From: an uncultured Rhodospirillales bacterium
GTDB taxonomy: Bacteria > Pseudomonadota > Alphaproteobacteria > Acetobacterales > Acetobacteraceae
Length of the DNA stretch: 60,821 nucleotides
Direction of reading: 5' to 3'
Assembly (NCBI GenBank): GCA_903873995.1
Contig: CAIQQQ010000142.1
Location: forward strand, 1 to 60,821
Shown here: piece after piece, positions 1 to 60,821 of the stretch
Position numbering within the stretch: the stretch's first letter is position 1
Layout of the letters: each line of letters begins with the position of its first letter
The notes under the pieces: model-generated
What the model was told of the DNA's origin: nothing
What the model saw: only the letters and a program-made list of their open reading frames with translations
The model's database searches: none
Translations under genes and position numbers: made by a program

Positions 1-498
1 CCGGTCCTCCAGCATCTCCAGCGCGATAGTGCCCTGGCCAGCCATCACACCGGGATCGTCATAAGGATGCACGAACACCAACCCCTCGGCCGCGGCCAGC
101 GCCAGCGCATGCTCATGCGCCTCAGCCAGGGTGTCACCATGCAGCACCACCCGCGCGCCCCAGCCCGCGGTGCGCGTCACCTTGGTGAGCGGCGTGTGGC
201 GCGGCATCACGATCACGGCAGTGATGCCCAGCAGCTGCGCATGACGCGCCACCGCCTGCGCGTGGTTCCCGGCGGACATCGCGATCACGCCGCGCGCCCG
301 ATCATCCGCGCTGAACATAGCCAATCGGTTCGCTGCACCGCGTTCCTTGAACGCCCCGGTTGCCTGGAGATTGTCGAGCTTCAGAGACACCTGCGCCCCG
401 GTGGCGCGAGACACCTGCGGCGAATCGAGCATCGGCGTGCGGATCACGCGGCTGCGGATCCGCTCCGCCGCCGCGGTCACGTCGGCAAGGCTGATCAT
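1..498 (-). CDS. Threonine ammonia-lyase (threonine dehydratase), partial
   Basis: PLP-dependent enzyme that deaminates threonine to 2-oxobutyrate, in the cytoplasm. The first 166 residues are present; the C-terminal part lies beyond the window edge. The start is the ATG at 498 (MISLADVTAAAERI). The PLP-lysine motif TGAFKERGAANR is visible near residue 51, followed by the SAGNHAQ phosphate-binding turn near residue 74, both typical of the serine/threonine dehydratase fold. Because the C-terminus is missing I cannot tell whether it carries an ACT domain (biosynthetic, IlvA) or is the short catabolic form (TdcB). It lies 4 bp downstream of greA on the same strand, so the two are probably co-transcribed. 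Confidence 0.9.
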   Translation of the reverse strand, partial: MISLADVTAAAERIRSRVIRTPMLDSPQVSRATGAQVSLKLDNLQATGAFKERGAANRLAMFSADDRARGVIAMSAGNHAQAVARHAQLLGITAVIVMPRHTPLTKVTRTAGWGARVVLHGDTLAEAHEHALALAAAEGLVFVHPYDDPGVMAGQGTIALEMLEDR

Positions 499-502
499 CG
501 GA

Positions 503-976
503 TCAGACGTATTTGACGGAGATGATCTCGTAAGTGCGATCTCCGCCAGGTGCCGGCACTGAAACCGTGTCGCCCACCTTCTTGCCGATCAACGCCTTGG
601 CCAGCGGGCTCGAGACCGACAGCCGCGCCTGGCGGATATCCGCCTCATGCAGCCCGACAATCTGATAGGTCGCCTCCTTGTCAGTCTCCTCGTCCACCAG
701 CTGGACATGGGCGCCGAACTTCACCTGATCGCCCGAGAGCTGCGACGGGTCGATCACCTCGACGGCGGAGATCACCTCCTCCAGTTCCTGTACGCGGCCT
801 TCGATGAAGCTCTGCCGCTCGCGGGCGGCGTGGTATTCGGCGTTTTCGCTCAGATCGCCATGGCTGCGCGCTTCGGCGATGGCGGCGATGACGGCGGGCC
901 GCTCGATGCTTTTCAGCGTGCGCAGCTCCTCTTCCAGGCGCTGCAGGCCAGGGGCAGTCATCGGAAATTTCTGCAC
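503..976 (-). CDS. greA: Transcription elongation factor GreA
   Basis: Binds RNA polymerase through the secondary channel and stimulates cleavage of backtracked transcripts. The protein is 157 residues, the usual GreA length. The N-terminal coiled coil has the family signature (LKSIERPAVI, then HGDLSENAEYHAAR around residues 40-52), with the acidic D and E at the hairpin tip. The C-terminal FKBP-like domain includes SPLAKALIGKKVGD. The start is taken as GTG at 976 because the resulting MQKFPMT matches the MEKFPMT start usual in alphaproteobacteria, and a GAGG lies about 9 bases upstream. The alternative is ATG at 961. It lies upstream of the threonine ammonia-lyase gene. Confidence 0.96.
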   Translation of the reverse strand: MQKFPMTAPGLQRLEEELRTLKSIERPAVIAAIAEARSHGDLSENAEYHAARERQSFIEGRVQELEEVISAVEVIDPSQLSGDQVKFGAHVQLVDEETDKEATYQIVGLHEADIRQARLSVSSPLAKALIGKKVGDTVSVPAPGGDRTYEIISVKYV

Positions 977-1189
977 GTCAGGAACCTCGAACCAGGATTT
1001 GGGTTGAAACGCGACCGCCGCGGACCGGTCCTCCGGAGCGAAAATCGCCGGAAAACCAGGCCGCGACGGGAAACACCGTCAGCGCGATCGCCATAGGCCC
1101 GAAAGCCGGAGGCGTGAACCACGCGCCAAAATGAAACGCTAGGGCAAGTCAGGCATGACGATCAATGGCCGAGATTCCCTGGCGTATTG

Positions 1190-4100
1190 TTAGAACGAAC
1201 CGCGAAAATACGACTGCAGAGGCGCGACTTCAAGGGTGCCTGATTTCAATGCCGCGATCGCATGGGCCGCGGCCCGCGCCCCTGCAATCGTCGTGAAGTG
1301 CGGAATCCCGTGCGTGAGCGCGCTGCGGCGGATGTCAAAGCTGTCGGTCACCGATTGCGGGCCGGAGGCGGTGTTGATCACCAGCTGAATATCGCCCGAG
1401 CGGATCGCGTCAACGCAATGCGGCCTTCCCTCCAGCACTTTGTTCGTGACGCTCGCGGCCAGTCCCGCCTCGCGCAGGCGCGTCGCCGTGCCGCGGGTGG
1501 CCACTACCGAGAAGCCCATGTCGATCAACCGGCGCGCCACCGCGACAGCCGCTGCCTTGTCGGCCTCGCGCACCGACAGGAACACCCGGCCGGACAGCGG
1601 CAGCTTCACCCCCGCGCCGAGTTGTGCCTTGGCGAACGCCCTCTCGAAGCTTGCATCAAGCCCCATCACCTCGCCGGTGGATTTCATCTCCGGGCCGAGG
1701 ATCGTGTCCACCTCGGGGAAGCGGTTGAATGGAAACACCGCTTCCTTCACCGCGACGTGCCGGGCGATGGCCTCGTCATCAAGGCAGAATTCGCTGAGCT
1801 TGGCGCCCGCCATCACGCGCGCTCCGATCTTGGCGATGGCAACGCCGGTGGCCTTCGCCACGAACGGCACGGTGCGAGACGCCCTGGGGTTCACCTCCAG
1901 CACGAAGATCTCGTCGTCCTTGATGGCGTATTGCACGTTCATCAGGCCGACAACGCCGATCGCCTTGGCCATCGCCTCCGTCTCGGCCTTGAGCTCGGTG
2001 ACGGTGGCGGGACTGAGGGTGTAGGGCGGAAGCGCACAGGCGCTGTCACCGGAATGGATGCCGGCCTCCTCGATATGCTCCATCACCCCCGCGACATAGA
2101 CCGTCTCGCCGTCGCTGATACAATCGACATCGACCTCGATGGCGTCGTTGAGATAGCGGTCGATCAGCACCGGATTGTCACCTGACACGCGCACCGCCTC
2201 GCGCATGTAGCGATGCAGGGAACGCTGGTCATGCACGATCTCCATGGCGCGGCCGCCCAGCACATAGCTCGGTCGGATCACGACGGGGTAGCCGATGCGC
2301 TCGGTGATCGCCTCTGCCTCCTCGGCCGAGCGGGCGATGCCGTTCTCCGGCTGGCGCAGGCCCAACCGATGCAGAAGCGCCTGGAACCGCTCGCGGTCCT
2401 CGGCGAGGTCGATCGCGTCGGCAGACGTGCCCAGGATCGGGATGCCGGCCTTCTCCAGCGCCTGGCTGAGCTTCAACGGGGTTTGCCCGCCATATTGCAC
2501 GATGCAGCCCAGCACGCGGCCGCGGGCCTGCTCGCGCCGCACGATGGCGATCACATCCTCCGCCGTCAGCGGCTCGAAATACAAACGATCGGACGTGTCG
2601 TAATCCGTGCTGACCGTCTCGGGGTTGCAGTTGATCATGATGGTCTCGAACCCGGCCTCGCGCAGCGCGTAGGCGGCATGAACGCAGCAATAATCGAACT
2701 CGATGCCCTGCCCGATGCGGTTGGGTCCGCCGCCAAGAATGATGATCTTGTCGCGATCGGTGGGGGCCGCTTCGCAGGACGGTTCGCCGAAGCCGCCTTC
2801 ATAGGTCGAATACATGTAGGGTGTGGAGGATCCGAACTCGCCGGCGCAGGTGTCGATCCGCTTGAAGACCGGCCGCACGCCGAGGCTCTCGCGCAGCGCC
2901 AGCACCTCTGTCTCGCCAATGCCCGCGAGCTCTGCCAACCTGCGATCCGAGAACCCGAGCGCCTTCAGCCGGCGCAGGCCATAGGCGTCGCGCGGCAGAC
3001 CGCCCGCGGTCACCTCTCGCTCAGCCGCGATGATCCGTTCCAGCTCGCGCAGGTACCAGGGATCGAACTTGCTGGTCTCGTGGATGTCCGCCACCGACAG
3101 CCCGGCCCGCAGCGCCTGCGCCGCCATCACGATCCGGTCCGGCTTCGGTTGGGACAAAGCGGCGCGATAGGCGTCGAGCGTACCGTCACCCGGTGGCTCG
3201 ATCGGATCGAGGCCGGAAAACCCCGTCTCCATCGAACGCAGCCCCTTCTGCAGCGCCTCGGCGAAGCTGCGCCCGATCGCCATCGCCTCACCCACGGACT
3301 TCATCGCAGTGCCCAGCAGCGCCGGCGTGCCGGGGAACTTCTCGAAGGTGAAGCGCGGGATCTTGATCACCACGTAGTCGATCGTCGGCTCGAAACTCGC
3401 CGGTGTCGTCTCGGTGATGTCGTTCTTGAGCTCGTCGAGCGTGTAGCCCACCGCCAGCTTGGCCGCGATCTTCGCAATCGGAAACCCGGTGGCCTTGGAG
3501 GCGAGTGCCGAAGAGCGCGACACGCGCGGGTTCATCTCGATCACCACCATGCGCCCGGTGGCCGGATCAAGCGCGAACTGCACGTTCGAGCCGCCCGTGT
3601 CCACGCCGATCTTGCGCAGGCACGCAATCGAGGCGTTGCGCATGATCTGGTATTCTTTATCGGTCAAGGTCAGCGCCGGCGCCACCGTCACGCTGTCACC
3701 GGTGTGGATGCCCATCGGATCGACGTTCTCGATGGCGCAGATGATGATGCAGTTGTCCGCGCAGTCGCGGACCACCTCCATCTCGTATTCCTTCCAGCCC
3801 AGCACCGATTCCTCGACCAGCACCTCGGTTGTGGGCGAGGCTTCGAGCCCCGATGCCACGATGTGCTCAAACTCCTCGCGGTTATACGCGATGCCGCCGC
3901 CGGTGCCGCCAAGGGTGAAGGAGGGGCGGATGACGGCCGGGAGGCCCACCACGGCCAGCGCCGCACGCGCCTCCTCCAGCGTGTGGGCGATGGCGGATTT
4001 CGGGCTGTCCAGGCCGATCTCGGTCATGGCGTAGCGAAACTTCAGCCGGTCCTCGGCGCGGTCGATCACATCCGCCTTGGCGCCGATCAACTCCACCCCG

Positions 4101-4432
4101 TGACGTTCGAGCGCGCCCGAGGCTGCCAGCTTCATGGCGGTGTTCAGCGCCGTCTGCCCGCCCATGGTCGGCAGCAGCGCATCCGGCTTCTCCTTGGCGA
4201 TGATCTTCTCGACGATCTCCGGCGTGATCGGCTCGATATAGGTGGCATCCGCCAGGCCCGGATCGGTCATGATCGTGGCGGGGTTGGAGTTCACCAGTAT
4301 CACCCGGTAGCCCTCGGCCCGGAGCGCCTTGCAGGCCTGTGCGCCGGAATAGTCGAACTCGCAGGCCTGGCCGATCACGATCGGGCCGGCGCCGATGATG
4401 AGGATCGATTTGATGTCGGTGCGTTTGGGCAT
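1190..4432 (-). CDS. carB: Carbamoyl-phosphate synthase large subunit
   Basis: Synthesises carbamoyl phosphate from bicarbonate, ATP and the ammonia delivered by CarA, for arginine and pyrimidine synthesis. The length of 1080 residues is normal. Two homologous ATP-grasp halves are visible: the first begins [22 protein letters not shown] and the second begins [21 protein letters not shown] near residue 565. Each half carries the expected RPSFTLGG or RPSYVLGG loop. The C-terminal MGS-like regulatory domain ends the protein ([15 protein letters not shown] onward). It starts 9 bp downstream of the ATPase gene that separates it from carA, so it may depend on transcription through that gene. About 213 bp with nothing recognisable lie between its stop and greA. 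Confidence 0.98.
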
Positions 4433-4441
4433 TTTGTGCTC

Positions 4442-5644
4442 TCAGGCTTGGGCGCGGGAGGGCGCCTGGAATTCGGGCATGATGCGACGCAGGAAGGCGT
4501 CGAACAGCGGCACGGTGAAGGCCGTGTCGCCGTGGGCCGGGCTGTAGATCATGCCCTTGTGGATCAGGCCGTTGCGCAGCGGCCCCAGGCTTGTGACCTT
4601 GCGGTCGAGCTTCGTTGCGATGTCGCCCGATCGGTAGGGTCCCGGGCCCAACTCGGCCATGGCGCGCAGATAGGTTTTCTCGGTGGGCGTCAGCCGGTCG
4701 AAGCGAACCCTGAAAAAGCTCTCGTCCAGATTGGCCATCACCTTCGGCGTCGCGCGCTCGATGTCGGCAATCGTGATCGGCGAGCCCGCGGCGGCGTTCC
4801 AGACCTGATAGCCCCAGGCCTGGAGAAAATAAGGATATCCCTGGGTCGTGCGAACGATCGTCTGCAGCGCGTCGGGCCTGAATGCCACGTTCTGCTCCTG
4901 CACCGGGACCGCCAGGGCGCGTTCGGCGTCCTCGAAGGACAGCGCATCCACGGCCGGGAAATCGAACAGTCGCTCGGCATAGGATTTCGACCGTCCGGAG
5001 AGTGCGACCACCTGCGGCAGGCCCACGGCGACCATCAGCATCGGCAAACCGGTTTGGGAGACGCGGTGCAGCGCCATGATCAGCGCGCTCATGTCGCGTT
5101 CCTTGAGGTACTGGATCTCGTCGATCAGCAGGACCACCGGCACGTTGCGTTCGCGTGCCGCGCGTCCGATCGCCGCAAACAGCTCCGGCAGGTCGGCCTC
5201 CAGGTCGCCGCTGTCGGCGGACCCGGCCTCCGGCTCGATGTCGAGTGCCAGTTCGGCTTCGCCGTATTTCAGCTTGAGACCGGACAGAAAGCTCTTGAAC
5301 ACGCCGAGAGACCGCTTCACGGCAGCGTTGAGCGCGCCCAGGCGATCGAGCTCGAGCAGCACACGACGCAGATGCGGAGCGAGCAGTTCGGCCAGGCGCT
5401 TGTCCTCGTGCGCCTCTACCTGGATGATCTTGTAGCCATGCCCCTCGGCAAGCTCATGAACGCGGTTGAGCAGCACGGTCTTGCCGACGCCGCGCAGACC
5501 TACTGCGATGAAGCTTTTGGCGTGGCGGCCGGCCTTGACGCGCTGCAAGGCGATGTCGGCCTGCTGCAACATATCCAGCCGCCCCGTCAGTTCGGGCGGC
5601 TGGTTGCCGGCGCCAGGCGCGAAGGGGTTTTGCCGCGGATCCAT
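4442..5644 (-). CDS. P-loop ATPase with C-terminal winged-helix-like region, inserted between carA and carB
   Basis: A 400-residue AAA-type ATP-binding protein of unknown job. Walker A is GLRGVGKT near residue 52; Walker B is VVLLIDEIQYL around residue 160, followed by a sensor-like stretch (MLMVAVGLPQV). The C-terminal 100 residues (LTPTEKTYLRAMAELG, then SGDIATKLDRKVTSLGPLRNGL) look like a winged helix. This matches the loosely defined COG1672-type ATPases that often sit near mobile or regulatory genes. ATG 5644 is chosen because the ATPase homology starts soon after it; the reading frame stays open further upstream but runs into AT-rich non-coding sequence. It sits between carA and carB, which are usually adjacent or separated by other genes. 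A link to carbamoyl phosphate metabolism is not shown by the sequence. Confidence 0.85.
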   Translation of the reverse strand: MDPRQNPFAPGAGNQPPELTGRLDMLQQADIALQRVKAGRHAKSFIAVGLRGVGKTVLLNRVHELAEGHGYKIIQVEAHEDKRLAELLAPHLRRVLLELDRLGALNAAVKRSLGVFKSFLSGLKLKYGEAELALDIEPEAGSADSGDLEADLPELFAAIGRAARERNVPVVLLIDEIQYLKERDMSALIMALHRVSQTGLPMLMVAVGLPQVVALSGRSKSYAERLFDFPAVDALSFEDAERALAVPVQEQNVAFRPDALQTIVRTTQGYPYFLQAWGYQVWNAAAGSPITIADIERATPKVMANLDESFFRVRFDRLTPTEKTYLRAMAELGPGPYRSGDIATKLDRKVTSLGPLRNGLIHKGMIYSPAHGDTAFTVPLFDAFLRRIMPEFQAPSRAQA

Positions 5645-5699
5645 TTTGAGGGAGTTTATCCGTTTATACAGATTTTTAGCTATAATGACATAAACTCTT
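5645..5699. promoter_or_regulatory. AT-rich spacer with an inverted repeat between carA and the ATPase gene
   Basis: This 55-bp gap is strikingly AT-rich against the GC-rich surroundings. It contains the inverted repeat GAGTTTAT (5652-5659) / ATAAACTC (5690-5697), and between the arms TATA-like words on both strands. It could be a promoter or operator for the ATPase gene, or residue of an insertion event. The call rests on composition only. Confidence 0.4.
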
Positions 5700-7076
5700 T
5701 CAAACCGCCATCGCGTCAACAAACCGAAGGAACAGATGATGGCTGTCCGCCGGCCCCGGGCTCGCCTCGGGGTGATACTGCACCGAGAAGCATCGCTTTG
5801 CCGCGCACGCCAAACCCTCGTTCGAGCCATCGAACAGGCTCACATGCGTGACGACGACATCCTCAGGCAGCGACGCCGGATCGACCGCGAAGCCATGATT
5901 CTGGCTGGTGATCTCCACCTTGCCGGTTGCCAGCTCCTGCACCGGCTGGTTGGCGCCGCGATGCCCGCGCGCCAACTTGTATGTGCGCCCGCCCAACGCG
6001 AGGCCCAGCAACTGGTGCCCCAGGCAGATCCCAAAGATCGGCACGCCGGCCGCCATCACGCCCTGGATCGCGGGGACGGCATACGCGCCGGTCGCCGCCG
6101 GATCTCCCGGACCGTTGGACAGGAACACGCCATCCGGCCGATGCGCCAGGATGTCCTCTGCTGTGCTGTCCGCCGGCACCACCACAACGTCGCAGCCGGC
6201 CTGGGCGAGGCAGCGCAGGATGTTGCGCTTGGCGCCGTAATCCACCGCCACCACGCGGCGGGCCGGTGCCGTCTGTACACCCGTGCCGGCTGGCCAGGAC
6301 CACTCGGTCTCCTCCCAGCGATAGCTCTGCCCGCAGGTGACGGATTTCGCCAGGTCGAGCCCTTCCAGCCCCGGCCAGGCCTGCGCCTTGGCGATCAGTG
6401 CCGTAAGGTCGAATCGCCCATCCGCTGGAAAGCTCAAAATGCCGTTGGGTGCCCCGTGGTCGCGGATGCGCAAGGTGAGCGCGCGGGTGTCAACGCCGCT
6501 GATCCCCGCCACACCCTGCCCACGCAGCCAGTCCTGCAGCGCCTCGGTGCTGCGCCAGTTGGACGGCTCGGTGATGTCCTGCTTCACCACCAGGCCACCG
6601 GCCGCGATGCGTAGCGCCTCCAGGTCCTGGATGTTGGTGCCGACATTGCCGATATGCGGGAAGGTGAAGGTGATGATCTGGCCCGCGAAGGAGGGATCGG
6701 TGAGCGTCTCCTGATACCCGGTCATGCCGGTGCTGAAGCACACCTCGCTGGCCATGGAGGTGGTCTGGGCGCCGAAGCCGCGGCCCCAGAACACGCTGCC
6801 ATCGGCCAGAACCAGAACCGCATCGGCGCCTGGCGGGAGAGCATGAGAAGATCTGGGCGTCACATCTGGCATCAGGGCGCTCGCAATGAGGGGGGCGAAT
6901 CCGGGAAGCTGATCGACAGACCAGCCCGTGGCGGCGAGAATGGCGGCATAATGCCGGGCGGGAACCGCGCGGGACTGTCGCCATTTGCGCAACGCCTCGG
7001 TGCCCACGCCCAACAGACGGGCGGCGGCGTCTGCCCCGCCCAGCCGCTCTAGGATGTCTTCGACGGAATATGCCAT
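5700..7076 (-). CDS. carA: Carbamoyl-phosphate synthase small subunit with N-terminal helix-turn-helix extension
   Basis: Glutamine amidotransferase subunit that hydrolyses glutamine and passes ammonia to CarB. The 458-residue chain is about 75 residues longer than usual. The ordinary CarA domain starts near residue 84 (ADAVLVLADGSVFWGRG). The class I glutaminase triad is present: Cys in FGICLGHQ, and His/Glu in VQYHPEASPGP. Residues 1-60 (LGGADAAARLLGVGTEALRKW, then WSVDQLPG) resemble a Cro/YdaS-type HTH. I recall that such a module at the front of some alphaproteobacterial CarA proteins has been named the carph-isopro domain, but I cannot verify that here. ATG 7076 gives the fused form; an internal ATG at 6872 would give a standard CarA. 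Two matching inverted repeats lie upstream. Confidence 0.95.
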   Translation of the reverse strand: MAYSVEDILERLGGADAAARLLGVGTEALRKWRQSRAVPARHYAAILAATGWSVDQLPGFAPLIASALMPDVTPRSSHALPPGADAVLVLADGSVFWGRGFGAQTTSMASEVCFSTGMTGYQETLTDPSFAGQIITFTFPHIGNVGTNIQDLEALRIAAGGLVVKQDITEPSNWRSTEALQDWLRGQGVAGISGVDTRALTLRIRDHGAPNGILSFPADGRFDLTALIAKAQAWPGLEGLDLAKSVTCGQSYRWEETEWSWPAGTGVQTAPARRVVAVDYGAKRNILRCLAQAGCDVVVVPADSTAEDILAHRPDGVFLSNGPGDPAATGAYAVPAIQGVMAAGVPIFGICLGHQLLGLALGGRTYKLARGHRGANQPVQELATGKVEITSQNHGFAVDPASLPEDVVVTHVSLFDGSNEGLACAAKRCFSVQYHPEASPGPADSHHLFLRFVDAMAV

Positions 7077-7089
7077 AACCGCGTTCTAC

Positions 7090-7104
7090 GGGAAATTTCT
7101 TCCC
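7090..7104. promoter_or_regulatory. Inverted repeat GGGAA-N5-TTCCC, copy 1
   Basis: A perfect 5-bp inverted repeat separated by 5 bases, starting 14 bp upstream of the carA start codon in the divergent carA/yqeY promoter region. A second copy of identical architecture lies at 7129-7143. Two matching dyads in an 89-bp intergenic region suggest an operator. The bound protein is unknown; the HTH fused to CarA is one candidate. Confidence 0.45.
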
Positions 7105-7128
7105 ACAACAACCACACGATCGGGCGCT

Positions 7129-7143
7129 GGGAATTCATTTCCC
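7129..7143. promoter_or_regulatory. Inverted repeat GGGAA-N5-TTCCC, copy 2
   Basis: Second copy of the dyad at 7090-7104, with the same arms and spacer length but a different spacer sequence. Its centre is 39 bp from that of copy 1. It lies 22 bp upstream of the yqeY start codon, so it could affect either divergent gene. Confidence 0.45.
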
Positions 7144-7165
7144 GGTCTGGTCAGAGGAGCCTCAC

Positions 7166-7624
7166 ATGGGTTTGCGCGAAAACTTCACCGCTGCTCTGAA
7201 AACCGCGATGCTCGCCAAGGACCAGCCCCGCGTCGGCACCTTGCGCATGATCACGTCCAAGCTGAAGGACACCGACATCAACGCGCGCCCCAAGGGCATC
7301 GAGGCGGTTCCGGACGAGGACATCATCGCCATGCTCAAGGCCATGGTGAAATCCCGCCGCGAGAGCGTGGCCCTTTATGAACAAGGCAGCCGCCAGGATC
7401 TTGCTGACAAGGAGCTTGCCGAGATCACCGTGATCGAGGCGTTCCTGCCCGCGCAGCTTGACGACGCCGCGACCGAGGCGGTGGTGGCCGAGGCGATCGC
7501 CGAGACGGGTGCAACAACACCCAAGGACATAGGCCGCGTCATGGGCGTGCTGAAGGCGAAGCATGCGGCGAGCCTGGACATGTCCAAGGTCAACCCGATC
7601 GTAAAGCGGCTCTTGGGCGGCTGA
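7166..7624 (+). CDS. GatB/YqeY domain protein
   Basis: A 152-residue YqeY family protein, related to the C-terminal tail domain of the GatB amidotransferase subunit. The precise role is not settled; a tRNA- or translation-related function is usually suggested. Family features include MGLRENFTAALKTAMLAKDQ at the N-terminus, the central EQGSRQDLADKELAEI stretch, and the C-terminal GRVMGVLKAKHAA. The start has a strong AGAGGAG ribosome site at about 7153. It is the first gene of the yqeY-dnaG-rpoD series, an arrangement common in alphaproteobacteria, and is divergent from carA. Confidence 0.93.
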   Translation: MGLRENFTAALKTAMLAKDQPRVGTLRMITSKLKDTDINARPKGIEAVPDEDIIAMLKAMVKSRRESVALYEQGSRQDLADKELAEITVIEAFLPAQLDDAATEAVVAEAIAETGATTPKDIGRVMGVLKAKHAASLDMSKVNPIVKRLLGG

Positions 7625-7637
7625 GCGGCGCCGCGCC

Positions 7638-9467
7638 ATGCGTCTGCCGGACGGATTTCTCGACGAACTGCGCGCTCGCACGCCGCTGGCCGCCGTCATC
7701 GGCCGGCGGGTGAAGCTCGTCCGCTCCGGCCGGCAATGGAAGGGCTGCTGCCCGTTCCACAACGAGAAGTCACCCTCGTTCTACGTGTATGACGACGGCT
7801 ACAAATGCTTCGGCTGCGGCGTGCATGGCGACGCGGTCGGTTTCGTCATGGCCAGCTCCGGCCTGCAGTTCATGGAGGCGGTGGAACTGCTGGCCGGCGA
7901 GGCGGGCCTCGAAGTGCCGCGCCCCACCCCGGCCGCCGCCGAGGCCGAAAAGCGCCGCCTCGACCTGCACGCCGTGCTCGACGCCGCGGCCGCATCCTTC
8001 CAGCGCCGCCTGCGCCTGCCGGAAGGTGCCAAGGCGCTGGCGTATCTGCAGGGTAGGGGCCTTGCCGACGACACGATCGCGCGCTTCGGCCTCGGCTGGT
8101 CCGGCGACGGGCGCGGCGCGCTGGCGGCCGATCTGGCGCGCCAGGACATCGATATTGCCATGCTGGTCGAGGCCGGGCTGATGCGCGAGAGCGACGACGG
8201 CCGCCCGCCTTACGACCTGTTCTTCGGCCGCGTGATGTTCCCGATCCGCGACCGCCGCGGCCGCGTCATCAGCTTCGGCGGCCGCATCCTGGGTGACGGC
8301 CAGCCAAAATACGTCAACGGCCCAGAAACCGCCTTGTTCTCCAAGCGCCGCACCCTCTACGGCCTCGATCGCGCCCGTGAGGCGTCGCGCAACGGTGCAG
8401 AGGTCATCACCGTCGAGGGATACATGGACGTGATCGCGCTGCATCAGGCGGGGTTCGAGGGCGCCGTGGCGCCGCTCGGCACCGCCCTGACCGGGGACCA
8501 GCTCGAAGAGCTGTGGCGCCTTTCGCCCGTGCCGATCCTGTGCTTTGACGGCGATGCCGCCGGCACCCGTGCGGCCCTGCGCGCCTCCGAGCAGGCGCTG
8601 CCGACGATCACCGCCGAACGCAGCCTGCGCCTGTCTACCCTGCCATCCGGCGAGGACCCGGACACGTTGGTGCGCCGCAAGGGCGCCGCCGCATTTCAGT
8701 CGGTGATCGAGGCCGCACGGCCGATCTCGCTCGCCCTGTTCGGCCTGATGTCGGAAGGCACCGGCACCAGCCCGGAGCAGCGTGCCGGATTGCGAACCCG
8801 GATCGAGGCGATCGCGGCCACCGTGAAGGACCGCGCGATGTCCTCCGAGCTGAAGCGCGCCCTGCTCGACCAGTTCTATGCCAGCAGACCAGCCCCCATC
8901 CGTTCCACCAACGGCACCGCCGGACGGTTCGCCCGGCAGCCGCCACAGCGCATCTGGCCCGCCGTTCCACGGCCGGCATTGGACCCCGCCACTGCGCGAG
9001 ATCAGAAGGAGCGCGCGCTCACCGCGATCCTGCTCAACCATCCCTATCTGCTGCCCGAGATGGAAGAGGCCTTCGCCGCCATCGATCTCAGCTTCGAACG
9101 CGCCTCCTTGCGCACGGCAATTCTGCAATGGTCCAGTGAGGCAGACATGCTTGACTCTGCGGCCCTCATCACCCACCTCACGCAGACCGGTTTGGAAGCC
9201 TTGGCTTTTCAGGCCCTTTCGGCCGTTCCAGTGCCGCTTCCCGCCTGCGCCGCAAAAGCGGCTATGCCGGCGGAGGCGGCGTCCGGGTGGTGGCATTTTT
9301 TCGGCCTGCTGGAGCCGGATCGGCTTGAAAGTGAGATTGCCGCTGCGGAACGAGACTTCAACGCCAATTTCGACCCTGCCGGACAGCGCCGCCTGACCGC
9401 GTTGGTTCAGGCCCGCAACGAGCTGCGCGCCGGCGGACACGGCAGCGAACTCGGCAGCAGCATCTAG
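7638..9467 (+). CDS. dnaG: DNA primase
   Basis: Makes the RNA primers for chromosome replication. 609 residues. The CHC2 zinc-binding domain is at the N-terminus (CCPFHNEKSPSF, then CFGCGVHGD around residues 37-60). The TOPRIM domain follows, with VITVEGYMDVIALHQAG near residue 260 and the acidic CFDGDAAGTRAA near residue 305. The C-terminal helicase-interaction region is poorly conserved, as usual. It starts 13 bp after yqeY and is followed by rpoD after 54 bp, so the three are likely one operon. Confidence 0.98.
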   Translation: MRLPDGFLDELRARTPLAAVIGRRVKLVRSGRQWKGCCPFHNEKSPSFYVYDDGYKCFGCGVHGDAVGFVMASSGLQFMEAVELLAGEAGLEVPRPTPAAAEAEKRRLDLHAVLDAAAASFQRRLRLPEGAKALAYLQGRGLADDTIARFGLGWSGDGRGALAADLARQDIDIAMLVEAGLMRESDDGRPPYDLFFGRVMFPIRDRRGRVISFGGRILGDGQPKYVNGPETALFSKRRTLYGLDRAREASRNGAEVITVEGYMDVIALHQAGFEGAVAPLGTALTGDQLEELWRLSPVPILCFDGDAAGTRAALRASEQALPTITAERSLRLSTLPSGEDPDTLVRRKGAAAFQSVIEAARPISLALFGLMSEGTGTSPEQRAGLRTRIEAIAATVKDRAMSSELKRALLDQFYASRPAPIRSTNGTAGRFARQPPQRIWPAVPRPALDPATARDQKERALTAILLNHPYLLPEMEEAFAAIDLSFERASLRTAILQWSSEADMLDSAALITHLTQTGLEALAFQALSAVPVPLPACAAKAAMPAEAASGWWHFFGLLEPDRLESEIAAAERDFNANFDPAGQRRLTALVQARNELRAGGHGSELGSSI

Positions 9468-9521
9468 CAAATCGCCGTCCAGACCACCCATGTATCGCAT
9501 CATTCCGGAGCCCACGAAACG

Positions 9522-11468
<1,947 letters not shown>

Positions 11469-11488
11469 TCCCTGACAGGGAGCGCTGC

Positions 11489-12058
11489 ATGAGCCACACG
11501 CTGGACGACGTGATACCGGTCGGTGTCACTGTGACCTTCATGCGGATGGACCGCGCGCCAGACGATCCGGCGCCACCTTTGCCCCCGGGCGTTGCGGTGC
11601 GCAGGCTAAGCCATTGCTCGGTGCCGCAATATCGCACGCTGTACAACACGGTCGGTGCGCCGTATGTCTGGTGGCTCCGGCGTATCCTGCCGGACGCCCA
11701 CCTCGCCGGACTTCTGCGCAGCCCCGCGGTTTCGATCCACGTCCTGTCGCAGGACGGTGTGGATGGCGGCTTCTACGAGCTCGACGCGTCGCACTGGCCG
11801 GCTGTCAATCTCAGCTATTTCGGCCTGATGCCGCATGCCGTAGGCCTCGGGTTCGGCTATGCCTTCCTGCGCCACGCCGTGGCCAACGGCTTCGGCATGG
11901 GCGCCCGCGCGATGACGGTCAACACCTGCACCGCGGACCATCCCCGCGCGCTGCCGGCCTATCTGCGCGCTGGCTTCCGCGTGGTGCGCCAGGTGCGCGA
12001 GCAGTGGGACGTGCCGGTGAGCCTGGGTCTGGTCATCCCCGATCACCTGCGCCTGTGA
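11489..12058 (+). CDS. GNAT family acetyltransferase
   Basis: A 189-residue protein with the general look of a GCN5-related N-acetyltransferase. Strands and helices around GGFYELDA, LSYFGLMPHAVGLGFGYAFL and the C-terminal MTVNTCTADHPRALPAYLRAGF match the acetyl-CoA binding and substrate parts of the fold. The ARAMTVNTCT-DHPRAL-YLRAGF pattern recurs in alphaproteobacterial GNAT proteins; the substrate is unknown. ATG 11489 is chosen because GGGAG lies about 7 bases upstream; an in-frame start at 11465 would overlap rpoD. It is followed by the membrane glycosyltransferase gene after 13 bp. Confidence 0.8.
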   Translation: MSHTLDDVIPVGVTVTFMRMDRAPDDPAPPLPPGVAVRRLSHCSVPQYRTLYNTVGAPYVWWLRRILPDAHLAGLLRSPAVSIHVLSQDGVDGGFYELDASHWPAVNLSYFGLMPHAVGLGFGYAFLRHAVANGFGMGARAMTVNTCTADHPRALPAYLRAGFRVVRQVREQWDVPVSLGLVIPDHLRL

Positions 12059-12071
12059 CTGGGCCTGCCCG

Positions 12072-13442
12072 ATGACGCGGCTTCGCCTGCCGGCCTGGCT
12101 CGCGGCCGTTTCGGTTATCTGCGTTGTGCTGGTGGTTGCGGCCGCCCGCAGCCGCATCCTGCCGCTGTCGGTCGGCGACCAGCAATTCTATATTGGCATC
12201 GCCTACGACATTCGCCACGAGGGCGTGTTCACCAACGGCTTCGTGTTCGCCGAGGAGCCGGACGAAGCGCCGCACCCGCCCGGCATGCGCTTCACCCCTT
12301 TGTATCCTGCCTTCCTCGCGACAATCGCAGCACTCGATCCCGGCTTCGACCGCGCGCTGGACTGCGTGGCGGCATCGCATGGCCAGGATGCCGGCTGCCC
12401 CCGAGACGCACCGGTGCTGCGCTCCCTGCAATACGCGATGATCGCCTGGGTGTTCTGGCTGGTGTGGTGGCTGGCGCGCCGGCTGGCGCAGGACGAACTC
12501 ACCGGCTGGCTGGCGCTCGGACTGTCGTTCGCCTGTTTGCCGATGCTGTCGGCCTATGCCAACAACGCCATGACCGAGATCGCGGCGCTGACTTTGGCGG
12601 TCTCGGCGATCGCCGCGGGTGTGGCCGGACTCCCTGGGCGCATTCCCGGGTTCGCGGTGGCCCGACTCTGCGCCGGCGCTGCTGCCATGACCAGGCCTGC
12701 CTTTCTGTTCGCGTGGGTCGCGGCACCTCTTGCCGCCGTGCTGCTCGCTCGCACGCGCCACCGGCCGCTCTGGCTCGGCTGCCTCGCCTTCTGGCTGGCC
12801 GGTGCCGTGCTGATCGCGCCATGGGTGCTGCGCAACGCGCTGGTGCTGGGCACGCCTGGCCTCACAGCCGGCTATGGCCCGCAGGTGCTGGTGCAGCGCC
12901 TGGCGTTTGACCAGATGACCTGGTTCGAATGGCGCCTCGCCTTCCTGTGCTGGCTGCCGGACGGCAACGGCCTTGGTAACCTGCTGTTCGGCCACGGCGC
13001 CTGCCACCGCTACGGCTGGAGCGACACGCCCGACACGTTCTACGAGATCGGCAACGGCCCGCTCATGCAAAGCGCGCTGGCGGCGGCAGGCGGGTGGAAC
13101 GGCATGATGCCCTTCATGGTCCGCACCATGATCCTGCCCGACCTCATCAAATACATCGCCGTGACCCTGCCGCTCGCCCTGCGCGGCGCGTTCATCGTCC
13201 ATTGGTGGGGCTTCCTGCTGGCGCCGGTCTGTGCCGCCGCGACCGTCACCGCCCTGGTCCGCCGGAACGCCGCCTTCCTCATGGTCAGCCTCGCCCCATG
13301 GTTCATGCTGCTGCTGTCTGCGGCCGTCGCGGTGAACCAGGAACGCTACAATCACCTGCTTCTGGTGCCCTACGCGATCAGCGGCGCTGTCATCATCCGG
13401 CGCTATCTCGGCACGCGCGGGAATGACACGGTCGCGTCATGA
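12072..13442 (+). CDS. Multi-pass membrane protein, GT-C (ArnT/PMT-like) glycosyltransferase family
   Basis: A 456-residue integral membrane protein with about ten hydrophobic segments. After the first membrane segment it has VGDQQFYIGIAYDIRHEG, which places acidic residues in the first large periplasmic loop as in GT39/GT-C enzymes that use polyprenyl-phosphate sugars. A later loop has the HPPGMRFTPLYPAFLATIAAL motif, also typical. The sugar donor and acceptor cannot be read from the sequence. It sits between a GNAT gene and an exported phosphatase-like gene on the same strand. A GTG or ATG upstream of 12072 would overlap the GNAT gene, so the listed start is preferred. Confidence 0.75.
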   Translation: MTRLRLPAWLAAVSVICVVLVVAAARSRILPLSVGDQQFYIGIAYDIRHEGVFTNGFVFAEEPDEAPHPPGMRFTPLYPAFLATIAALDPGFDRALDCVAASHGQDAGCPRDAPVLRSLQYAMIAWVFWLVWWLARRLAQDELTGWLALGLSFACLPMLSAYANNAMTEIAALTLAVSAIAAGVAGLPGRIPGFAVARLCAGAAAMTRPAFLFAWVAAPLAAVLLARTRHRPLWLGCLAFWLAGAVLIAPWVLRNALVLGTPGLTAGYGPQVLVQRLAFDQMTWFEWRLAFLCWLPDGNGLGNLLFGHGACHRYGWSDTPDTFYEIGNGPLMQSALAAAGGWNGMMPFMVRTMILPDLIKYIAVTLPLALRGAFIVHWWGFLLAPVCAAATVTALVRRNAAFLMVSLAPWFMLLLSAAVAVNQERYNHLLLVPYAISGAVIIRRYLGTRGNDTVAS

Positions 13443-13457
13443 CATCGGAGAGACCTC

Positions 13458-13997
13458 ATGTTCGCCCTCGCCCGCCGCTCGCTCGCAGCCCTGCTGTGCC
13501 TTACGATCGTTAGCACCGCCATGGCCGCTGACCGCCCGACCCGCATCGCGTTCGTCGACACCGGCAACACCGGCCGCTCCGTCACGTCGGAGGCGCTGGC
13601 ATTGGATGGGGTCCGCAAAGGCAATCTAAACATCCAGGTCATCTCACGCGCGGTCGATCTCAACCCCTACAACCTCGTCCCTGAAGCCAACGCCGAAGCC
13701 CTGCTGAAACAGCGCGGCATCGATGTCTCGGCTCACCGCGCCGCCCCGCTCACCGCGGCGGACATCAAATATTCCGACCTCATCCTGACGGCCACGACCC
13801 GCCACAAGGAACTGATCATCGCAGCATTCCCGGCTGCCGCCGCCAAAACCCACACAATGGCCGAATACGCGACCGGAACGTCCGTCGATATCGACGATGC
13901 CTTCGGCAAAGACATGGCCTTCTACGAGCACGTGCTCGGCCAGATCGAAAGCTACATGCCCGCCGTGCTCACCAAGGCCGCGTCGCTCTCGAAGTAA
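13458..13997 (+). CDS. Exported low-molecular-weight phosphatase-like protein lacking the catalytic cysteine
   Basis: A 179-residue protein with an N-terminal signal peptide (MFALARRSLAALLCLTIVST, cleavage after AMA). The mature part follows the low-molecular-weight protein tyrosine phosphatase fold: a P-loop-like FVDTGNTGRSVTSE at residues 32-45, then SAHRAAPLTAADI, then DIDDAFGKDMAFYEHVLGQIE near the end, where the family has its DP general acid. In active enzymes the loop reads C-x5-R-S. Here residue 34 is Asp in place of the nucleophilic Cys, while Arg40 and Ser41 remain. It is therefore probably not a phosphatase; a binding role in the periplasm is one possibility. It starts 15 bp after the glycosyltransferase gene. 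Confidence 0.8.
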   Translation: MFALARRSLAALLCLTIVSTAMAADRPTRIAFVDTGNTGRSVTSEALALDGVRKGNLNIQVISRAVDLNPYNLVPEANAEALLKQRGIDVSAHRAAPLTAADIKYSDLILTATTRHKELIIAAFPAAAAKTHTMAEYATGTSVDIDDAFGKDMAFYEHVLGQIESYMPAVLTKAASLSK

Positions 13998-14005
13998 GGA
14001 AGGCC

Positions 14006-14041
14006 AGGGCTCTGCCCTGGACCCGCAAAGGGCAGAGCCCT
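14006..14041. repeat. Inverted repeat (13-bp arms, 10-base loop)
   Basis: AGGGCTCTGCCCT (14006-14018) pairs perfectly with AGGGCAGAGCCCT (14029-14041). It lies 9 bases after the stop of the phosphatase-like gene and is followed by TTGAA rather than a long T run. From memory, repeats of the form GGGCTCTGCCCTGGACCCGC are widespread between genes in Acetobacteraceae. It may be a dispersed intergenic repeat that also serves as a terminator. Confidence 0.7.
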
Positions 14042-14073
14042 TTGAAGCCATTACATTCAAATCCCCATAGAAC

Positions 14074-14120
14074 GGGGGCATACCCGACGGAACGTTAGAC
14101 CCGTCGGGTATGCCCCCTTT
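14074..14120. terminator. Bidirectional-type terminator hairpin
   Basis: A perfect 17-bp stem, GGGGGCATACCCGACGG (14074-14090) with CCGTCGGGTATGCCCCC (14101-14117), encloses a 10-base loop. It is followed by TTTCTTCCTTTCT on the plus strand. It sits between the convergent phosphatase-like gene and the SDR gene, so it is well placed to stop both transcripts. Confidence 0.8.
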
Positions 14121-14129
14121 CTTCCTTTC

Positions 14130-14891
14130 TCAAGCCGAAGTGTACCCGTCATCCGCAGCGATGATGCTGCCGTTCAGGAATCGCGCAGGCTCGCCGGCGC
14201 AGAGCAGAAGAAGGAGGCCGTCGAGGTCTCTGGGTTCGCCGAGGCGGCGTCTGGGGAGGCTGGCGAGAAGTTTGCGGCCGCCTTCGGCGCCGACGAAGTC
14301 TTCGCTGATTTCGGTGGCGATGTAGCCGGGGCAGATGGCGTTGGTGTTGATGCCGTAGCGCCCCCATTCGCGGGCCATGGCGTGGGTCATCTGTATCATG
14401 GCGGCCTTGGACATGGAGTAGGTACCGAGCTGGCCCAAGGCGCGCAGGCCCGCGATGGAGGCGATGTTGACGATGCGGCCTTCGATACGGTGGGCGATCA
14501 TCTGCCTTGCTGCGGCCTGGGCCATGAAGAACGCGCCTTTGAGATTGGTGTTCATCACGTCGTCGTAGTCGGCCTCGCTTACCTCCTCGAGCCGGGCCTG
14601 GCGGCTGATGCCGGCGTTGTTGACGAGAATGCCGATCGGGCCGAGTTCGGCTTCGGCGCGCGCGGCGGCGTACTTGACGGAAGCGAGGGAGGCCACGTCG
14701 AGTGGCACGGTGATCGCCTCTGCGCCGTCCTCGCGCAGCTCGGAGGCCAAGGCCGCGAGGCGGTCTTCGCGCCTGGCTGCGAGCACGAGCTTGGCGCCGG
14801 CGGCGGCCAGCACGCGTGCGAAACGGGCGCCGAGACCGGAGCTGGCGCCAGTGACGAGGGCTGTGCGGCCTGCGATGCCGGCCTCGCTCAT
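14130..14891 (-). CDS. SDR family oxidoreductase
   Basis: Short-chain dehydrogenase/reductase, 253 residues, NAD(P)-dependent. It has the Rossmann glycine motif TGASSGLG (residues 15-22), NNAG near residue 90, the catalytic Ser in NIASIAG, and the catalytic YSMSK. The basic RR of AARREDR after strand 2 favours NADP(H). It overlaps the upstream nitronate monooxygenase gene by ATGA, which indicates translational coupling. The substrate is unknown; with the divergent acyl-CoA catabolic operon beginning about 1 kb away, a hydroxyacyl or ketoacyl substrate is possible. Confidence 0.93.
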   Translation of the reverse strand: MSEAGIAGRTALVTGASSGLGARFARVLAAAGAKLVLAARREDRLAALASELREDGAEAITVPLDVASLASVKYAAARAEAELGPIGILVNNAGISRQARLEEVSEADYDDVMNTNLKGAFFMAQAAARQMIAHRIEGRIVNIASIAGLRALGQLGTYSMSKAAMIQMTHAMAREWGRYGINTNAICPGYIATEISEDFVGAEGGRKLLASLPRRRLGEPRDLDGLLLLLCAGEPARFLNGSIIAADDGYTSA

Positions 14892-15838
14892 GCCGCGATC
14901 CTGTCGCGGGCCTGGCGGTATTCGCGTGCGAGGCGGTCGATCAGCTCGGCTGCCGGCACCACGGCCTGCACGGCGCCCACACCCTGTCCGGCGCCCCAGA
15001 TGTCTTTCCAGGCCCGGTTGTTGCCTTCCCGGAAGCTCATCGCGGATTTGTCCGATTCCGGGAGGTTGTCCGGGTCCAGGCCCGCGCGGGCGAGGCTTGG
15101 CTTGAGGTAGTTGCCGTGCACGCCGGTGATGAGGTTGGTATAGACGATGTCGGATGCGGCACTTTCCACGATCATCTCCTTATAGCCTGGGGCGGCATTG
15201 GCCTCGTCGGTGGCGATGAAGGCAGAGCCGATATAAGCGAGATCGGCCCCTATCGCCTGGGCGGCGAGGATGGCGCCGCCGGTGGCGATCGCGCCGGAGA
15301 GGGCCACGGGGCCGTCAAACCACGCGCGGATCTCCTGGATTAGCGCGAAGGGCGAGATCGTGCCGGCATGCCCGCCAGCACCGGCGGCCACCGCGATCAG
15401 CCCGTCCGCACCTTTTTCGATCGCCTTGCGGGCGAAGGCGTTGCTGATCACGTCGTGCAGCACGATGCCGCCATAGGAATGCGCCGCCTCGTTCACCTCG
15501 ACGCGGGCGCCGAGCGAGGTGATGATTATCGGCACCTGGTGGCGCACGCACACCTCCAGATCGTGCTCCAGCCGATCGTTGGAGCGATGGACGATCTGGT
15601 TGACCGCGAAGGGCGCCGCCTTGTGGTCGGGGTGTTTCGCATCGTGTTCGCCAAGCTCGCCCGCGATCCGGCGCAGCCACTCGTCGAGCTGGTGCTTGGG
15701 CCGTGCGTTCAGCGCCGGAAAGCTGCCGACAATACCGGCCTTGCACTGCGCGATCACCAGATCGGGATTGGAGATGATGAACAGCGGCGAGCCGATCACC
15801 GGCAGCCGGAGGTGCTGCAGGAGGGGTGGCAAAGACAT
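14888..15838 (-). CDS. Nitronate monooxygenase (2-nitropropane dioxygenase family)
   Basis: FMN-dependent TIM-barrel enzyme, 316 residues, that oxidises alkyl nitronates; some relatives act in fatty acid metabolism. It has the N-terminal LRLPVIGSPLFIISNPDLVIA, the central GADGLIAVAAGAGGHAG with the conserved His of the AGGHxG motif, then AIATGGAILAAQAIGADLAYIGSAF, which is the phosphate-binding part. ATG 15838 is used because homology begins there; the upstream extension to 15925 is not family-like. It is the first gene of a two-gene unit with the SDR and is divergent from the Liv operon. Confidence 0.92.
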   Translation of the reverse strand: MSLPPLLQHLRLPVIGSPLFIISNPDLVIAQCKAGIVGSFPALNARPKHQLDEWLRRIAGELGEHDAKHPDHKAAPFAVNQIVHRSNDRLEHDLEVCVRHQVPIIITSLGARVEVNEAAHSYGGIVLHDVISNAFARKAIEKGADGLIAVAAGAGGHAGTISPFALIQEIRAWFDGPVALSGAIATGGAILAAQAIGADLAYIGSAFIATDEANAAPGYKEMIVESAASDIVYTNLITGVHGNYLKPSLARAGLDPDNLPESDKSAMSFREGNNRAWKDIWGAGQGVGAVQAVVPAAELIDRLAREYRQARDRIAA

Positions 15839-15986
15839 CGCGACGTTTCCCGGTGCGTTATGGCAGCAACCCTGCCACGCGGGCGGGGACGCTCCAAGAT
15901 CGGAATTGACGAGCGGCCTTTGCACGCTTCAGTCTGTGCCCAACCGGCGCGATAACGACCGGGCAGAACAATGAGGGAGTGTGTCC
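15839..15986. promoter_or_regulatory. Divergent promoter region of the nitronate monooxygenase and Liv operons
   Basis: This 148-bp non-coding gap must hold promoters for both directions. A TTGACG at 15906-15911 could be a -35 element for the plus-strand operon, but no good -10 is evident at the expected spacing. GAGGGAG at about 15973-15979 is the ribosome site that fixes the substrate-binding protein start at 15987. Confidence 0.4.
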
Positions 15987-17210
15987 ATGCGCCTCGGTCA
16001 TGCCGCGGCCGCCGTGATGGCGGTATGCCTGTCTGCCGGCCCGGTCTGGGCCGATGAGGTCGTCAAATTCGCGCTGATCGATCCGATGAGCGGCTCCTTC
16101 GCCGCCACCGGCCGCCTCGGCGAGCAGCATTTCCGGTTCGCCATGGACCGCATCAACGAGTCCGGCGCCGCCGGCCCAGGCCGCAAGTTCGATCTTGTGG
16201 TGCTGGACAACGAGGTGAGCCCCGAGAAGAGCCTGGTGCTGCTGCGCAAGGCGATCGATGACGGGGTGCACTACATCACCCAGGGCAACGGCTCCTCGGT
16301 CGCCTTCGCGCTCACCGATGCGATCGCCAAGAACAACAAGCGCGATCCAGCCCGCTCGGCGATGTTTCTTAACTACGCGGCGGTCGATCCGGCGCTGACC
16401 AACGCGAAGTGCAACTGGTGGCATTTCCGCTTCGACGCGGACAGCGACATGAAGATGCGCGCGATGTCGTCCTATATCCTAACGCGCAAAGACCTGCATA
16501 AGGTCTATGTCTTCAATCAGGATTACTCTTTCGGCCAGTCCGTCGAGCGCGGCGCCAAGGAGATGCTGACCGGCAAGCGCGATGACCTGCAGATCGTGGG
16601 TGCGGAGCGCGTGCCCTTGGGCAAGGTCAAGGATTTCACCCCCTATATTCAGAAGATGCAGGCCGCCGGCGCCGATGCGGTCGTCACCGGCAACTGGGGC
16701 GCCGATCTGGCTTTGCTGGTCAAGGCAGCCAATGACAGCGGCTTCAAGGGCACATTCTTCACATATTACCTCGGCTCGACCGAGGTGATCACCGAGGTCG
16801 GTCAGGCCGGCCGCGGTGACGCCCAGATCAGCGAGTGGCACGCGAACGTGGATTCGGCCCCGATCGAGGAGATGGCCGCTGCGTTCGAGGCCAAATACCA
16901 TCAGGCGTTCTATTACTGGCGCGTCGTCAACATGCTGGACATGACGGCCGCCGCGATGAAGCAGGCCAACTCTTCCGATCCGGAGAAGGTGGGCAAGGTG
17001 CTGGCCGGCATGAACTTCCACAACCCGCTCGGTGACGTGTCGATGCGGGCTGATAACCATCAGTTGCTGCAGCCGATGTTCATCTCGGTGCTGGAGCCCG
17101 GCGTCAAGCACGTGTTCCCTGAGGTGAACATGGGTTTCCGCACCATTGGCCGGATCGAGCCGGATCAGACACGCATGGCCACCACCTGCTCGCTCGCCAA
17201 TCCCTCCTGA
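15987..17210 (+). CDS. ABC transporter substrate-binding protein, Liv family
   Basis: Periplasmic binding protein for a Liv/HAAT-type importer, 407 residues. Its signal peptide is MRLGHAAAAVMAVCLSAGPVWA. The mature chain begins DEVVKFALIDPMSGSFAATGR, the usual type I fold start, and continues with YVFNQDYSFGQSVERGAKEML and GADAVVTGNWGADLALLVKAA. ATG 15987 is preferred over GTG 15981 because GAGGGAG sits 7 bases before it. The family takes branched-chain amino acids, amides or aromatic and aliphatic acids. The downstream CoA-ligase and dehydrogenases suggest a carboxylic acid here. The stop overlaps the permease start. Confidence 0.92.
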   Translation: MRLGHAAAAVMAVCLSAGPVWADEVVKFALIDPMSGSFAATGRLGEQHFRFAMDRINESGAAGPGRKFDLVVLDNEVSPEKSLVLLRKAIDDGVHYITQGNGSSVAFALTDAIAKNNKRDPARSAMFLNYAAVDPALTNAKCNWWHFRFDADSDMKMRAMSSYILTRKDLHKVYVFNQDYSFGQSVERGAKEMLTGKRDDLQIVGAERVPLGKVKDFTPYIQKMQAAGADAVVTGNWGADLALLVKAANDSGFKGTFFTYYLGSTEVITEVGQAGRGDAQISEWHANVDSAPIEEMAAAFEAKYHQAFYYWRVVNMLDMTAAAMKQANSSDPEKVGKVLAGMNFHNPLGDVSMRADNHQLLQPMFISVLEPGVKHVFPEVNMGFRTIGRIEPDQTRMATTCSLANPS

Positions 17211-18157
17211 TGGAGCAGGGGCTGCTGGTTGTTCTCAACGGGCTGGTCTACGGCCTGCTGCTGTTCATGCTGTCGAGTGGTCTCACCTTGATCGTGGGCA
17301 TGATGGGCGTGCTGAACCTCGCTCACGCCAGCTTCTATATGCTGGGCGCGTATCTCGCCTATTCGATCAGCACGGTTGTGGGGTTCTGGCCGGCCTTGGT
17401 GCTGGCGCCACTTGCGGTCGGCGTGATCGGGGCGCTGGTCGAGCGGTACGGACTACGCCCCGTGCATCGCCACGGCCATGTGGCGGAGCTGCTCTTCACC
17501 TTCGGCTTGGCCTTCGTGATCGGCGAGATCGTGCCGCTGATCTGGGGCCGGCTGCCGGTGCCCTATCGCGTTCCGGCGGTGCTGGACGTGCCTTTGTTCG
17601 CCTTGGCCGGTACTGCTTATCCCGCGTACCGGCTGTTCATGATGCTGATATCGCTGGCGATGTTCTGCGCCCTGTTCGCGGCCCTGGCCAAGACGCGGCT
17701 CGGCCTTGTGGTACGAGCAGCACTGACGCATCCGGACATGGTGGCGATGCTGGGGCATGACGTGCCGCGCGTGTTCACCCTGGTGTTCGGCGCCGGCTGC
17801 GCGCTGGCGGGGCTTGCCGGCGTGATCGCCGGCAACGCCTTCACGACCGAACCAGGCATGGCGCGCTCGCTCGGCGCCATCGTGTTCGCCGTGGTTGTGA
17901 TGGGCGGGCTTGGCTCTCTATCCGGAGCACTTGTCGCCTCCCTGCTGATCGGCCTGGTGCAGACGGTGTCGATCGGGCTCGATCTGCCGTTCTACAAGGC
18001 GCTGTCCGCTTTGGGCATCACCGTGGATGTCGGTGGGCGGCTGCATGATCTGTGGTTGCTGAGCGTCAACCGGGCAGCGCCGGTGGTGCCTTATCTGCTG
18101 CTGGTGCTGGTCCTGGCGACGCGGCCGCGTGGGCTGTTGGGCAGCCGGTCGGCATGA
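17210..18157 (+). CDS. Branched-chain-type ABC transporter permease (LivH-like)
   Basis: A 315-residue inner-membrane permease with about eight hydrophobic segments. It shows the family N-terminus (LVVLNGLVYGLLLFMLSSGLTL, then MMGVLNLAHASFYMLGAYLAY) and the conserved cytoplasmic loop (AALTHPDMVAMLGHDVPRVF). It pairs with the LivM-like permease to form the membrane channel. The stop codon of the binding-protein gene overlaps its ATG, and its own stop overlaps the next start as ATGA. Confidence 0.95.
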   Translation: MEQGLLVVLNGLVYGLLLFMLSSGLTLIVGMMGVLNLAHASFYMLGAYLAYSISTVVGFWPALVLAPLAVGVIGALVERYGLRPVHRHGHVAELLFTFGLAFVIGEIVPLIWGRLPVPYRVPAVLDVPLFALAGTAYPAYRLFMMLISLAMFCALFAALAKTRLGLVVRAALTHPDMVAMLGHDVPRVFTLVFGAGCALAGLAGVIAGNAFTTEPGMARSLGAIVFAVVVMGGLGSLSGALVASLLIGLVQTVSIGLDLPFYKALSALGITVDVGGRLHDLWLLSVNRAAPVVPYLLLVLVLATRPRGLLGSRSA

Positions 18158-19371
18158 AGCGGTGGGCTCCTTGGATTGCGGCTGCTTTCGCCGCGCTGCT
18201 GTTACCGCATCTGTTTGCCAGCGGGTTCGGTCTGTCGCTGCTCAACCGCATGGGCATCGCGATCGTCTTCGCGCTGAGCTTCAACATGCTGCTGGGGCAG
18301 GGCGGTATGCTCGATTTCGGCCACGCCATCATGCTGGGCTTCGGCGGCTTCCTGGCGATGCACGCCATGCGTCTGGCGGGCCTGGGCTGGTTCATCCCCA
18401 CGCCGTTGCTCCCCCTCGTGGGGGCCGCCGGCGGGCTGGCGTCGGCCCTGCTGACCGGCTGGATCGCGACGAGGCGGGACCGCACGGCGTTTGCCATGAT
18501 CACCCTGGGCCTCGCCGAGCTCGTGGTGGCCGTGGTACTGATGTTTCCGTCGGTGTTCGGCGGCGAGGAAGGCATCAACGGTGACCGGTCGGACGGCCCC
18601 GCCATCCTCGGCTTCGATTTCGGCAGTCAGATGCAGGTCTATCACGTGGTCGCGGTCTGGACCTGGATCTCCGCCCTGCTGATGTGGCGCACCACTCTCA
18701 CGCCGTTGGGCAGGCTTGCCAACGCAGTGCGTGACAATCCCGAGCGGGTCGGTTTCCTGGGCTACGACCCTGCTCGCGTGCGGTTTCGCGTCTATGTCCT
18801 GTCCGGCCTGTTCGCAGGCATCGCCGGCGGGCTGCAGGCGATCAACGACGAGATCATGACCTCGGGCAATATCGGCTCGGAGGCCTCGGGCGCCGTGCTG
18901 CTGATGACCTTCATCGGCGGCATCGGCACGTTCTGGGGCCCGATCCTAGGCGCGGTGCTGATCGTGCTGCTGCAGGTGGCACTCGGCACCCTCACCGATG
19001 CTTGGCAGCTTTATTCAGGCCTGCTGTTCGTGGCGATGGTGGTGTGGGCGCCGGGCGGTCTGGCAGGCATTTTGCTTGCGCACGCGCCGGTGATGCGCGC
19101 CGGGCGGCTGGGGCAACTCGTTGGCCACTATCTCCGGCTGATTCCAGGATTTGCTCTGGCGCTGGCGGGTGTCGCCGGCCTGTCCGAGCTCGCGTTCCGT
19201 CTTGAGGCGATCCGCGGCGGCGCGTCCACCGGCAGGATTATGGGGCTTGCGATCGACGCCACGGCTGCCTGGCCATGGCTGGTCGCCGCCGTTCTGTTCT
19301 TGGCTGGCGCGGCACTCCTGAACCGCACCTTCCCGCAGGCCCGTGCGGCCTGGCAGGCGGCCGCGCAATGA
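18154..19371 (+). CDS. Branched-chain-type ABC transporter permease (LivM-like)
   Basis: A 405-residue inner-membrane permease. The family core SFNMLLGQGGMLDFGHAIMLG is near residues 45-65, and the cytoplasmic coupling loop is LANAVRDNPERVGFLGYDP. The N-terminal 300 residues match LivM; the C-terminal 100 residues add further hydrophobic segments and look like an extension. ATG 18154 is chosen for the ATGA overlap with the LivH-like gene and because MKRWAPWIAAAFAALLL is a plausible first membrane segment. Confidence 0.95.
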   Translation: MKRWAPWIAAAFAALLLPHLFASGFGLSLLNRMGIAIVFALSFNMLLGQGGMLDFGHAIMLGFGGFLAMHAMRLAGLGWFIPTPLLPLVGAAGGLASALLTGWIATRRDRTAFAMITLGLAELVVAVVLMFPSVFGGEEGINGDRSDGPAILGFDFGSQMQVYHVVAVWTWISALLMWRTTLTPLGRLANAVRDNPERVGFLGYDPARVRFRVYVLSGLFAGIAGGLQAINDEIMTSGNIGSEASGAVLLMTFIGGIGTFWGPILGAVLIVLLQVALGTLTDAWQLYSGLLFVAMVVWAPGGLAGILLAHAPVMRAGRLGQLVGHYLRLIPGFALALAGVAGLSELAFRLEAIRGGASTGRIMGLAIDATAAWPWLVAAVLFLAGAALLNRTFPQARAAWQAAAQ

Positions 19372-20135
19372 ATGACCCCGGGAGTGGACTTATCGTCACC
19401 GGCCTGCGCAAAAGCTTCGGCGCGCTGGAGATCATCAAGGGCGTCGAACTCTCCGTGGCCAAAGGCGAGCGCCACGCCGTGATCGGCCCGAACGGCGCCG
19501 GCAAATCCACCCTGTTCCACCTCATCACCGGCCGCTTCCCCGCAAGCGACGGTCGCATCGAACTGGACGGGACGGACATCACCGGCTGGTCCGCCCACCA
19601 GATCTTCCGCGCCGGCCTCGCCCGCAGCTTCCAGGTGACCAGCCTGTTTCCCAAACTCTCCGTGTTCGAGAACCTGCGCTGCGGCGCCATGCGCAATTTC
19701 GGCGCCGGCGTGTCGGTCTTCCGCCTGCTGGACGGCTTCCGCCCGCTGGCCGAACAGGCCGAACGCACGATGGAGGCACTTGGCCTCACCCATCGCCGCC
19801 ACGTCGCCGCCGGCAGCCTCGCCTATGCCGAGCAGCGCGCGCTGGAGATCGGCGTCGCCATCGCCGGCGGCGCCCACACCATCCTCCTCGACGAGCCGAC
19901 CGCCGGCATGAGCCGGACCGAGACCGAGCGCGCCGTCGCACTCATCCGCAAGGTCACCGAAGGCCGCACGCTGGTGATGATCGAGCATGATCTCGGCGTT
20001 GTGTTCGATCTCGCTGACCGCATATCCGTACTGGCGGATGGAAAGGTGATCGCCTCCGGCCCGCCCGACCAGGTGCGCGGAGACGCGGCGGTGCGCACCG
20101 CCTATCTGGGGGCTGCGGCCGAGGTGCTCACCTGA
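19368..20135 (+). CDS. ABC transporter ATP-binding protein (LivG-like)
   Basis: ATPase subunit, 255 residues. Walker A is GPNGAGKST near residue 43. The C-loop region is degenerate: AAGSLAYAEQRALEIGVAIA replaces the usual LSYGEQ. Walker B is HTILLDEPTAGMS. The switch histidine is in MIEHDLGVVF. ATG 19368 overlaps the LivM-like stop by ATGA and begins at the homology start; an in-frame upstream start at 19275 lies within livM and is not credible. It pairs with the LivF-like subunit that follows with a one-base overlap. Confidence 0.95.
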   Translation: MNDPGSGLIVTGLRKSFGALEIIKGVELSVAKGERHAVIGPNGAGKSTLFHLITGRFPASDGRIELDGTDITGWSAHQIFRAGLARSFQVTSLFPKLSVFENLRCGAMRNFGAGVSVFRLLDGFRPLAEQAERTMEALGLTHRRHVAAGSLAYAEQRALEIGVAIAGGAHTILLDEPTAGMSRTETERAVALIRKVTEGRTLVMIEHDLGVVFDLADRISVLADGKVIASGPPDQVRGDAAVRTAYLGAAAEVLT

Positions 20136-20827
20136 TGCTCAACGTCACGGGTCTTGATGCCTGGTATGGCAAAAGCCAGGTCCTGCGCGGCGTGTCGCTG
20201 CAGGTCGGGCGCGGCGAGATCGTGGCCCTGCTGGGCCGCAACGGCGCCGGCCGCTCCACCACGCTCAAAGCGGTCATGGGCTCTGTGACGCGCGAAGGCT
20301 CGGTGCGCTTTGACGGCCAGGAGATGATCGCCCGCCGCCCGCACGAGATCGCCCGCGCCGGCATCGGCTATGTGGCGGAGGATCGTTCGATCTTCCCCGA
20401 CCTCACCACGCGCCAAAACCTCATCCTGGGCGAAAAGCCCGGCCCAGGCGGGAAGTTCACGCTGGACGACGCCCACGCTTTGTTCCCCCGCCTTGCCGAA
20501 CGCGCCGACGCCCCGGCCGGCGCGCTCTCGGGCGGGGAGCAGCAGATGCTCGCCATCTGCCGCACACTCCTTGGCAACCCCTCGCTGATGCTGGTGGACG
20601 AACCCACCGAAGGCCTGGCCCCCATGATGGTCGAGCGCGTGCGCGAGCTGCTCCTGGCCATCGCGGCAAAGGGGGTCACCATCCTACTGGTCGAACAGAA
20701 GCTCGCCATCGCCCTCACCATCGCGGCACGGCTTTACGTCATGGGGCATGGGCATATGGTGTTCGAGGGAACGCCCGCAGAACTCGCGGCGGACACGCGC
20801 ACGCGGCGCGACTGGCTGGAGGTGTGA
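20135..20827 (+). CDS. ABC transporter ATP-binding protein (LivF-like), Walker A Lys replaced by Arg
   Basis: Second ATPase subunit of the importer, 230 residues. It has the C-loop LSGGEQQML, Walker B LMLVDEPTEGLAP and the Gln/His switch region LLVEQKLAIAL. Walker A reads GRNGAGRST, so residue 40 is Arg in the place of the canonical Lys. I recall that Arg occurs at this place in a subset of LivF-like proteins, so the protein need not be inactive, but ATP handling by this subunit may differ. Its stop overlaps the acyl-CoA synthetase start by one base. Confidence 0.94.
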   Translation: MLNVTGLDAWYGKSQVLRGVSLQVGRGEIVALLGRNGAGRSTTLKAVMGSVTREGSVRFDGQEMIARRPHEIARAGIGYVAEDRSIFPDLTTRQNLILGEKPGPGGKFTLDDAHALFPRLAERADAPAGALSGGEQQMLAICRTLLGNPSLMLVDEPTEGLAPMMVERVRELLLAIAAKGVTILLVEQKLAIALTIAARLYVMGHGHMVFEGTPAELAADTRTRRDWLEV

Positions 20828-22434
20828 TGCGACCTTATCCGTGGGAGGCCTCCTACCCACCGGGCGTGGACTGGGGCGCGCAGATTGCCACAGGCACTCT
20901 GCCAAACCTGCTGGACCGTGCGGGTGCGTCTCACGCCAGGCACCCGGCCTTCCGCTTCCGCACCATGCGGCTGAGCTTCACCGAGTTTGGCCGCCGCGTG
21001 GACCGTCTGGCGGCCGGCCTTCTGGCCCAAGGGCTTGAACCCGGCCAGGCGGTGGGCCTCTATCTCTCCAACACGCTGTATCATCCGATCGCCTTCTTCG
21101 CGGTGCTGCGCGCCGGCGGGATTGTCGTGCATCTCACGCCGCTTGACCCGCTGCGCGCGCTCGCCCGCAAGCTTTTGGACAGCGGCGCGTCGTGGGTGAT
21201 CTCGACGGACGTCGCAGCACTGCTCCCCACCGCCCAGCGCCTGCTGACCGAGGGTCACGTCACCCGCCTGTTCATCGGCGCCGACGCGGTATGGGACGGC
21301 GCCAGCGAAACCGGTCTGCCCGACGCAGACCCGCCCGCCGCCTGGCCCCAGGTCTCGCCTGAGGACGTCGCGCTGCTGCAATACACCGGCGGCACCACCG
21401 GCCTGCCGCGCGCGGCGATGCTGACCCACGCCAACCTCACCGCCGCGGTCTCCATCTACGATGCCTGGAACACGCCCCAGGGCCGTGCGCTCTCGCCCGC
21501 CGATCGCGTGATCTGTGTGCTGCCGCTGTTCCATATCTACGCGCTGACCGCCGTCCTGCTTCGCGCCATCGCCGGCGGCGCGGAAATCCTGCTGCATGCC
21601 CGCTTCGAAACCGCCCGCGTGGTGGCGGACATCACCGAGCAGCGCGCCACCGTCTTCCCCGGCGTTCCCACCATGTGGACGGCAATCTCGGCCCACCCCG
21701 GCATCGACACTGCCGACCTCTCGAGCCTACGCATCGCCTCCTCCGGCGGCGCCCCGCTCCCTGTCGAGATCGCCCAGCGCCTGGAACGCCTCACCGGCCT
21801 CAGGCTTGGTGGCGGATGGGGCATGACCGAAACCTCGCCGGCGGGCACCAACCTGCTGCCCGGCTCCGAAGCCAAGATGGGCGCCATCGGCCTGCCGCTG
21901 CCCGGCATCGTCATGGATGTGGTCGCATTGGACGATCCCCACCACGTGCTTCCTCCGGGCGAGACCGGCGAGCTCCGCATCAAGGGCCCTAACGTCATGC
22001 CCGGCTACTGGAACCGCAAGGACGAGAACGCCCGCGCGTTTGCCGACGGCTTCTTCCTCACTGGCGATGTTGGCCACATGGCGCCGGATGGGCAGTTCTT
22101 CCTGGTGGACCGCAAGAAGGACATGATCCTGTCCGGCGGCTACAACGTCTATCCCCGCGTGATCGAGGACGCGATCTACGAACACCCGTCCGTGGCCGAG
22201 GCCGCCGTGGTCGGCGTGCCAGACGATTATCGCGGCCAGGCTGCAAAAGCTTTCATCGCCTTGCGCCCGGACAGCGATCCTATCACGCTCGAAGACCTTC
22301 GCGCCTTCCTCGCCGAACGCATCGGCCGGCACGAATTGCCAACCGCCCTTGAGATACGCGAAACCTTGCCCAAAACAGCAGTTGGCAAGCTGTCCCGCGC
22401 CCTTCTCGTCAATCCCACGCCCCAGGAGATCTAG
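20827..22434 (+). CDS. Acyl-CoA synthetase (long-chain FadD type)
   Basis: AMP-forming CoA ligase, 535 residues, activating a carboxylic acid as its CoA ester. The A3 loop is LQYTGGTTGLPRAAMLTH, in which the usual Lys is Arg. The A5-like motif is GGWGMTETSP. The TGD motif is FFLTGDVGHM. The hinge is VDRKKDMILSGGYNVYPR. The A10 Lys is in LPKTAVGKLSR. The start ATG 20827 overlaps the LivF stop. The N-terminus (MRPYPWEASYPPGVDW) is typical of FadD-like enzymes in catabolic operons. As the gene directly behind the transporter, it most likely activates the imported acid. Confidence 0.94.
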   Translation: MRPYPWEASYPPGVDWGAQIATGTLPNLLDRAGASHARHPAFRFRTMRLSFTEFGRRVDRLAAGLLAQGLEPGQAVGLYLSNTLYHPIAFFAVLRAGGIVVHLTPLDPLRALARKLLDSGASWVISTDVAALLPTAQRLLTEGHVTRLFIGADAVWDGASETGLPDADPPAAWPQVSPEDVALLQYTGGTTGLPRAAMLTHANLTAAVSIYDAWNTPQGRALSPADRVICVLPLFHIYALTAVLLRAIAGGAEILLHARFETARVVADITEQRATVFPGVPTMWTAISAHPGIDTADLSSLRIASSGGAPLPVEIAQRLERLTGLRLGGGWGMTETSPAGTNLLPGSEAKMGAIGLPLPGIVMDVVALDDPHHVLPPGETGELRIKGPNVMPGYWNRKDENARAFADGFFLTGDVGHMAPDGQFFLVDRKKDMILSGGYNVYPRVIEDAIYEHPSVAEAAVVGVPDDYRGQAAKAFIALRPDSDPITLEDLRAFLAERIGRHELPTALEIRETLPKTAVGKLSRALLVNPTPQEI

Positions 22435-23637
22435 ATGGACTTGTCCTTCACCGCCGAGGAGCGCGCCTTTCGCGACGAGATGCGCGATTTCTTCCACACC
22501 GCCATCCCCGAGCGCATCCGCCGCAAGCTGCGCGAAGGCCTGCACCACTCAAATGACGACCAGATCGAAACCCAGCGCATCCTCAATGCGCGCGGCATCG
22601 CGGTGCCGAACTGGCCTGTCGCCTGGGGCGGGCAGGACTGGTCTCCGGTGCAGATCTATATGTGGCAAGATGAGATGCAGCAGGCCTGTGTGCCGTTCCC
22701 GCTCGCCTTCAACTGCTCGATGGTGGGTCCCGTGATCGCCGAGTTCGCAACCGAGGAGCACAAGCAGCGCTTCCTGCCGCGCGCCGCCAACCTTGACGAT
22801 TGGTGGTGCCAGGGTTTCTCCGAGCCCGGCGCCGGCTCCGACCTCGCCTCGCTGCGCACCACCGCGGTGCGGGACGGCGATGAGTGGGTGATCAACGGCC
22901 AGAAGACCTGGACCACGCTCGGCCAATATGCCGACTGGATCTTCGTCCTCGCCCGCACCGATATGGCGGCGAAGAAGCAGGAGGGCATCTCCTTCCTCCT
23001 GGTGGACATGAAGACGCCGGGCATCACGGTGCGTCCGATCCAGACGATCGACGGCGGCCACGAGGTGAATGAGGTCTGGTTCGACGAGGTGCGCGTTCCT
23101 GCGGGCAATCTTGTGGGCCAGGAGAACAAGGGCTGGGACTATGCCAAGTTCCTGCTCGGCAACGAGCGCACCGGCATTGCCCGCATCGGCATCTCCAAAT
23201 CCCGCATCAAGCGCATCCGCGAGCTTGCGGCCTTCGAGCGCGTTGGCGAAGGCCGCCTGATCGACGAGCCGAAATTCCGCGAGAAGCTCGCCTCCGTCGA
23301 GATCGACCTCAAGGCGCTGGAGATGACGCAGATGCGCGTCGTCGCCCAGGAGCGCACGCTGCCGCGCGGCAAGCCCAACCCGATGAGCTCGGTGCTCAAA
23401 ATCAAGGGGAGCGAGCTGCAGCAGGCCACCACCGAGCTGATGATGGACGTGATCGGCCCATACGTCGCGCCGTTCTTCACGGAGGAGGAACTGGAAGGCC
23501 GCAACGAGCCGCCGATCGGCCCGGACGATGCGGCGACCGCAGCGCCGATGTATTTCAACTGGCGCAAGATCTCGATCTACGGCGGATCGAACGAGATTCA
23601 GCGCAACATCCTCGCCAAAGCCGTTCTGGGGTTCTGA
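22435..23637 (+). CDS. Acyl-CoA dehydrogenase, first of a pair
   Basis: FAD-dependent dehydrogenase of 400 residues that introduces an alpha,beta double bond in an acyl-CoA. It has the FAD/substrate motif WWCQGFSEPGAGSDLASL, then VINGQKTWTT, and the C-terminal RKISIYGGSNEIQRNILAK. Such chains commonly occur beside a second, shorter acyl-CoA dehydrogenase. Together these are known in actinobacterial steroid catabolism as heteromeric alpha2beta2 enzymes, in which only one subunit type carries the catalytic Glu. The start follows the synthetase stop directly. Confidence 0.95.
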   Translation: MDLSFTAEERAFRDEMRDFFHTAIPERIRRKLREGLHHSNDDQIETQRILNARGIAVPNWPVAWGGQDWSPVQIYMWQDEMQQACVPFPLAFNCSMVGPVIAEFATEEHKQRFLPRAANLDDWWCQGFSEPGAGSDLASLRTTAVRDGDEWVINGQKTWTTLGQYADWIFVLARTDMAAKKQEGISFLLVDMKTPGITVRPIQTIDGGHEVNEVWFDEVRVPAGNLVGQENKGWDYAKFLLGNERTGIARIGISKSRIKRIRELAAFERVGEGRLIDEPKFREKLASVEIDLKALEMTQMRVVAQERTLPRGKPNPMSSVLKIKGSELQQATTELMMDVIGPYVAPFFTEEELEGRNEPPIGPDDAATAAPMYFNWRKISIYGGSNEIQRNILAKAVLGF

Positions 23638-23642
23638 TACAC

Positions 23643-24767
23643 ATGGATTTCGACCTGTCTGACGACCAGCGCATGATCAAGGACTCGGTGGAGCGGCTGA
23701 TCGCCGATCGCTATGGGTTCGAGAGCCGCCGCGCGCTGATGCGCAACCCCGAAGGCTGGAGCCGCGAGATGTGGGCCCAGATGGCCGAATTGGGCCTGCT
23801 CGGCGTGGCGTTCGACGAGGCGCATGGCGGCTTCGGCGGCGGCCCGGTGGAGACCATGCTGATCGCCGAAGCCTTCGGCCGTGGCCTGGTGGTCGAGCCG
23901 TATTTCGCAACCGTGGTGCTCGGTGCAGGCCTCATCCGCCGCGCCGGCTCGGCGGACCAGCAGGCGGCCTACCTGCCCCAGGTCGCGTCCGGCGAGTTGC
24001 TGTTGGCGTTCGCTCATCACGAGCGCCATGCCCGCAACGATCTCGCCCATGTCGCCGCCACCGCCACCGAGCAGGACGGCGTATGGACCATCACCGGCGA
24101 AAAAAGCCTCGTCCTGCACGGCGACACGGCTGACAAAGTCATCGTCTCCGCCCGCGTCGCAGGTGAGACGACGGACCATAACGGCATCGGCCTGTTCGTG
24201 GTGGATGCCGTGGGTCTCAACCGGCGCGGTTACGCGACGCAAGACGGCCAACGTGCCGCCGAGATCGCATTTGACGCAACGCCGGCGGAGGCCGTCCTGT
24301 CGCTCGACGGTTTTCCGGCGATCGCCGCCACCGTGGACGCCGCCATCGCCTTCGTCTGCGCCGAAGCGGTTGGCGGCATGGCCGAAATGCACAGCAGCAC
24401 CGTCGATTACATGAAAACCCGCAAACAGTTCGGCCGCGCGATCGGCGAGTTCCAGGTGCTGCAGCACCGCGCGGTGGACATGTTCGTCAACCTCGAACAA
24501 TCCCGCAGCATGGCGCTCTACGCCACCATGATGGCCGAGGAGCCGGACGCCGCCGAACGCGCCCGGGCCATCTCATCCGCCAAGGTCGCCATTGGCCGCA
24601 ACGGTCGCGCGGTGGGGCAGGAAGCGATCCAGCTCCACGGCGGCATCGCCATGACAATGGAATACAAGGTCGGTCATTACTTCAAACGTATGACCATGAT
24701 CGAGAAGCTGTTCGGCGACACCGAGCATCATCTGGCCAAGGTGGCGCAGGCGGGCGGCGCCTTGTGA
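23643..24767 (+). CDS. Acyl-CoA dehydrogenase, second of a pair
   Basis: A 374-residue acyl-CoA dehydrogenase family protein. Its N-terminal helical domain is MDFDLSDDQRMIKDSVERLI; the middle domain is less well conserved than in its neighbour (VWTITGEKSLVLHGDTADKV); the C-terminal domain contains TRKQFGRAIGEFQVLQHR and the FAD-dimer motif QLHGGIAMTMEY. It lacks the YGG-NEIQRN motif at the end of its partner. Its position 5 bp after the first dehydrogenase gene supports a heteromeric enzyme, which is an inference. Its stop overlaps the next start. Confidence 0.94.
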   Translation: MDFDLSDDQRMIKDSVERLIADRYGFESRRALMRNPEGWSREMWAQMAELGLLGVAFDEAHGGFGGGPVETMLIAEAFGRGLVVEPYFATVVLGAGLIRRAGSADQQAAYLPQVASGELLLAFAHHERHARNDLAHVAATATEQDGVWTITGEKSLVLHGDTADKVIVSARVAGETTDHNGIGLFVVDAVGLNRRGYATQDGQRAAEIAFDATPAEAVLSLDGFPAIAATVDAAIAFVCAEAVGGMAEMHSSTVDYMKTRKQFGRAIGEFQVLQHRAVDMFVNLEQSRSMALYATMMAEEPDAAERARAISSAKVAIGRNGRAVGQEAIQLHGGIAMTMEYKVGHYFKRMTMIEKLFGDTEHHLAKVAQAGGAL

Positions 24768-26368
24768 GCGAATTCGACGCCGACTTCGTCGTCGTCGGCG
24801 CCGGCTCTGCGGGCTGCGTGGTGGCGGCCCGCCTGAGCGAAGACCCGTCGGTGCGGGTCGTGCTGCTGGAAGCCGGCGGGCCGGATCGCAACCCCTGGAT
24901 CCACATCCCGCTCGGCTACGGCAAGACCATCGCCGACCCGAGCGTGAACTGGTGCTACCACACCGAGCCCGAGGCGAGCTCCGGCAACCGCCGCATGCTG
25001 TGGCCGCGCGGCAAGGTGCTGGGCGGCTCGTCCTCCATCAACGGCCTGCTCTATGTCCGCGGCCAGGCGCAGGATTTCGACCACTGGCGCCAACTCGGCA
25101 ACACCGGCTGGTCGTGGGACGACGTGCTGCCCTTTTTCCGCCGGTCGGAAGGCGCCATCGACCCCGCCGATCCCGCGCTGCACGGCACAGATGGCCCGCT
25201 CACGGTCAGTCCGATCACCGAGCGGCATGAGCTGTGCGAGGCCTATATCCGCTCGGCCCGCGAGCTGGGCATTCCCGAAACCACCGACTTCAACGGCGCA
25301 GATCAGGAAGGGGTGGGCTACTACCACACCACGTCGCGCAACGGCCTGCGCATGTCGGCGGCCAAGGCGTTCCTGAAACCCGCGATGAAGCGGCCCAATC
25401 TGCGCGTGCTGACCCGTGCGCTGGCCTCGCGCGTCACCCTGGACGGACGTCGCGCCACCGGTGTCGATGCGGTGATCGCTGGCAAGCCCGCCCACATCAA
25501 GGCCGCCCGCGAGGTGATCCTGTGCGGCGGCGCCATCAACTCCCCGCAGTTGCTGATGCTCTCCGGCATCGGCCCCGCCGAGCATCTGCATGATCACGGT
25601 ATCGCCGTCGCCCATGATCTCAGAGGCGTCGGCCAGAACCTGCAGGACCATTACCAGACCCGCATCGCCTATCGCTGCACGAAGCCGATCACGGTCAACG
25701 ACATCATGGGCAGCACTTCGCAGATGGCGAAGGTCGGCCTGCAATTCCTGCTGCAGCGCCGCGGCCCGCTCACCATCAGCGCCGGCCAGGTCGGCATCTT
25801 CACCCGCACTCGCCCCGAGCTCGAAACGCCCGACATCCAGTTCCACTTCATCGTCTTCAGCGCCGACCGCCCCGCCGAGGGCCTTCACAAATTCCCAGGC
25901 TTCACCCAGAACGTGTGCCAGCTCCGCCCCGAAAGCCGCGGCGAAATCCGCCTCGCCTCTCCCGACCCCAAAACCCACCCGTCGATCCACCCCAACTACC
26001 TGGCAACCGACCTCGACCGCCGCACGATGGTGGAAGGCCTGAAACTCAGCCGCAAGATCGCGTCCCGCGCCGCGATCGCAGCCTATATCGCGGGCGAATA
26101 CCTCCCCGGCGAAGCGGTGCAGACCGACGATGAACTCCTGACTTACGCCCGCACCTATGGCGGCACGATCTACCACCCGTGCGGCACGGCGAAGATGGGC
26201 CAGGACGCGATGGCGGTGGTGGACGCCCAACTCCGCGTTCACGGCATCGCAGGCCTGCGCGTCGCTGACGCCTCGATCATGCCGAGCCTCGTTTCCGGCA
26301 ACACCAACGCCGCCTGCATCATGATCGGCGAGAAGGCCGCGGACCTCATCCGCCATGGGTCGGCTTGA
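24764..26368 (+). CDS. GMC family FAD-dependent oxidoreductase (choline dehydrogenase-like)
   Basis: A 534-residue glucose-methanol-choline oxidoreductase that oxidises an alcohol to an aldehyde. The FAD Rossmann motif is FVVVGAGSAGCVVAARL at the N-terminus. The GMC signature follows (WPRGKVLGGSSSINGLLYVRG, about residues 77-96). The second GMC signature is GGAINSPQLLMLSGIGP, and the active-site His/Asn are in IYHPCGTAKMG and SGNTNAACIMIGEKAA. The start is GTG 24764, which overlaps the acyl-CoA dehydrogenase stop. In this pathway it would act on an alcohol intermediate or side-chain; the substrate is not known. Confidence 0.93.
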   Translation: MSEFDADFVVVGAGSAGCVVAARLSEDPSVRVVLLEAGGPDRNPWIHIPLGYGKTIADPSVNWCYHTEPEASSGNRRMLWPRGKVLGGSSSINGLLYVRGQAQDFDHWRQLGNTGWSWDDVLPFFRRSEGAIDPADPALHGTDGPLTVSPITERHELCEAYIRSARELGIPETTDFNGADQEGVGYYHTTSRNGLRMSAAKAFLKPAMKRPNLRVLTRALASRVTLDGRRATGVDAVIAGKPAHIKAAREVILCGGAINSPQLLMLSGIGPAEHLHDHGIAVAHDLRGVGQNLQDHYQTRIAYRCTKPITVNDIMGSTSQMAKVGLQFLLQRRGPLTISAGQVGIFTRTRPELETPDIQFHFIVFSADRPAEGLHKFPGFTQNVCQLRPESRGEIRLASPDPKTHPSIHPNYLATDLDRRTMVEGLKLSRKIASRAAIAAYIAGEYLPGEAVQTDDELLTYARTYGGTIYHPCGTAKMGQDAMAVVDAQLRVHGIAGLRVADASIMPSLVSGNTNAACIMIGEKAADLIRHGSA

Positions 26369-26421
26369 ACCCCCACACAGACCTGCGCCATGATCCGACG
26401 AACTCAACGAGGATAACGACC

Positions 26422-27591
26422 ATGAGCGAAGCCTGCATCGTCGGCTGGGCGCACTCCCCCTTCGGCAAGCTCGAAGCCCCCGACATTGAAAGCCTCATGG
26501 CGCTCGTGGCCCGCGACGCGATCACCGATGCCGGCATTGCCCCCGCCGAGATCGAAGGCGTGTTCGTCGGCGTGTTCAACAACGGCTTCTCCAAGCAGGA
26601 TTTCCCGTCGAGCCTGGTGTTCCAGTCCGTCCCCGAGCTGCGCTTCACCCCCGCCACCCGCTACGAGAACGCGTGTGCCACCGGCACTGCCGCCGTGCAT
26701 GGCGCGCGCGATTGGATCGCCGCCGGCCGCGGTCGCATCGCGCTCGTCGTGGGGGCGGAGAAGATGACCGCGACCCCCGGCGCCGTGGTGGGCGACATCC
26801 TGCTCAACGCCTCCTACCGCGCCGAGGAAGGCGACATCCCGGCGGGCTTCGCCGGCGTGTTCGGCCGCATCGCCGAGCGGTATTTCCAGGCTTACGGCGA
26901 CCAGTCCGACGCGCTCGCCGCCATTGCCGCCAAGAACCACGCAAACGGCGTGGACAATCCCTACGCCCAGATGCGCAAGGATCTTGGCTACGCCTTCTGC
27001 CGCGAGGTCAGCGACAAGAACCCCTACGTCGCCCCGCCGCTGAAGCGCACCGACTGCTCGCTGGTCTCGGACGGTGCGGCCGCCCTGGTGCTGGCGGACG
27101 AGGAAACCGCCCGCGCGCTCGGCAAGGCCGTGAAATTCCGCGCCGCCGTGCAGATCAACGACTTCCTGCCGCTCTCCCGCCGCGACCCGACCGCGTTCGA
27201 AGGCGCTGCCATCGCCTGGAACCGCGCGCTGTCCCAGGCCGGCATCGTGCTCGGCGATCTTTCGTTCGTCGAGACGCATGACTGTTTCACCATCGCCGAG
27301 CTGATCGAATACGAGGCAATGGGTCTGGCGGCGCCGGGGCAGGGGGCGCGGGCCATTCTGGACGGCGTGACCCGCAAGGATGGCAGGCTGCCGGTCAACC
27401 GCTCCGGCGGGCTGAAATCCAAAGGCCATCCGATCGGTGCCACCGGCGTTTCCATGCACGCCATCGCCGCCATGCAACTCACCGGCACCGCCTGCGACAT
27501 GCAGCTGCCGCGTGCCGATCTCGGCGGCGTGTTCAACATGGGCGGGGCGGCGGTGGCCAACTACGTCTCGGTTCTGGAACGGTTGTCCTGA
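26422..27591 (+). CDS. Thiolase family protein (SCP-x / acetyl-CoA acetyltransferase type)
   Basis: A 389-residue thiolase of the SCP-x-like group. The nucleophilic Cys lies in NACATGTAAVHGA near residue 90; the second motif is ETHDCFTIAE; the His of the third is in GGLKSKGHPIGATG; the conserved C-terminal motif is GVFNMGGAAVANY. Members cleave 3-ketoacyl-CoA chains, often of branched or cyclic substrates. ATG 26422 is chosen for the homology start (MSEACIVGWAHSPFG) and the GAGGATAA ribosome site before it. It lies 53 bp after the GMC gene in the same operon. Confidence 0.93.
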   Translation: MSEACIVGWAHSPFGKLEAPDIESLMALVARDAITDAGIAPAEIEGVFVGVFNNGFSKQDFPSSLVFQSVPELRFTPATRYENACATGTAAVHGARDWIAAGRGRIALVVGAEKMTATPGAVVGDILLNASYRAEEGDIPAGFAGVFGRIAERYFQAYGDQSDALAAIAAKNHANGVDNPYAQMRKDLGYAFCREVSDKNPYVAPPLKRTDCSLVSDGAAALVLADEETARALGKAVKFRAAVQINDFLPLSRRDPTAFEGAAIAWNRALSQAGIVLGDLSFVETHDCFTIAELIEYEAMGLAAPGQGARAILDGVTRKDGRLPVNRSGGLKSKGHPIGATGVSMHAIAAMQLTGTACDMQLPRADLGGVFNMGGAAVANYVSVLERLS

Positions 27592-27671
27592 GCACCCTTG
27601 GCCTGAGCCCCGCCGCGAACCTGGCTGCGCTGCTGACCCAGACAGCGCGGCGCTTCCCCGACCGGCCGGCG

Positions 27672-29123
27672 ATGATCCAGGGTGACGTCACGCGCTCCTG
27701 GGCCGAGATGGCGGACCGGGTGCGACGTGCCGCAGGTGGCCTGCGCGCAAAGGGCATCGAAAAGGGCGACCGCGTGCTCGTCCACGCCCGCAACTCGATG
27801 GCGATGTTTGAAAGCCTCTGGGCCTGCTGGATGATCGGCGCCGCCTGGGTCCCCACCAATTTCCGTCTGACGCCGCCCGAAATCGCCTATCTCGCCGAGT
27901 TCTCCGGCGCCGTGCTGCAGATCTTCGACCGAGAATTCGCAGCCCACGCCGAGGCCGCGCGCAACCCCCATGTCCGCGACCAGCTTTGGATGGAGGACTG
28001 GAACGATCTCGCCACGTTCCCCGATCCCGTGCAGAACCCTGTCGCGGTGGATCGGGACGATATGTGCTGGTTCTTCTTCACCTCCGGCACCACCGGCCGC
28101 CCGAAAGCCAGCGTGCTGACCCATGGCCAGATGGGCTACGTCGTCACCAACCATCTGTGCGACCTGATGCCCGGCACCACCGAGCAGGACGCCTCGCTGG
28201 TGGTCGCCCCCCTGTCCCACGGCGCCGGCGTGCATGCGCTGAGCCAGGTCGCCCGAGGTGTGGCAAGTGTGCTGCCCGCACAGGAGCGGTTCGATGGCGC
28301 GGAGGTGTGGTCGCTCGTCGAGCGCCACCGCATTACCAACCTCTTCACAGTGCCGACCATCGTGAACCTGATGTGCCGGCACGAAGCGGTGGACCGGTTC
28401 GACCATTCCTCGCTGCGCTATATGATCTATGCCGGCGCGCCGATGTATCGCGCCGACCAGATATACGCCCTCGAAAAGCTCGGCCCAATCCTGGTCCAGT
28501 ATTTTGGCCTCGGCGAGGTCACCGGCAACATCACCGTTCTGCCGGCTCACATGCACAGCGCCGATGACAGCCAGATGCGCGTCGGCTCCTGCGGCTACGC
28601 GAGAACGGGCATGGAGGTCGCAATCCTCGATCCGGACGGAAGCCCGATGGCGCCGTTCGAAACCGGCGAGATCTGCTGCCGCGGCCCGGGTGTATTCGCC
28701 GGCTACCACAACAAGCCGGACGCCACGGCGAAGGCCTTCGCCCATGGCTGGTTCCACACCGGCGATCTCGGCCACATGGACCGCGAAGGCTTCATCTTCA
28801 TCACAGGCCGCGCGTCGGACATGTATATCTCCGGCGGCTCCAACGTATATCCACGCGAGATCGAGGAGCTGCTGCTCACCCATCCCGCCATTCTGGAGGC
28901 CTGCGTGCTCGGCCTGCCGGACGCGCAATGGGGTGAAAGCGGCGTGGCCGTGCTGGTGCTGCGCCCGAACGCGAAGGTCACCCTCGGCGAAGTGCTCGGC
29001 CATCTCGAAGGCCGGCTTGCCAAATACAAATTCCCCCGCCGCATCGTGGTGTGGGAGGAGCTGCCGAAATCCGGCTACGGCAAGGTCGTCAAGCGTGAGG
29101 TTGCAAGGCTGCTCGAACAATAG
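27672..29123 (+). CDS. AMP-dependent acyl-CoA synthetase
   Basis: CoA ligase with 483 residues from this ATG. The A3 loop is FFTSGTTGRPKASVLTH, the A5-like stretch is YFGLGEVTGN, the TGD motif is FHTGDLGHMDREGF, and the hinge is GRASDMYISGGSNVYPREIEE. The A10 Lys is in LPKSGYGKVVKRE. Family members normally begin about 28 residues earlier, and the upstream frame indeed encodes NLAALLTQTARRFPDRPA. That frame has no ATG, GTG or TTG before the thiolase stop, only CTG at 27588 or 27603. The true start is therefore uncertain. It is the last gene of the operon, and its end overlaps the convergent amine oxidase gene by 35 bp. Confidence 0.9.
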   Translation: MIQGDVTRSWAEMADRVRRAAGGLRAKGIEKGDRVLVHARNSMAMFESLWACWMIGAAWVPTNFRLTPPEIAYLAEFSGAVLQIFDREFAAHAEAARNPHVRDQLWMEDWNDLATFPDPVQNPVAVDRDDMCWFFFTSGTTGRPKASVLTHGQMGYVVTNHLCDLMPGTTEQDASLVVAPLSHGAGVHALSQVARGVASVLPAQERFDGAEVWSLVERHRITNLFTVPTIVNLMCRHEAVDRFDHSSLRYMIYAGAPMYRADQIYALEKLGPILVQYFGLGEVTGNITVLPAHMHSADDSQMRVGSCGYARTGMEVAILDPDGSPMAPFETGEICCRGPGVFAGYHNKPDATAKAFAHGWFHTGDLGHMDREGFIFITGRASDMYISGGSNVYPREIEELLLTHPAILEACVLGLPDAQWGESGVAVLVLRPNAKVTLGEVLGHLEGRLAKYKFPRRIVVWEELPKSGYGKVVKREVARLLEQ

Positions 29124-30315
29124 AGGCCGCCCGCTCGCCTTCCAGCCACGCGCCGCCGACCGTGCCGGCAAGCCCGTTGGTGCAGGTCGCCTCGCCTGCG
29201 ATAACCAGGCGCCCGCCCGCAAGCGGCTCGGCCAACCGGGCGCGAATATCCGCGTGCCCCGCCTCGGCATAGGCATAGGCGCCGCCGTGCCACGGGACCG
29301 CCGCCCAGTCCGCAAGATCGGCCTCGCTCAATTCGGTGGCCGATCCGAACCAGGCCCGCAGCTGGGCGCGCACGAAATCGACGGTCGCCGCAGCGCCCTC
29401 TCGATGCAGTGCCCAGGCGTGCGGCCCGCCGATGAACGCCACCACATGGTCCACCCCGCCCGGCCAGGCCAGCAGCGACATCATCGCCTCGCCCGGCGCG
29501 ATGCGGGCCGAGACCGACTCCTCGACCGCAAGCCCAAGCCGGTCGCTGCCCCGCGCCCGCAGCGCCACCTTGGTCAAAAGCCCCATCGGCAGATGCTCGG
29601 CTGAGACGGGCAGGGACGGGGTGAAGCGAATCTTATTAAGTGCGGCAGTCGAGACCGTGACGATCACCGCATCGGCGCGGATCGTGCCGCGCGCCGTCTC
29701 GGCCAGGATCGGACCACGCCAATCCAGCGCCATGACAGGCGTGGCCAACTCGACCGGCGTCGCAAGATGCTCCTGCACCAGCGTGCCGATGCCACGCGCA
29801 GGGCTCAGGTTGCGGCCATCCAACTGGTTGTCCTGCCAGTCTCGCACCGAGATGCGCTCAGGATCGGCCGCGGCGATCTGGCAGATCTCCCAGGCCTCCA
29901 GGCTCGCTGTCCATGGATCGGAGCGCAGCGCCGTGATCGTCCCGGCAAAGGCTGCGTCCTCGTGCACTGCGCCGGCCAGATCTTCAAGCCGCTGCCAGGC
30001 GCGGGCACGTGCCATCAGCTCGTGCCGGTCGGCAATTCGGCCATCGATCAACACACGGCGGCTGCGCGCAGCGTCGCTGTCGATCAGCACCTCACCTTTG
30101 GCCCGCGCGAGATCGGCGAGCTTGTTGCGATCAGCGTCGTGCAGCCAGCTCGCGCCCCGGTCGAAGCTGTGGTCGCCGAGCCTCACCGTATGCGCCCGCC
30201 CGCCGACCCGCGCCGAAGCCTCCACGAGCGTCACGCGCAATCCGTCCGCGCGCAGCCGCCGCGCCGCCACGAGCCCCGCGACACCGGCGCCGATGATCAA
30301 TACATGAGGGGTCAC
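29089..30315 (-). CDS. Flavin-containing amine oxidase
   Basis: FAD-dependent oxidoreductase of the monoamine oxidase family, 408 residues. The Rossmann motif LIIGAGVAGLVAARRLRADG is at the N-terminus, followed by the GG-motif (ASARVGGRAHTVRL) and the dimerisation or substrate element DRGASWLH. The C-terminal FAD motif is RLVIAGEATCTNGLAGTVGGAWLEGE. The start is taken as GTG 30315 (VTPHVLIIGAG), because the frame upstream to 30687 shows no family resemblance. No leader peptide is seen. The substrate amine is unknown. It is convergent with the last gene of the acyl-CoA operon and divergent from the WD40-cytochrome gene. Confidence 0.92.
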   Translation of the reverse strand: MTPHVLIIGAGVAGLVAARRLRADGLRVTLVEASARVGGRAHTVRLGDHSFDRGASWLHDADRNKLADLARAKGEVLIDSDAARSRRVLIDGRIADRHELMARARAWQRLEDLAGAVHEDAAFAGTITALRSDPWTASLEAWEICQIAAADPERISVRDWQDNQLDGRNLSPARGIGTLVQEHLATPVELATPVMALDWRGPILAETARGTIRADAVIVTVSTAALNKIRFTPSLPVSAEHLPMGLLTKVALRARGSDRLGLAVEESVSARIAPGEAMMSLLAWPGGVDHVVAFIGGPHAWALHREGAAATVDFVRAQLRAWFGSATELSEADLADWAAVPWHGGAYAYAEAGHADIRARLAEPLAGGRLVIAGEATCTNGLAGTVGGAWLEGERAASIVRAALQPHA

Positions 30316-30393
30316 ATAACGCGTCCGTGCTGCAGCGCCGATATGCGGTTGCGCGTGGAGGCGGGCAAGTGCCGGCGGGCAGGGGGTGTCATT

Positions 30394-31596
30394 ATGCGGC
30401 GTGTGGCGGTCTGGTTGGCGCTGACAATGGGTGCGGCCATCGCCCAGCCGGCGATCGTGGGGCATGGCGGACCTGTTCGGGCGATTGCGGCCGATGGTCA
30501 GCATGTGGTCTCGGGCGGCTTTGACGGCACGGCGATCGTCTGGCCGGAGGGCGCAGTGCTGCGCAGCCATGACGGCGCGGTGAATGCGGTCGCGCTCATG
30601 ACCGATGGCCGTGTGGTGACCGGCGGGGCGGACGGGCACGTCATTGTCAGCCGTGACGGCCGGGTCATGCGCGATCTGTGCTGCCATTCCGGCCCGGTGG
30701 CGGCATTGGCCGTCCAGGGCGAGCTGATCGCCTCAGCTGCCTGGGACGGAACGGCGCGGGTCTGGGACGGCTCGGATGTGGCGGTGTTTCAGGGCCATGA
30801 CGGCAATGTCAACGCAGTGGCCTTCGCGCCGGACGGAACCCTGATCACCGCGGGCTATGACGGAACGGTGCGCACCTGGCGCGATCCAGTTCGCGTTCTG
30901 CGGCTCGGCGTTCCGCAGAACGCTATGGTGACGGCGCCGGACGGCGAGATCGCGACAGCTGGTGCGGATGGGATGCTGCGCCTCTTCGCCGGCGACGCGA
31001 TGCGCGAGGTCATGATCGACACTGTGCCACTCACCGCGCTGGCGATCTCGCCTGACGGCGCCCAGCTCGCCGTGGCGAGCCTCGCAGGGACCATGATGGT
31101 GCTGGAACGCGTGAGCGGGCGCATCACCACCGTGCTGCATGGCACCGAGCGCCCGATCTGGGCGCTGGCGTTTGCGAAAGGCGAGATTGTGAGCGGCGGC
31201 GCCGCGGGCGTTGTCTCGCGCTGGGACGCGGGATCGGGCCGCAAGCTGGGATGGACAGGTGCGGCGCCGGTCATGCCGGACGTGCCGGCCGCCGATCGCG
31301 GCGCGCAGATCTTTCGCGCCTGCCAGGCCTGTCACACCATGACGGCGGATGGCGGCAACCGCGCCGGTCCGAGCCTTTACGGCCTCATCGGCCGCAAGGT
31401 CGGCACCTGGCCGGGGTATCGGTATTCGGAGGCGCTGATCCAAGGCGACATGGTCTGGACACCAGAGACCATCGACCGGCTGTTCGAGATTGGACCCGCC
31501 GCGATGCTGCCCGGCACGAAGATGCCCGAACAGCGCCTGACCGACCCGGCGGACCGGTCAGCCCTGGTGCAGTATCTTGCGCATATAGCGCCGTAA
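30394..31596 (+). CDS. WD40 repeat-cytochrome c fusion protein, exported
   Basis: A 400-residue periplasmic protein. Its signal peptide is MRRVAVWLALTMGAAIA. Residues about 20-290 make at least six WD40-like repeats (for example VVSGGFDGTAIVW, IASAAWDGTARVW, LITAGYDGTVRTW). Residues about 300-400 form a class I cytochrome c: heme-attachment motif CQACH, a GPSLYGLIGRKVGTWPGY segment, and the axial Met in LPGTKMPEQR. This architecture is known in alphaproteobacteria as a c-type cytochrome with a beta-propeller. The electron partner is unknown; the divergent amine oxidase is a possibility only. The start is the ATG with the signal peptide; longer upstream frames are antisense to the amine oxidase. 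Confidence 0.92.
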   Translation: MRRVAVWLALTMGAAIAQPAIVGHGGPVRAIAADGQHVVSGGFDGTAIVWPEGAVLRSHDGAVNAVALMTDGRVVTGGADGHVIVSRDGRVMRDLCCHSGPVAALAVQGELIASAAWDGTARVWDGSDVAVFQGHDGNVNAVAFAPDGTLITAGYDGTVRTWRDPVRVLRLGVPQNAMVTAPDGEIATAGADGMLRLFAGDAMREVMIDTVPLTALAISPDGAQLAVASLAGTMMVLERVSGRITTVLHGTERPIWALAFAKGEIVSGGAAGVVSRWDAGSGRKLGWTGAAPVMPDVPAADRGAQIFRACQACHTMTADGGNRAGPSLYGLIGRKVGTWPGYRYSEALIQGDMVWTPETIDRLFEIGPAAMLPGTKMPEQRLTDPADRSALVQYLAHIAP

Positions 31597-31604
31597 GCGG
31601 CAGC

Positions 31605-33311
31605 TCATCCCAGCATGCGCTCGAGCTCCGCGTGATGCGCCTTGATCACAAGATGGCGTCGCACCTTCTGCGTCGCTGTCAAAAGCCCGTTCTCCATGCT
31701 GAACGCTGACACCAACGTGTGCCTGCGGACCCGTTCGGTGACCGACAGGCGGGCGTTCACCGCAGTGACCGCCGCCGCAACGGCCGCCGCATCACTGCCC
31801 TCGGACGCCACAAGTAGCGCCGCGATGCCTGCCTTGCCCTCGCCCGCCACCACCGCCTGCGCAATCGCGGGCTCGGCCACAAGCATCCCCTCGATCCGCG
31901 CAGGCGAGATGTTGTCCCCGCCGGACAGCACGATCATGTCACGCTTGCGATCGGTGATCACCAGCGCGCCGTCCGGATCCAGCCGCCCGATGTCCCCGGT
32001 ATGAAGCCAGCCGTCGCGGATCGTGAGGGCGGTGTCGTCCGGCCGGCCCCAATAGCCCTCCATCACCAGATCGCCGCGCACGCAGATCTCGCCGTCCTCG
32101 GCGATGCGGCACTCCACTCCCTCCAGCGGACGGCCCACCGTGTCGAGCCGCGTGCTGTCCGGTGCCACGGCCGAGATCACAGGCCCTGCCTCGGTCTGGC
32201 CATAGCCCTGCATCATCGTGAGGCCGAGGCCCTGGAAAAACCGCCCCACCTCCGGCTCCAGCCGCGCCCCGCCGCTCATCATGGCACGTAACCGGCCGCC
32301 GAACGCCGCCCGCACCTTTTGCCGCACCAGCCGCTCCAGCACCGGGTCGAGCAGCCGGTCGGCCAACGACGCCGTGCCCTCCGCGCGCCTGCGGCCAACG
32401 CCCACCGCCAGATGCAGCAGCCGCTGCTTCCAGGCGGGCTGGCGCTGCGCCTGAAACAGGATGCGGGTGCGGATCACATCGAGGATCCGCGGCACCATCG
32501 TCATGATCGAAGGCCGCACGGTGGCCATATCCGCCGCCAGATGCTCGATGCCCCGGGCGTAGACGATCTCGGTGCCCGTTGTCGGCAGGAAGAACCCGCC
32601 GACCGTATGCTCGTAGGCGTGGCTCAGCGGCAGGAACGACAGATAGACCTCGTCATGAAACCCCAGCGGACGGATGAGCTGAAAGGCGCTGCGGCAGTTG
32701 GCGATGATCGCGCGGTGCGACAGCATAACGCCCTTTGGCGCGCCGCCGGTGCCGGAGGTGTAGATGATCACCGCCAAGGTGCCCGGCGAGATCGTCTGCG
32801 CCTCGGCCATGATGTCTGCCGGCGCCGCCGCATCGCCCACAAGATCGCCCCACTCCAGAACACGCAGCCCTGCCTGGGCGAAGTCCGGCTCCATGCACAC
32901 CAGCAGATCGAGCGCGCCCGCCTGCGCCACCTTCGCAGCAAAGGCCTTCTGCGAGACGATCGCAGCCGCAGCACCGCTGTCGGACAGGATATGCGCGTGA
33001 TCGGCGACTGTGTTGGTGGTGTATGCGGGCACCGGCACGGCGCGGATCGCCTGCAGCGCCACCTCCGCGACCAGAAACTCCGGCCGGTTCTCGCTCACCA
33101 GCAGAACCCGGTCCCCGGCGGATATCCCGGACTTGCGTAGATGCCGCGCGAGGCTCGCCACCTGTTGTCCGAACGATGCCCAGTTCGTGCCCACCCAGGC
33201 ACCGTCGCGATAGCCCCGCAGCATCGGACGCTGCGGCCACTGGCCCGCCAGTTGGAGCATCATCGCGACGGTGTTGGGCCAGGCAGGCAGCTCGGACGCC
33301 ATCCGGTTCAT
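31605..33311 (-). CDS. Long-chain acyl-CoA synthetase (FadD15-like)
   Basis: AMP-forming CoA ligase, 568 residues. The A3 loop is IIYTSGTGGAPKGVMLSH and the A5-like motif is MMQGYGQTEAGPV. The TGD motif is WLHTGDIGRLDPDG and the hinge is TDRKRDMIVLSGGDNISPARIE. The A10 Lys is near the C-terminus (LLTATQKVRRHLV). The FLPLSHAYEHTVG motif after A3 is typical of long-chain fatty acid enzymes. ATG 33311 gives MNRMASELPAWPNTVAMML; the longer upstream frame lacks family resemblance. It is convergent with the WD40-cytochrome gene, 8 bp apart, and divergent from the oligoendopeptidase gene. Confidence 0.93.
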   Translation of the reverse strand: MNRMASELPAWPNTVAMMLQLAGQWPQRPMLRGYRDGAWVGTNWASFGQQVASLARHLRKSGISAGDRVLLVSENRPEFLVAEVALQAIRAVPVPAYTTNTVADHAHILSDSGAAAAIVSQKAFAAKVAQAGALDLLVCMEPDFAQAGLRVLEWGDLVGDAAAPADIMAEAQTISPGTLAVIIYTSGTGGAPKGVMLSHRAIIANCRSAFQLIRPLGFHDEVYLSFLPLSHAYEHTVGGFFLPTTGTEIVYARGIEHLAADMATVRPSIMTMVPRILDVIRTRILFQAQRQPAWKQRLLHLAVGVGRRRAEGTASLADRLLDPVLERLVRQKVRAAFGGRLRAMMSGGARLEPEVGRFFQGLGLTMMQGYGQTEAGPVISAVAPDSTRLDTVGRPLEGVECRIAEDGEICVRGDLVMEGYWGRPDDTALTIRDGWLHTGDIGRLDPDGALVITDRKRDMIVLSGGDNISPARIEGMLVAEPAIAQAVVAGEGKAGIAALLVASEGSDAAAVAAAVTAVNARLSVTERVRRHTLVSAFSMENGLLTATQKVRRHLVIKAHHAELERMLG

Positions 33312-33370
33312 GTCGAATCCTCGCACAGGGCTATGGGCGCGCCCCTTTGACTTGCCTTCGGATAGCTTAC

Positions 33371-35179
33371 ATGGGTGATGCGGAACAGATGCGGACCCCC
33401 CAAAACATGCCCGACGGTGCCAGCGCGTCCCTCCCCGTGTGGGATCTGCGCGATCTTTATGCCGCCCCCGACAGCCCGGCATTGCTGGCTGATCTGGACC
33501 GCGCCGAGCGCGAGGCCAAGGCGTTCGCAACCGCCTATGCCGGCAAGCTCGCTGCCATGCCAGGCCGAACGCTGGCGGCGACGATCGCGGAATACGAAGC
33601 TCTGCAGGAGATCCTGGGCCGGGTGATGTCCTACGCCCAGCTGTTGTTTGCCGGCGACAGCAAGGACGCGCGCATCGGACAGTTCTACCAGTCCATGAGC
33701 GAGCGGGCGACGGTGATCAGCGCACATCTCGTGTTCTTCACCCTGGAACTCAACCGGCTGGAGGATGCGGTCCTGGAGCAGAAGCTCGCCGATCCCGATC
33801 TCGCCCGCTACCGCCCCTGGCTGCGCGATCTGCGGGTGTTCCGCCCGCACGATCTTGAGGACTCGCTGGAGCGCCTGCTGCACGACAAGGAGGTGACGGG
33901 CGCGTCTGCCTGGTCGCGCCTGTTCGATGAGACGATCGTCGGCCTCAAGGTCGTGATCGGGGAGGAGGAACTCACCGTCTCCGCCGCCCTCAACCGCCTG
34001 TCAGACCCTGAACGGTCAAAGCGCGAGCAGGCCGGTCATGCGATCGGGCGTGTGTTCGGCGACAACATCAAGTTGCTCGCTCTGATCACCAACACGCTCG
34101 CCAAGGACAAGGAGATCATCGACACCTGGCGGCGCTATCCCACGCCCGGCAGCTACCGCAATCGTTCCAACATGGTCGAGGATGCGGTGGTAGACGCGCT
34201 GGTGGCCGCCGTCTCGGCCGATTTCCCGCGCCTGTCGCATCGCTATTACGCCATGAAGGCGAAGTGGCTGGGCCTTGAGAAGCTTCAGCACTGGGACCGC
34301 AATGCGCCGCTGCCTGGCGATGACGACCGCAAGATCAGCTGGCCGGAGGCGGAGGAGATCGTGCTCGGCGCCTATGGCCGATTCTCGCCGGAGCTTGCAT
34401 CCGTCGGCAAGCACTTCTTCGATCACCCCTGGATCGACGCGCAACTGCGCCCTGGCAAATCGGGCGGGGCCTTCGCCCACCCAACCGTTCCGTCCGTCCA
34501 TCCCTACCTGCTGATGAACTATCACGGCCGCACACGTGACGTGATGACGCTCGCTCATGAACTCGGCCATGGCGTGCATCAGGTCCTGGCGGCGAAGCAG
34601 GGTTATCTGCAGAGCAACGCGCCGCTGACGCTCGCCGAGACCGCTTCGGTGTTCGGCGAGATGCTGACCTTTCGTGTCTTGTTGGATGCCGAGACCGATC
34701 CTGCCCGCCGCCGGCTGATGATTGCCGGCAAGGTTGAGGACATGCTCAACACCGTTGTCCGCCAGATCGCGTTCTATCAGTTTGAGACCGCATTGCATCT
34801 GGAACGCCGTGGCGGCGAACTGCTGCCTGAGCGGATCGGCGCCATCTGGCGCGAGATGCAGGCCCGCTCGCTGGGCCCTGCCTTCGAATTCACCCCCGAA
34901 TATGACGTGTTCTGGGCCTATGTGCCGCATTTCGTGCACTCGCCGTTCTACGTCTACGCCTACGCCTTCGGGGACTGCCTGGTGAACGCGCTTTACGGCG
35001 TCTACCAGTCCGGCCATGCCGGCTTCGAGGCGAAATACCTCACCATGCTGCGCGCCGGCGGCACCCTCCGCCACCGCGAACTGTTGGCCCCGTTCGGCCT
35101 GGACGCCTCCGATCCGGCGTTCTGGCGCCGCGGCCTTGACGTGATCGCCGGATTCATCGACGAGCTGGAGACCATCTGA
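33371..35179 (+). CDS. Oligoendopeptidase F, M3 family zinc peptidase
   Basis: Cytoplasmic zinc oligopeptidase of about 602 residues, with the HEXXH motif in LAHELGHGVHQVL near residue 397 and the third zinc ligand Glu in TLAETASVFGEM about 25 residues later. The N-terminus (LPVWDLRDLYAAPDSPALLADL) matches M3B oligoendopeptidase F. Several in-frame ATGs (33371, 33389, 33407) precede the homology start and none has a clear ribosome site; the longest is listed. Its stop overlaps the start of the ABC1 kinase gene by one base, so the two are coupled. Confidence 0.94.
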   Translation: MGDAEQMRTPQNMPDGASASLPVWDLRDLYAAPDSPALLADLDRAEREAKAFATAYAGKLAAMPGRTLAATIAEYEALQEILGRVMSYAQLLFAGDSKDARIGQFYQSMSERATVISAHLVFFTLELNRLEDAVLEQKLADPDLARYRPWLRDLRVFRPHDLEDSLERLLHDKEVTGASAWSRLFDETIVGLKVVIGEEELTVSAALNRLSDPERSKREQAGHAIGRVFGDNIKLLALITNTLAKDKEIIDTWRRYPTPGSYRNRSNMVEDAVVDALVAAVSADFPRLSHRYYAMKAKWLGLEKLQHWDRNAPLPGDDDRKISWPEAEEIVLGAYGRFSPELASVGKHFFDHPWIDAQLRPGKSGGAFAHPTVPSVHPYLLMNYHGRTRDVMTLAHELGHGVHQVLAAKQGYLQSNAPLTLAETASVFGEMLTFRVLLDAETDPARRRLMIAGKVEDMLNTVVRQIAFYQFETALHLERRGGELLPERIGAIWREMQARSLGPAFEFTPEYDVFWAYVPHFVHSPFYVYAYAFGDCLVNALYGVYQSGHAGFEAKYLTMLRAGGTLRHRELLAPFGLDASDPAFWRRGLDVIAGFIDELETI

Positions 35180-36531
35180 TGGCCGATACCGAAGACAAGT
35201 CGTCGCTGTTCGGCGAGATCCGGCGCATGGCCCGCACTTCGGGGGCCGTGGGCGGCATCGCCATGCGTGTGGCCGGAAGCCGGGTCGGCATCAAGTCCAA
35301 TGCCGCAAGCCATGCCGAGGACCTCAAGGTGATCCTCGGCGGCCTCAAGGGGCCAATGATGAAGGTGGCGCAGTTCCTCACCACCATCCCCGATGCGCTG
35401 CCGGCCGAATACGCCCGCGAGCTGTCGCAGCTGCAGGCCAACGCGCCATCGATGGGCGCGGCCTTCGTGCGCCGGCGAATGCAGGGCGAACTCGGCCCCA
35501 ACTGGCAGTCCAACTTCACGTCCTTCAACCAGGAGGCCGCCGCCGCCGCCTCGCTGGGACAGGTGCATCGCGCCACCCTCAAATCCGGCGAGGAGGTGGC
35601 GTGTAAGCTGCAATACCCGGACATGGCCAGCACAATGGAGGCGGATCTCCGCCAGCTCCGCCTGGCTATGTCGGTCTACAAGCGGATGGATGAGAGCATC
35701 CAGACCGACGATATCTACACCGAGCTCGCCGAGCGCCTGCGCGAGGAACTCGACTACACCCGCGAGGCCGCCCAGATGCGGCTTTATGGCACCATGCTGG
35801 CCGACCAGCCGATGGTTCATGTGCCGGTGCCCGTCGAAGGTCTGTGCACGAAGCGCCTGGTGACGATGAGCTGGCTCGAAGGCCGCGCGCTGATGTCGCG
35901 GATGGACGAGAACCCGCCGCAGGAAGAGTGCAACACGATCGCAGACAGCCTGTTCCGTGCCTGGTATGTGCCGCTGTACCGCTACGGAGTGATCCACGGC
36001 GACCCCCATCTGGGCAACTACCAGGTCCGGCCGGACGGCTCGGTGAACCTGCTCGACTACGGCGCGATCCGCGTGTTTCCCGCGCATTTCATCCGCGCCG
36101 TGATCGACCTGTTCGAGGCGGTGCGCGACGACGACCGCGAGAAATGCCACCACGCCTATGAGCAATGGGGCTTCACAGACCTGTCGGACGAGAAGATGGA
36201 CATCCTCAATCTCTGGGCGAAGTTCCTCTACGAGCCGCTGCTGGATGACCGGGTGCGCAAGATCAGCGATCTGGACGATCCGCAATACGGCCGCACGGTC
36301 GCCGAGAAGGTGCATGCCGGGCTCAAGCGGGTCGGCGGCGTGAAGCCGCCGCGTGAGTTCGTGCTGATGGATCGCAGCGCCATCGGCCTGGGCAGCGTGT
36401 TCTTCCGTCTCAAGGCCGAGCTCAACTGGAGCCGCCTATTCCATGAGCTGATCGAGGGCTTCAACACCGAAGAGGTCGCCGCCCGCCAGGCCGCAGCACT
36501 TGCCGAGGCAGGTGTGCCCGAAGCGGTCTGA
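35179..36531 (+). CDS. ABC1/UbiB-family atypical kinase (AarF domain protein)
   Basis: A 450-residue member of the ABC1 (UbiB/COQ8) atypical protein kinase-like family. It has the signature KxGQ-region (LKGPMMKVAQFLTTIPDALP), with KVAQ in the place of KxGQ. The Ala-rich loop AAAAASLGQVHRATLKSGEEVACKLQYP follows, then the catalytic-like GVIHGDPHLGNYQV, and the metal-binding LLDYGAI. Members support isoprenoid-lipid metabolism such as ubiquinone synthesis. No UbiB-type C-terminal membrane helices are apparent. The role here is unknown; the overlap with the oligoendopeptidase gene is commonly seen in alphaproteobacteria but unexplained. Confidence 0.92.
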   Translation: MADTEDKSSLFGEIRRMARTSGAVGGIAMRVAGSRVGIKSNAASHAEDLKVILGGLKGPMMKVAQFLTTIPDALPAEYARELSQLQANAPSMGAAFVRRRMQGELGPNWQSNFTSFNQEAAAAASLGQVHRATLKSGEEVACKLQYPDMASTMEADLRQLRLAMSVYKRMDESIQTDDIYTELAERLREELDYTREAAQMRLYGTMLADQPMVHVPVPVEGLCTKRLVTMSWLEGRALMSRMDENPPQEECNTIADSLFRAWYVPLYRYGVIHGDPHLGNYQVRPDGSVNLLDYGAIRVFPAHFIRAVIDLFEAVRDDDREKCHHAYEQWGFTDLSDEKMDILNLWAKFLYEPLLDDRVRKISDLDDPQYGRTVAEKVHAGLKRVGGVKPPREFVLMDRSAIGLGSVFFRLKAELNWSRLFHELIEGFNTEEVAARQAAALAEAGVPEAV

Positions 36532-36557
36532 GACTGGCTCGGAAGGGGGGAGCTTGC

Positions 36558-37745
36558 TTATCCGGCCGCGAGCCTCGCGGCCCGGGACCGGTCCGGCAAC
36601 GCCATCGCGCCCTGGTAGAGCGGGATGTCATGGGCCAGACCCCAGGCGATCGCATCCGGCGTGTCGGCATGACTCAGCACGATATTCCGGGCATCGGTCA
36701 GGACCATGTCGCGATCGATCCTGCCCAGCGTGTCTGACCACCGCAGCTCCATCAGATCGAGGCCGATGCGGCCGAGCTGAAACACCGCCAGCAGGTCGGC
36801 TGTGACGTTGCGCAGCATCAGCCGGTAGCCGCGCGAGCGGGCGAAGTCCCGCGCGAACACGAAGGCGGCCGGGTCGGACAGGATGTCTGCTGGCGCCAGG
36901 TCCAGCACCACATGCCCGCGCAGATGTCCGGGCAGAGACTCGTCCAGACGCAGGAATTCCGGCGCGAGAATCGACGCGACGTTGAGATTGATCGCAAACG
37001 GCCCGGCGTCGCGCATCTCGCCGGCAGAGGACAACAGGACCAGCATGCGCCGGTCGAGCGTTCGCGTGAGCCTTTGGAACAGCCATGGATCAAAGCGTGC
37101 CGCGTGGCCGGGCGCGAGACTTTGGGTGATTTCTTCGACCGACAGAAAGCGTTTTTCCCAGCAACGCTGGAACGTGCCGTCCGGCAGGCGGCGGCAGATG
37201 TCGCGACGTCGGGCGAAGGGAGCCACATCGGCGCGCACCAGAGCCGTTTCCATCGCGGCCAACACATGTGTGTTCAGAGCATTGGTCTCTGCCGGCGGGA
37301 CCGGTGTCGCCTTCTTGGGCGCCAAGGTTTCCGCAATGGCCGACAGCAGCCTGTCTGTGTCCTCCGGCAGGTGAAACTCGGTCCATAGCCCAGACGAAGC
37401 GGAGGCGTCTCGATCATCGTCGAACAGATGCTCAATCGCGGTCCGCGCGGACGCCAGCGCCGTGTCGGCTGGGCCGCGCCAGATCAGCACCATGTCTCGC
37501 CCGGGCAGATCGAACAGCTGGGCGCGATCCGCCTTCGTCAAAGGCTCGACGGCCTCGCGCGCGAGGCGGACCTGCAAAGGCAGCTTATGATCATGGCACT
37601 GCGCAGACAGCCGGATCATGCAGGCTTGCCGGGCGATGCCGGCGCGCTGGCAGTCCCGCACCAAGGTCACGAGGCGGGCGATTTCGGTGCGCGACGGGTC
37701 AGCTTCCTGGGACTCCGGTTCCAGATGCCGGATGGCGCTGCTCAT
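36558..37745 (-). CDS. Degenerate EAL-domain-like protein, second of a coupled pair
   Basis: A 395-residue protein distantly related to its upstream neighbour. The N-terminal half has a degenerate GGDEF-like fold (RAQLFDLPGRDMVLIWRG) without GGDEF. The C-terminal half aligns with EAL domains: LDRRMLVLLSS, then FAINLNVASILAPEF, where EAL proteins have vNlS, and GLAHDIPLYQGA near the end, where they have QGY. There is no ExL motif, no ExxE or DD motif and no catalytic Lys, so cyclic-di-GMP hydrolysis is unlikely. ATG 37745 has GGAGAT about 8 bases before it and overlaps the upstream stop. No signal peptide is present. Confidence 0.75.
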   Translation of the reverse strand: MSSAIRHLEPESQEADPSRTEIARLVTLVRDCQRAGIARQACMIRLSAQCHDHKLPLQVRLAREAVEPLTKADRAQLFDLPGRDMVLIWRGPADTALASARTAIEHLFDDDRDASASSGLWTEFHLPEDTDRLLSAIAETLAPKKATPVPPAETNALNTHVLAAMETALVRADVAPFARRRDICRRLPDGTFQRCWEKRFLSVEEITQSLAPGHAARFDPWLFQRLTRTLDRRMLVLLSSAGEMRDAGPFAINLNVASILAPEFLRLDESLPGHLRGHVVLDLAPADILSDPAAFVFARDFARSRGYRLMLRNVTADLLAVFQLGRIGLDLMELRWSDTLGRIDRDMVLTDARNIVLSHADTPDAIAWGLAHDIPLYQGAMALPDRSRAARLAAG

Positions 37746-39322
37746 GACAGGATCTCCGAGGTGCGGCCGGCGCGTTGTGGTCCGTCCGTCCGCGGCGCGC
37801 GCGGTGCTTCGGGCTTCGGCGGCCGTCCGGTGGGGCTGCCGACCGGTCGGGGAGCCCCTTCGTCCAGCAGGCGGAGATTGGTGCAGCCGGCGCGGCCCGC
37901 CGTGCCCAAGGCGCTCGAACGTTCGATGCATTGGCGCAGCGTGCAGGCCGGCGCCTGGTGACAGACCACGATCCGCGCTGCGCCCAGCATGGCGTCCACA
38001 TGCCGGCCCTGAAAGCGCCGGATGCCGCGCGAGAGGCCCCAGCGCAAGGCGGCCTCGGTCTCGGCGCGCTGCAGCACGAAGCGCTGCGGCCCAAAGGAGG
38101 CGATCGCCTCATCGACCGCATCCGCTTCCGCCACCGCCAGATCGGCAAGCCGCGGTGACCAGTCCAGCTTCAAGAAATCGGGTTGCAGCGCCATGGGCCG
38201 GCACAGCGCCAGCGCCAGATGGGACACGCCGTCCAGCAACAGGGCAAAGCCTGACCGGGCCACGACCGCCCGCGCCCGGGCGAAGCCGGACGGGTCGGCC
38301 ATCGCCTCCATCAGATTGACCTCAACGCCCAGCAGGCCTGGCCCGCGCCCCTTCAGCCCAGCGGCCTGTGTGCACAGCATGGCAAACCGGTCGAACGCGG
38401 GGGACAGGATCCCGGCCACAGTGAGGTTGACATGCAGCGACGTGCCAGGCGGCGGGCGGTTCGCATGGCGCCCATGCTGCTCACCGGTTGGCTCAAAGGT
38501 CTGCTCATGGCTCTGTTCAGAACTCTGGGCCAAGATGTCAAGCGGCCCGAGGCTGCCGATCTGCTCGGTGAGAACCTCGATCATGCGTCGGTCGAGCCGT
38601 GTCGCGAGATGTCGGAACAAAAACGGATCATCGTTGACATGGCCGTGTGACGCGATGCGCGCCTCCAACGCCGCGATGGAGAACGTAACCTCGCGATAGA
38701 TCGGCGCAAGCATGCCCGGCTCGCCATGCCGCGGCGCGCCCTGGATCAGAACGGCGGTCTGACGCTGCAGAATGTCGCTGATCTCGGCGGTGCCGACCAC
38801 CGCCTCGACCGCGTCGAGCGCTGTGGTCTGAACCGCGATCTCCGGCGGCGGGAGACCAGGCCGTGGCGCCCGCGCCAGGCAGGACGAGACGTAGCCGGCA
38901 AGCTCTGCCATGTGCGTCTCGAATGGCCATACAGACACCAGCCGGACCTGCGCCGGCGTGTCCACCCGAAACAGCCGTCGCAGCACCTCGGGCACCGACG
39001 CGGGATCAGCGGCTCCCCCGCGGGTGCTCAGGCCGGCGTCGGACCTCGCGCCGGAACCGGACTGACATAACAAAACCAGGTCCCCGTTGGACAGGCCAAA
39101 GACCTGCCCGTTGTAGCGCGATGCCGTGTCCTGCAGGCAAGCGCGCGCGATGCGCATATGATGCGGACGTGGCGCCGGCGCCGAAAGTCGCGAAAGATGC
39201 AAGGCAATGGCCAACCGCCCGGCCGGCTGGCGCCCCTGGCGCTGGACAGCCTCATGCAGCTGCCGCTCGATGCCGGCAGCGATCAAGCTTGCCGCGCTTT
39301 GGCTGTTCGCGCCCGTTCTCAT
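37742..39322 (-). CDS. Degenerate GGDEF/EAL-like protein, first of a coupled pair
   Basis: A 526-residue protein. Residues about 30-110 resemble a GGDEF domain without the catalytic motif (RYNGQVFGLSNGDLVLLC). Residues about 220-470 resemble EAL: LDRRMIEVLTEQIGSLG, SLHVNLTVAGILSPAF, a GVEVNLMEAM stretch, FLKLDWSPRLADL, and GLSRGIRRFQGRHVDA, where active enzymes have QGY. The ExL glutamate is missing and the other metal and catalytic positions are not preserved. A basic tail of about 50 residues, rich in Pro/Arg, closes the protein. It is coupled by ATGA to the second protein. No membrane segments are seen. Confidence 0.72.
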   Translation of the reverse strand: MRTGANSQSAASLIAAGIERQLHEAVQRQGRQPAGRLAIALHLSRLSAPAPRPHHMRIARACLQDTASRYNGQVFGLSNGDLVLLCQSGSGARSDAGLSTRGGAADPASVPEVLRRLFRVDTPAQVRLVSVWPFETHMAELAGYVSSCLARAPRPGLPPPEIAVQTTALDAVEAVVGTAEISDILQRQTAVLIQGAPRHGEPGMLAPIYREVTFSIAALEARIASHGHVNDDPFLFRHLATRLDRRMIEVLTEQIGSLGPLDILAQSSEQSHEQTFEPTGEQHGRHANRPPPGTSLHVNLTVAGILSPAFDRFAMLCTQAAGLKGRGPGLLGVEVNLMEAMADPSGFARARAVVARSGFALLLDGVSHLALALCRPMALQPDFLKLDWSPRLADLAVAEADAVDEAIASFGPQRFVLQRAETEAALRWGLSRGIRRFQGRHVDAMLGAARIVVCHQAPACTLRQCIERSSALGTAGRAGCTNLRLLDEGAPRPVGSPTGRPPKPEAPRAPRTDGPQRAGRTSEILS

Positions 39323-39616
39323 CGCAACTCGGCCACAATGCCAAACCTTCTCATGTTACAATTCCCCACGGCCCGCCGGCCCCCGCGTGTTCGCCCCGGC
39401 TCCCCCGGCACCGCCTGCACGGCTCCACCCGCCCAGTTCCGCATGCACGGCGTCCGCACCTCGCGTGGAGGTCAGTCTTGTCCGGGAAGGTTAGGAAAAG
39501 GTTACTTTCATGACCGCAAGGCGCTGGCGGTCGCGCACAGCGCCTGCAGCGGCGCGAACAACCCATGCGATCGCATGAGCCTGCTTGCGCGGGCGCAACG
39601 CTGGCGCTAGCGAGGC
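39323..39616. promoter_or_regulatory. Divergent intergenic region with AAGGTTA direct repeat
   Basis: This 294-bp gap separates the EAL-like pair (leftward) from the HldE-like gene (rightward). It contains the heptamer AAGGTTA twice (39487-39493 and 39498-39504), 11 bp apart, so on the same face of the helix, as in binding sites of some OmpR-type regulators. No RNA gene or additional ORF is recognisable. The only support is the repeat. Confidence 0.35.
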
Positions 39617-41164
39617 ATGATGAATCTCTCTTCTCCGACCGACCAAGACCCAAGGCTCCCCAGCACCACCGACGTGTCTAATGTCGGCACCGCCGACGGG
39701 TCTAATGTCGGCACCGCCGACCTGGCGCTCGCGGTGCGCCGCCTGGCCCGATCCAGCGTCCTGGTGGTCGGTGATGCCATGCTGGACCGTTATGTCTATG
39801 GCACGGTCGATCGCGTCAGCCGCGAGGCGCCGGTGCCGGTGCTGTGCGTGCAGCGCGAACTCGCGGTGCCCGGCGGCGCGGGCAACGTGGTGCGCAATCT
39901 CGGAGCCCTTGGCGCCGCCGTCGCATTCGTCTCCGTGGTGGGAGACGACCAGGCCGGCTCCGACCTCACCGGGCTGATCGGCGGCCAGCCGGGGGTCGAA
40001 CCATGGCTCCTGGTGCAAGGCGGCCGCGCGACGACGCTCAAGACCCGCTTCATGGCGATGGGGCAGCAGATCCTGCGCACCGACCGCGAGGACACCGCCC
40101 CCATTCACCCCAAACTCGCCGAGCGGATGCATCGCATCGTCCGGGACGCGATGGCGGCCACCACCGTCACTATCCTGTCCGATTACGGCAAGGGCGTGCT
40201 GGCCGGAGACGAACCCGCACGCATCATCGCCGCCGCCGGCGCGATTGGCCGGCGCGTCGTGGTGGACACCCGCGATGTTGACTACGCCCGCTACGCCGGC
40301 GCCGATGTGCTCATGCCGAGCCTGCGCGAGCTGGCGCGGTCGGTGGGCCTTGATCCAAAGGCCCTGGCGAGTGATGCCGAGGTGGTGAGCGTGGCCGAGC
40401 AGGTCCGCGCCGCTCATCGCTTCGGCGCCATCCTGGTCACGCGCGCAGAGGACGGCATGACCCTGGTGGATGGCTCCGGCGTCCAGCATTTCCGGGGGCA
40501 GACCTCGAAGATCTTCGACGTTTCCGGCGCCGGAGACACGGCGGTGGCAACCTTGGGGGCGGGGCTTGCCGCGGGTCTGTCGCTGCCGGTCGCAGCCCGG
40601 CTTGCCAACCTCGCCTCGGGCATCGTGCTGGGCCGCAGCGGCATGGCGCTGGCCCGCGAGAGCGATCTCCTGGCCGCGATTGCGCCGCAGGGCACGGCGC
40701 TGCGCAAGATCCTCAGCCTCGAGGCCGCGGCCGCGCGCGTCGAGCACTGGCGCCGCGAAGGCTGGCAGACAGCGGTGACGCTCGGCGCCTTCCCCGTGCT
40801 GGATGACGCGGCGCGCGCCCATCTCGAGGCGGCGCGCCGGCAGGCCGATCGGCTGATCGTCGGCCTGCAGCGCGATGCCGGGCCGGACGGGGAGGCAGCA
40901 GGAGCGCCACGTGCCGCCCATGAGGCGGTTCGCGCCGCCACGATCGCCTGCCTTGATTGCGTCGATCTCGTGGTGATCACCGAGCCCGAACGCGGGCACG
41001 ATATCCTGCACGCCTTGCACCCTGATCTGCTGATCGGCGTCACCACGCAGATCGAGGCCGATCTGATGGCGAGTTGGGGGGGCAGCGTCGTGCGCGCGCC
41101 AGTGCTGCCGTCCCCAGTGCTGCCTTCCCCAGTGCTGCCTTCACCGGTGCTGCCCGCCGCCTAA
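39617..41164 (+). CDS. HldE-like heptose-7-phosphate kinase with degenerate nucleotidyltransferase domain
   Basis: Resembles bifunctional HldE, which makes ADP-heptose for LPS. 515 residues. The N-terminal half is a PfkB-type kinase: VLVVGDAMLDRYVYG, VPGGAGNVVRNLGALGA, SDYGKGVL and the catalytic Asp in FDVSGAGDTAVATL are intact. The linker KILSLEAAAARVEHWR is also HldE-like. The C-terminal half should have NGCFD-LHAGH near residue 395, but reads LGAFPVLDDAARAHL, so both histidines of HxGH are gone. The later GCSTT element is absent too. The kinase may work; the adenylyltransferase almost certainly does not. The N-terminus has a 24-bp duplication (SNVGTAD twice) and the C-terminus a VLPSP repeat. 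Start is ATG 39617 or 39620. Confidence 0.85.
   Translation: MMNLSSPTDQDPRLPSTTDVSNVGTADGSNVGTADLALAVRRLARSSVLVVGDAMLDRYVYGTVDRVSREAPVPVLCVQRELAVPGGAGNVVRNLGALGAAVAFVSVVGDDQAGSDLTGLIGGQPGVEPWLLVQGGRATTLKTRFMAMGQQILRTDREDTAPIHPKLAERMHRIVRDAMAATTVTILSDYGKGVLAGDEPARIIAAAGAIGRRVVVDTRDVDYARYAGADVLMPSLRELARSVGLDPKALASDAEVVSVAEQVRAAHRFGAILVTRAEDGMTLVDGSGVQHFRGQTSKIFDVSGAGDTAVATLGAGLAAGLSLPVAARLANLASGIVLGRSGMALARESDLLAAIAPQGTALRKILSLEAAAARVEHWRREGWQTAVTLGAFPVLDDAARAHLEAARRQADRLIVGLQRDAGPDGEAAGAPRAAHEAVRAATIACLDCVDLVVITEPERGHDILHALHPDLLIGVTTQIEADLMASWGGSVVRAPVLPSPVLPSPVLPSPVLPAA
41099..41158 (+). repeat. Tandem 15-bp repeat encoding VLPSP units
   Basis: About four copies of a 15-bp unit (GTGCTGCCxTCCCCA type) form the last codons of the HldE-like gene. 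Each encodes V-L-P-S-P, and the last is degenerate (VLPAA). Such perfect in-frame repeats can expand or contract by slippage and would change only tail length. Confidence 0.75.
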
Positions 41165-41283
41165 CGCGCAACCGTTCAATATCGGGTGAGCAAGCGCATT
41201 CCAGTCAATTCTTCGGTGATCGCGCTGATATTCTGCAAGGCCCGCGCTATGGTCAGAGCAATCGGCCAACACGTGAGGGAAAG

Positions 41284-42288
41284 ATGCAAGCATGCGCGCC
41301 CGCCCGGCATTCCGTCCGGCGCATCGCAACGTCGGTCATCATGTGCGTAAGCCTGCTCGGCGGCTGCGCTCAGGGACAATTTTCAACCCAGACCACGCGC
41401 ATCGGCGCGGATGATGGAACTGACACCTGCCGCCGTTATCTGGTGGCCCTGGATGCGCAGGGCGATTATTTCGGCGCCGACATCCTAAGGGGGGCTGCGG
41501 TCGGCGCAGCGTTGGGTGGGCTCACCGGCTTGCTGGCCGGGCAGAATCTCAAAAGCACCCTGATCGGCGCCGGCGCCGGCGCCGTCCTGGGCGGCGGTGC
41601 CGGTTACTGGTCCTCCCTGCAGCAGCAATCGCAGGATCGCGCGGTGCTCGCCTCCCAGATGACAAGCGATCTACAACGCGAAAATGGCGAGATCGGGCGT
41701 GCACAGTTCGCCTTCGATGCGCTGGTCGACTGCCGGTTCCATCAGGGCCAGACAATCCAGGCGGATTATCTGGCCCATCGGATCGACCGGCCCGCGGCTG
41801 TGGCGCAGATGGCGCAGGTGAAGCAGCGCGCCGAGCACGATCTGGAGGTCGCCCACCGCCTCAACGACCAGATCGCCGGACGCAGCCAGCAGTTCGAGGT
41901 GGCAGCCGACAAGATCCAGCCCGGCGCCGGGGCTCCGCTCGCAAGCCCGCCGCCGCAGCGCCAGGCGGTGGTGCGGCGGGCATCTCCGCTGAAGCTGCAG
42001 CCCAACCCGAATTCGCCGGATGTCGGCAAGGTGGCAGCGCGCGAGCCGGTGCAGGTCGGCACCAACCGCGGCGGATACGCGCTGGTGCAGACCAGCAACG
42101 GCACGCGCGGCTATGCGGCGGTGGACATCTTCCAGGGAGCCACGGTCCCGCCGGTCACGAGTGCAGCGCAGCCGAACTCTGATGTCCGCACCCTCGCGGG
42201 CAGCAACGCGGCGCGGCGAGACGATTTTGCGCAGAGTGTGGCGGTCTCCGAACAGGCGACACGTAGCGGCTTCGAACTCGTCGGCTGA
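41284..42288 (+). CDS. Lipoprotein with glycine-zipper-like segment and SH3-like domain
   Basis: A 334-residue envelope lipoprotein. Its signal sequence ends with the lipobox SLLGGC near residue 24, so the mature N-terminus would be lipidated. Residues about 58-100 are Gly/Ala-rich (AAVGAALGGLTGLLAGQNLK, then GAGAGAVLGGGAG), like the glycine-zipper segments of outer-membrane lipoproteins. The middle is helical (QDRAVLASQMTSDLQRENGEI onward). Residues about 235-290 resemble a bacterial SH3 domain (LKLQPNPNSPDVGKV, then VQVGTNRGGYALVQT). ATG 41284 has GAGGGAA before it. Its stop overlaps the ATG of the WD40-caspase gene, which implies joint function. Confidence 0.85.
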   Translation: MQACAPARHSVRRIATSVIMCVSLLGGCAQGQFSTQTTRIGADDGTDTCRRYLVALDAQGDYFGADILRGAAVGAALGGLTGLLAGQNLKSTLIGAGAGAVLGGGAGYWSSLQQQSQDRAVLASQMTSDLQRENGEIGRAQFAFDALVDCRFHQGQTIQADYLAHRIDRPAAVAQMAQVKQRAEHDLEVAHRLNDQIAGRSQQFEVAADKIQPGAGAPLASPPPQRQAVVRRASPLKLQPNPNSPDVGKVAAREPVQVGTNRGGYALVQTSNGTRGYAAVDIFQGATVPPVTSAAQPNSDVRTLAGSNAARRDDFAQSVAVSEQATRSGFELVG

Positions 42289-45215
42289 TGGCGATTCTGG
42301 TTTGGCTTCTGGCGATGCTGCTCGCCGCGCTGCCGGTGCAGGCGGGCCAGCCGCCGCAGGAGCCGCTGCTCCGCATCGAGGCGGGCGGACATATCGGTGC
42401 CATCGCCCGCATGGCGCTGAGTGCGGATGGCCGCCTGCTGGCCACCGCCGGATTCGACAAGACCGTGCGCCTCTGGTCGCTGCCGGACGGCGAGGCACGC
42501 GGCGTGCTGCGTCCCCCGATCGGTGCGCGGGAGGAGGGCGAGCTCTACGCCGTGGCCGTGACGCCGGACGGGTCGCGCGTGTTCGCGGCCGGGGCCACCG
42601 GCGCCACCTGGGACGGCAGTTTCTCGATCTATCTGTTCGACACCTCCCGCGCAGCCTTCGCCGGGCTGCTCGGCGGCCTGCCGGCACCGGTCACGGATCT
42701 GGCTGTCTCGCCGGACGGCCGACTGCTGGCGGCCGGCCTCTCAAAAGGCGGCGTGCGGGTGTGGGACGCGCACAGCGGTACGGCGGTGTTCGACGACCAG
42801 GCCTATGCCGGCCCGGTCCGCAGCCTGGTGTTCGACCGTGCCGGCCGGCTCTACACAGCGTCCGGCGATGGCAGGCTGCGCGTCTACGACACGGCCCGGC
42901 GCCTCAAGACAGCCGATGCGGTATCTCCATCGGGCCTGCCGCCCTGGGGGCTTGCGCTGTCGCCGGACGGGTTCCTGCTGGCCACAACCTCCGAGACGGC
43001 GGACAAGGCCGGGCGTCTGCGGATCGACGTGCTGTCCAGCCGGACCTTGGCGCCGGTCCTCGCCCCAGACACCACAGGGCTAGTTGGGGAGGGCCTGCTC
43101 GCGGTCACCTGGGCGCGCGACGACCGCGGCGGCGTCGATCTGCTGGCCGGCGGCTACGCGCATGGGGCGGCCGGATATGTCGTGCGGCGCTGGGCCGATT
43201 TCGGGTTGGGCGGCAGCACGGACATACCCGTGGCGCATGACACGATTCGCCATATGCTGCCACTGCCAGGGGGCGGGGCGGTGTTCTCGTCCGAGGACCC
43301 GGGCTGGGGCATAATCGGGCCGCAGGGCAAGCTGACCCGCGCGCCGGCGCCACCGATGGCCGATCTGCGGCCGTCTCGCCAGCTTGGGATCTCGGTGTCC
43401 GATGACGGCGCCGTGGTGCGTTTCGCAACCGCTGCCGGGGCGCAGATATTCTCGCTGGCCGAGCGCAGCCTGACGCGCGACGCAGCCCCCCCATCGCCGC
43501 GCGCTGCCCCCAATCCCCGTCTGTCCGACTGGCAGGACAGCAGCGCGCCGAAGCTCGGCGGCGTGCGGCTGAAGCTCGATCGCGCGGAGTTCGCTCGCGA
43601 CGCCGCGTTTCTGCCGGATGGTGCGGGCGTGCTGCTGGCGACCGACACGCATCTGCGCATGTTCGGGCGCGACCAGCAGGAGATCGCCTCCGTCGAGGTG
43701 CCGGCCGCCGCCTGGGCGGTCGCGGTGTCGCCCGCGGCCAAGGTGGCGGTGGCCGCCCTGCTCGACGGATCGCTGCGCTGGTACGGCCTGGGGCCGGGCG
43801 AGCGGCTGGTGGAGCGCGCGGCCCTGTTCGCCCATGCCGACGGCCAGCGCTGGGTGCTGTTCACGCCGCAGGGCCTGTTCGACTGCGCCGATCTGGGCGG
43901 CGAGGACCTGGTGGGCGTGCAGCTCAACCGTGCGCGCAACCAGGCGCCCGAATGGTTGAGCCTGTCCCAGGCGTTTCGCATCCTGCACGCACCGGCCGCC
44001 CTCCGGGCGCGGGTGATGGGGCAGCCGGGCGCAACGCTGCAGTCCGGCATCGGCGATCTGCGCGACCGGCTCGAACGCCAGCCCACGATCGGGCTGCTGT
44101 CCGTGTGCGTGCCGGATGAGGCGGGCGGCTGCGCGCCGGTTGCGATGGCGGCCGGCGGTGGTGGCACATTGCCGCCACAGGCTTCGCGTGTTCGCGTGGT
44201 CGCGCGCCTCGCCGAGCGTGGGCGTGGGCTCGGGCCGATCGATGTGTTCGTGAACGAGCGCAACGCCGGCCGCCTGCCGCCGCCGGCCGCGAGCGGAGAC
44301 GTTACGGCGGAGGTTGCGGTCAGCCCTGGCGTGTCCACCATCACACTGCGCGCGTATGACGCGGCCGCGACGCTGTTCGCCGAAACACGGCCGCTGCGGC
44401 TTGCGCAGGACATGCCGCTGGGCGATGGGCCGCAAGCCGGTGGCCAGACGCCTGATACGGCGCCGCGCATGTATGCGCTGGTGATCGGCATCGACCATTA
44501 CGCCAACCCCGATCTCACCCTGCGCTATGCCGTGGCGGACGCCGATCGGTTCGCAGCCGAAATCGCCCGCGTCGCCAAGCCGCTGTTCGGCCCGCCCGTC
44601 ATCACCAAGCTGACCACGCCCGAGCAGACGACCAAGGCCGCGATCCTCAAGGCCTTCGACAGGCTCGCGGCCCAGATCCGGCCGCAGGACGTGTTCCTGT
44701 TCTACGTCGCGTCCCACGGCGTTCTGAACGAGGACACCAACGGTTTCATGCTGGTGCCGTCCGACATGAAGGACGTATCGTCGTGGCAGGCGATGGCCGC
44801 ACAGTCGATCGACGAAACCACCCTGATCGCAGCCCTTGCCCGCATCCAGGCGCGTGATTCCCTGCTGTTCCTTGACACATGTCACTCTGGCAAGGTCACC
44901 GCGGACAGCCTCGCCAATGTTGGCCATGACACCGGGCGCTATCTGCTGGCGGCATCAGGCTCGGTGCAGGAGGCGCTCGACAGCTTCGACGACCACAACG
45001 GCGTGTTCGTCTACGCGATGGACGAGGCCTTCAGCGGCCGCGCCGGCCAGGACGCGGACGGCAATCTCGGCGCGTTGGCACTCGGCGAGTATGTGGCGCG
45101 CCGGGTGGGGCAACTGGCACGCCAGAAACATCATGAGCAGGACGCCGTCTTTCGCGCCGCCCAACGCGAGCTGAGATCGTTTCCGATCGCGCATGTCGCC
45201 GTGCCAGCGAGATAG
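42288..45215 (+). CDS. Exported WD40-repeat / caspase-like (C14) protein
   Basis: A 975-residue protein. A signal peptide (MAILVWLLAMLLAALPVQA) leads into about 500 residues of WD40-like repeats (ATAGFDKTVRLW, LAAGLSKGGVRVWD, YTASGDGRLRVYD and others). The C-terminal 250 residues form a caspase-hemoglobinase fold domain: MYALVIGIDHYANPDL, the catalytic His810 in FYVASHGVL and Cys865 in LFLDTCHSGK. The dyad looks intact, so it may be an active cysteine peptidase of the metacaspase/orthocaspase group. Export makes a periplasmic or surface site likely. It is coupled to the lipoprotein upstream, which could anchor or regulate it. The substrate is unknown. Confidence 0.92.
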   Translation: MAILVWLLAMLLAALPVQAGQPPQEPLLRIEAGGHIGAIARMALSADGRLLATAGFDKTVRLWSLPDGEARGVLRPPIGAREEGELYAVAVTPDGSRVFAAGATGATWDGSFSIYLFDTSRAAFAGLLGGLPAPVTDLAVSPDGRLLAAGLSKGGVRVWDAHSGTAVFDDQAYAGPVRSLVFDRAGRLYTASGDGRLRVYDTARRLKTADAVSPSGLPPWGLALSPDGFLLATTSETADKAGRLRIDVLSSRTLAPVLAPDTTGLVGEGLLAVTWARDDRGGVDLLAGGYAHGAAGYVVRRWADFGLGGSTDIPVAHDTIRHMLPLPGGGAVFSSEDPGWGIIGPQGKLTRAPAPPMADLRPSRQLGISVSDDGAVVRFATAAGAQIFSLAERSLTRDAAPPSPRAAPNPRLSDWQDSSAPKLGGVRLKLDRAEFARDAAFLPDGAGVLLATDTHLRMFGRDQQEIASVEVPAAAWAVAVSPAAKVAVAALLDGSLRWYGLGPGERLVERAALFAHADGQRWVLFTPQGLFDCADLGGEDLVGVQLNRARNQAPEWLSLSQAFRILHAPAALRARVMGQPGATLQSGIGDLRDRLERQPTIGLLSVCVPDEAGGCAPVAMAAGGGGTLPPQASRVRVVARLAERGRGLGPIDVFVNERNAGRLPPPAASGDVTAEVAVSPGVSTITLRAYDAAATLFAETRPLRLAQDMPLGDGPQAGGQTPDTAPRMYALVIGIDHYANPDLTLRYAVADADRFAAEIARVAKPLFGPPVITKLTTPEQTTKAAILKAFDRLAAQIRPQDVFLFYVASHGVLNEDTNGFMLVPSDMKDVSSWQAMAAQSIDETTLIAALARIQARDSLLFLDTCHSGKVTADSLANVGHDTGRYLLAASGSVQEALDSFDDHNGVFVYAMDEAFSGRAGQDADGNLGALALGEYVARRVGQLARQKHHEQDAVFRAAQRELRSFPIAHVAVPAR

Positions 45216-45224
45216 CCTGTCCCG

Positions 45225-45446
45225 CTACAGCGGCTTTTGCGCGCGTTCCATCAGGCGGGCGAAGAACCCAGGCTTTTTGGGCGGCAGGGCGGCCTTCGCG
45301 GCCTCGGCGGCGGCCTTTTCCGCAACGCGGGCCTGCTCGGCGCGTTCGCGATCTTTCTGGGCCAGCCATTTGTCCAGGCTCATCCCCGCCTTCGCCGCCC
45401 GCTTCGCCTCATAGGCGCGCTGGCCCTCGGTCAACTGCTTCGTCAT
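45225..45446 (-). CDS. Small charged protein, unknown function
   Basis: A 73-residue, Ala/Lys/Glu-rich protein (MTKQLTEGQRAYEAKRAAK onward), predicted to be mostly helical, with a Pro-containing tail (LPPKKPGFFARLMERAQ). ATG 45446 is preferred because AAGGAG lies about 8 bases upstream; the frame continues to 45635 with no signal. No signal peptide or membrane segment is seen. It resembles unnamed small alphaproteobacterial proteins with GQRAYEAKRAAKAGMSLDKWL; function unknown. It is convergent with the WD40-caspase gene and divergent from the DUF1491 gene. Confidence 0.75.
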   Translation of the reverse strand: MTKQLTEGQRAYEAKRAAKAGMSLDKWLAQKDRERAEQARVAEKAAAEAAKAALPPKKPGFFARLMERAQKPL

Positions 45447-45519
45447 ATCAACACGCTCCTTGCCGTGATGTGTGACAGCGCCGATGTCAGGGTTCAAGAG
45501 CATGAGGGCGATGGAGACG

Positions 45520-45855
45520 ATGGGCGAACCTCGGATCAAGGCCGGGCTGTGGGTGCAGATGGCGCTGCGGATGGGCCAGGCGGATGGCCGGTTCGCGGCC
45601 GTGCTACGCCGGGGCGACTCGGATTCGGGCGGCATTCTGACCGTTCTGCGCGGCAGGCGCGGCCTGTCGGTGCTGTCTCAGGTGCGCACCTCCGACGGCC
45701 AGCCGGCCTGGCTGCGCGCAACCGGGCCGGACCCGGTGGACCAGGCGACGGCGGATGCCTATGTTGCCCGTCAACTGAGCTTCGATCCAGATCTTTGGGT
45801 CCTGGAATTCGAGGTCCCCGATGATATGCCGCCGTTCGACGGAAAAGTCGTTTAG
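45520..45855 (+). CDS. DUF1491 family protein
   Basis: An alphaproteobacterial protein of unknown function, about 111 residues. The family pattern is clear: PRIKAGLWVQMALR, FAAVLRRGDSDSGGILTVL, then WLRATGPDPV and AYVARQLSFDPDLWVLEFE. The start is uncertain: ATG at 45502, 45511 and 45520 are in frame, as is GTG 45472. ATG 45520 gives the closest match to the usual family start. It is divergent from the small charged protein and lies 46 bp before the first OmpA gene. Confidence 0.85.
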   Translation: MGEPRIKAGLWVQMALRMGQADGRFAAVLRRGDSDSGGILTVLRGRRGLSVLSQVRTSDGQPAWLRATGPDPVDQATADAYVARQLSFDPDLWVLEFEVPDDMPPFDGKVV

Positions 45856-45901
45856 CTCTCTGCTGCGATCTGTCTCCACTCTGTCTGTTGAGGAACGCCT
45901 T

Positions 45902-47026
45902 ATGCGAGCAGCCCTGGTCACCGTCTCCGCCGTTGCCGCAGCGATCGGAGCCGCCTCCGGCCCAGCTGCGGCTCAGCCGATCTCGGGTTTCTATGTTGGC
46001 GCCTCTGGCGGGGCTGGGTTCCTGGAGGATGGCCGCATCCGTGGCTTCGTGCCGTCCACGGCGCCGCAGATCGCACCGTCTGGCACGGTGCTCAGCTACA
46101 AGACCGGCTGGGTCGGACTTGCCAGCATCGGCTATGCTCTGGGCAACGGGGTGCGGCTGGAATTGGAAGGCAACGCGCGCTCCAACGATCTCAGCGCCGG
46201 CGCCAAGACTGCCAACGTCTCCGGGCGCAGCGGCAAGGAGACGAAATATGGCGCCTTCGGCAACGTGTTCTTCGATCTCGATATCGGCTCGCCCTATGTA
46301 TTCCCCTATCTCGGCGCGGGTGCGGGCTATCAGTCGGTGACGCAGAAATACAGCCAGACCGGCACCAATTCGACCGGCGGCACGGTCACGGAGCGATTCG
46401 ATCAGAGCAAGGGCGCATTCGCCTACCAGGCGATCGCCGGCCTGTCCTTCCCTATCCCGGGCGTGGTCGGCCTGTCCGCCACCGCCGAATATCGCTACGT
46501 GGGCCTTGCCGGCAAACGTTCCTATGTCGGCAGCCTGACCAATGCCGGCGTCACATCCTCCGTCACCCGCAAAACGAGCGACGACAACAACCACGATCTT
46601 CTGATCGGCGTGCGCTACGCCTTCAACGTGGTTCCGCCAGCGTCCCCCGCAGCCGTGCCGGTCCCCGTGGCGGCGATTGCGCCGGCGCCGGCGGCGTCGC
46701 GCTCCTACCTGGTGTTCTTCGACTGGGACAAGTCCGACCTCACCGAGCGCGCCCGCCAGATCATCGCGGAGGCGGCCCAGGCCTCGACGCGGGTCGCGGC
46801 CACCAGGATCGAGGTTGCGGGCCACGCCGACCGCACCGGCACGGCCCAGTATAACCAGGCCCTGAGCCGCCGGCGGGCCGCGATGGTGGCAGCCGAGCTG
46901 GTCCGCCTGGGCGTTGCGGCCACTGCAATCTCGGTCAGCTCGTTCGGCGACACGCGACCGCTGGTGCAAACCGCAGCCGGCGTGCGCGAGCCGCAGAACC
47001 GCCGGGTCGAGATTGTGCTGAAATAA
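45902..47026 (+). CDS. OmpA-family outer membrane protein 1
   Basis: A 374-residue porin-like protein. Its signal peptide (MRAALVTVSAVAAAIGAASG, cleaved after AAAQ) precedes a beta-barrel of about 210 residues (FYVGASGGAGFLED, YLGAGAGYQSV) with alternating patterns and a Pro-Ala linker. The C-terminal OmpA domain binds peptidoglycan: SYLVFFDWDKSDLTERARQII, the conserved VAGHADRTGTAQYNQALSRRRA, and EPQNRRVEI. GAGGAA lies upstream of ATG 45902. It is the first of three tandem homologues that share the same start-of-barrel PISGFYVGA pattern. Confidence 0.95.
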   Translation: MRAALVTVSAVAAAIGAASGPAAAQPISGFYVGASGGAGFLEDGRIRGFVPSTAPQIAPSGTVLSYKTGWVGLASIGYALGNGVRLELEGNARSNDLSAGAKTANVSGRSGKETKYGAFGNVFFDLDIGSPYVFPYLGAGAGYQSVTQKYSQTGTNSTGGTVTERFDQSKGAFAYQAIAGLSFPIPGVVGLSATAEYRYVGLAGKRSYVGSLTNAGVTSSVTRKTSDDNNHDLLIGVRYAFNVVPPASPAAVPVPVAAIAPAPAASRSYLVFFDWDKSDLTERARQIIAEAAQASTRVAATRIEVAGHADRTGTAQYNQALSRRRAAMVAAELVRLGVAATAISVSSFGDTRPLVQTAAGVREPQNRRVEIVLK

Positions 47027-47219
47027 GGCGGCGACCTCGCCCCCGCCGTGATCTGATGCCTACCTGCCACGGTGTGGCGTCTTTCCGGTCACACGTTGGC
47101 ATGCCGTTAACCAACGCCTCTATCGTCGAGCCGCCGTCACAGGTAGTTTCCCCCCAACAGACGGCGTGATGACGCGTTCATCGCGCCGCTGACCCCGCGC
47201 GGACGACCTGGAGAGCACC
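47027..47219. promoter_or_regulatory. Intergenic region with CGTTGG-N11-CCAACG inverted repeat
   Basis: This 193-bp gap lies between the first and second OmpA genes. The dyad CGTTGG (47094-47099) / CCAACG (47111-47116), with an 11-base spacer that includes GTTAA, is a possible operator for the second gene. The second gene's translation start is preceded by GGAGAG at about 47209-47214. No terminator for the first gene is visible. Confidence 0.35.
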
Positions 47220-48428
47220 ATGACCACCTTTCGCACCGCCCTGTCGGCGGCAAGCTTTCTCAGCGCGATTGCGGCAGTCTCGTCAGCGCCCGGCACGGCC
47301 ACTGCCCAGCCGATCACAGGTCTGTATATGGGCGCGGGGCTTGGCTTCAACATGCTGAGCGCCACCAACGGTTCGGTGGACAAGCTGCCCGGCCGCTCGT
47401 CGCCGCCGCTGGCCCTGAGTTCGTCCACCAAGCTGAAATGGTCGAGCGGCTTCGGCCTCCTCGGCAGCGTCGGCTATGGCGTTGGCAACGGCGTGCGCCT
47501 GGAGCTGGAGACCAGCTACCGTACCAACACGCAGCAGGCGCAGACCGTCAAAACGACGTCGTCGCAGACGTCGCAGAGCACCGGCAGCTCCACGGGCACA
47601 GAAAACAAATACGGCCTGATGGCCAACGCGCTGTATGACTTCAACATCGGCGAACGCTGGATCTTCCCATATATCGGCGCCGGCTTTGGCTACCAGCTCG
47701 CGAACTGGAGCAAGGTCTCGGTCTCGGGCACCGGACTCGACTACGGCGACGGCTTCGTCACCACGGTCTCGCCGAGTGGCACGATCGGCCAGGTGGCTTA
47801 CCAGTTCATGGTCGGCGCGTCCTTTCCGATCAGCTACGTGCCCGGTCTCTCGGTCACTGCCGAAGCGCGCTACATGGGGCTCGCCGGCACGCGTAACTAC
47901 AGCGGCCAGGGCTACACGCAGTATATTTCGTCGCAGTTCAAGAACAACACGACCAAGGTCCACGCATCAAACGACTCCAACACCACCCTGATGTTCGGCT
48001 TCCGTTACGCCTTCGACCCGGAGGGCGTGAACGAGGTGCCTGTGCCGGGTGGTCCCGTCGGCTACGTGCCGCCGCAACAGCCCGTGGCCCTGCCCGCGGT
48101 GCGCAGTTTCCTGATATTCTTCGATTTCGACCGCGCCGACCTCACGCCGCGCGCGCGTGACATTGTGGCCGAAGCTGTGCGCAGCACGCAGCGGGTGCCG
48201 GTCACACGGATCGATGTCTCCGGGCACGCTGACCGCACCGGCAGCGAGGTCTACAACCAGCGCCTGTCGATGGCGCGCGCCGAGTCGGTGGCGCAGGAGA
48301 TGCAGCGCTGGGGCGTGCCGCGTCAGATGATCGACATTCACAGCTATGGGGACACGCGGCCGTTGGTGCCCACCAGCACCGGCGTACGCGAGCCGCAGAA
48401 TCGCAGGGTTGAAATCGTCTATAGGTAA
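47220..48428 (+). CDS. OmpA-family outer membrane protein 2
   Basis: A 402-residue homologue of OmpA protein 1. Its signal peptide (MTTFRTALSAASFLSAIAAV, cleaved at TAQ) leads to a barrel with PITGLYMGAGLGFN, FGLLGSVGYGVGNGVRLELE and YIGAGFGYQLANW. A Ser/Thr-rich loop (residues about 110-135, TSSQTSQSTGSSTG) is longer than in its neighbours and may be surface-exposed. The C-terminal domain has FLIFFDFDRADLTPRARDI and SGHADRTGSEVYNQRLSMARAE. The peptidoglycan-binding Asp and Arg are kept. Confidence 0.95.
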   Translation: MTTFRTALSAASFLSAIAAVSSAPGTATAQPITGLYMGAGLGFNMLSATNGSVDKLPGRSSPPLALSSSTKLKWSSGFGLLGSVGYGVGNGVRLELETSYRTNTQQAQTVKTTSSQTSQSTGSSTGTENKYGLMANALYDFNIGERWIFPYIGAGFGYQLANWSKVSVSGTGLDYGDGFVTTVSPSGTIGQVAYQFMVGASFPISYVPGLSVTAEARYMGLAGTRNYSGQGYTQYISSQFKNNTTKVHASNDSNTTLMFGFRYAFDPEGVNEVPVPGGPVGYVPPQQPVALPAVRSFLIFFDFDRADLTPRARDIVAEAVRSTQRVPVTRIDVSGHADRTGSEVYNQRLSMARAESVAQEMQRWGVPRQMIDIHSYGDTRPLVPTSTGVREPQNRRVEIVYR

Positions 48429-48472
48429 TAGTGATCAGTTCTGCGTGAAATCCGTCGCTGCAGTGCCACAGC

Positions 48473-48492
48473 CTGTGTCTTGCAAGACACAG
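48473..48492. promoter_or_regulatory. 20-bp perfect palindrome between OmpA genes 2 and 3
   Basis: CTGTGTCTTGCAAGACACAG is self-complementary. It lies 44 bp after the stop of OmpA gene 2 and 158 bp before the start of gene 3. There is no T run after it, so it is more like an operator or weak hairpin than an intrinsic terminator. A TTGACA at 48532-48537 may be a -35 element for gene 3, but its -10 partner is unclear. Confidence 0.45.
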
Positions 48493-48650
48493 TGAGGTGT
48501 CTAAACGGCCCTTAAATCGCGTCGAGCTTTGTTGACATCTGGTTTAGGCCGCAAAGCGAGACTAGGTTCCGGCAGATGACTGGCGGGCATCGTCCGCTGG
48601 TCCGCTGCCCTGCCAGTGTGGGGTCTGACGAAACCGAGGAGAGAAATTCA

Positions 48651-49718
48651 ATGAAGCTCCGTTCCGCCCTTCTGGCCGCGACCATTCTGGCCGCTCCCGC
48701 TGCAGCCATCGCCCAGCCTGTGTCCGGCCTGTATGTCGGCGCCGGCGTTGGCCCGAACTATCTGACCGAACTGACCGCCAAGGCGCCGACCGGCTCCGCC
48801 AAGATCCGCGAGAGCATCGGCTTTGTCGGTCTCGCCAGCGTTGGTTACGGCCTCGGCAATGGTCTGCGCGTTGAGCTGGAAGGCAACTTCCGCAACAACA
48901 CGCCGAAGCTGCGCGGCACCAACACCTATGGCGGCGGCACGTTCCAGACCTACGGAGCGATGGTCAACGGGCTCTATGACTTCGACATGGGCCCGGCCTC
49001 GATGTTCAACCCGTATGTCGGCGCCGGCGCCGGCTATGCGCTGAACTCACTGAACCCGTTCAATGCCTACGGCCCGGGCGGCACGCCGAACGCGTCGGTG
49101 AAGAACACCACCAAGGGCGGCTTCGCGGCTCAGGCCATCCTCGGCAACACTTTCCCGATCGCCTCCGTTCCCGGCCTCGGCGTGACCCTCGAGTACCGCT
49201 TCCTCGCCGTGTTCGACAATCAGAAGTTCGCCACCACCGGCACCGCTGGCAACTCGACCCTGAAGCTCAACAACCAGTATGATCACTCCATCCTGGTTGG
49301 CCTGCGCTACGCCTTTGGCGTCGCCCCGGCCCCGGTTGCAGCAGCCCAGGCCCCGGTCGCCCCGACCCCGGTTCCGGCCGTGGTTCCGGCCCGCAGCTAC
49401 CTGGTGTTCTTCGATTGGGACAAGGCTGACCTGACCGCCCGCGCGCAGCAGATCATCGCCGAAGCCGCCCAGGCCTCGACCCGCGTCGCCTCGACCCGCA
49501 TCGACGTTGCCGGCCATGCCGACAAGTCGGGCACGCCTGCCTACAACCAGGGTCTGTCTCTGAAGCGCGCCAACAACGTGGCCGCCGAGCTCGTACGCCT
49601 CGGCGTGCCGCGCAACGCGATCAGCATCACCGCCTTCGGCGACACGAAGCCGCTGGTGCCGACCGCTGCCGGTGTGCGCGAGCCGCAGAACCGCCGCGTC
49701 GAGATCGTCCTGAAGTAA
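48651..49718 (+). CDS. OmpA-family outer membrane protein 3
   Basis: A 355-residue homologue of the two preceding proteins, with signal peptide MKLRSALLAATILAAPAAAIAQ and barrel motifs PVSGLYVGAGVGPNYL, VGLASVGYGLGNGLRVELEG and YVGAGAGYALNS. The linker is rich in Pro/Val/Ala (APAPVAAAQAPVAPTPVPA). The peptidoglycan-binding domain has VAGHADKSGTPAYNQGLSLKRA. GAGGAGAGAA precedes the ATG, the strongest ribosome site in this group, and a strong terminator follows. It also uses more of the preferred high-GC codons, which together with the terminator suggests the most strongly expressed copy. Confidence 0.95.
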   Translation: MKLRSALLAATILAAPAAAIAQPVSGLYVGAGVGPNYLTELTAKAPTGSAKIRESIGFVGLASVGYGLGNGLRVELEGNFRNNTPKLRGTNTYGGGTFQTYGAMVNGLYDFDMGPASMFNPYVGAGAGYALNSLNPFNAYGPGGTPNASVKNTTKGGFAAQAILGNTFPIASVPGLGVTLEYRFLAVFDNQKFATTGTAGNSTLKLNNQYDHSILVGLRYAFGVAPAPVAAAQAPVAPTPVPAVVPARSYLVFFDWDKADLTARAQQIIAEAAQASTRVASTRIDVAGHADKSGTPAYNQGLSLKRANNVAAELVRLGVPRNAISITAFGDTKPLVPTAAGVREPQNRRVEIVLK

Positions 49719-49743
49719 TCTTCGCTTCATACGAGCAGAAATG

Positions 49744-49774
49744 CCCCGCGATCCTTTGGATCGCGGGGGTTTTT
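49744..49774 (+). terminator. Rho-independent terminator after OmpA gene 3
   Basis: An 11-bp stem, CCCCGCGATCC (49744-49754) with GGATCGCGGGG (49758-49768), has a TTT loop and is followed by GTTTTTG. Stem, short loop and U-tract together make this a textbook intrinsic terminator that closes the OmpA series. Confidence 0.92.
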
Positions 49775-49793
49775 GTGCGTGCCGCCGGAATGT

Positions 49794-50891
49794 TCAGCTG
49801 ATACGCGCCTCAATCAGGATTTGTTCGAGTATCTCGGACTGGCGCCTTGCGTCAAACCCGACCGCAACCGTTGCACGCGCCGTCTCGCCCAAGGCAAGGG
49901 CCATCTGCGGCGAGGCCAGCAGCGCCTTGATCGCGGCGGCCAATGCGTCCGGATCGCGCGACGGGACGATGCGGCCGTTGATGCCGTCCCTGATCAGGCC
50001 TGCAGTGCCCGCATCCGCAGACGCGATGACCGGCACGGCCATGCTCATCGCCTCAACCGCGACGCTCGGCAGCCCCTCCGCCTCGCCCGAACGGGCCACA
50101 ACACTTGGCAAGCACAGCATGCAGGCCTCGGCGAGAGCGGCACGGATCTGATCCTGGCTTTGCCACCCCGGCAGCGAAACACCGGCGAGCCCTGCCAGCG
50201 AGGCTGCAACGGCCGCATGATCCGGCCCGTCACCGATCAGCACCACCGGAGCGGTCACGCCTTGCGCACGAAGCCGGTGGATTGCCGCGGCGAGGACGGT
50301 CACGCCCTTCATCTCAACGAATCGCCCGATGAACAGGATCGTATTGCCCGGTGCAGCACGAGGGGCGAGGGCAGGCAGTTCAACCCCGATCGGTAGCACG
50401 CGCAGCTTGCCCGGCGGCACGCCACGCCCGATCAGCCGGTCGCGCACGCCGTATGAGACGCAGAGGAACAGGCTGGCATAGGCGATCATGCCCGCCATCC
50501 GCATGCGTTGCAGCGCCGGGACAGGAAGCCTCCGCCAATGAGCCTCCTTGTGGGCGTCACCGCCGTGAAACGTCACCACCAGCGGGACGCCGAGCTTGCG
50601 CGCCAGCGGCAGGGCGAAGGCGCCGCCGCGGCCGAACTGGGCATGAACGCACAGCGGGTCGAGAGCCCGCAGCGCCTCGAACTGCGGCACGCGGCCAGTG
50701 AGCTTGAAGGCAAGACCCGCGGCGCCTGTGAAGGCGGCAGCCACGGGAAACGCGGATCGATCAAGCGCCGGATCGACCCGCCGCCCGACCCAGAGCGGGC
50801 GCAGCCAGGTAAAGGCGGCATATTGGCGCTGCATGAACGCCAACTCCGATTTCGGCAGGAGTTGGTCGCGATAGACTAATATATTTCGCAT
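49794..50891 (-). CDS. Glycosyltransferase family 4 protein
   Basis: A 365-residue GT-B retaining glycosyltransferase, likely cytoplasmic, that adds a sugar to a polysaccharide, lipid or protein acceptor. The N-terminal domain contains the acceptor-side VVTFHGGDAHKE. The C-terminal nucleotide-sugar domain has NTILFIGRFVEMKGV, VLIGDGPDHAAV and the E-x7-E element in SGEAEGLPSVAVEAMSMAVP. The start ATG 50891 lies beside an AT-rich intergenic region. The sugar and acceptor are not identified. Confidence 0.92.
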   Translation of the reverse strand: MRNILVYRDQLLPKSELAFMQRQYAAFTWLRPLWVGRRVDPALDRSAFPVAAAFTGAAGLAFKLTGRVPQFEALRALDPLCVHAQFGRGGAFALPLARKLGVPLVVTFHGGDAHKEAHWRRLPVPALQRMRMAGMIAYASLFLCVSYGVRDRLIGRGVPPGKLRVLPIGVELPALAPRAAPGNTILFIGRFVEMKGVTVLAAAIHRLRAQGVTAPVVLIGDGPDHAAVAASLAGLAGVSLPGWQSQDQIRAALAEACMLCLPSVVARSGEAEGLPSVAVEAMSMAVPVIASADAGTAGLIRDGINGRIVPSRDPDALAAAIKALLASPQMALALGETARATVAVGFDARRQSEILEQILIEARIS

Positions 50892-51158
50892 GAGATATAA
50901 ATTCCGCGGGTGCGTCCGCCGTCATGTAGGCTGTTCACCCAACTTCAGGCAAACCTGAGGGATTATTTCAGTATAAAATCATATCGCCTTAATGAAAACC
51001 AATATAGCAGCTAAAAGGAATGGTATTGCTTTAGAGAAGTCCGAGCGATCGTAAGAGGCATCGTCGAACCCGCCTGGCCGATGCTGCCGGCGATTGCCGC
51101 CATGCCGGGTCCCAGGAATCGCCCCAGGAATCGCCCCGACGATCATCAGTCCCTGACT
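50892..51158. other. AT-rich intergenic region
   Basis: A 267-bp gap whose half nearer the glycosyltransferase (about 50892-51040) is far more AT-rich than the rest of the window. It contains a small hairpin (TCAGG-CAAA-CCTGA, 50945-50958) and, on the minus strand, TATACT and GGTTTTCATTAA-like words that could be a promoter for the glycosyltransferase. The rest holds a short repeat, CCCAGGAATCG twice at about 51110. No gene is seen. Confidence 0.5.
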
Positions 51159-52187
51159 TCAGGCAGCGACGATGCGCAGGTTCGGTCCGTTCACGGCGGT
51201 CCGGTTCCGGCCGGCGCGCTTGGCGATGTAGAGGCCGATATCGGCCTGCGCCAGCCATTCCTCGCTGGTGGCGGCGTGCGCATCGAGTTGCGCCAACCCA
51301 AAGCTTGCCGTCACCCGCAGCGTCGGATCATGGCCGATCACAAGGGCCGCGATCGCCTGGCGGATTCGCTCGGCCGCGATGAAGGCCTGCTCGACATCCG
51401 CGCCGGTCTGCAGGATGGCAAACTCTTCCCCGCCGATGCGTCCGAACACATCGACCTCACGCAGCAGGGCCATGCAGCAGTTGGACACCGCCTGCAGCAC
51501 CACGTTGCCTGCCTGATGGCCATGGGTGTCATTGATCGACTTGAACCGGTCGATATCCAACAGGATCACCGAGCTGATCGCGCCCGAGCGGTGACGCTGT
51601 GCGATGGCACGGTCGGTCTCGGCAATGAACGCGCGCCGGGTCAGCGCGCCGGTCAGATGGTCGCGCTGTGCGATGCGGCGCAGTTCGAGTTCGTCCACCA
51701 CCAGGCCCGCGAAATGCGACAGCATGTCGATATGGCTGCTGTCGAACCCGCGCGGCACGCTGTCGAGCACGCAGAGCGAGCCGACATTGTAACCGTCCGG
51801 CGAGCGCAGCGGCACGCCGGCATAGGCGCGGATCTGCGGTGGGGCCACCACCAGTGGGTTGGACATGAAGCGCTGGTCGCACAATGTGTCCGTGACAACA
51901 AGTGGCTCTCGCCCGACGATCAGGTGGCTGCAGAACGCGATTGAGCGCGGTATCTCGGAAACGGCGATGCCAGGATGCGATTTCAGCCACAGCCGATCGC
52001 GGTCGATCAGCGAGACCGCTGACATTGGTACGCCAAGCACGATGCGCACGAGCGACGTGATCTTGTCGAACGGCCCCTCGGGCGGCGTGTCGAGGATATT
52101 GTAACGGCACAGCGCCTGGAGACGTGCCGGTTCATCCGCAAGCTTTCCGGCGGCTGCCGAAGGATCGAAAGACACCAGATCCAACAT
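51159..52187 (-). CDS. GAF-GGDEF diguanylate cyclase
   Basis: Makes cyclic di-GMP from two GTP. 342 residues, no membrane segments. The N-terminal GAF domain spans about residues 15-160 (LQALCRYNILDTPPEG, then IPRSIAFCSHLIVG and VGSLCVLDSVPRGF). The GGDEF domain follows: DHLTGALTRRAF, DIDRFKSINDTHGHQAGN, and the active GRIGGEEFAIL. The RxxD product-inhibition site is present (REVD, just before GGEEF). ATG 52187 is used because GCGGAGGATCGAG lies immediately upstream; a TTG at 52223 is less likely. Confidence 0.94.
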   Translation of the reverse strand: MLDLVSFDPSAAAGKLADEPARLQALCRYNILDTPPEGPFDKITSLVRIVLGVPMSAVSLIDRDRLWLKSHPGIAVSEIPRSIAFCSHLIVGREPLVVTDTLCDQRFMSNPLVVAPPQIRAYAGVPLRSPDGYNVGSLCVLDSVPRGFDSSHIDMLSHFAGLVVDELELRRIAQRDHLTGALTRRAFIAETDRAIAQRHRSGAISSVILLDIDRFKSINDTHGHQAGNVVLQAVSNCCMALLREVDVFGRIGGEEFAILQTGADVEQAFIAAERIRQAIAALVIGHDPTLRVTASFGLAQLDAHAATSEEWLAQADIGLYIAKRAGRNRTAVNGPNLRIVAA

Positions 52188-52459
52188 CTCGATCCTCCGC
52201 AAAAACGCATAGTAGTCTGCCAAATCAAGTTGGCGCCGATCCTGCTGTGGAAATATACCGAACCCGCAAGACCTTACCGATCGCCTGAGAAGGACACTAA
52301 TGCGCGGTTGTCAGCGTAGCCACTTCCTTAATGTCGAGAATGTCACGCGAGATGCTTTGCGAGTTCCGCATTTTGTAATCATATGTCGCGCAGATGGCGA
52401 TGTTGGGCTCGGCCATGCCGGCATGGCCGAGCCCAACACCGGTTCAGCGAGTCAGACCA
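52188..52459. other. Intergenic region downstream of sod with a large palindrome
   Basis: This gap separates the start of the diguanylate cyclase gene from the end of the superoxide dismutase gene, so it should hold the cyclase promoter and the sod transcript end. Apart from the palindrome at 52401-52438, I see nothing recognisable. Confidence 0.5.
52401..52438. repeat. Perfect 38-bp palindrome
   Basis: TGTTGGGCTCGGCCATGCC and its exact reverse complement adjoin with no spacer. It lies 22 bp beyond the stop of the superoxide dismutase gene. It could form a 17-bp hairpin that ends the sod transcript, but no T run follows on either strand. An alternative is a dispersed palindromic repeat or a protein-binding site. 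Confidence 0.8.
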
Positions 52460-53194
52460 TCAGATCGTCAGCGTGCCGGCCTTTGCCGCGGCGTAGCGCG
52501 ACCCGATCGCGCGCCAGTCCAGCACGTTCCACCAGGCGGCGAGGTAATCCGGCCGGCGGTTCTGGTATTTCAGGTAATAGGCGTGCTCCCACACATCATT
52601 GCCGAACAGCACGGTGGCGCCGTCCATCAGCGGCGTGTCTTGGTTGGGGCGGGCCACCAGGGCCAGCTTGCCGTCCTTCGTGACGGTCACGAACACCCAG
52701 CCCGAGCCGAACACGCCAGCGCCGGTGCGGTTGAATGCGGCCTGGAGCTTGTCCAGACCATCGAAGTCGCGCGTGATCGCCGCTGCCAGCTCACCGATCG
52801 GGGCCCCGCCCTTGCCGCCCATCACCGTCCAGAACATCGTGTGGTTGGCGTGGCCGCCGCCGCTGTTGCGCAACACGGTGCGAATCGTCTCTGGCATCTC
52901 GCCGAGCTTCGAAAGGATCGTCTGCAACGGCAGCGCCGCGACCTGGCTTTGATCCTTCACCGCGGCGTTGAGGTTGGCGACGTAGGCGGCGTGGTGGCGA
53001 TCGTGATGGATCATCATCGTCATGGCATCGATATGCGGCTCGTTCGCGTCAAACCCGTAGCCAAGCGGCGGCAGGGTGAACGGACCGCTGGCGGCGGCAG
53101 GTGCTGCCACCTGGGCGAACACCCGGCGCGATGCCAGCGTGGCGGCGGCCGCAGCAGAGGCGCCGAACAGGGTGCGGCGTGACAGTTGGATCAT
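52460..53194 (-). CDS. Superoxide dismutase (Fe/Mn type), Tat-exported
   Basis: A 244-residue Fe/Mn superoxide dismutase with a twin-arginine signal (SRRTLFGASAAAAATLASRR, cleaved after VFAQ), so it is folded before export to the periplasm. The metal ligands are visible: His in MIHHDRHHAAY, His in GGGHANHTMFW, Asp and His in NDVWEHAYY. The sequence does not decide between Fe and Mn. ATG 53194 is the start because the Tat motif follows at once and GGGAGA precedes it; a longer frame to 53344 is not plausible. The gene is isolated between the cyclase and glmS. Confidence 0.95.
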   Translation of the reverse strand: MIQLSRRTLFGASAAAAATLASRRVFAQVAAPAAASGPFTLPPLGYGFDANEPHIDAMTMMIHHDRHHAAYVANLNAAVKDQSQVAALPLQTILSKLGEMPETIRTVLRNSGGGHANHTMFWTVMGGKGGAPIGELAAAITRDFDGLDKLQAAFNRTGAGVFGSGWVFVTVTKDGKLALVARPNQDTPLMDGATVLFGNDVWEHAYYLKYQNRRPDYLAAWWNVLDWRAIGSRYAAAKAGTLTI

Positions 53195-53426
53195 TCGCGG
53201 GGTCTCCCAAAGCAGTTCCGGGCGTTCCCGGGATATGCGCGAGATCGGTCCGTTGCGTCGCATCGACAAGGGCGGACCGGCCCTTCGCTCCATCAGCGGG
53301 ATGCGCCTCAACACAAACGCCATCTCCATGACCGACCCGATCATCAGCCCACAAGCAGGAGGGAAGCCGAATTTTGCCGCTATCGGGACAAGAGGACCGA
53401 ACGCCAGGAAGGCCGCCAGTGTATCT

Positions 53427-55259
53427 TCACTCCACCGTCACAGACTTGGCGAGATTGCGCGGCTGGTCGACGTCGGTGCCTTTCAGAACGGCCACATGAT
53501 AGGCCAGGAGCTGCACCGGAATGGCATACAGGATCGGTGCCACGAACGGATCGACGGCAGGCAGGATCACCGTCTCGGCCGCGATGCCCGCCAGTTTCGC
53601 AGCCCCCTCGGCATCGCTGAACACGATGATCTGCCCGCCACGCGCCGCGGCCTCCTGCAGGTTGGAGGCGGTCTTCTCGAACAGCGGGCCGGAGGGTGCG
53701 ATGGCGATCACCGGCACGTTGCGATCGATCAGCGCGATTGGGCCGTGCTTCATCTCGCCGGCGGCATAGCCCTCGGCATGGATGTAGCTGAGCTCCTTCA
53801 GCTTCAACGCGCCTTCCATGGCGATCGGGAAGCAGGAATTGCGGCCAAGATACAATACGTCCCGCGCCTCGAGGATACGCGCGGCCAGCCGGCGAATGGG
53901 GCCTTCGTTGTCCAGGATCTCCGCGGCGCGGCCCGGCACCTCCAACAGGGCCGCGGCCAGACGCTGCTCCTCCGCAACTGACACGGCGCCGCGCGCGCGG
54001 CCGACAGCCAGGGCAAAACACGCCAGGACCACCAGCTGCGCCGTGAACGCCTTGGTGCTGGCAACACTGATCTCGGGCCCGGCAATGGTCTGCAACACGG
54101 CGTCCGAAGCGCGGGCCATACTACTTTCCGCGACGTTCACCACGCTCAGCACGTGCTGGCTCTGGCTGCGCATATACTGCAATGCGGCCAGCGTATCGGC
54201 CGTCTCCCCGGATTGGCTGATCAGCAGGCCCAGCCCACCTTTGTCCATCGGCGGTGCGCGGTAGCGAAACTCGCTCGCCACATCGGCATCGGTCGGCACG
54301 CGGGCAATGGTCTCAAACCACGCACGCGCCACCTGGCCGGCATAGAGCGCCGAGCCGCAGGCGCTGATGGTGATGCGCGAGATCGCCGCCAGATCGAACG
54401 GCAAAGGCGGAAGTGCGACCGAGCGCGTATCCGGGTTGATCATCTGGTGCAGGGTGTCGCCCAGCACGGCCGGGTTCTCATGCAGCTCCTTGTGCATGAA
54501 ATGGCGGTGGTTGCCCTTGCCGACGGCCGCCCCGGTCAACTGCGTGCGACGGATCTCGCGGGTGACCTCGCGTCCGGCGTGGTCGTGAAACCGCGCCCCA
54601 GCGCGGGTCACCATCACCCAGTCACCATCGTCCAGATAGGCAATGCGCTGGGTGAGCGGGGCCAACGCCAAAGCGTCCGAGCCGAGGAACATCTCGTCGT
54701 CGCCGAACCCCACGGCGAGCGGCGCGCCGTGTCGCGCGCCGATCATCAGGTCAGGGTGCCCGGCGAACGCCACCGCAAGCGCATACGCGCCGGACAGGCG
54801 GGGGAAGGTCGCGGCGGCGGCCTGCTCGGGGGTAAGGCCGGCGGCGAGATGCAGATCAAGCAGCTGCGCTACGGTCTCGGTGTCGGTCTCGGTGGTGAAC
54901 ACCTGGCCCTGCGCCTGGAGCTCGGCCTTGAGCTCGACATGGTTCTCGATGATGCCGTTATGCACGACCGCGACGCGCGCCGTGCCGTGCGGATGGGCAT
55001 TGCCCTCGGTCGGCGCGCCATGGGTCGCCCAACGCGTGTGGCCGATGCCGGTGGTGCCGGCGAGCGGGGCGGCCTCCAGAACCTCGACAAGGTTCGCGAG
55101 CTTGCCTGCTGCACGGCGGCGATCCAATGCGAAGCCCTGGCACGGGTCAAGCGTTGCGATTCCAGCGCTGTCATAGCCGCGATATTCCAGCCGCTTCAGC
55201 GCATCCAGAAGCAAGGGGGCGGCCGGGTTGGCGCCGATGATGCCGACAATGCCACACAT
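53427..55259 (-). CDS. glmS: Glutamine-fructose-6-phosphate aminotransferase (isomerizing)
   Basis: Makes glucosamine-6-phosphate, the first step toward UDP-GlcNAc for peptidoglycan and LPS. 610 residues. The N-terminal nucleophile Cys follows the initiator Met (MCGIVGIIGANPA), and the glutaminase domain has GIGHTRWATHG and HNGIIENH. Two SIS domains form the isomerase half (SACGSALYAGQVARAWFE, then LLISQSGETADTLAAL). The C-terminus ends PRNLAKSVTVE as in the family. It begins 1 bp after the glmU stop, so the two share an operon. No ribozyme-like leader is expected in this group and none was seen. Confidence 0.98.
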   Translation of the reverse strand: MCGIVGIIGANPAAPLLLDALKRLEYRGYDSAGIATLDPCQGFALDRRRAAGKLANLVEVLEAAPLAGTTGIGHTRWATHGAPTEGNAHPHGTARVAVVHNGIIENHVELKAELQAQGQVFTTETDTETVAQLLDLHLAAGLTPEQAAAATFPRLSGAYALAVAFAGHPDLMIGARHGAPLAVGFGDDEMFLGSDALALAPLTQRIAYLDDGDWVMVTRAGARFHDHAGREVTREIRRTQLTGAAVGKGNHRHFMHKELHENPAVLGDTLHQMINPDTRSVALPPLPFDLAAISRITISACGSALYAGQVARAWFETIARVPTDADVASEFRYRAPPMDKGGLGLLISQSGETADTLAALQYMRSQSQHVLSVVNVAESSMARASDAVLQTIAGPEISVASTKAFTAQLVVLACFALAVGRARGAVSVAEEQRLAAALLEVPGRAAEILDNEGPIRRLAARILEARDVLYLGRNSCFPIAMEGALKLKELSYIHAEGYAAGEMKHGPIALIDRNVPVIAIAPSGPLFEKTASNLQEAAARGGQIIVFSDAEGAAKLAGIAAETVILPAVDPFVAPILYAIPVQLLAYHVAVLKGTDVDQPRNLAKSVTVE

Positions 55260-55260
55260 G

Positions 55261-56583
55261 CTAGGGTTGTCCTGTCTTGGTGCGCGCGGCGCGAAACGTT
55301 GCGGCGCGGCCGGGCTTGCTGGTCTGGGTGGCGCGGCCGAACGCCATCGCGTCCGGTTCCACGTCGTCGGTGATCACGCTGCCAGCGGCCACGAACGCGC
55401 CATCCCCCAACGTGACGGGCGCGACGAGTACCGAATCCGACCCCACGAACACCCGCTCGCCGATCGTGGTGCGGTACTTCGCAAAGCCGTCGTAGTTGCA
55501 GGTGATGGTTCCGGCGCCGATATTGCTGCCGGCGCCGATGCTGGCATCGCCCAGATAGGCCAGATGATTGGCCTTGGCGCCATCGCCGAGATCGGTGGCC
55601 TTGAGCTCCACGAAATTGCCGACATGGGCGGCCTTGCCCACGCGCGTGCCGGGGCGCAGGCGGGCATAGGGGCCGATGATCGCGCCCTCGCCGACATGAC
55701 AGCCTTCCAGATGGCTGAACGCGCGGATCTCGGCGCCAGTTTCGATGGTGACACCGGGCGCGAAGACGACATTGGGCGCCACCGTCACGTCCGCTGCGAT
55801 GTTCGTGTCATGCGAGAAGAACACCGTCTCCGGCGCCATCAGCGTCACGCCGTTCTCCATCGCAACCAAGCGCAGTGCGCGCTGCACGGCGGACTCGGCA
55901 TCAGCCAGCTCGGCCCGCGAATTGACGCCGCGCAGTTCGGCGAACGGCGCCTCGACAGCAGCGACGTGGCGGCCCGCCGCCCGTGCGATCTCGACCAGAT
56001 CGGTGAGGTAATATTCGCCCTTGCTGTTGGCGTTGCCCACGGCGCGGAGCCATGCGCGCATGTCCGGCGCCGCGGCGCACCGCACGCCGGCGTTGCACAG
56101 CGTCTCGCCGCGCTCGGCCTCGCTGGCGTCGGCCCATTCAACGATCCGCATCACATAGCCGGCCTCGGTCAGCACGCGACCATACCGGTTCGCGACATCG
56201 GGACGCATGGCCAGCAACGCGAGCCCGGCATCGCTCACGCCACGCCTCGCCAGCAGCCGCCGCAAGGTCTCGGGCGTGATCAACGGGTTGTCGGCATACA
56301 GCACCGCCACCTCGCCATCTCCGAACAACGCCTCGGCTTGCAGCGCCGCATGGGCGGTGCCGAGCCGGTCATGCTGGATTGCCACCGCGTGCGGGGCTGC
56401 GGCACGGGCGACGTTGTCCATGTCCGGCCCGGTCACGATCACGATCCGGTCGAACACGGCCGCGCAGGATGCGATCAGGTGATGCAGCATCGGCCGGCCG
56501 GCGATCGGATGCAGCGGCTTGGGCAGAGCTGATTTCATGCGCGTGCCGTGGCCTGCGGCCAGGATGATGGCGGTGGTGGACAT
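55261..56583 (-). CDS. glmU: Bifunctional UDP-N-acetylglucosamine pyrophosphorylase / glucosamine-1-phosphate N-acetyltransferase
   Basis: Catalyses the last two steps of UDP-GlcNAc synthesis. 440 residues. The pyrophosphorylase domain starts MSTTAIILAAGHGTRMKSALP, with the LGTAHAA motif near residue 75. The left-handed beta-helix acetyltransferase domain occupies the C-terminal half (VTVAPNVVFAPGVTIETGAEI, HLEGCHVGEGAIIGPYARLRPG, NIGAGTITCNYDG). ATG 56583 is used because the pyrophosphorylase fold begins there; the frame upstream to 56667 is not family-like. It is upstream of glmS and divergent from the phosphoglycolate phosphatase gene. Confidence 0.98.
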   Translation of the reverse strand: MSTTAIILAAGHGTRMKSALPKPLHPIAGRPMLHHLIASCAAVFDRIVIVTGPDMDNVARAAAPHAVAIQHDRLGTAHAALQAEALFGDGEVAVLYADNPLITPETLRRLLARRGVSDAGLALLAMRPDVANRYGRVLTEAGYVMRIVEWADASEAERGETLCNAGVRCAAAPDMRAWLRAVGNANSKGEYYLTDLVEIARAAGRHVAAVEAPFAELRGVNSRAELADAESAVQRALRLVAMENGVTLMAPETVFFSHDTNIAADVTVAPNVVFAPGVTIETGAEIRAFSHLEGCHVGEGAIIGPYARLRPGTRVGKAAHVGNFVELKATDLGDGAKANHLAYLGDASIGAGSNIGAGTITCNYDGFAKYRTTIGERVFVGSDSVLVAPVTLGDGAFVAAGSVITDDVEPDAMAFGRATQTSKPGRAATFRAARTKTGQP

Positions 56584-56684
56584 GACTGCGCCTCCTCTGG
56601 CCATCTCCGGTAGCTTCCATAACGCCGGCATGTCAAAGGGGCGGGCCGTCACGCTTGATGTCGGCATGCAATATGAGGGCAGGG

Positions 56685-57344
56685 ATGACGACGGAGTTGG
56701 CGCGCTGGCTGGTGTTGGACCTTGATGGCACGTTGGTCGATTCGGTGCCGGATCTGTCGGCGGCGCTCAACCGCGGCCTGGCTGCGCACGGTCTGGAACC
56801 GCTGGATCACGCCTCTGTGCGGGCAATGGTGGGCGACGGCGCGAGGGCGCTGGTCGAGCGGGGGTATCGCGCCCGCGGCGTCGCGTCCGGCAAGCCGGAG
56901 CTCATGTCGTTCCTGGCCGATTACGGCGTCAACGCTGCGGTTGAGACGCGGCCCTATCCCGGCGTGATGGCGACCTTGGAACTGCTGCGCGACGCCGGCT
57001 GGACGATGGCGGTGTGCACCAATAAACCGGTGGCGCCGGCACGCGATCTACTGGCAGAACTTGGACTCGCCCCGTTCTTCGCGGCCGTGGGCGGCGGCGA
57101 TTCCTATCCAGTCCGTAAACCGGACCCCGCCCATCTGCTGGCGACCCTGGCCGAGGTCGGCGGCGTGCCGAACCGCACGGTGATGGTGGGCGATCACCAC
57201 AATGACATCCTGGCCGCGAAGGGCGCTGGCGTGGCCAGCGTGTGGGCGCGCTGGGGCTATGGCGAGGCGGTCACAGGTGCGAACGCCGAGGCCTTGGAGT
57301 TCGGCGGGCTTCCGGCCGTTCTTGAGGAACTGGTCAAAGGCTGA
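56685..57344 (+). CDS. gph: Phosphoglycolate phosphatase (HAD family)
   Basis: HAD hydrolase of 219 residues. Its Asp nucleophile motif is VLDLDGTLVDSVPDL, motif II is VCTNKP, and the motif III Lys and acidic pair are in RKPDPAHLLATL and MVGDHHNDILAA. The alpha-helical cap sits after motif I. The family removes phosphate from 2-phosphoglycolate; substrate identity is by similarity only. ATG 56685 is preceded by GAGGGCAGGG. It is divergent from glmU, a frequent neighbour of this gene in alphaproteobacteria. Confidence 0.9.
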   Translation: MTTELARWLVLDLDGTLVDSVPDLSAALNRGLAAHGLEPLDHASVRAMVGDGARALVERGYRARGVASGKPELMSFLADYGVNAAVETRPYPGVMATLELLRDAGWTMAVCTNKPVAPARDLLAELGLAPFFAAVGGGDSYPVRKPDPAHLLATLAEVGGVPNRTVMVGDHHNDILAAKGAGVASVWARWGYGEAVTGANAEALEFGGLPAVLEELVKG

Positions 57345-57382
57345 GCCCTTGCCGATCTGGGGCCGGTGTCCATGTCCCGATC

Positions 57383-57790
57383 ATGATACACATGATTGCT
57401 CTTTTCGCCGTGGCCCTCCTGTTGGGGGGCATGCTGTTCTTTGCAGCCGTGATGGCGCCGCTGGTGTTCACCCGCCTGCCGCCGCAGCAGGCCGGCGCCT
57501 TCATCCGCGCGGTGTTCCCATTCTACTACCTCTACGTCCTGATCGGTGCTGCGATTGCCGCCGTGGCGCTGGCGCCGCGCTGGGACGGCGTTGCGATGGC
57601 CGCGATCGCCATTCTGACCCTGTGGCTGCGCCAATGGCTGATGCCGCGAATCAACACTGCCAGTGACGCCGCACGCGCCGGGGACACGGAGGCCAAATGG
57701 CGATTTGACAGGTCGCACCGGCTCTCGGTGGTCGTGAATCTCGTGCAGATGGTGGCCGCGTGCATCGTGCTTGGACGTTTTGCGATGTAG
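57383..57790 (+). CDS. DUF4149-like small membrane protein
   Basis: A 135-residue integral membrane protein with about four hydrophobic segments (MIALFAVALLLGGMLFFAAV, YYLYVLIGAAIAAVALA, AAIAILTLWLRQWLMP, LVQMVAACIVLG). It has a conserved FTRLPPQQAGAFIRAVFPFYY stretch and the charged loop AKWRFDRSHRLSVVVN. The pattern resembles the DUF4149 group, whose function is unknown. Two starts, ATG 57383 and ATG 57392, are possible. It follows gph after 38 bp. Confidence 0.8.
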   Translation: MIHMIALFAVALLLGGMLFFAAVMAPLVFTRLPPQQAGAFIRAVFPFYYLYVLIGAAIAAVALAPRWDGVAMAAIAILTLWLRQWLMPRINTASDAARAGDTEAKWRFDRSHRLSVVVNLVQMVAACIVLGRFAM

Positions 57791-57844
57791 GGTGTCGCTC
57801 TGACCGCCCGCTGCGCGTTGCAGCCAAGGACAATGCAGGGAAAC

Positions 57845-59347
57845 ATGAGAAAGATCTTGCTCCAACTCGGGACGGCTCTGATGTGCGCCCTGCCGGCCAC
57901 AGCCATGGCCCAATCCGCTCCGGTCAGAGACGCATTCTATTGGCTGGGCGAGATCAACAAGGCCAGCGCCGTCATGAACACCGAGGAGGGCCTGCTCGAC
58001 CCCGCCCTCACGCCCCATATCGCAGCCGGGCTGGCGGCCGTGCTCAAGGCAGGCGACCAGCCAGGCGGCAAGCGGCCTTCGCTCGTGATCACCTTCGAAC
58101 CGCTGCTGATCGAGGCCGCTGGGGTCGAAGCCACCCTGCTGCATGCTGGCCGCTCCAGCCAGGACATGCTGGCCACCGTGCGCAGCGCCATGATCCGCGA
58201 AGAGCTGCTGCGTCTCGCCGAGCAGCTTCGCAAGACGACCGCCACCCTCGTCCGCCTAGCTGAGACCCACCAAGGCACGATCGTGCCCAACTACACCAAC
58301 GGCGTCGCCGCCCAGCCCAACAGCTACGGCCATTATCTGCTCGGCCATGTCGCGGGCCTCGAGCGTGACGCCCAGCGCCTGCGGGAGCTCTATGCCCGTG
58401 TCGACCAGTCACCCATGGGCACCACGGTGCTGAACGGCACCAGCTGGCCGCTCAACCGCCCGCGGATGGCGGCCTATCTCGGCTTCCCCACCACCGTCGA
58501 CAACGCCTATGATGCCGCCCAGATCCTGGCCACCGAGCTCCCGGTGGAGGTCGGCACCGTGGCTGAGCAGATCGCGCTGCACACGGCCGCCTTCATCCAG
58601 GACGTGATGGTGCAATACGCCCAGCCGCGGCCCTGGATCCTGCTCAAGGAAGGCGACGGCAACACCTATGTCTCCAGCGCCATGCCGCAGAAGCGCAATC
58701 CCGGGCTGCTGAACAACGTGCGCGCCGAGGCCTCCAACGTCCTGACCCTCGGCATCGGCCGCGCCATCACGGCCCACAACATCCCGCCCGGTATGAGCGA
58801 TGCCAAGAACATCCGCGACAACGTCGCCGTGATCGCCGCCACCAGCCACATGCTGGCCGGCTGGGATCGCATCCTCAACGCGCTGGTGATCAGCCCCGAG
58901 CGCGCGCTGGAGGAGCTGAACAGCGACTGGACGGCCTCTCAGGAGGTCGCGGACGCGCTGATGCGGCAATACAAGCTGCCGTTCCGCGCCGGGCACCATT
59001 TCGCTTCCGAGGTTGTCGAGTTCGCGCGGCTTCACGACATCCGCCCGAGCGACTTCCCCTATGCCGACGCCCAGCGCATCTACGCTGAGACCCTGGCGGA
59101 GCTGAAGATGCCCTCTGGCACGCTGCCCTTGAGCGAGCCAGCGTTCCGCGCGGCGCTGGACCCGGTGGCGATCGTGCGCAACCGCGCCACCGCCGGCGGG
59201 CCGCAGCCGGCAGAAATGGCGCGCATGCTAGCGGCGGCGAAGCAGACCCTGGCTGCTCTGCAGATGTGGATCACGTCAGGACGAAGCCGCATTGACAACG
59301 CCTTGGCGTTGCTCGATGCGGACTTCGCCCGCCTGCTACACCCCTGA
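57845..59347 (+). CDS. Exported argininosuccinate-lyase-like protein of the fumarase/aspartase superfamily
   Basis: A 500-residue protein with a signal peptide (MRKILLQLGTALMCALPATA, cleaved after AMAQ). The mature chain has the superfamily layout. The signature loop is SSAMPQKRNPGLLNN, with Ser277/Ser278 as the candidate catalytic serine. The region that in argininosuccinate lyase reads YTHLQRAQP reads YTNGVAAQP here, with Asn152 in the place of the conserved His. This, plus export, argues against an ordinary arginine-pathway lyase. It may be a periplasmic lyase with altered chemistry, or a binding protein. ATG 57845 follows a CAGGGA and starts the signal peptide. Its end overlaps the convergent amidohydrolase. 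Confidence 0.85.
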   Translation: MRKILLQLGTALMCALPATAMAQSAPVRDAFYWLGEINKASAVMNTEEGLLDPALTPHIAAGLAAVLKAGDQPGGKRPSLVITFEPLLIEAAGVEATLLHAGRSSQDMLATVRSAMIREELLRLAEQLRKTTATLVRLAETHQGTIVPNYTNGVAAQPNSYGHYLLGHVAGLERDAQRLRELYARVDQSPMGTTVLNGTSWPLNRPRMAAYLGFPTTVDNAYDAAQILATELPVEVGTVAEQIALHTAAFIQDVMVQYAQPRPWILLKEGDGNTYVSSAMPQKRNPGLLNNVRAEASNVLTLGIGRAITAHNIPPGMSDAKNIRDNVAVIAATSHMLAGWDRILNALVISPERALEELNSDWTASQEVADALMRQYKLPFRAGHHFASEVVEFARLHDIRPSDFPYADAQRIYAETLAELKMPSGTLPLSEPAFRAALDPVAIVRNRATAGGPQPAEMARMLAAAKQTLAALQMWITSGRSRIDNALALLDADFARLLHP

Positions 59348-60768
59348 GGAGAGCGCCATTGCCGCGATCGGCGGCTCCACGCCCTCGGGGATCGGGCACA
59401 CATAGGGGTTGCCGTCCGTGCGCTCGGCGAGATCGGCCTTTGCCCGCGCGATCAGGGCAGGGTCCTCGATCGCGCTGACCGCGGTGGCCGCCATCACCTT
59501 GGCCACATGCACCATCGACTTATGCGCCGCCGGCATCTTGCCCTGCGCCGTGAGCTGCCAGGAATGGCCCGGCGTGCCGATCGCGTAAGTGGCGGCATGG
59601 GCCTGCACCGTGGGCACCACCCAGCTGACATCGCCAACATCGGTGGAGCCGATCATCTTCACGCCCTTTGCATCGAGCGGCACCAGCCCCTCATGCAGCG
59701 GCATGTCCGCCCGCGGCTTCACGCCCACGCGGCGATAGGAGTTGGCGATGTCCTCGGCGGACAGCGTCGCCTGGATCTTTTTAGCGAAATCGCGATCCGC
59801 CGCGTCCCATTCCGGTGTGCCGAGCCGTTCGAACGCCTCGCGCATCGAGGTCTCGAGCGGCGTGTTGGGCAGCAGGTTGGAGACGGCGCTCAGCACCTCG
59901 ATCTCCAGCCGCGTGCCGGTCATGAGCGCTGCGCCGCGCGCACAATCCTTCACCCGCTCCAGCAGGTCACGCATCTGAGGCAGGTCGGCAGCGCGCACCG
60001 AGTAGCGCACCCGGGCGCGGGACTGCACCACGTTGGGCGCGATGCCGCCTGATTCGATCATCGCGTAATGCACCCGCGCGTCGCTCGGCATGTGCTCGCG
60101 CAGATAGTTCACACCAACATTGGTGAGCTCCACCGCATCCAGCGCCGACCGCCCCAGATGCGGCGCGGCCGCGGCATGGCTCGCCCGGCCATGAACGTGA
60201 AGTCGATGCGCGTGTTGGCTAGAGACAGCGCCTCCGCCACCTCGAAGAACGCGTTGGGGTGCCAGGTGATCGCGATGTCCACATCCGCGAACGCGCCGGC
60301 GCGCACCATGAATGCCTTGGCTGCCCCGCCTTCCTCGGCCGGGCAGCCGTAATAGCGCACGCGGCCTGGCGTTCCTGTCGTCGCCAGCCAATCCTTCACA
60401 GCAGTTGCCGCCAGCATCGCCGCCGAGCCCAGCAGGTTATGGCCGCAGCCATGCCCGTTGTACTGCCCCGGGATTGGCCGATGCTCGGCCACCCCAGCCT
60501 CCTGGCTCAGGCCCGGCAGCGCGTCATACTCGCCCAGAATGGCGATCACCGGCCCGCCTTCGCCCGCTTCACCCATCAGCGCCGTGGGTATGCCCGCGAC
60601 GTTCTCGGTCACGCTAAAGCCCTGGCGCTGCAGCTCGGCCAGATGCTCGGCACACGAGCGGGTCTCGGTGTAGCAGGTCTCCGGCATGCCCCAGACCGTG
60701 TCCGACAATTCGATGAAGGCCTCGCGCTTGGCATCCACATGGGTCCAGATCTGTTCGCTGTTCTGCAT
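59336..60768 (-). pseudogene. M20-family amidohydrolase (AbgB-like), split by a frameshift
   Basis: Resembles the AbgB subunit of p-aminobenzoyl-glutamate hydrolase and related M20 amidohydrolases. The first part, from ATG 60768, has GEYDALPGLSQ, the metal-binding YNGHGCGHNLLGSAAM and CPAEEGGAAKAFM. It then reads RIDFTFMAGRAMP, while the expected HGRASHAAAAPHLGRSALD continues in another frame near 60190-60200. One missing base (TTCCATGG expected, TTCATGG found) restores the whole protein of about 477 residues, a normal family length. The second part has GSTDVGDVSWVVP and TPGHSWQLTAQGK. It is either a recent pseudogene or a sequencing error in one base. Its end overlaps the lyase-like gene by 12 bp. 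Confidence 0.88.
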
Positions 60769-60821
60769 GGTCAGGGGTCCTGGCTGGGTGTTCCGCAAAC
60801 AACTAGTGTCCCGCACCAGAA

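Follow-up and report, generated by a model that had tools for sequence, protein, structure and literature searches.

The window (the whole stretch of DNA analysed, 60,821 nucleotides) carries on its forward strand an open reading frame (57845-59347) that starts with ATG, is preceded by a ribosome-binding-like AGGGA and encodes a protein of 500 residues with the N-terminus MRKILLQLGTALMCALPATAMAQSAP. The protein matched the Pfam families Lyase_1 (PF00206, 95.5 bits) and ASL_C2 (PF14698, 33.6 bits), each above cut-off. The features discussed below are the following:

57845..59347, + strand: ArgH-like lyase, predicted to be exported, 500 aa, Lyase_1 + ASL_C2 (ORF, Pfam, orthologs)
57845..57910, + strand: Sec-type signal peptide, residues 1-22, with inferred AMA^Q cleavage (sequence; 74/77 orthologs by heuristic)
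58148..58165, + strand: C1 motif GRSSQD, residues 102-107 (alignment; GRSRND in ArgH and EDDS lyase)
58295..58309, + strand: C2 motif TNGVA, residues 151-155, with Asn152 for the THxQ histidine (alignment; 86/86)
58673..58702, + strand: SS loop SSAMPQKRNP, residues 277-286, with Ser277 (base by homology), Lys283 and Asn285 (invariant 86/86)
58775..58807, + strand: HNxxPGMxDxK, residues 311-321, in place of the arginine-side segment YxKDxQEDK of ArgH (alignment)

The best orthologs share 74-78% identity with the window protein, and purifying selection acts on the gene relative to its closest relatives (dN/dS ~0.17-0.33, with dN 0.18-0.25 and dS 0.59-1.44). A promoter scan found none. The AF2 monomer model (pLDDT 86; the TN and SS loops are of low confidence) had its best structural matches in EDDS lyase and ArgH structures (query TM ~0.73-0.83). 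The adjoining gene (59336-60816, minus strand) encodes an M20/AbgB-like amidohydrolase in two overlapping frames, with Peptidase_M20 in one and M20_dimer in the other, and we therefore place a frameshift near position 60180 (i.e., true decay or an assembly error). We rejected this M20 hydrolase as a partner, as it did not recur beside other copies of the lyase gene.

By inspection, the protein start MRKILLQLGTALMCALPATAMA^Q is a Sec-type signal peptide. A heuristic (hydrophobicity, start and AxA) detected a signal peptide in 74 of 77 orthologs, and two of the remaining three (L029 and L065) show one by eye, meaning that the signal peptide named in the original prediction is both present and conserved. 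Cysteine is absent from the mature chain in 83 of 86 sequences, compared with 1-8 cysteines in full-length cytoplasmic relatives, and this depletion fits periplasmic life. We infer that members of the window family are Sec-exported periplasmic proteins.

The original prediction also reported an asparagine where ArgH has a histidine, together with an intact SSxMPxKxNP loop. Both observations hold: the Asn152 codon (58298-58300) lies in the context YTNGVAAQP (YTHLQxAQP in ArgH), Asn152 is invariant in 86/86 aligned relatives, and the loop reads SSAMPQKRNP. Given this conservation in relatives and the dN/dS values above, chance or sequencing error is excluded for both Asn152 and the signal peptide. 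Calling this a lost conserved histidine was correct in that the histidine is absent but overstated, as the column varies among active members of the superfamily. Specifically, EDDS lyase, an active C-N lyase, has Gln159 there, at a distance of 4-6 Å to its substrate, and accepts Cys or Met in its place (PMC12363623); nitrosuccinate lyase CreD shows full activity with Leu170 in this column (PMC13411527); and XcbC1 of Xanthobacter has Tyr. The C2 histidine is therefore dispensable in the superfamily. Even within the source genome the column holds His (ArgH, PurB), Gln (AspA-like) or Asn (CMLE-like). The CMLE-like protein (L004, contig C263), whose SSTMPQKRNP loop is intact and whose C2 reads SN for TH, is a second Asn case within that genome.

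None of the 14 superfamily signature residues varies among the 86 sequences, in an alignment where only 89 of 470 positions are invariant (hypergeometric p ~3e-11), which argues against a dead enzyme. The superfamily SS-loop signature of GSSxxPxKxN type is present as VSSAMPQKRNP, i.e., with Val for the preceding Gly. Gln106 is invariant in the exported clade as well (86-sequence alignment); the family thus has Gln106 and Asn152 where EDDS lyase has Asn113 and Gln159, an amide swap that may have functional meaning. The C1 arginine (Arg112 of EDDS lyase) is Ser105 in the main subfamily, which is a substrate-contact change. On the amine side, the Asp and Tyr found in both ArgH and EDDS lyase are replaced by Gly287 and Met317, and the Gln and Lys of ArgH are absent, making arginine unlikely as a leaving group. 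In the segment of residues 311-321, H311, N312, G316, M317, D319 and K321 are kept in 86/86 sequences, and the ArgH Tyr, Gln and Lys are missing.

A Lyase_1 profile search of the source genome (4.1 Mb, 507 contigs) returned matches at five places, namely the window gene and the following:

contig C450: standard ArgH (THLQ) carrying MPGFTHLQTAQP, first ~220 residues, then contig end
contig C222: aspartase-like protein, C2 = TQ
contig C198: PurB, C2 = SH
contig C263: CMLE-like protein, C2 = SN

The C-terminal half of the C450 ArgH was not found in the source genome, which is most simply explained by an assembly gap. A second, standard argH is thus present, partial at the contig end, and the window gene is excluded as the only ArgH of its genome. 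On the argH equivalog model TIGR00838 the window protein scored 177.5 bits, below the curated cut-off of 279.5, and 26/26 aligned family members match that model only as relatives. In a tree of 52 proteins the exported proteins form one 100/100 clade and ArgH, including the source genome's own, forms another 100/100 clade (the place of EDDS lyase in this tree is unsure, with long branches). The ArgH combination of a THLQ histidine with YxKDxQEDK is missing: Asn152 and Met317 are found instead, and the Gln and Lys positions are variable and different. As the argH cut-off is failed, the arginine-side residues are absent and a separate THLQ ArgH exists in the genome, the comparisons place the window protein in a paralogous family that is not ArgH. 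The NCBI label "argininosuccinate lyase" on such orthologs accordingly misplaces them in arginine synthesis.

Across 84,980 species genomes we confirmed the family at 224 places and retained the 80 best (64-78% identity). These best 80 of 224 family members lie in Alpha- and Betaproteobacteria, with hosts that include Roseomonas, Bosea, Methylobacterium, Rhizobium, Pandoraea, Cupriavidus, Comamonas and Bordetella, among others. Occurrence is patchy, with 0/7 congeners, 17/300 genomes in the family, 5/399 in the phylum and 33/300 in the order of a betaproteobacterial-type genome (thresholds differ between these samples). In the 52-protein tree Pandoraea stands beside the window protein and Comamonas beside Rhodovarius, a placement that fits horizontal transfer.

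In a second tree, of 42 proteins, histidine gave way to asparagine only once, on the branch (99/94) from which the exported clade arises. The sister of the Asn clade consists of cytoplasmic proteins that carry THGV and GRSRQD and have no signal peptide, and every exported protein sits within the Asn clade. Six sampled Asn proteins, all in f252, a family with small genomes (L134, L135, L143, L144, L147 and L148), are cytoplasmic: they have TNGV, lack a signal peptide and contain 3-6 cysteines, and so offer a natural test of the cysteine depletion of exported proteins. From this distribution on the tree, Asn and export arose together (in this sampling) and export was lost later several times.

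Several individual copies stood apart. One protein without a signal peptide (L149, genome G1303) has TW in place of TN/TH, an exported ortholog (L088, contig C26 of G042) is broken by an in-frame stop and a frameshift, a 41%-identical relative (L118, contig C63 of G013) is in two pieces, and one Paracoccus plasmid copy is adjoined by an IS4 transposase.

Gene neighbourhoods differed between branches. Across 79 loci of the window subfamily we found no conserved neighbour, and even the commonest neighbour family occurred in at most 9% of them. TctC/Bug genes lay next to the lyase gene on its upstream side in 6/68 loci and on its downstream side in 3/69, which we did not count as an enrichment given the great abundance of Bug genes in these taxa. 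In f252 the lyase family was present in 42/67 genomes, with up to six matches per genome. Among the 30 f252 loci that were read (17 cytoplasmic and 13 exported copies), a gene for the C4-dicarboxylate carrier DcuC lay within 1.5 kb on the same strand in 14/17 cytoplasmic but 0/13 exported loci (Fisher p ~5e-6, which is nominal since the loci are related). The lyase-dcuC gaps were ~1-46 bp in the four loci inspected, often with a divergent LysR regulator. Pairs of lyase and dcuC with LysR genes were seen in L163-L168 and L184-L202, and a single genome (G1026) has two of them. Two exported proteins of a sister branch (L170, L171) have a Porin_4 gene within ~16 bp on the same strand and a divergent LysR gene, and cytoplasmic THGV members often adjoin a TctC/Bug receptor gene (L156, L157 and L160). 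The DcuC, porin and TctC/Bug contexts all point to small carboxylates. As the window subfamily is solitary, its C4 link is argued by analogy with more distant paralogs, and cytoplasmic and exported paralogs may have drifted in function. In an Acidovorax group (L051, L053, L068 and L078) a standard argH lies three genes from the exported paralog, probably by chance synteny.

Taking these observations together, we think it probable that the window protein is a periplasmic beta-eliminating lyase releasing fumarate from a substituted succinate; its activity, fumarate product and succinate-type substrate are what we infer from sequence. The protein would be Sec-exported to the periplasm and is predicted to form a homotetramer, as in all solved relatives, in which three subunits would contribute C1 (GRSSQD), C2 (TN) and the SS loop to each active site. 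Ser104, Thr151, Ser278, Lys283 and Asn285 would grip the substituted succinate and Ser277 would take its beta-proton, after which the leaving group (not arginine, and with no His general acid) would depart to give fumarate, with Asn152 and Gln106 lining the leaving-group side of the pocket. Fumarate or another C4 product could then be taken up via an ordinary C4-dicarboxylate transporter, and the cytoplasmic paralogs would serve the same function, each with its own DcuC carrier encoded alongside. Candidate substrates are aspartate derivatives and hydroxy- or thio-succinates. As a lead only, Advenella MIM_c16970, annotated as a putative argininosuccinate lyase, rose 6.4-fold on mercaptosuccinate (PMC5373536).

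If this is true, the superfamily, so far regarded as cytoplasmic, includes a branch that works in the periplasm and supplies the cell with C4 acids, and the protein would be a new lyase that needs neither a cofactor nor a His general acid for C-N, C-O or C-S chemistry. A broader proposal, which we put forward tentatively and hold to be somewhat doubtful, is that an exported branch on the ArgH/EDDS-lyase side does fumarate-releasing chemistry in the periplasm and that one family pairs a cytoplasmic enzyme plus DcuC with a carrier-free exported enzyme, thereby switching between substrate import and enzyme export. With both kinds of copy at hand, cytoplasmic plus DcuC and exported, this choice of compartment would be open to direct testing.

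Other readings have to be weighed against a fumarate-releasing lyase. The protein might be an active periplasmic enzyme of the superfamily with another reaction, such as elimination from longer or sulfonated acids (XcbC-like) or cycloisomerisation (CMLE-like). The XcbC model gave 176.5 bits, near the 177.5 of argH, XcbC1 of Xanthobacter likewise lacks the histidine, and SSQD in C1 resembles TTQD of the CMLE-like protein; we nevertheless regard this as unlikely, as the curated XcbC and CMLE cut-offs are far from reached, XcbC1, with its ASK loop and degraded C1, is unlike the window family, and the DcuC gene pairs favour C4-dicarboxylates. The original prediction had offered either another substrate or a non-catalytic role. 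A periplasmic protein with another substrate is supported by the signal peptide, the cysteine depletion, the separate clade, the arginine-side losses and the second ArgH. The non-catalytic role (i.e., solute binding or sensing by a protein derived from ArgH, much as delta-1 crystallin serves in lenses) does not fit the full invariance of the 14 signature residues (Ser277, Lys283 and Asn285 among them) across the 86-sequence alignment, nor the catalytic activity of close superfamily members that lack the histidine (PMC12363623, PMC13411527). Even with the changes to Asn152 and Ser105 and an export that is unusual for the ArgH-like fold counted in its favour, we judge it improbable.

That the protein is an ordinary argininosuccinate lyase with an incidental N-terminal hydrophobic stretch is very improbable, and on sequence grounds already refuted. 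The NCBI labels of orthologs and an ASL_C2 score above cut-off speak for it, against the failed argH cut-off, the separate clade, the lost arginine-side residues, the standard ArgH on C450 and the conserved signal peptide and cysteine loss.

We found no description of a periplasmic or secreted ArgH-like lyase in the open-access literature (subscription papers lay outside the search). The exported ArgH-like family is uncharacterised, and it is a novel variant within a known superfamily and not a new type of system. EDDS lyase is a cytoplasmic enzyme. The protein from Chelativorans sp. BNC1 (PDB 6G3D, 6RX8) is the best match of the window protein among solved structures in both sequence (E 1.4e-33) and fold (TM 0.83), and it shares a C2 without histidine (Gln159) and an SS loop of the form SSIMPQKxNP. 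However, the two are only 26% identical, and Arg112, Asn113, Gln159, Asp290 and Tyr320 of EDDS lyase correspond to Ser105, Gln106, Asn152, Gly287 and Met317, such that of its substrate-proximal set (R112, N113, Q159, N288, D290 and Y320) only N288 is kept (Asn285).

ArgH (TIGR00838) has the same Lyase_1 + ASL_C2 architecture, the SS loop and the GRS of C1, but the window protein is below its cut-off, has Asn for His, has lost the arginine-side Tyr, Gln and Lys, appears to be exported and forms a separate clade. XcbC1 (NF052535), an ArgH-like protein of bacterial coenzyme M synthesis, comes near in profile score and has its histidine replaced (Tyr), but it lacks a signal peptide, adjoins phosphosulfolactate synthase and has a degraded C1. 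We rejected a role in XcbC-type coenzyme M synthesis (176.5 bits against a cut-off of 575), treating the likeness as profile resemblance only; the phosphosulfolactate synthase family is absent among the tallied neighbour families shown for the window subfamily. Nitrosuccinate lyase CreD (NF052556) is likewise an active superfamily member without the histidine (Leu170), but is a biosynthetic enzyme on another branch, and this identity was rejected at 35.8 bits against a cut-off of 650.

Finally, an arrangement of the aspA-dcuA type occurs in E. coli and relatives. As in the lyase-dcuC pairs of the cytoplasmic paralogs, a superfamily lyase there lies beside a C4-dicarboxylate carrier. DcuA carries out aspartate/succinate antiport (PMC10634366). 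The paralogs differ in that their lyase is ArgH-like with TNGV and not an aspartase, their carrier is DcuC and not DcuA, and the pair is LysR-linked, whereas the window member is solitary and, as its signal peptide indicates, exported.
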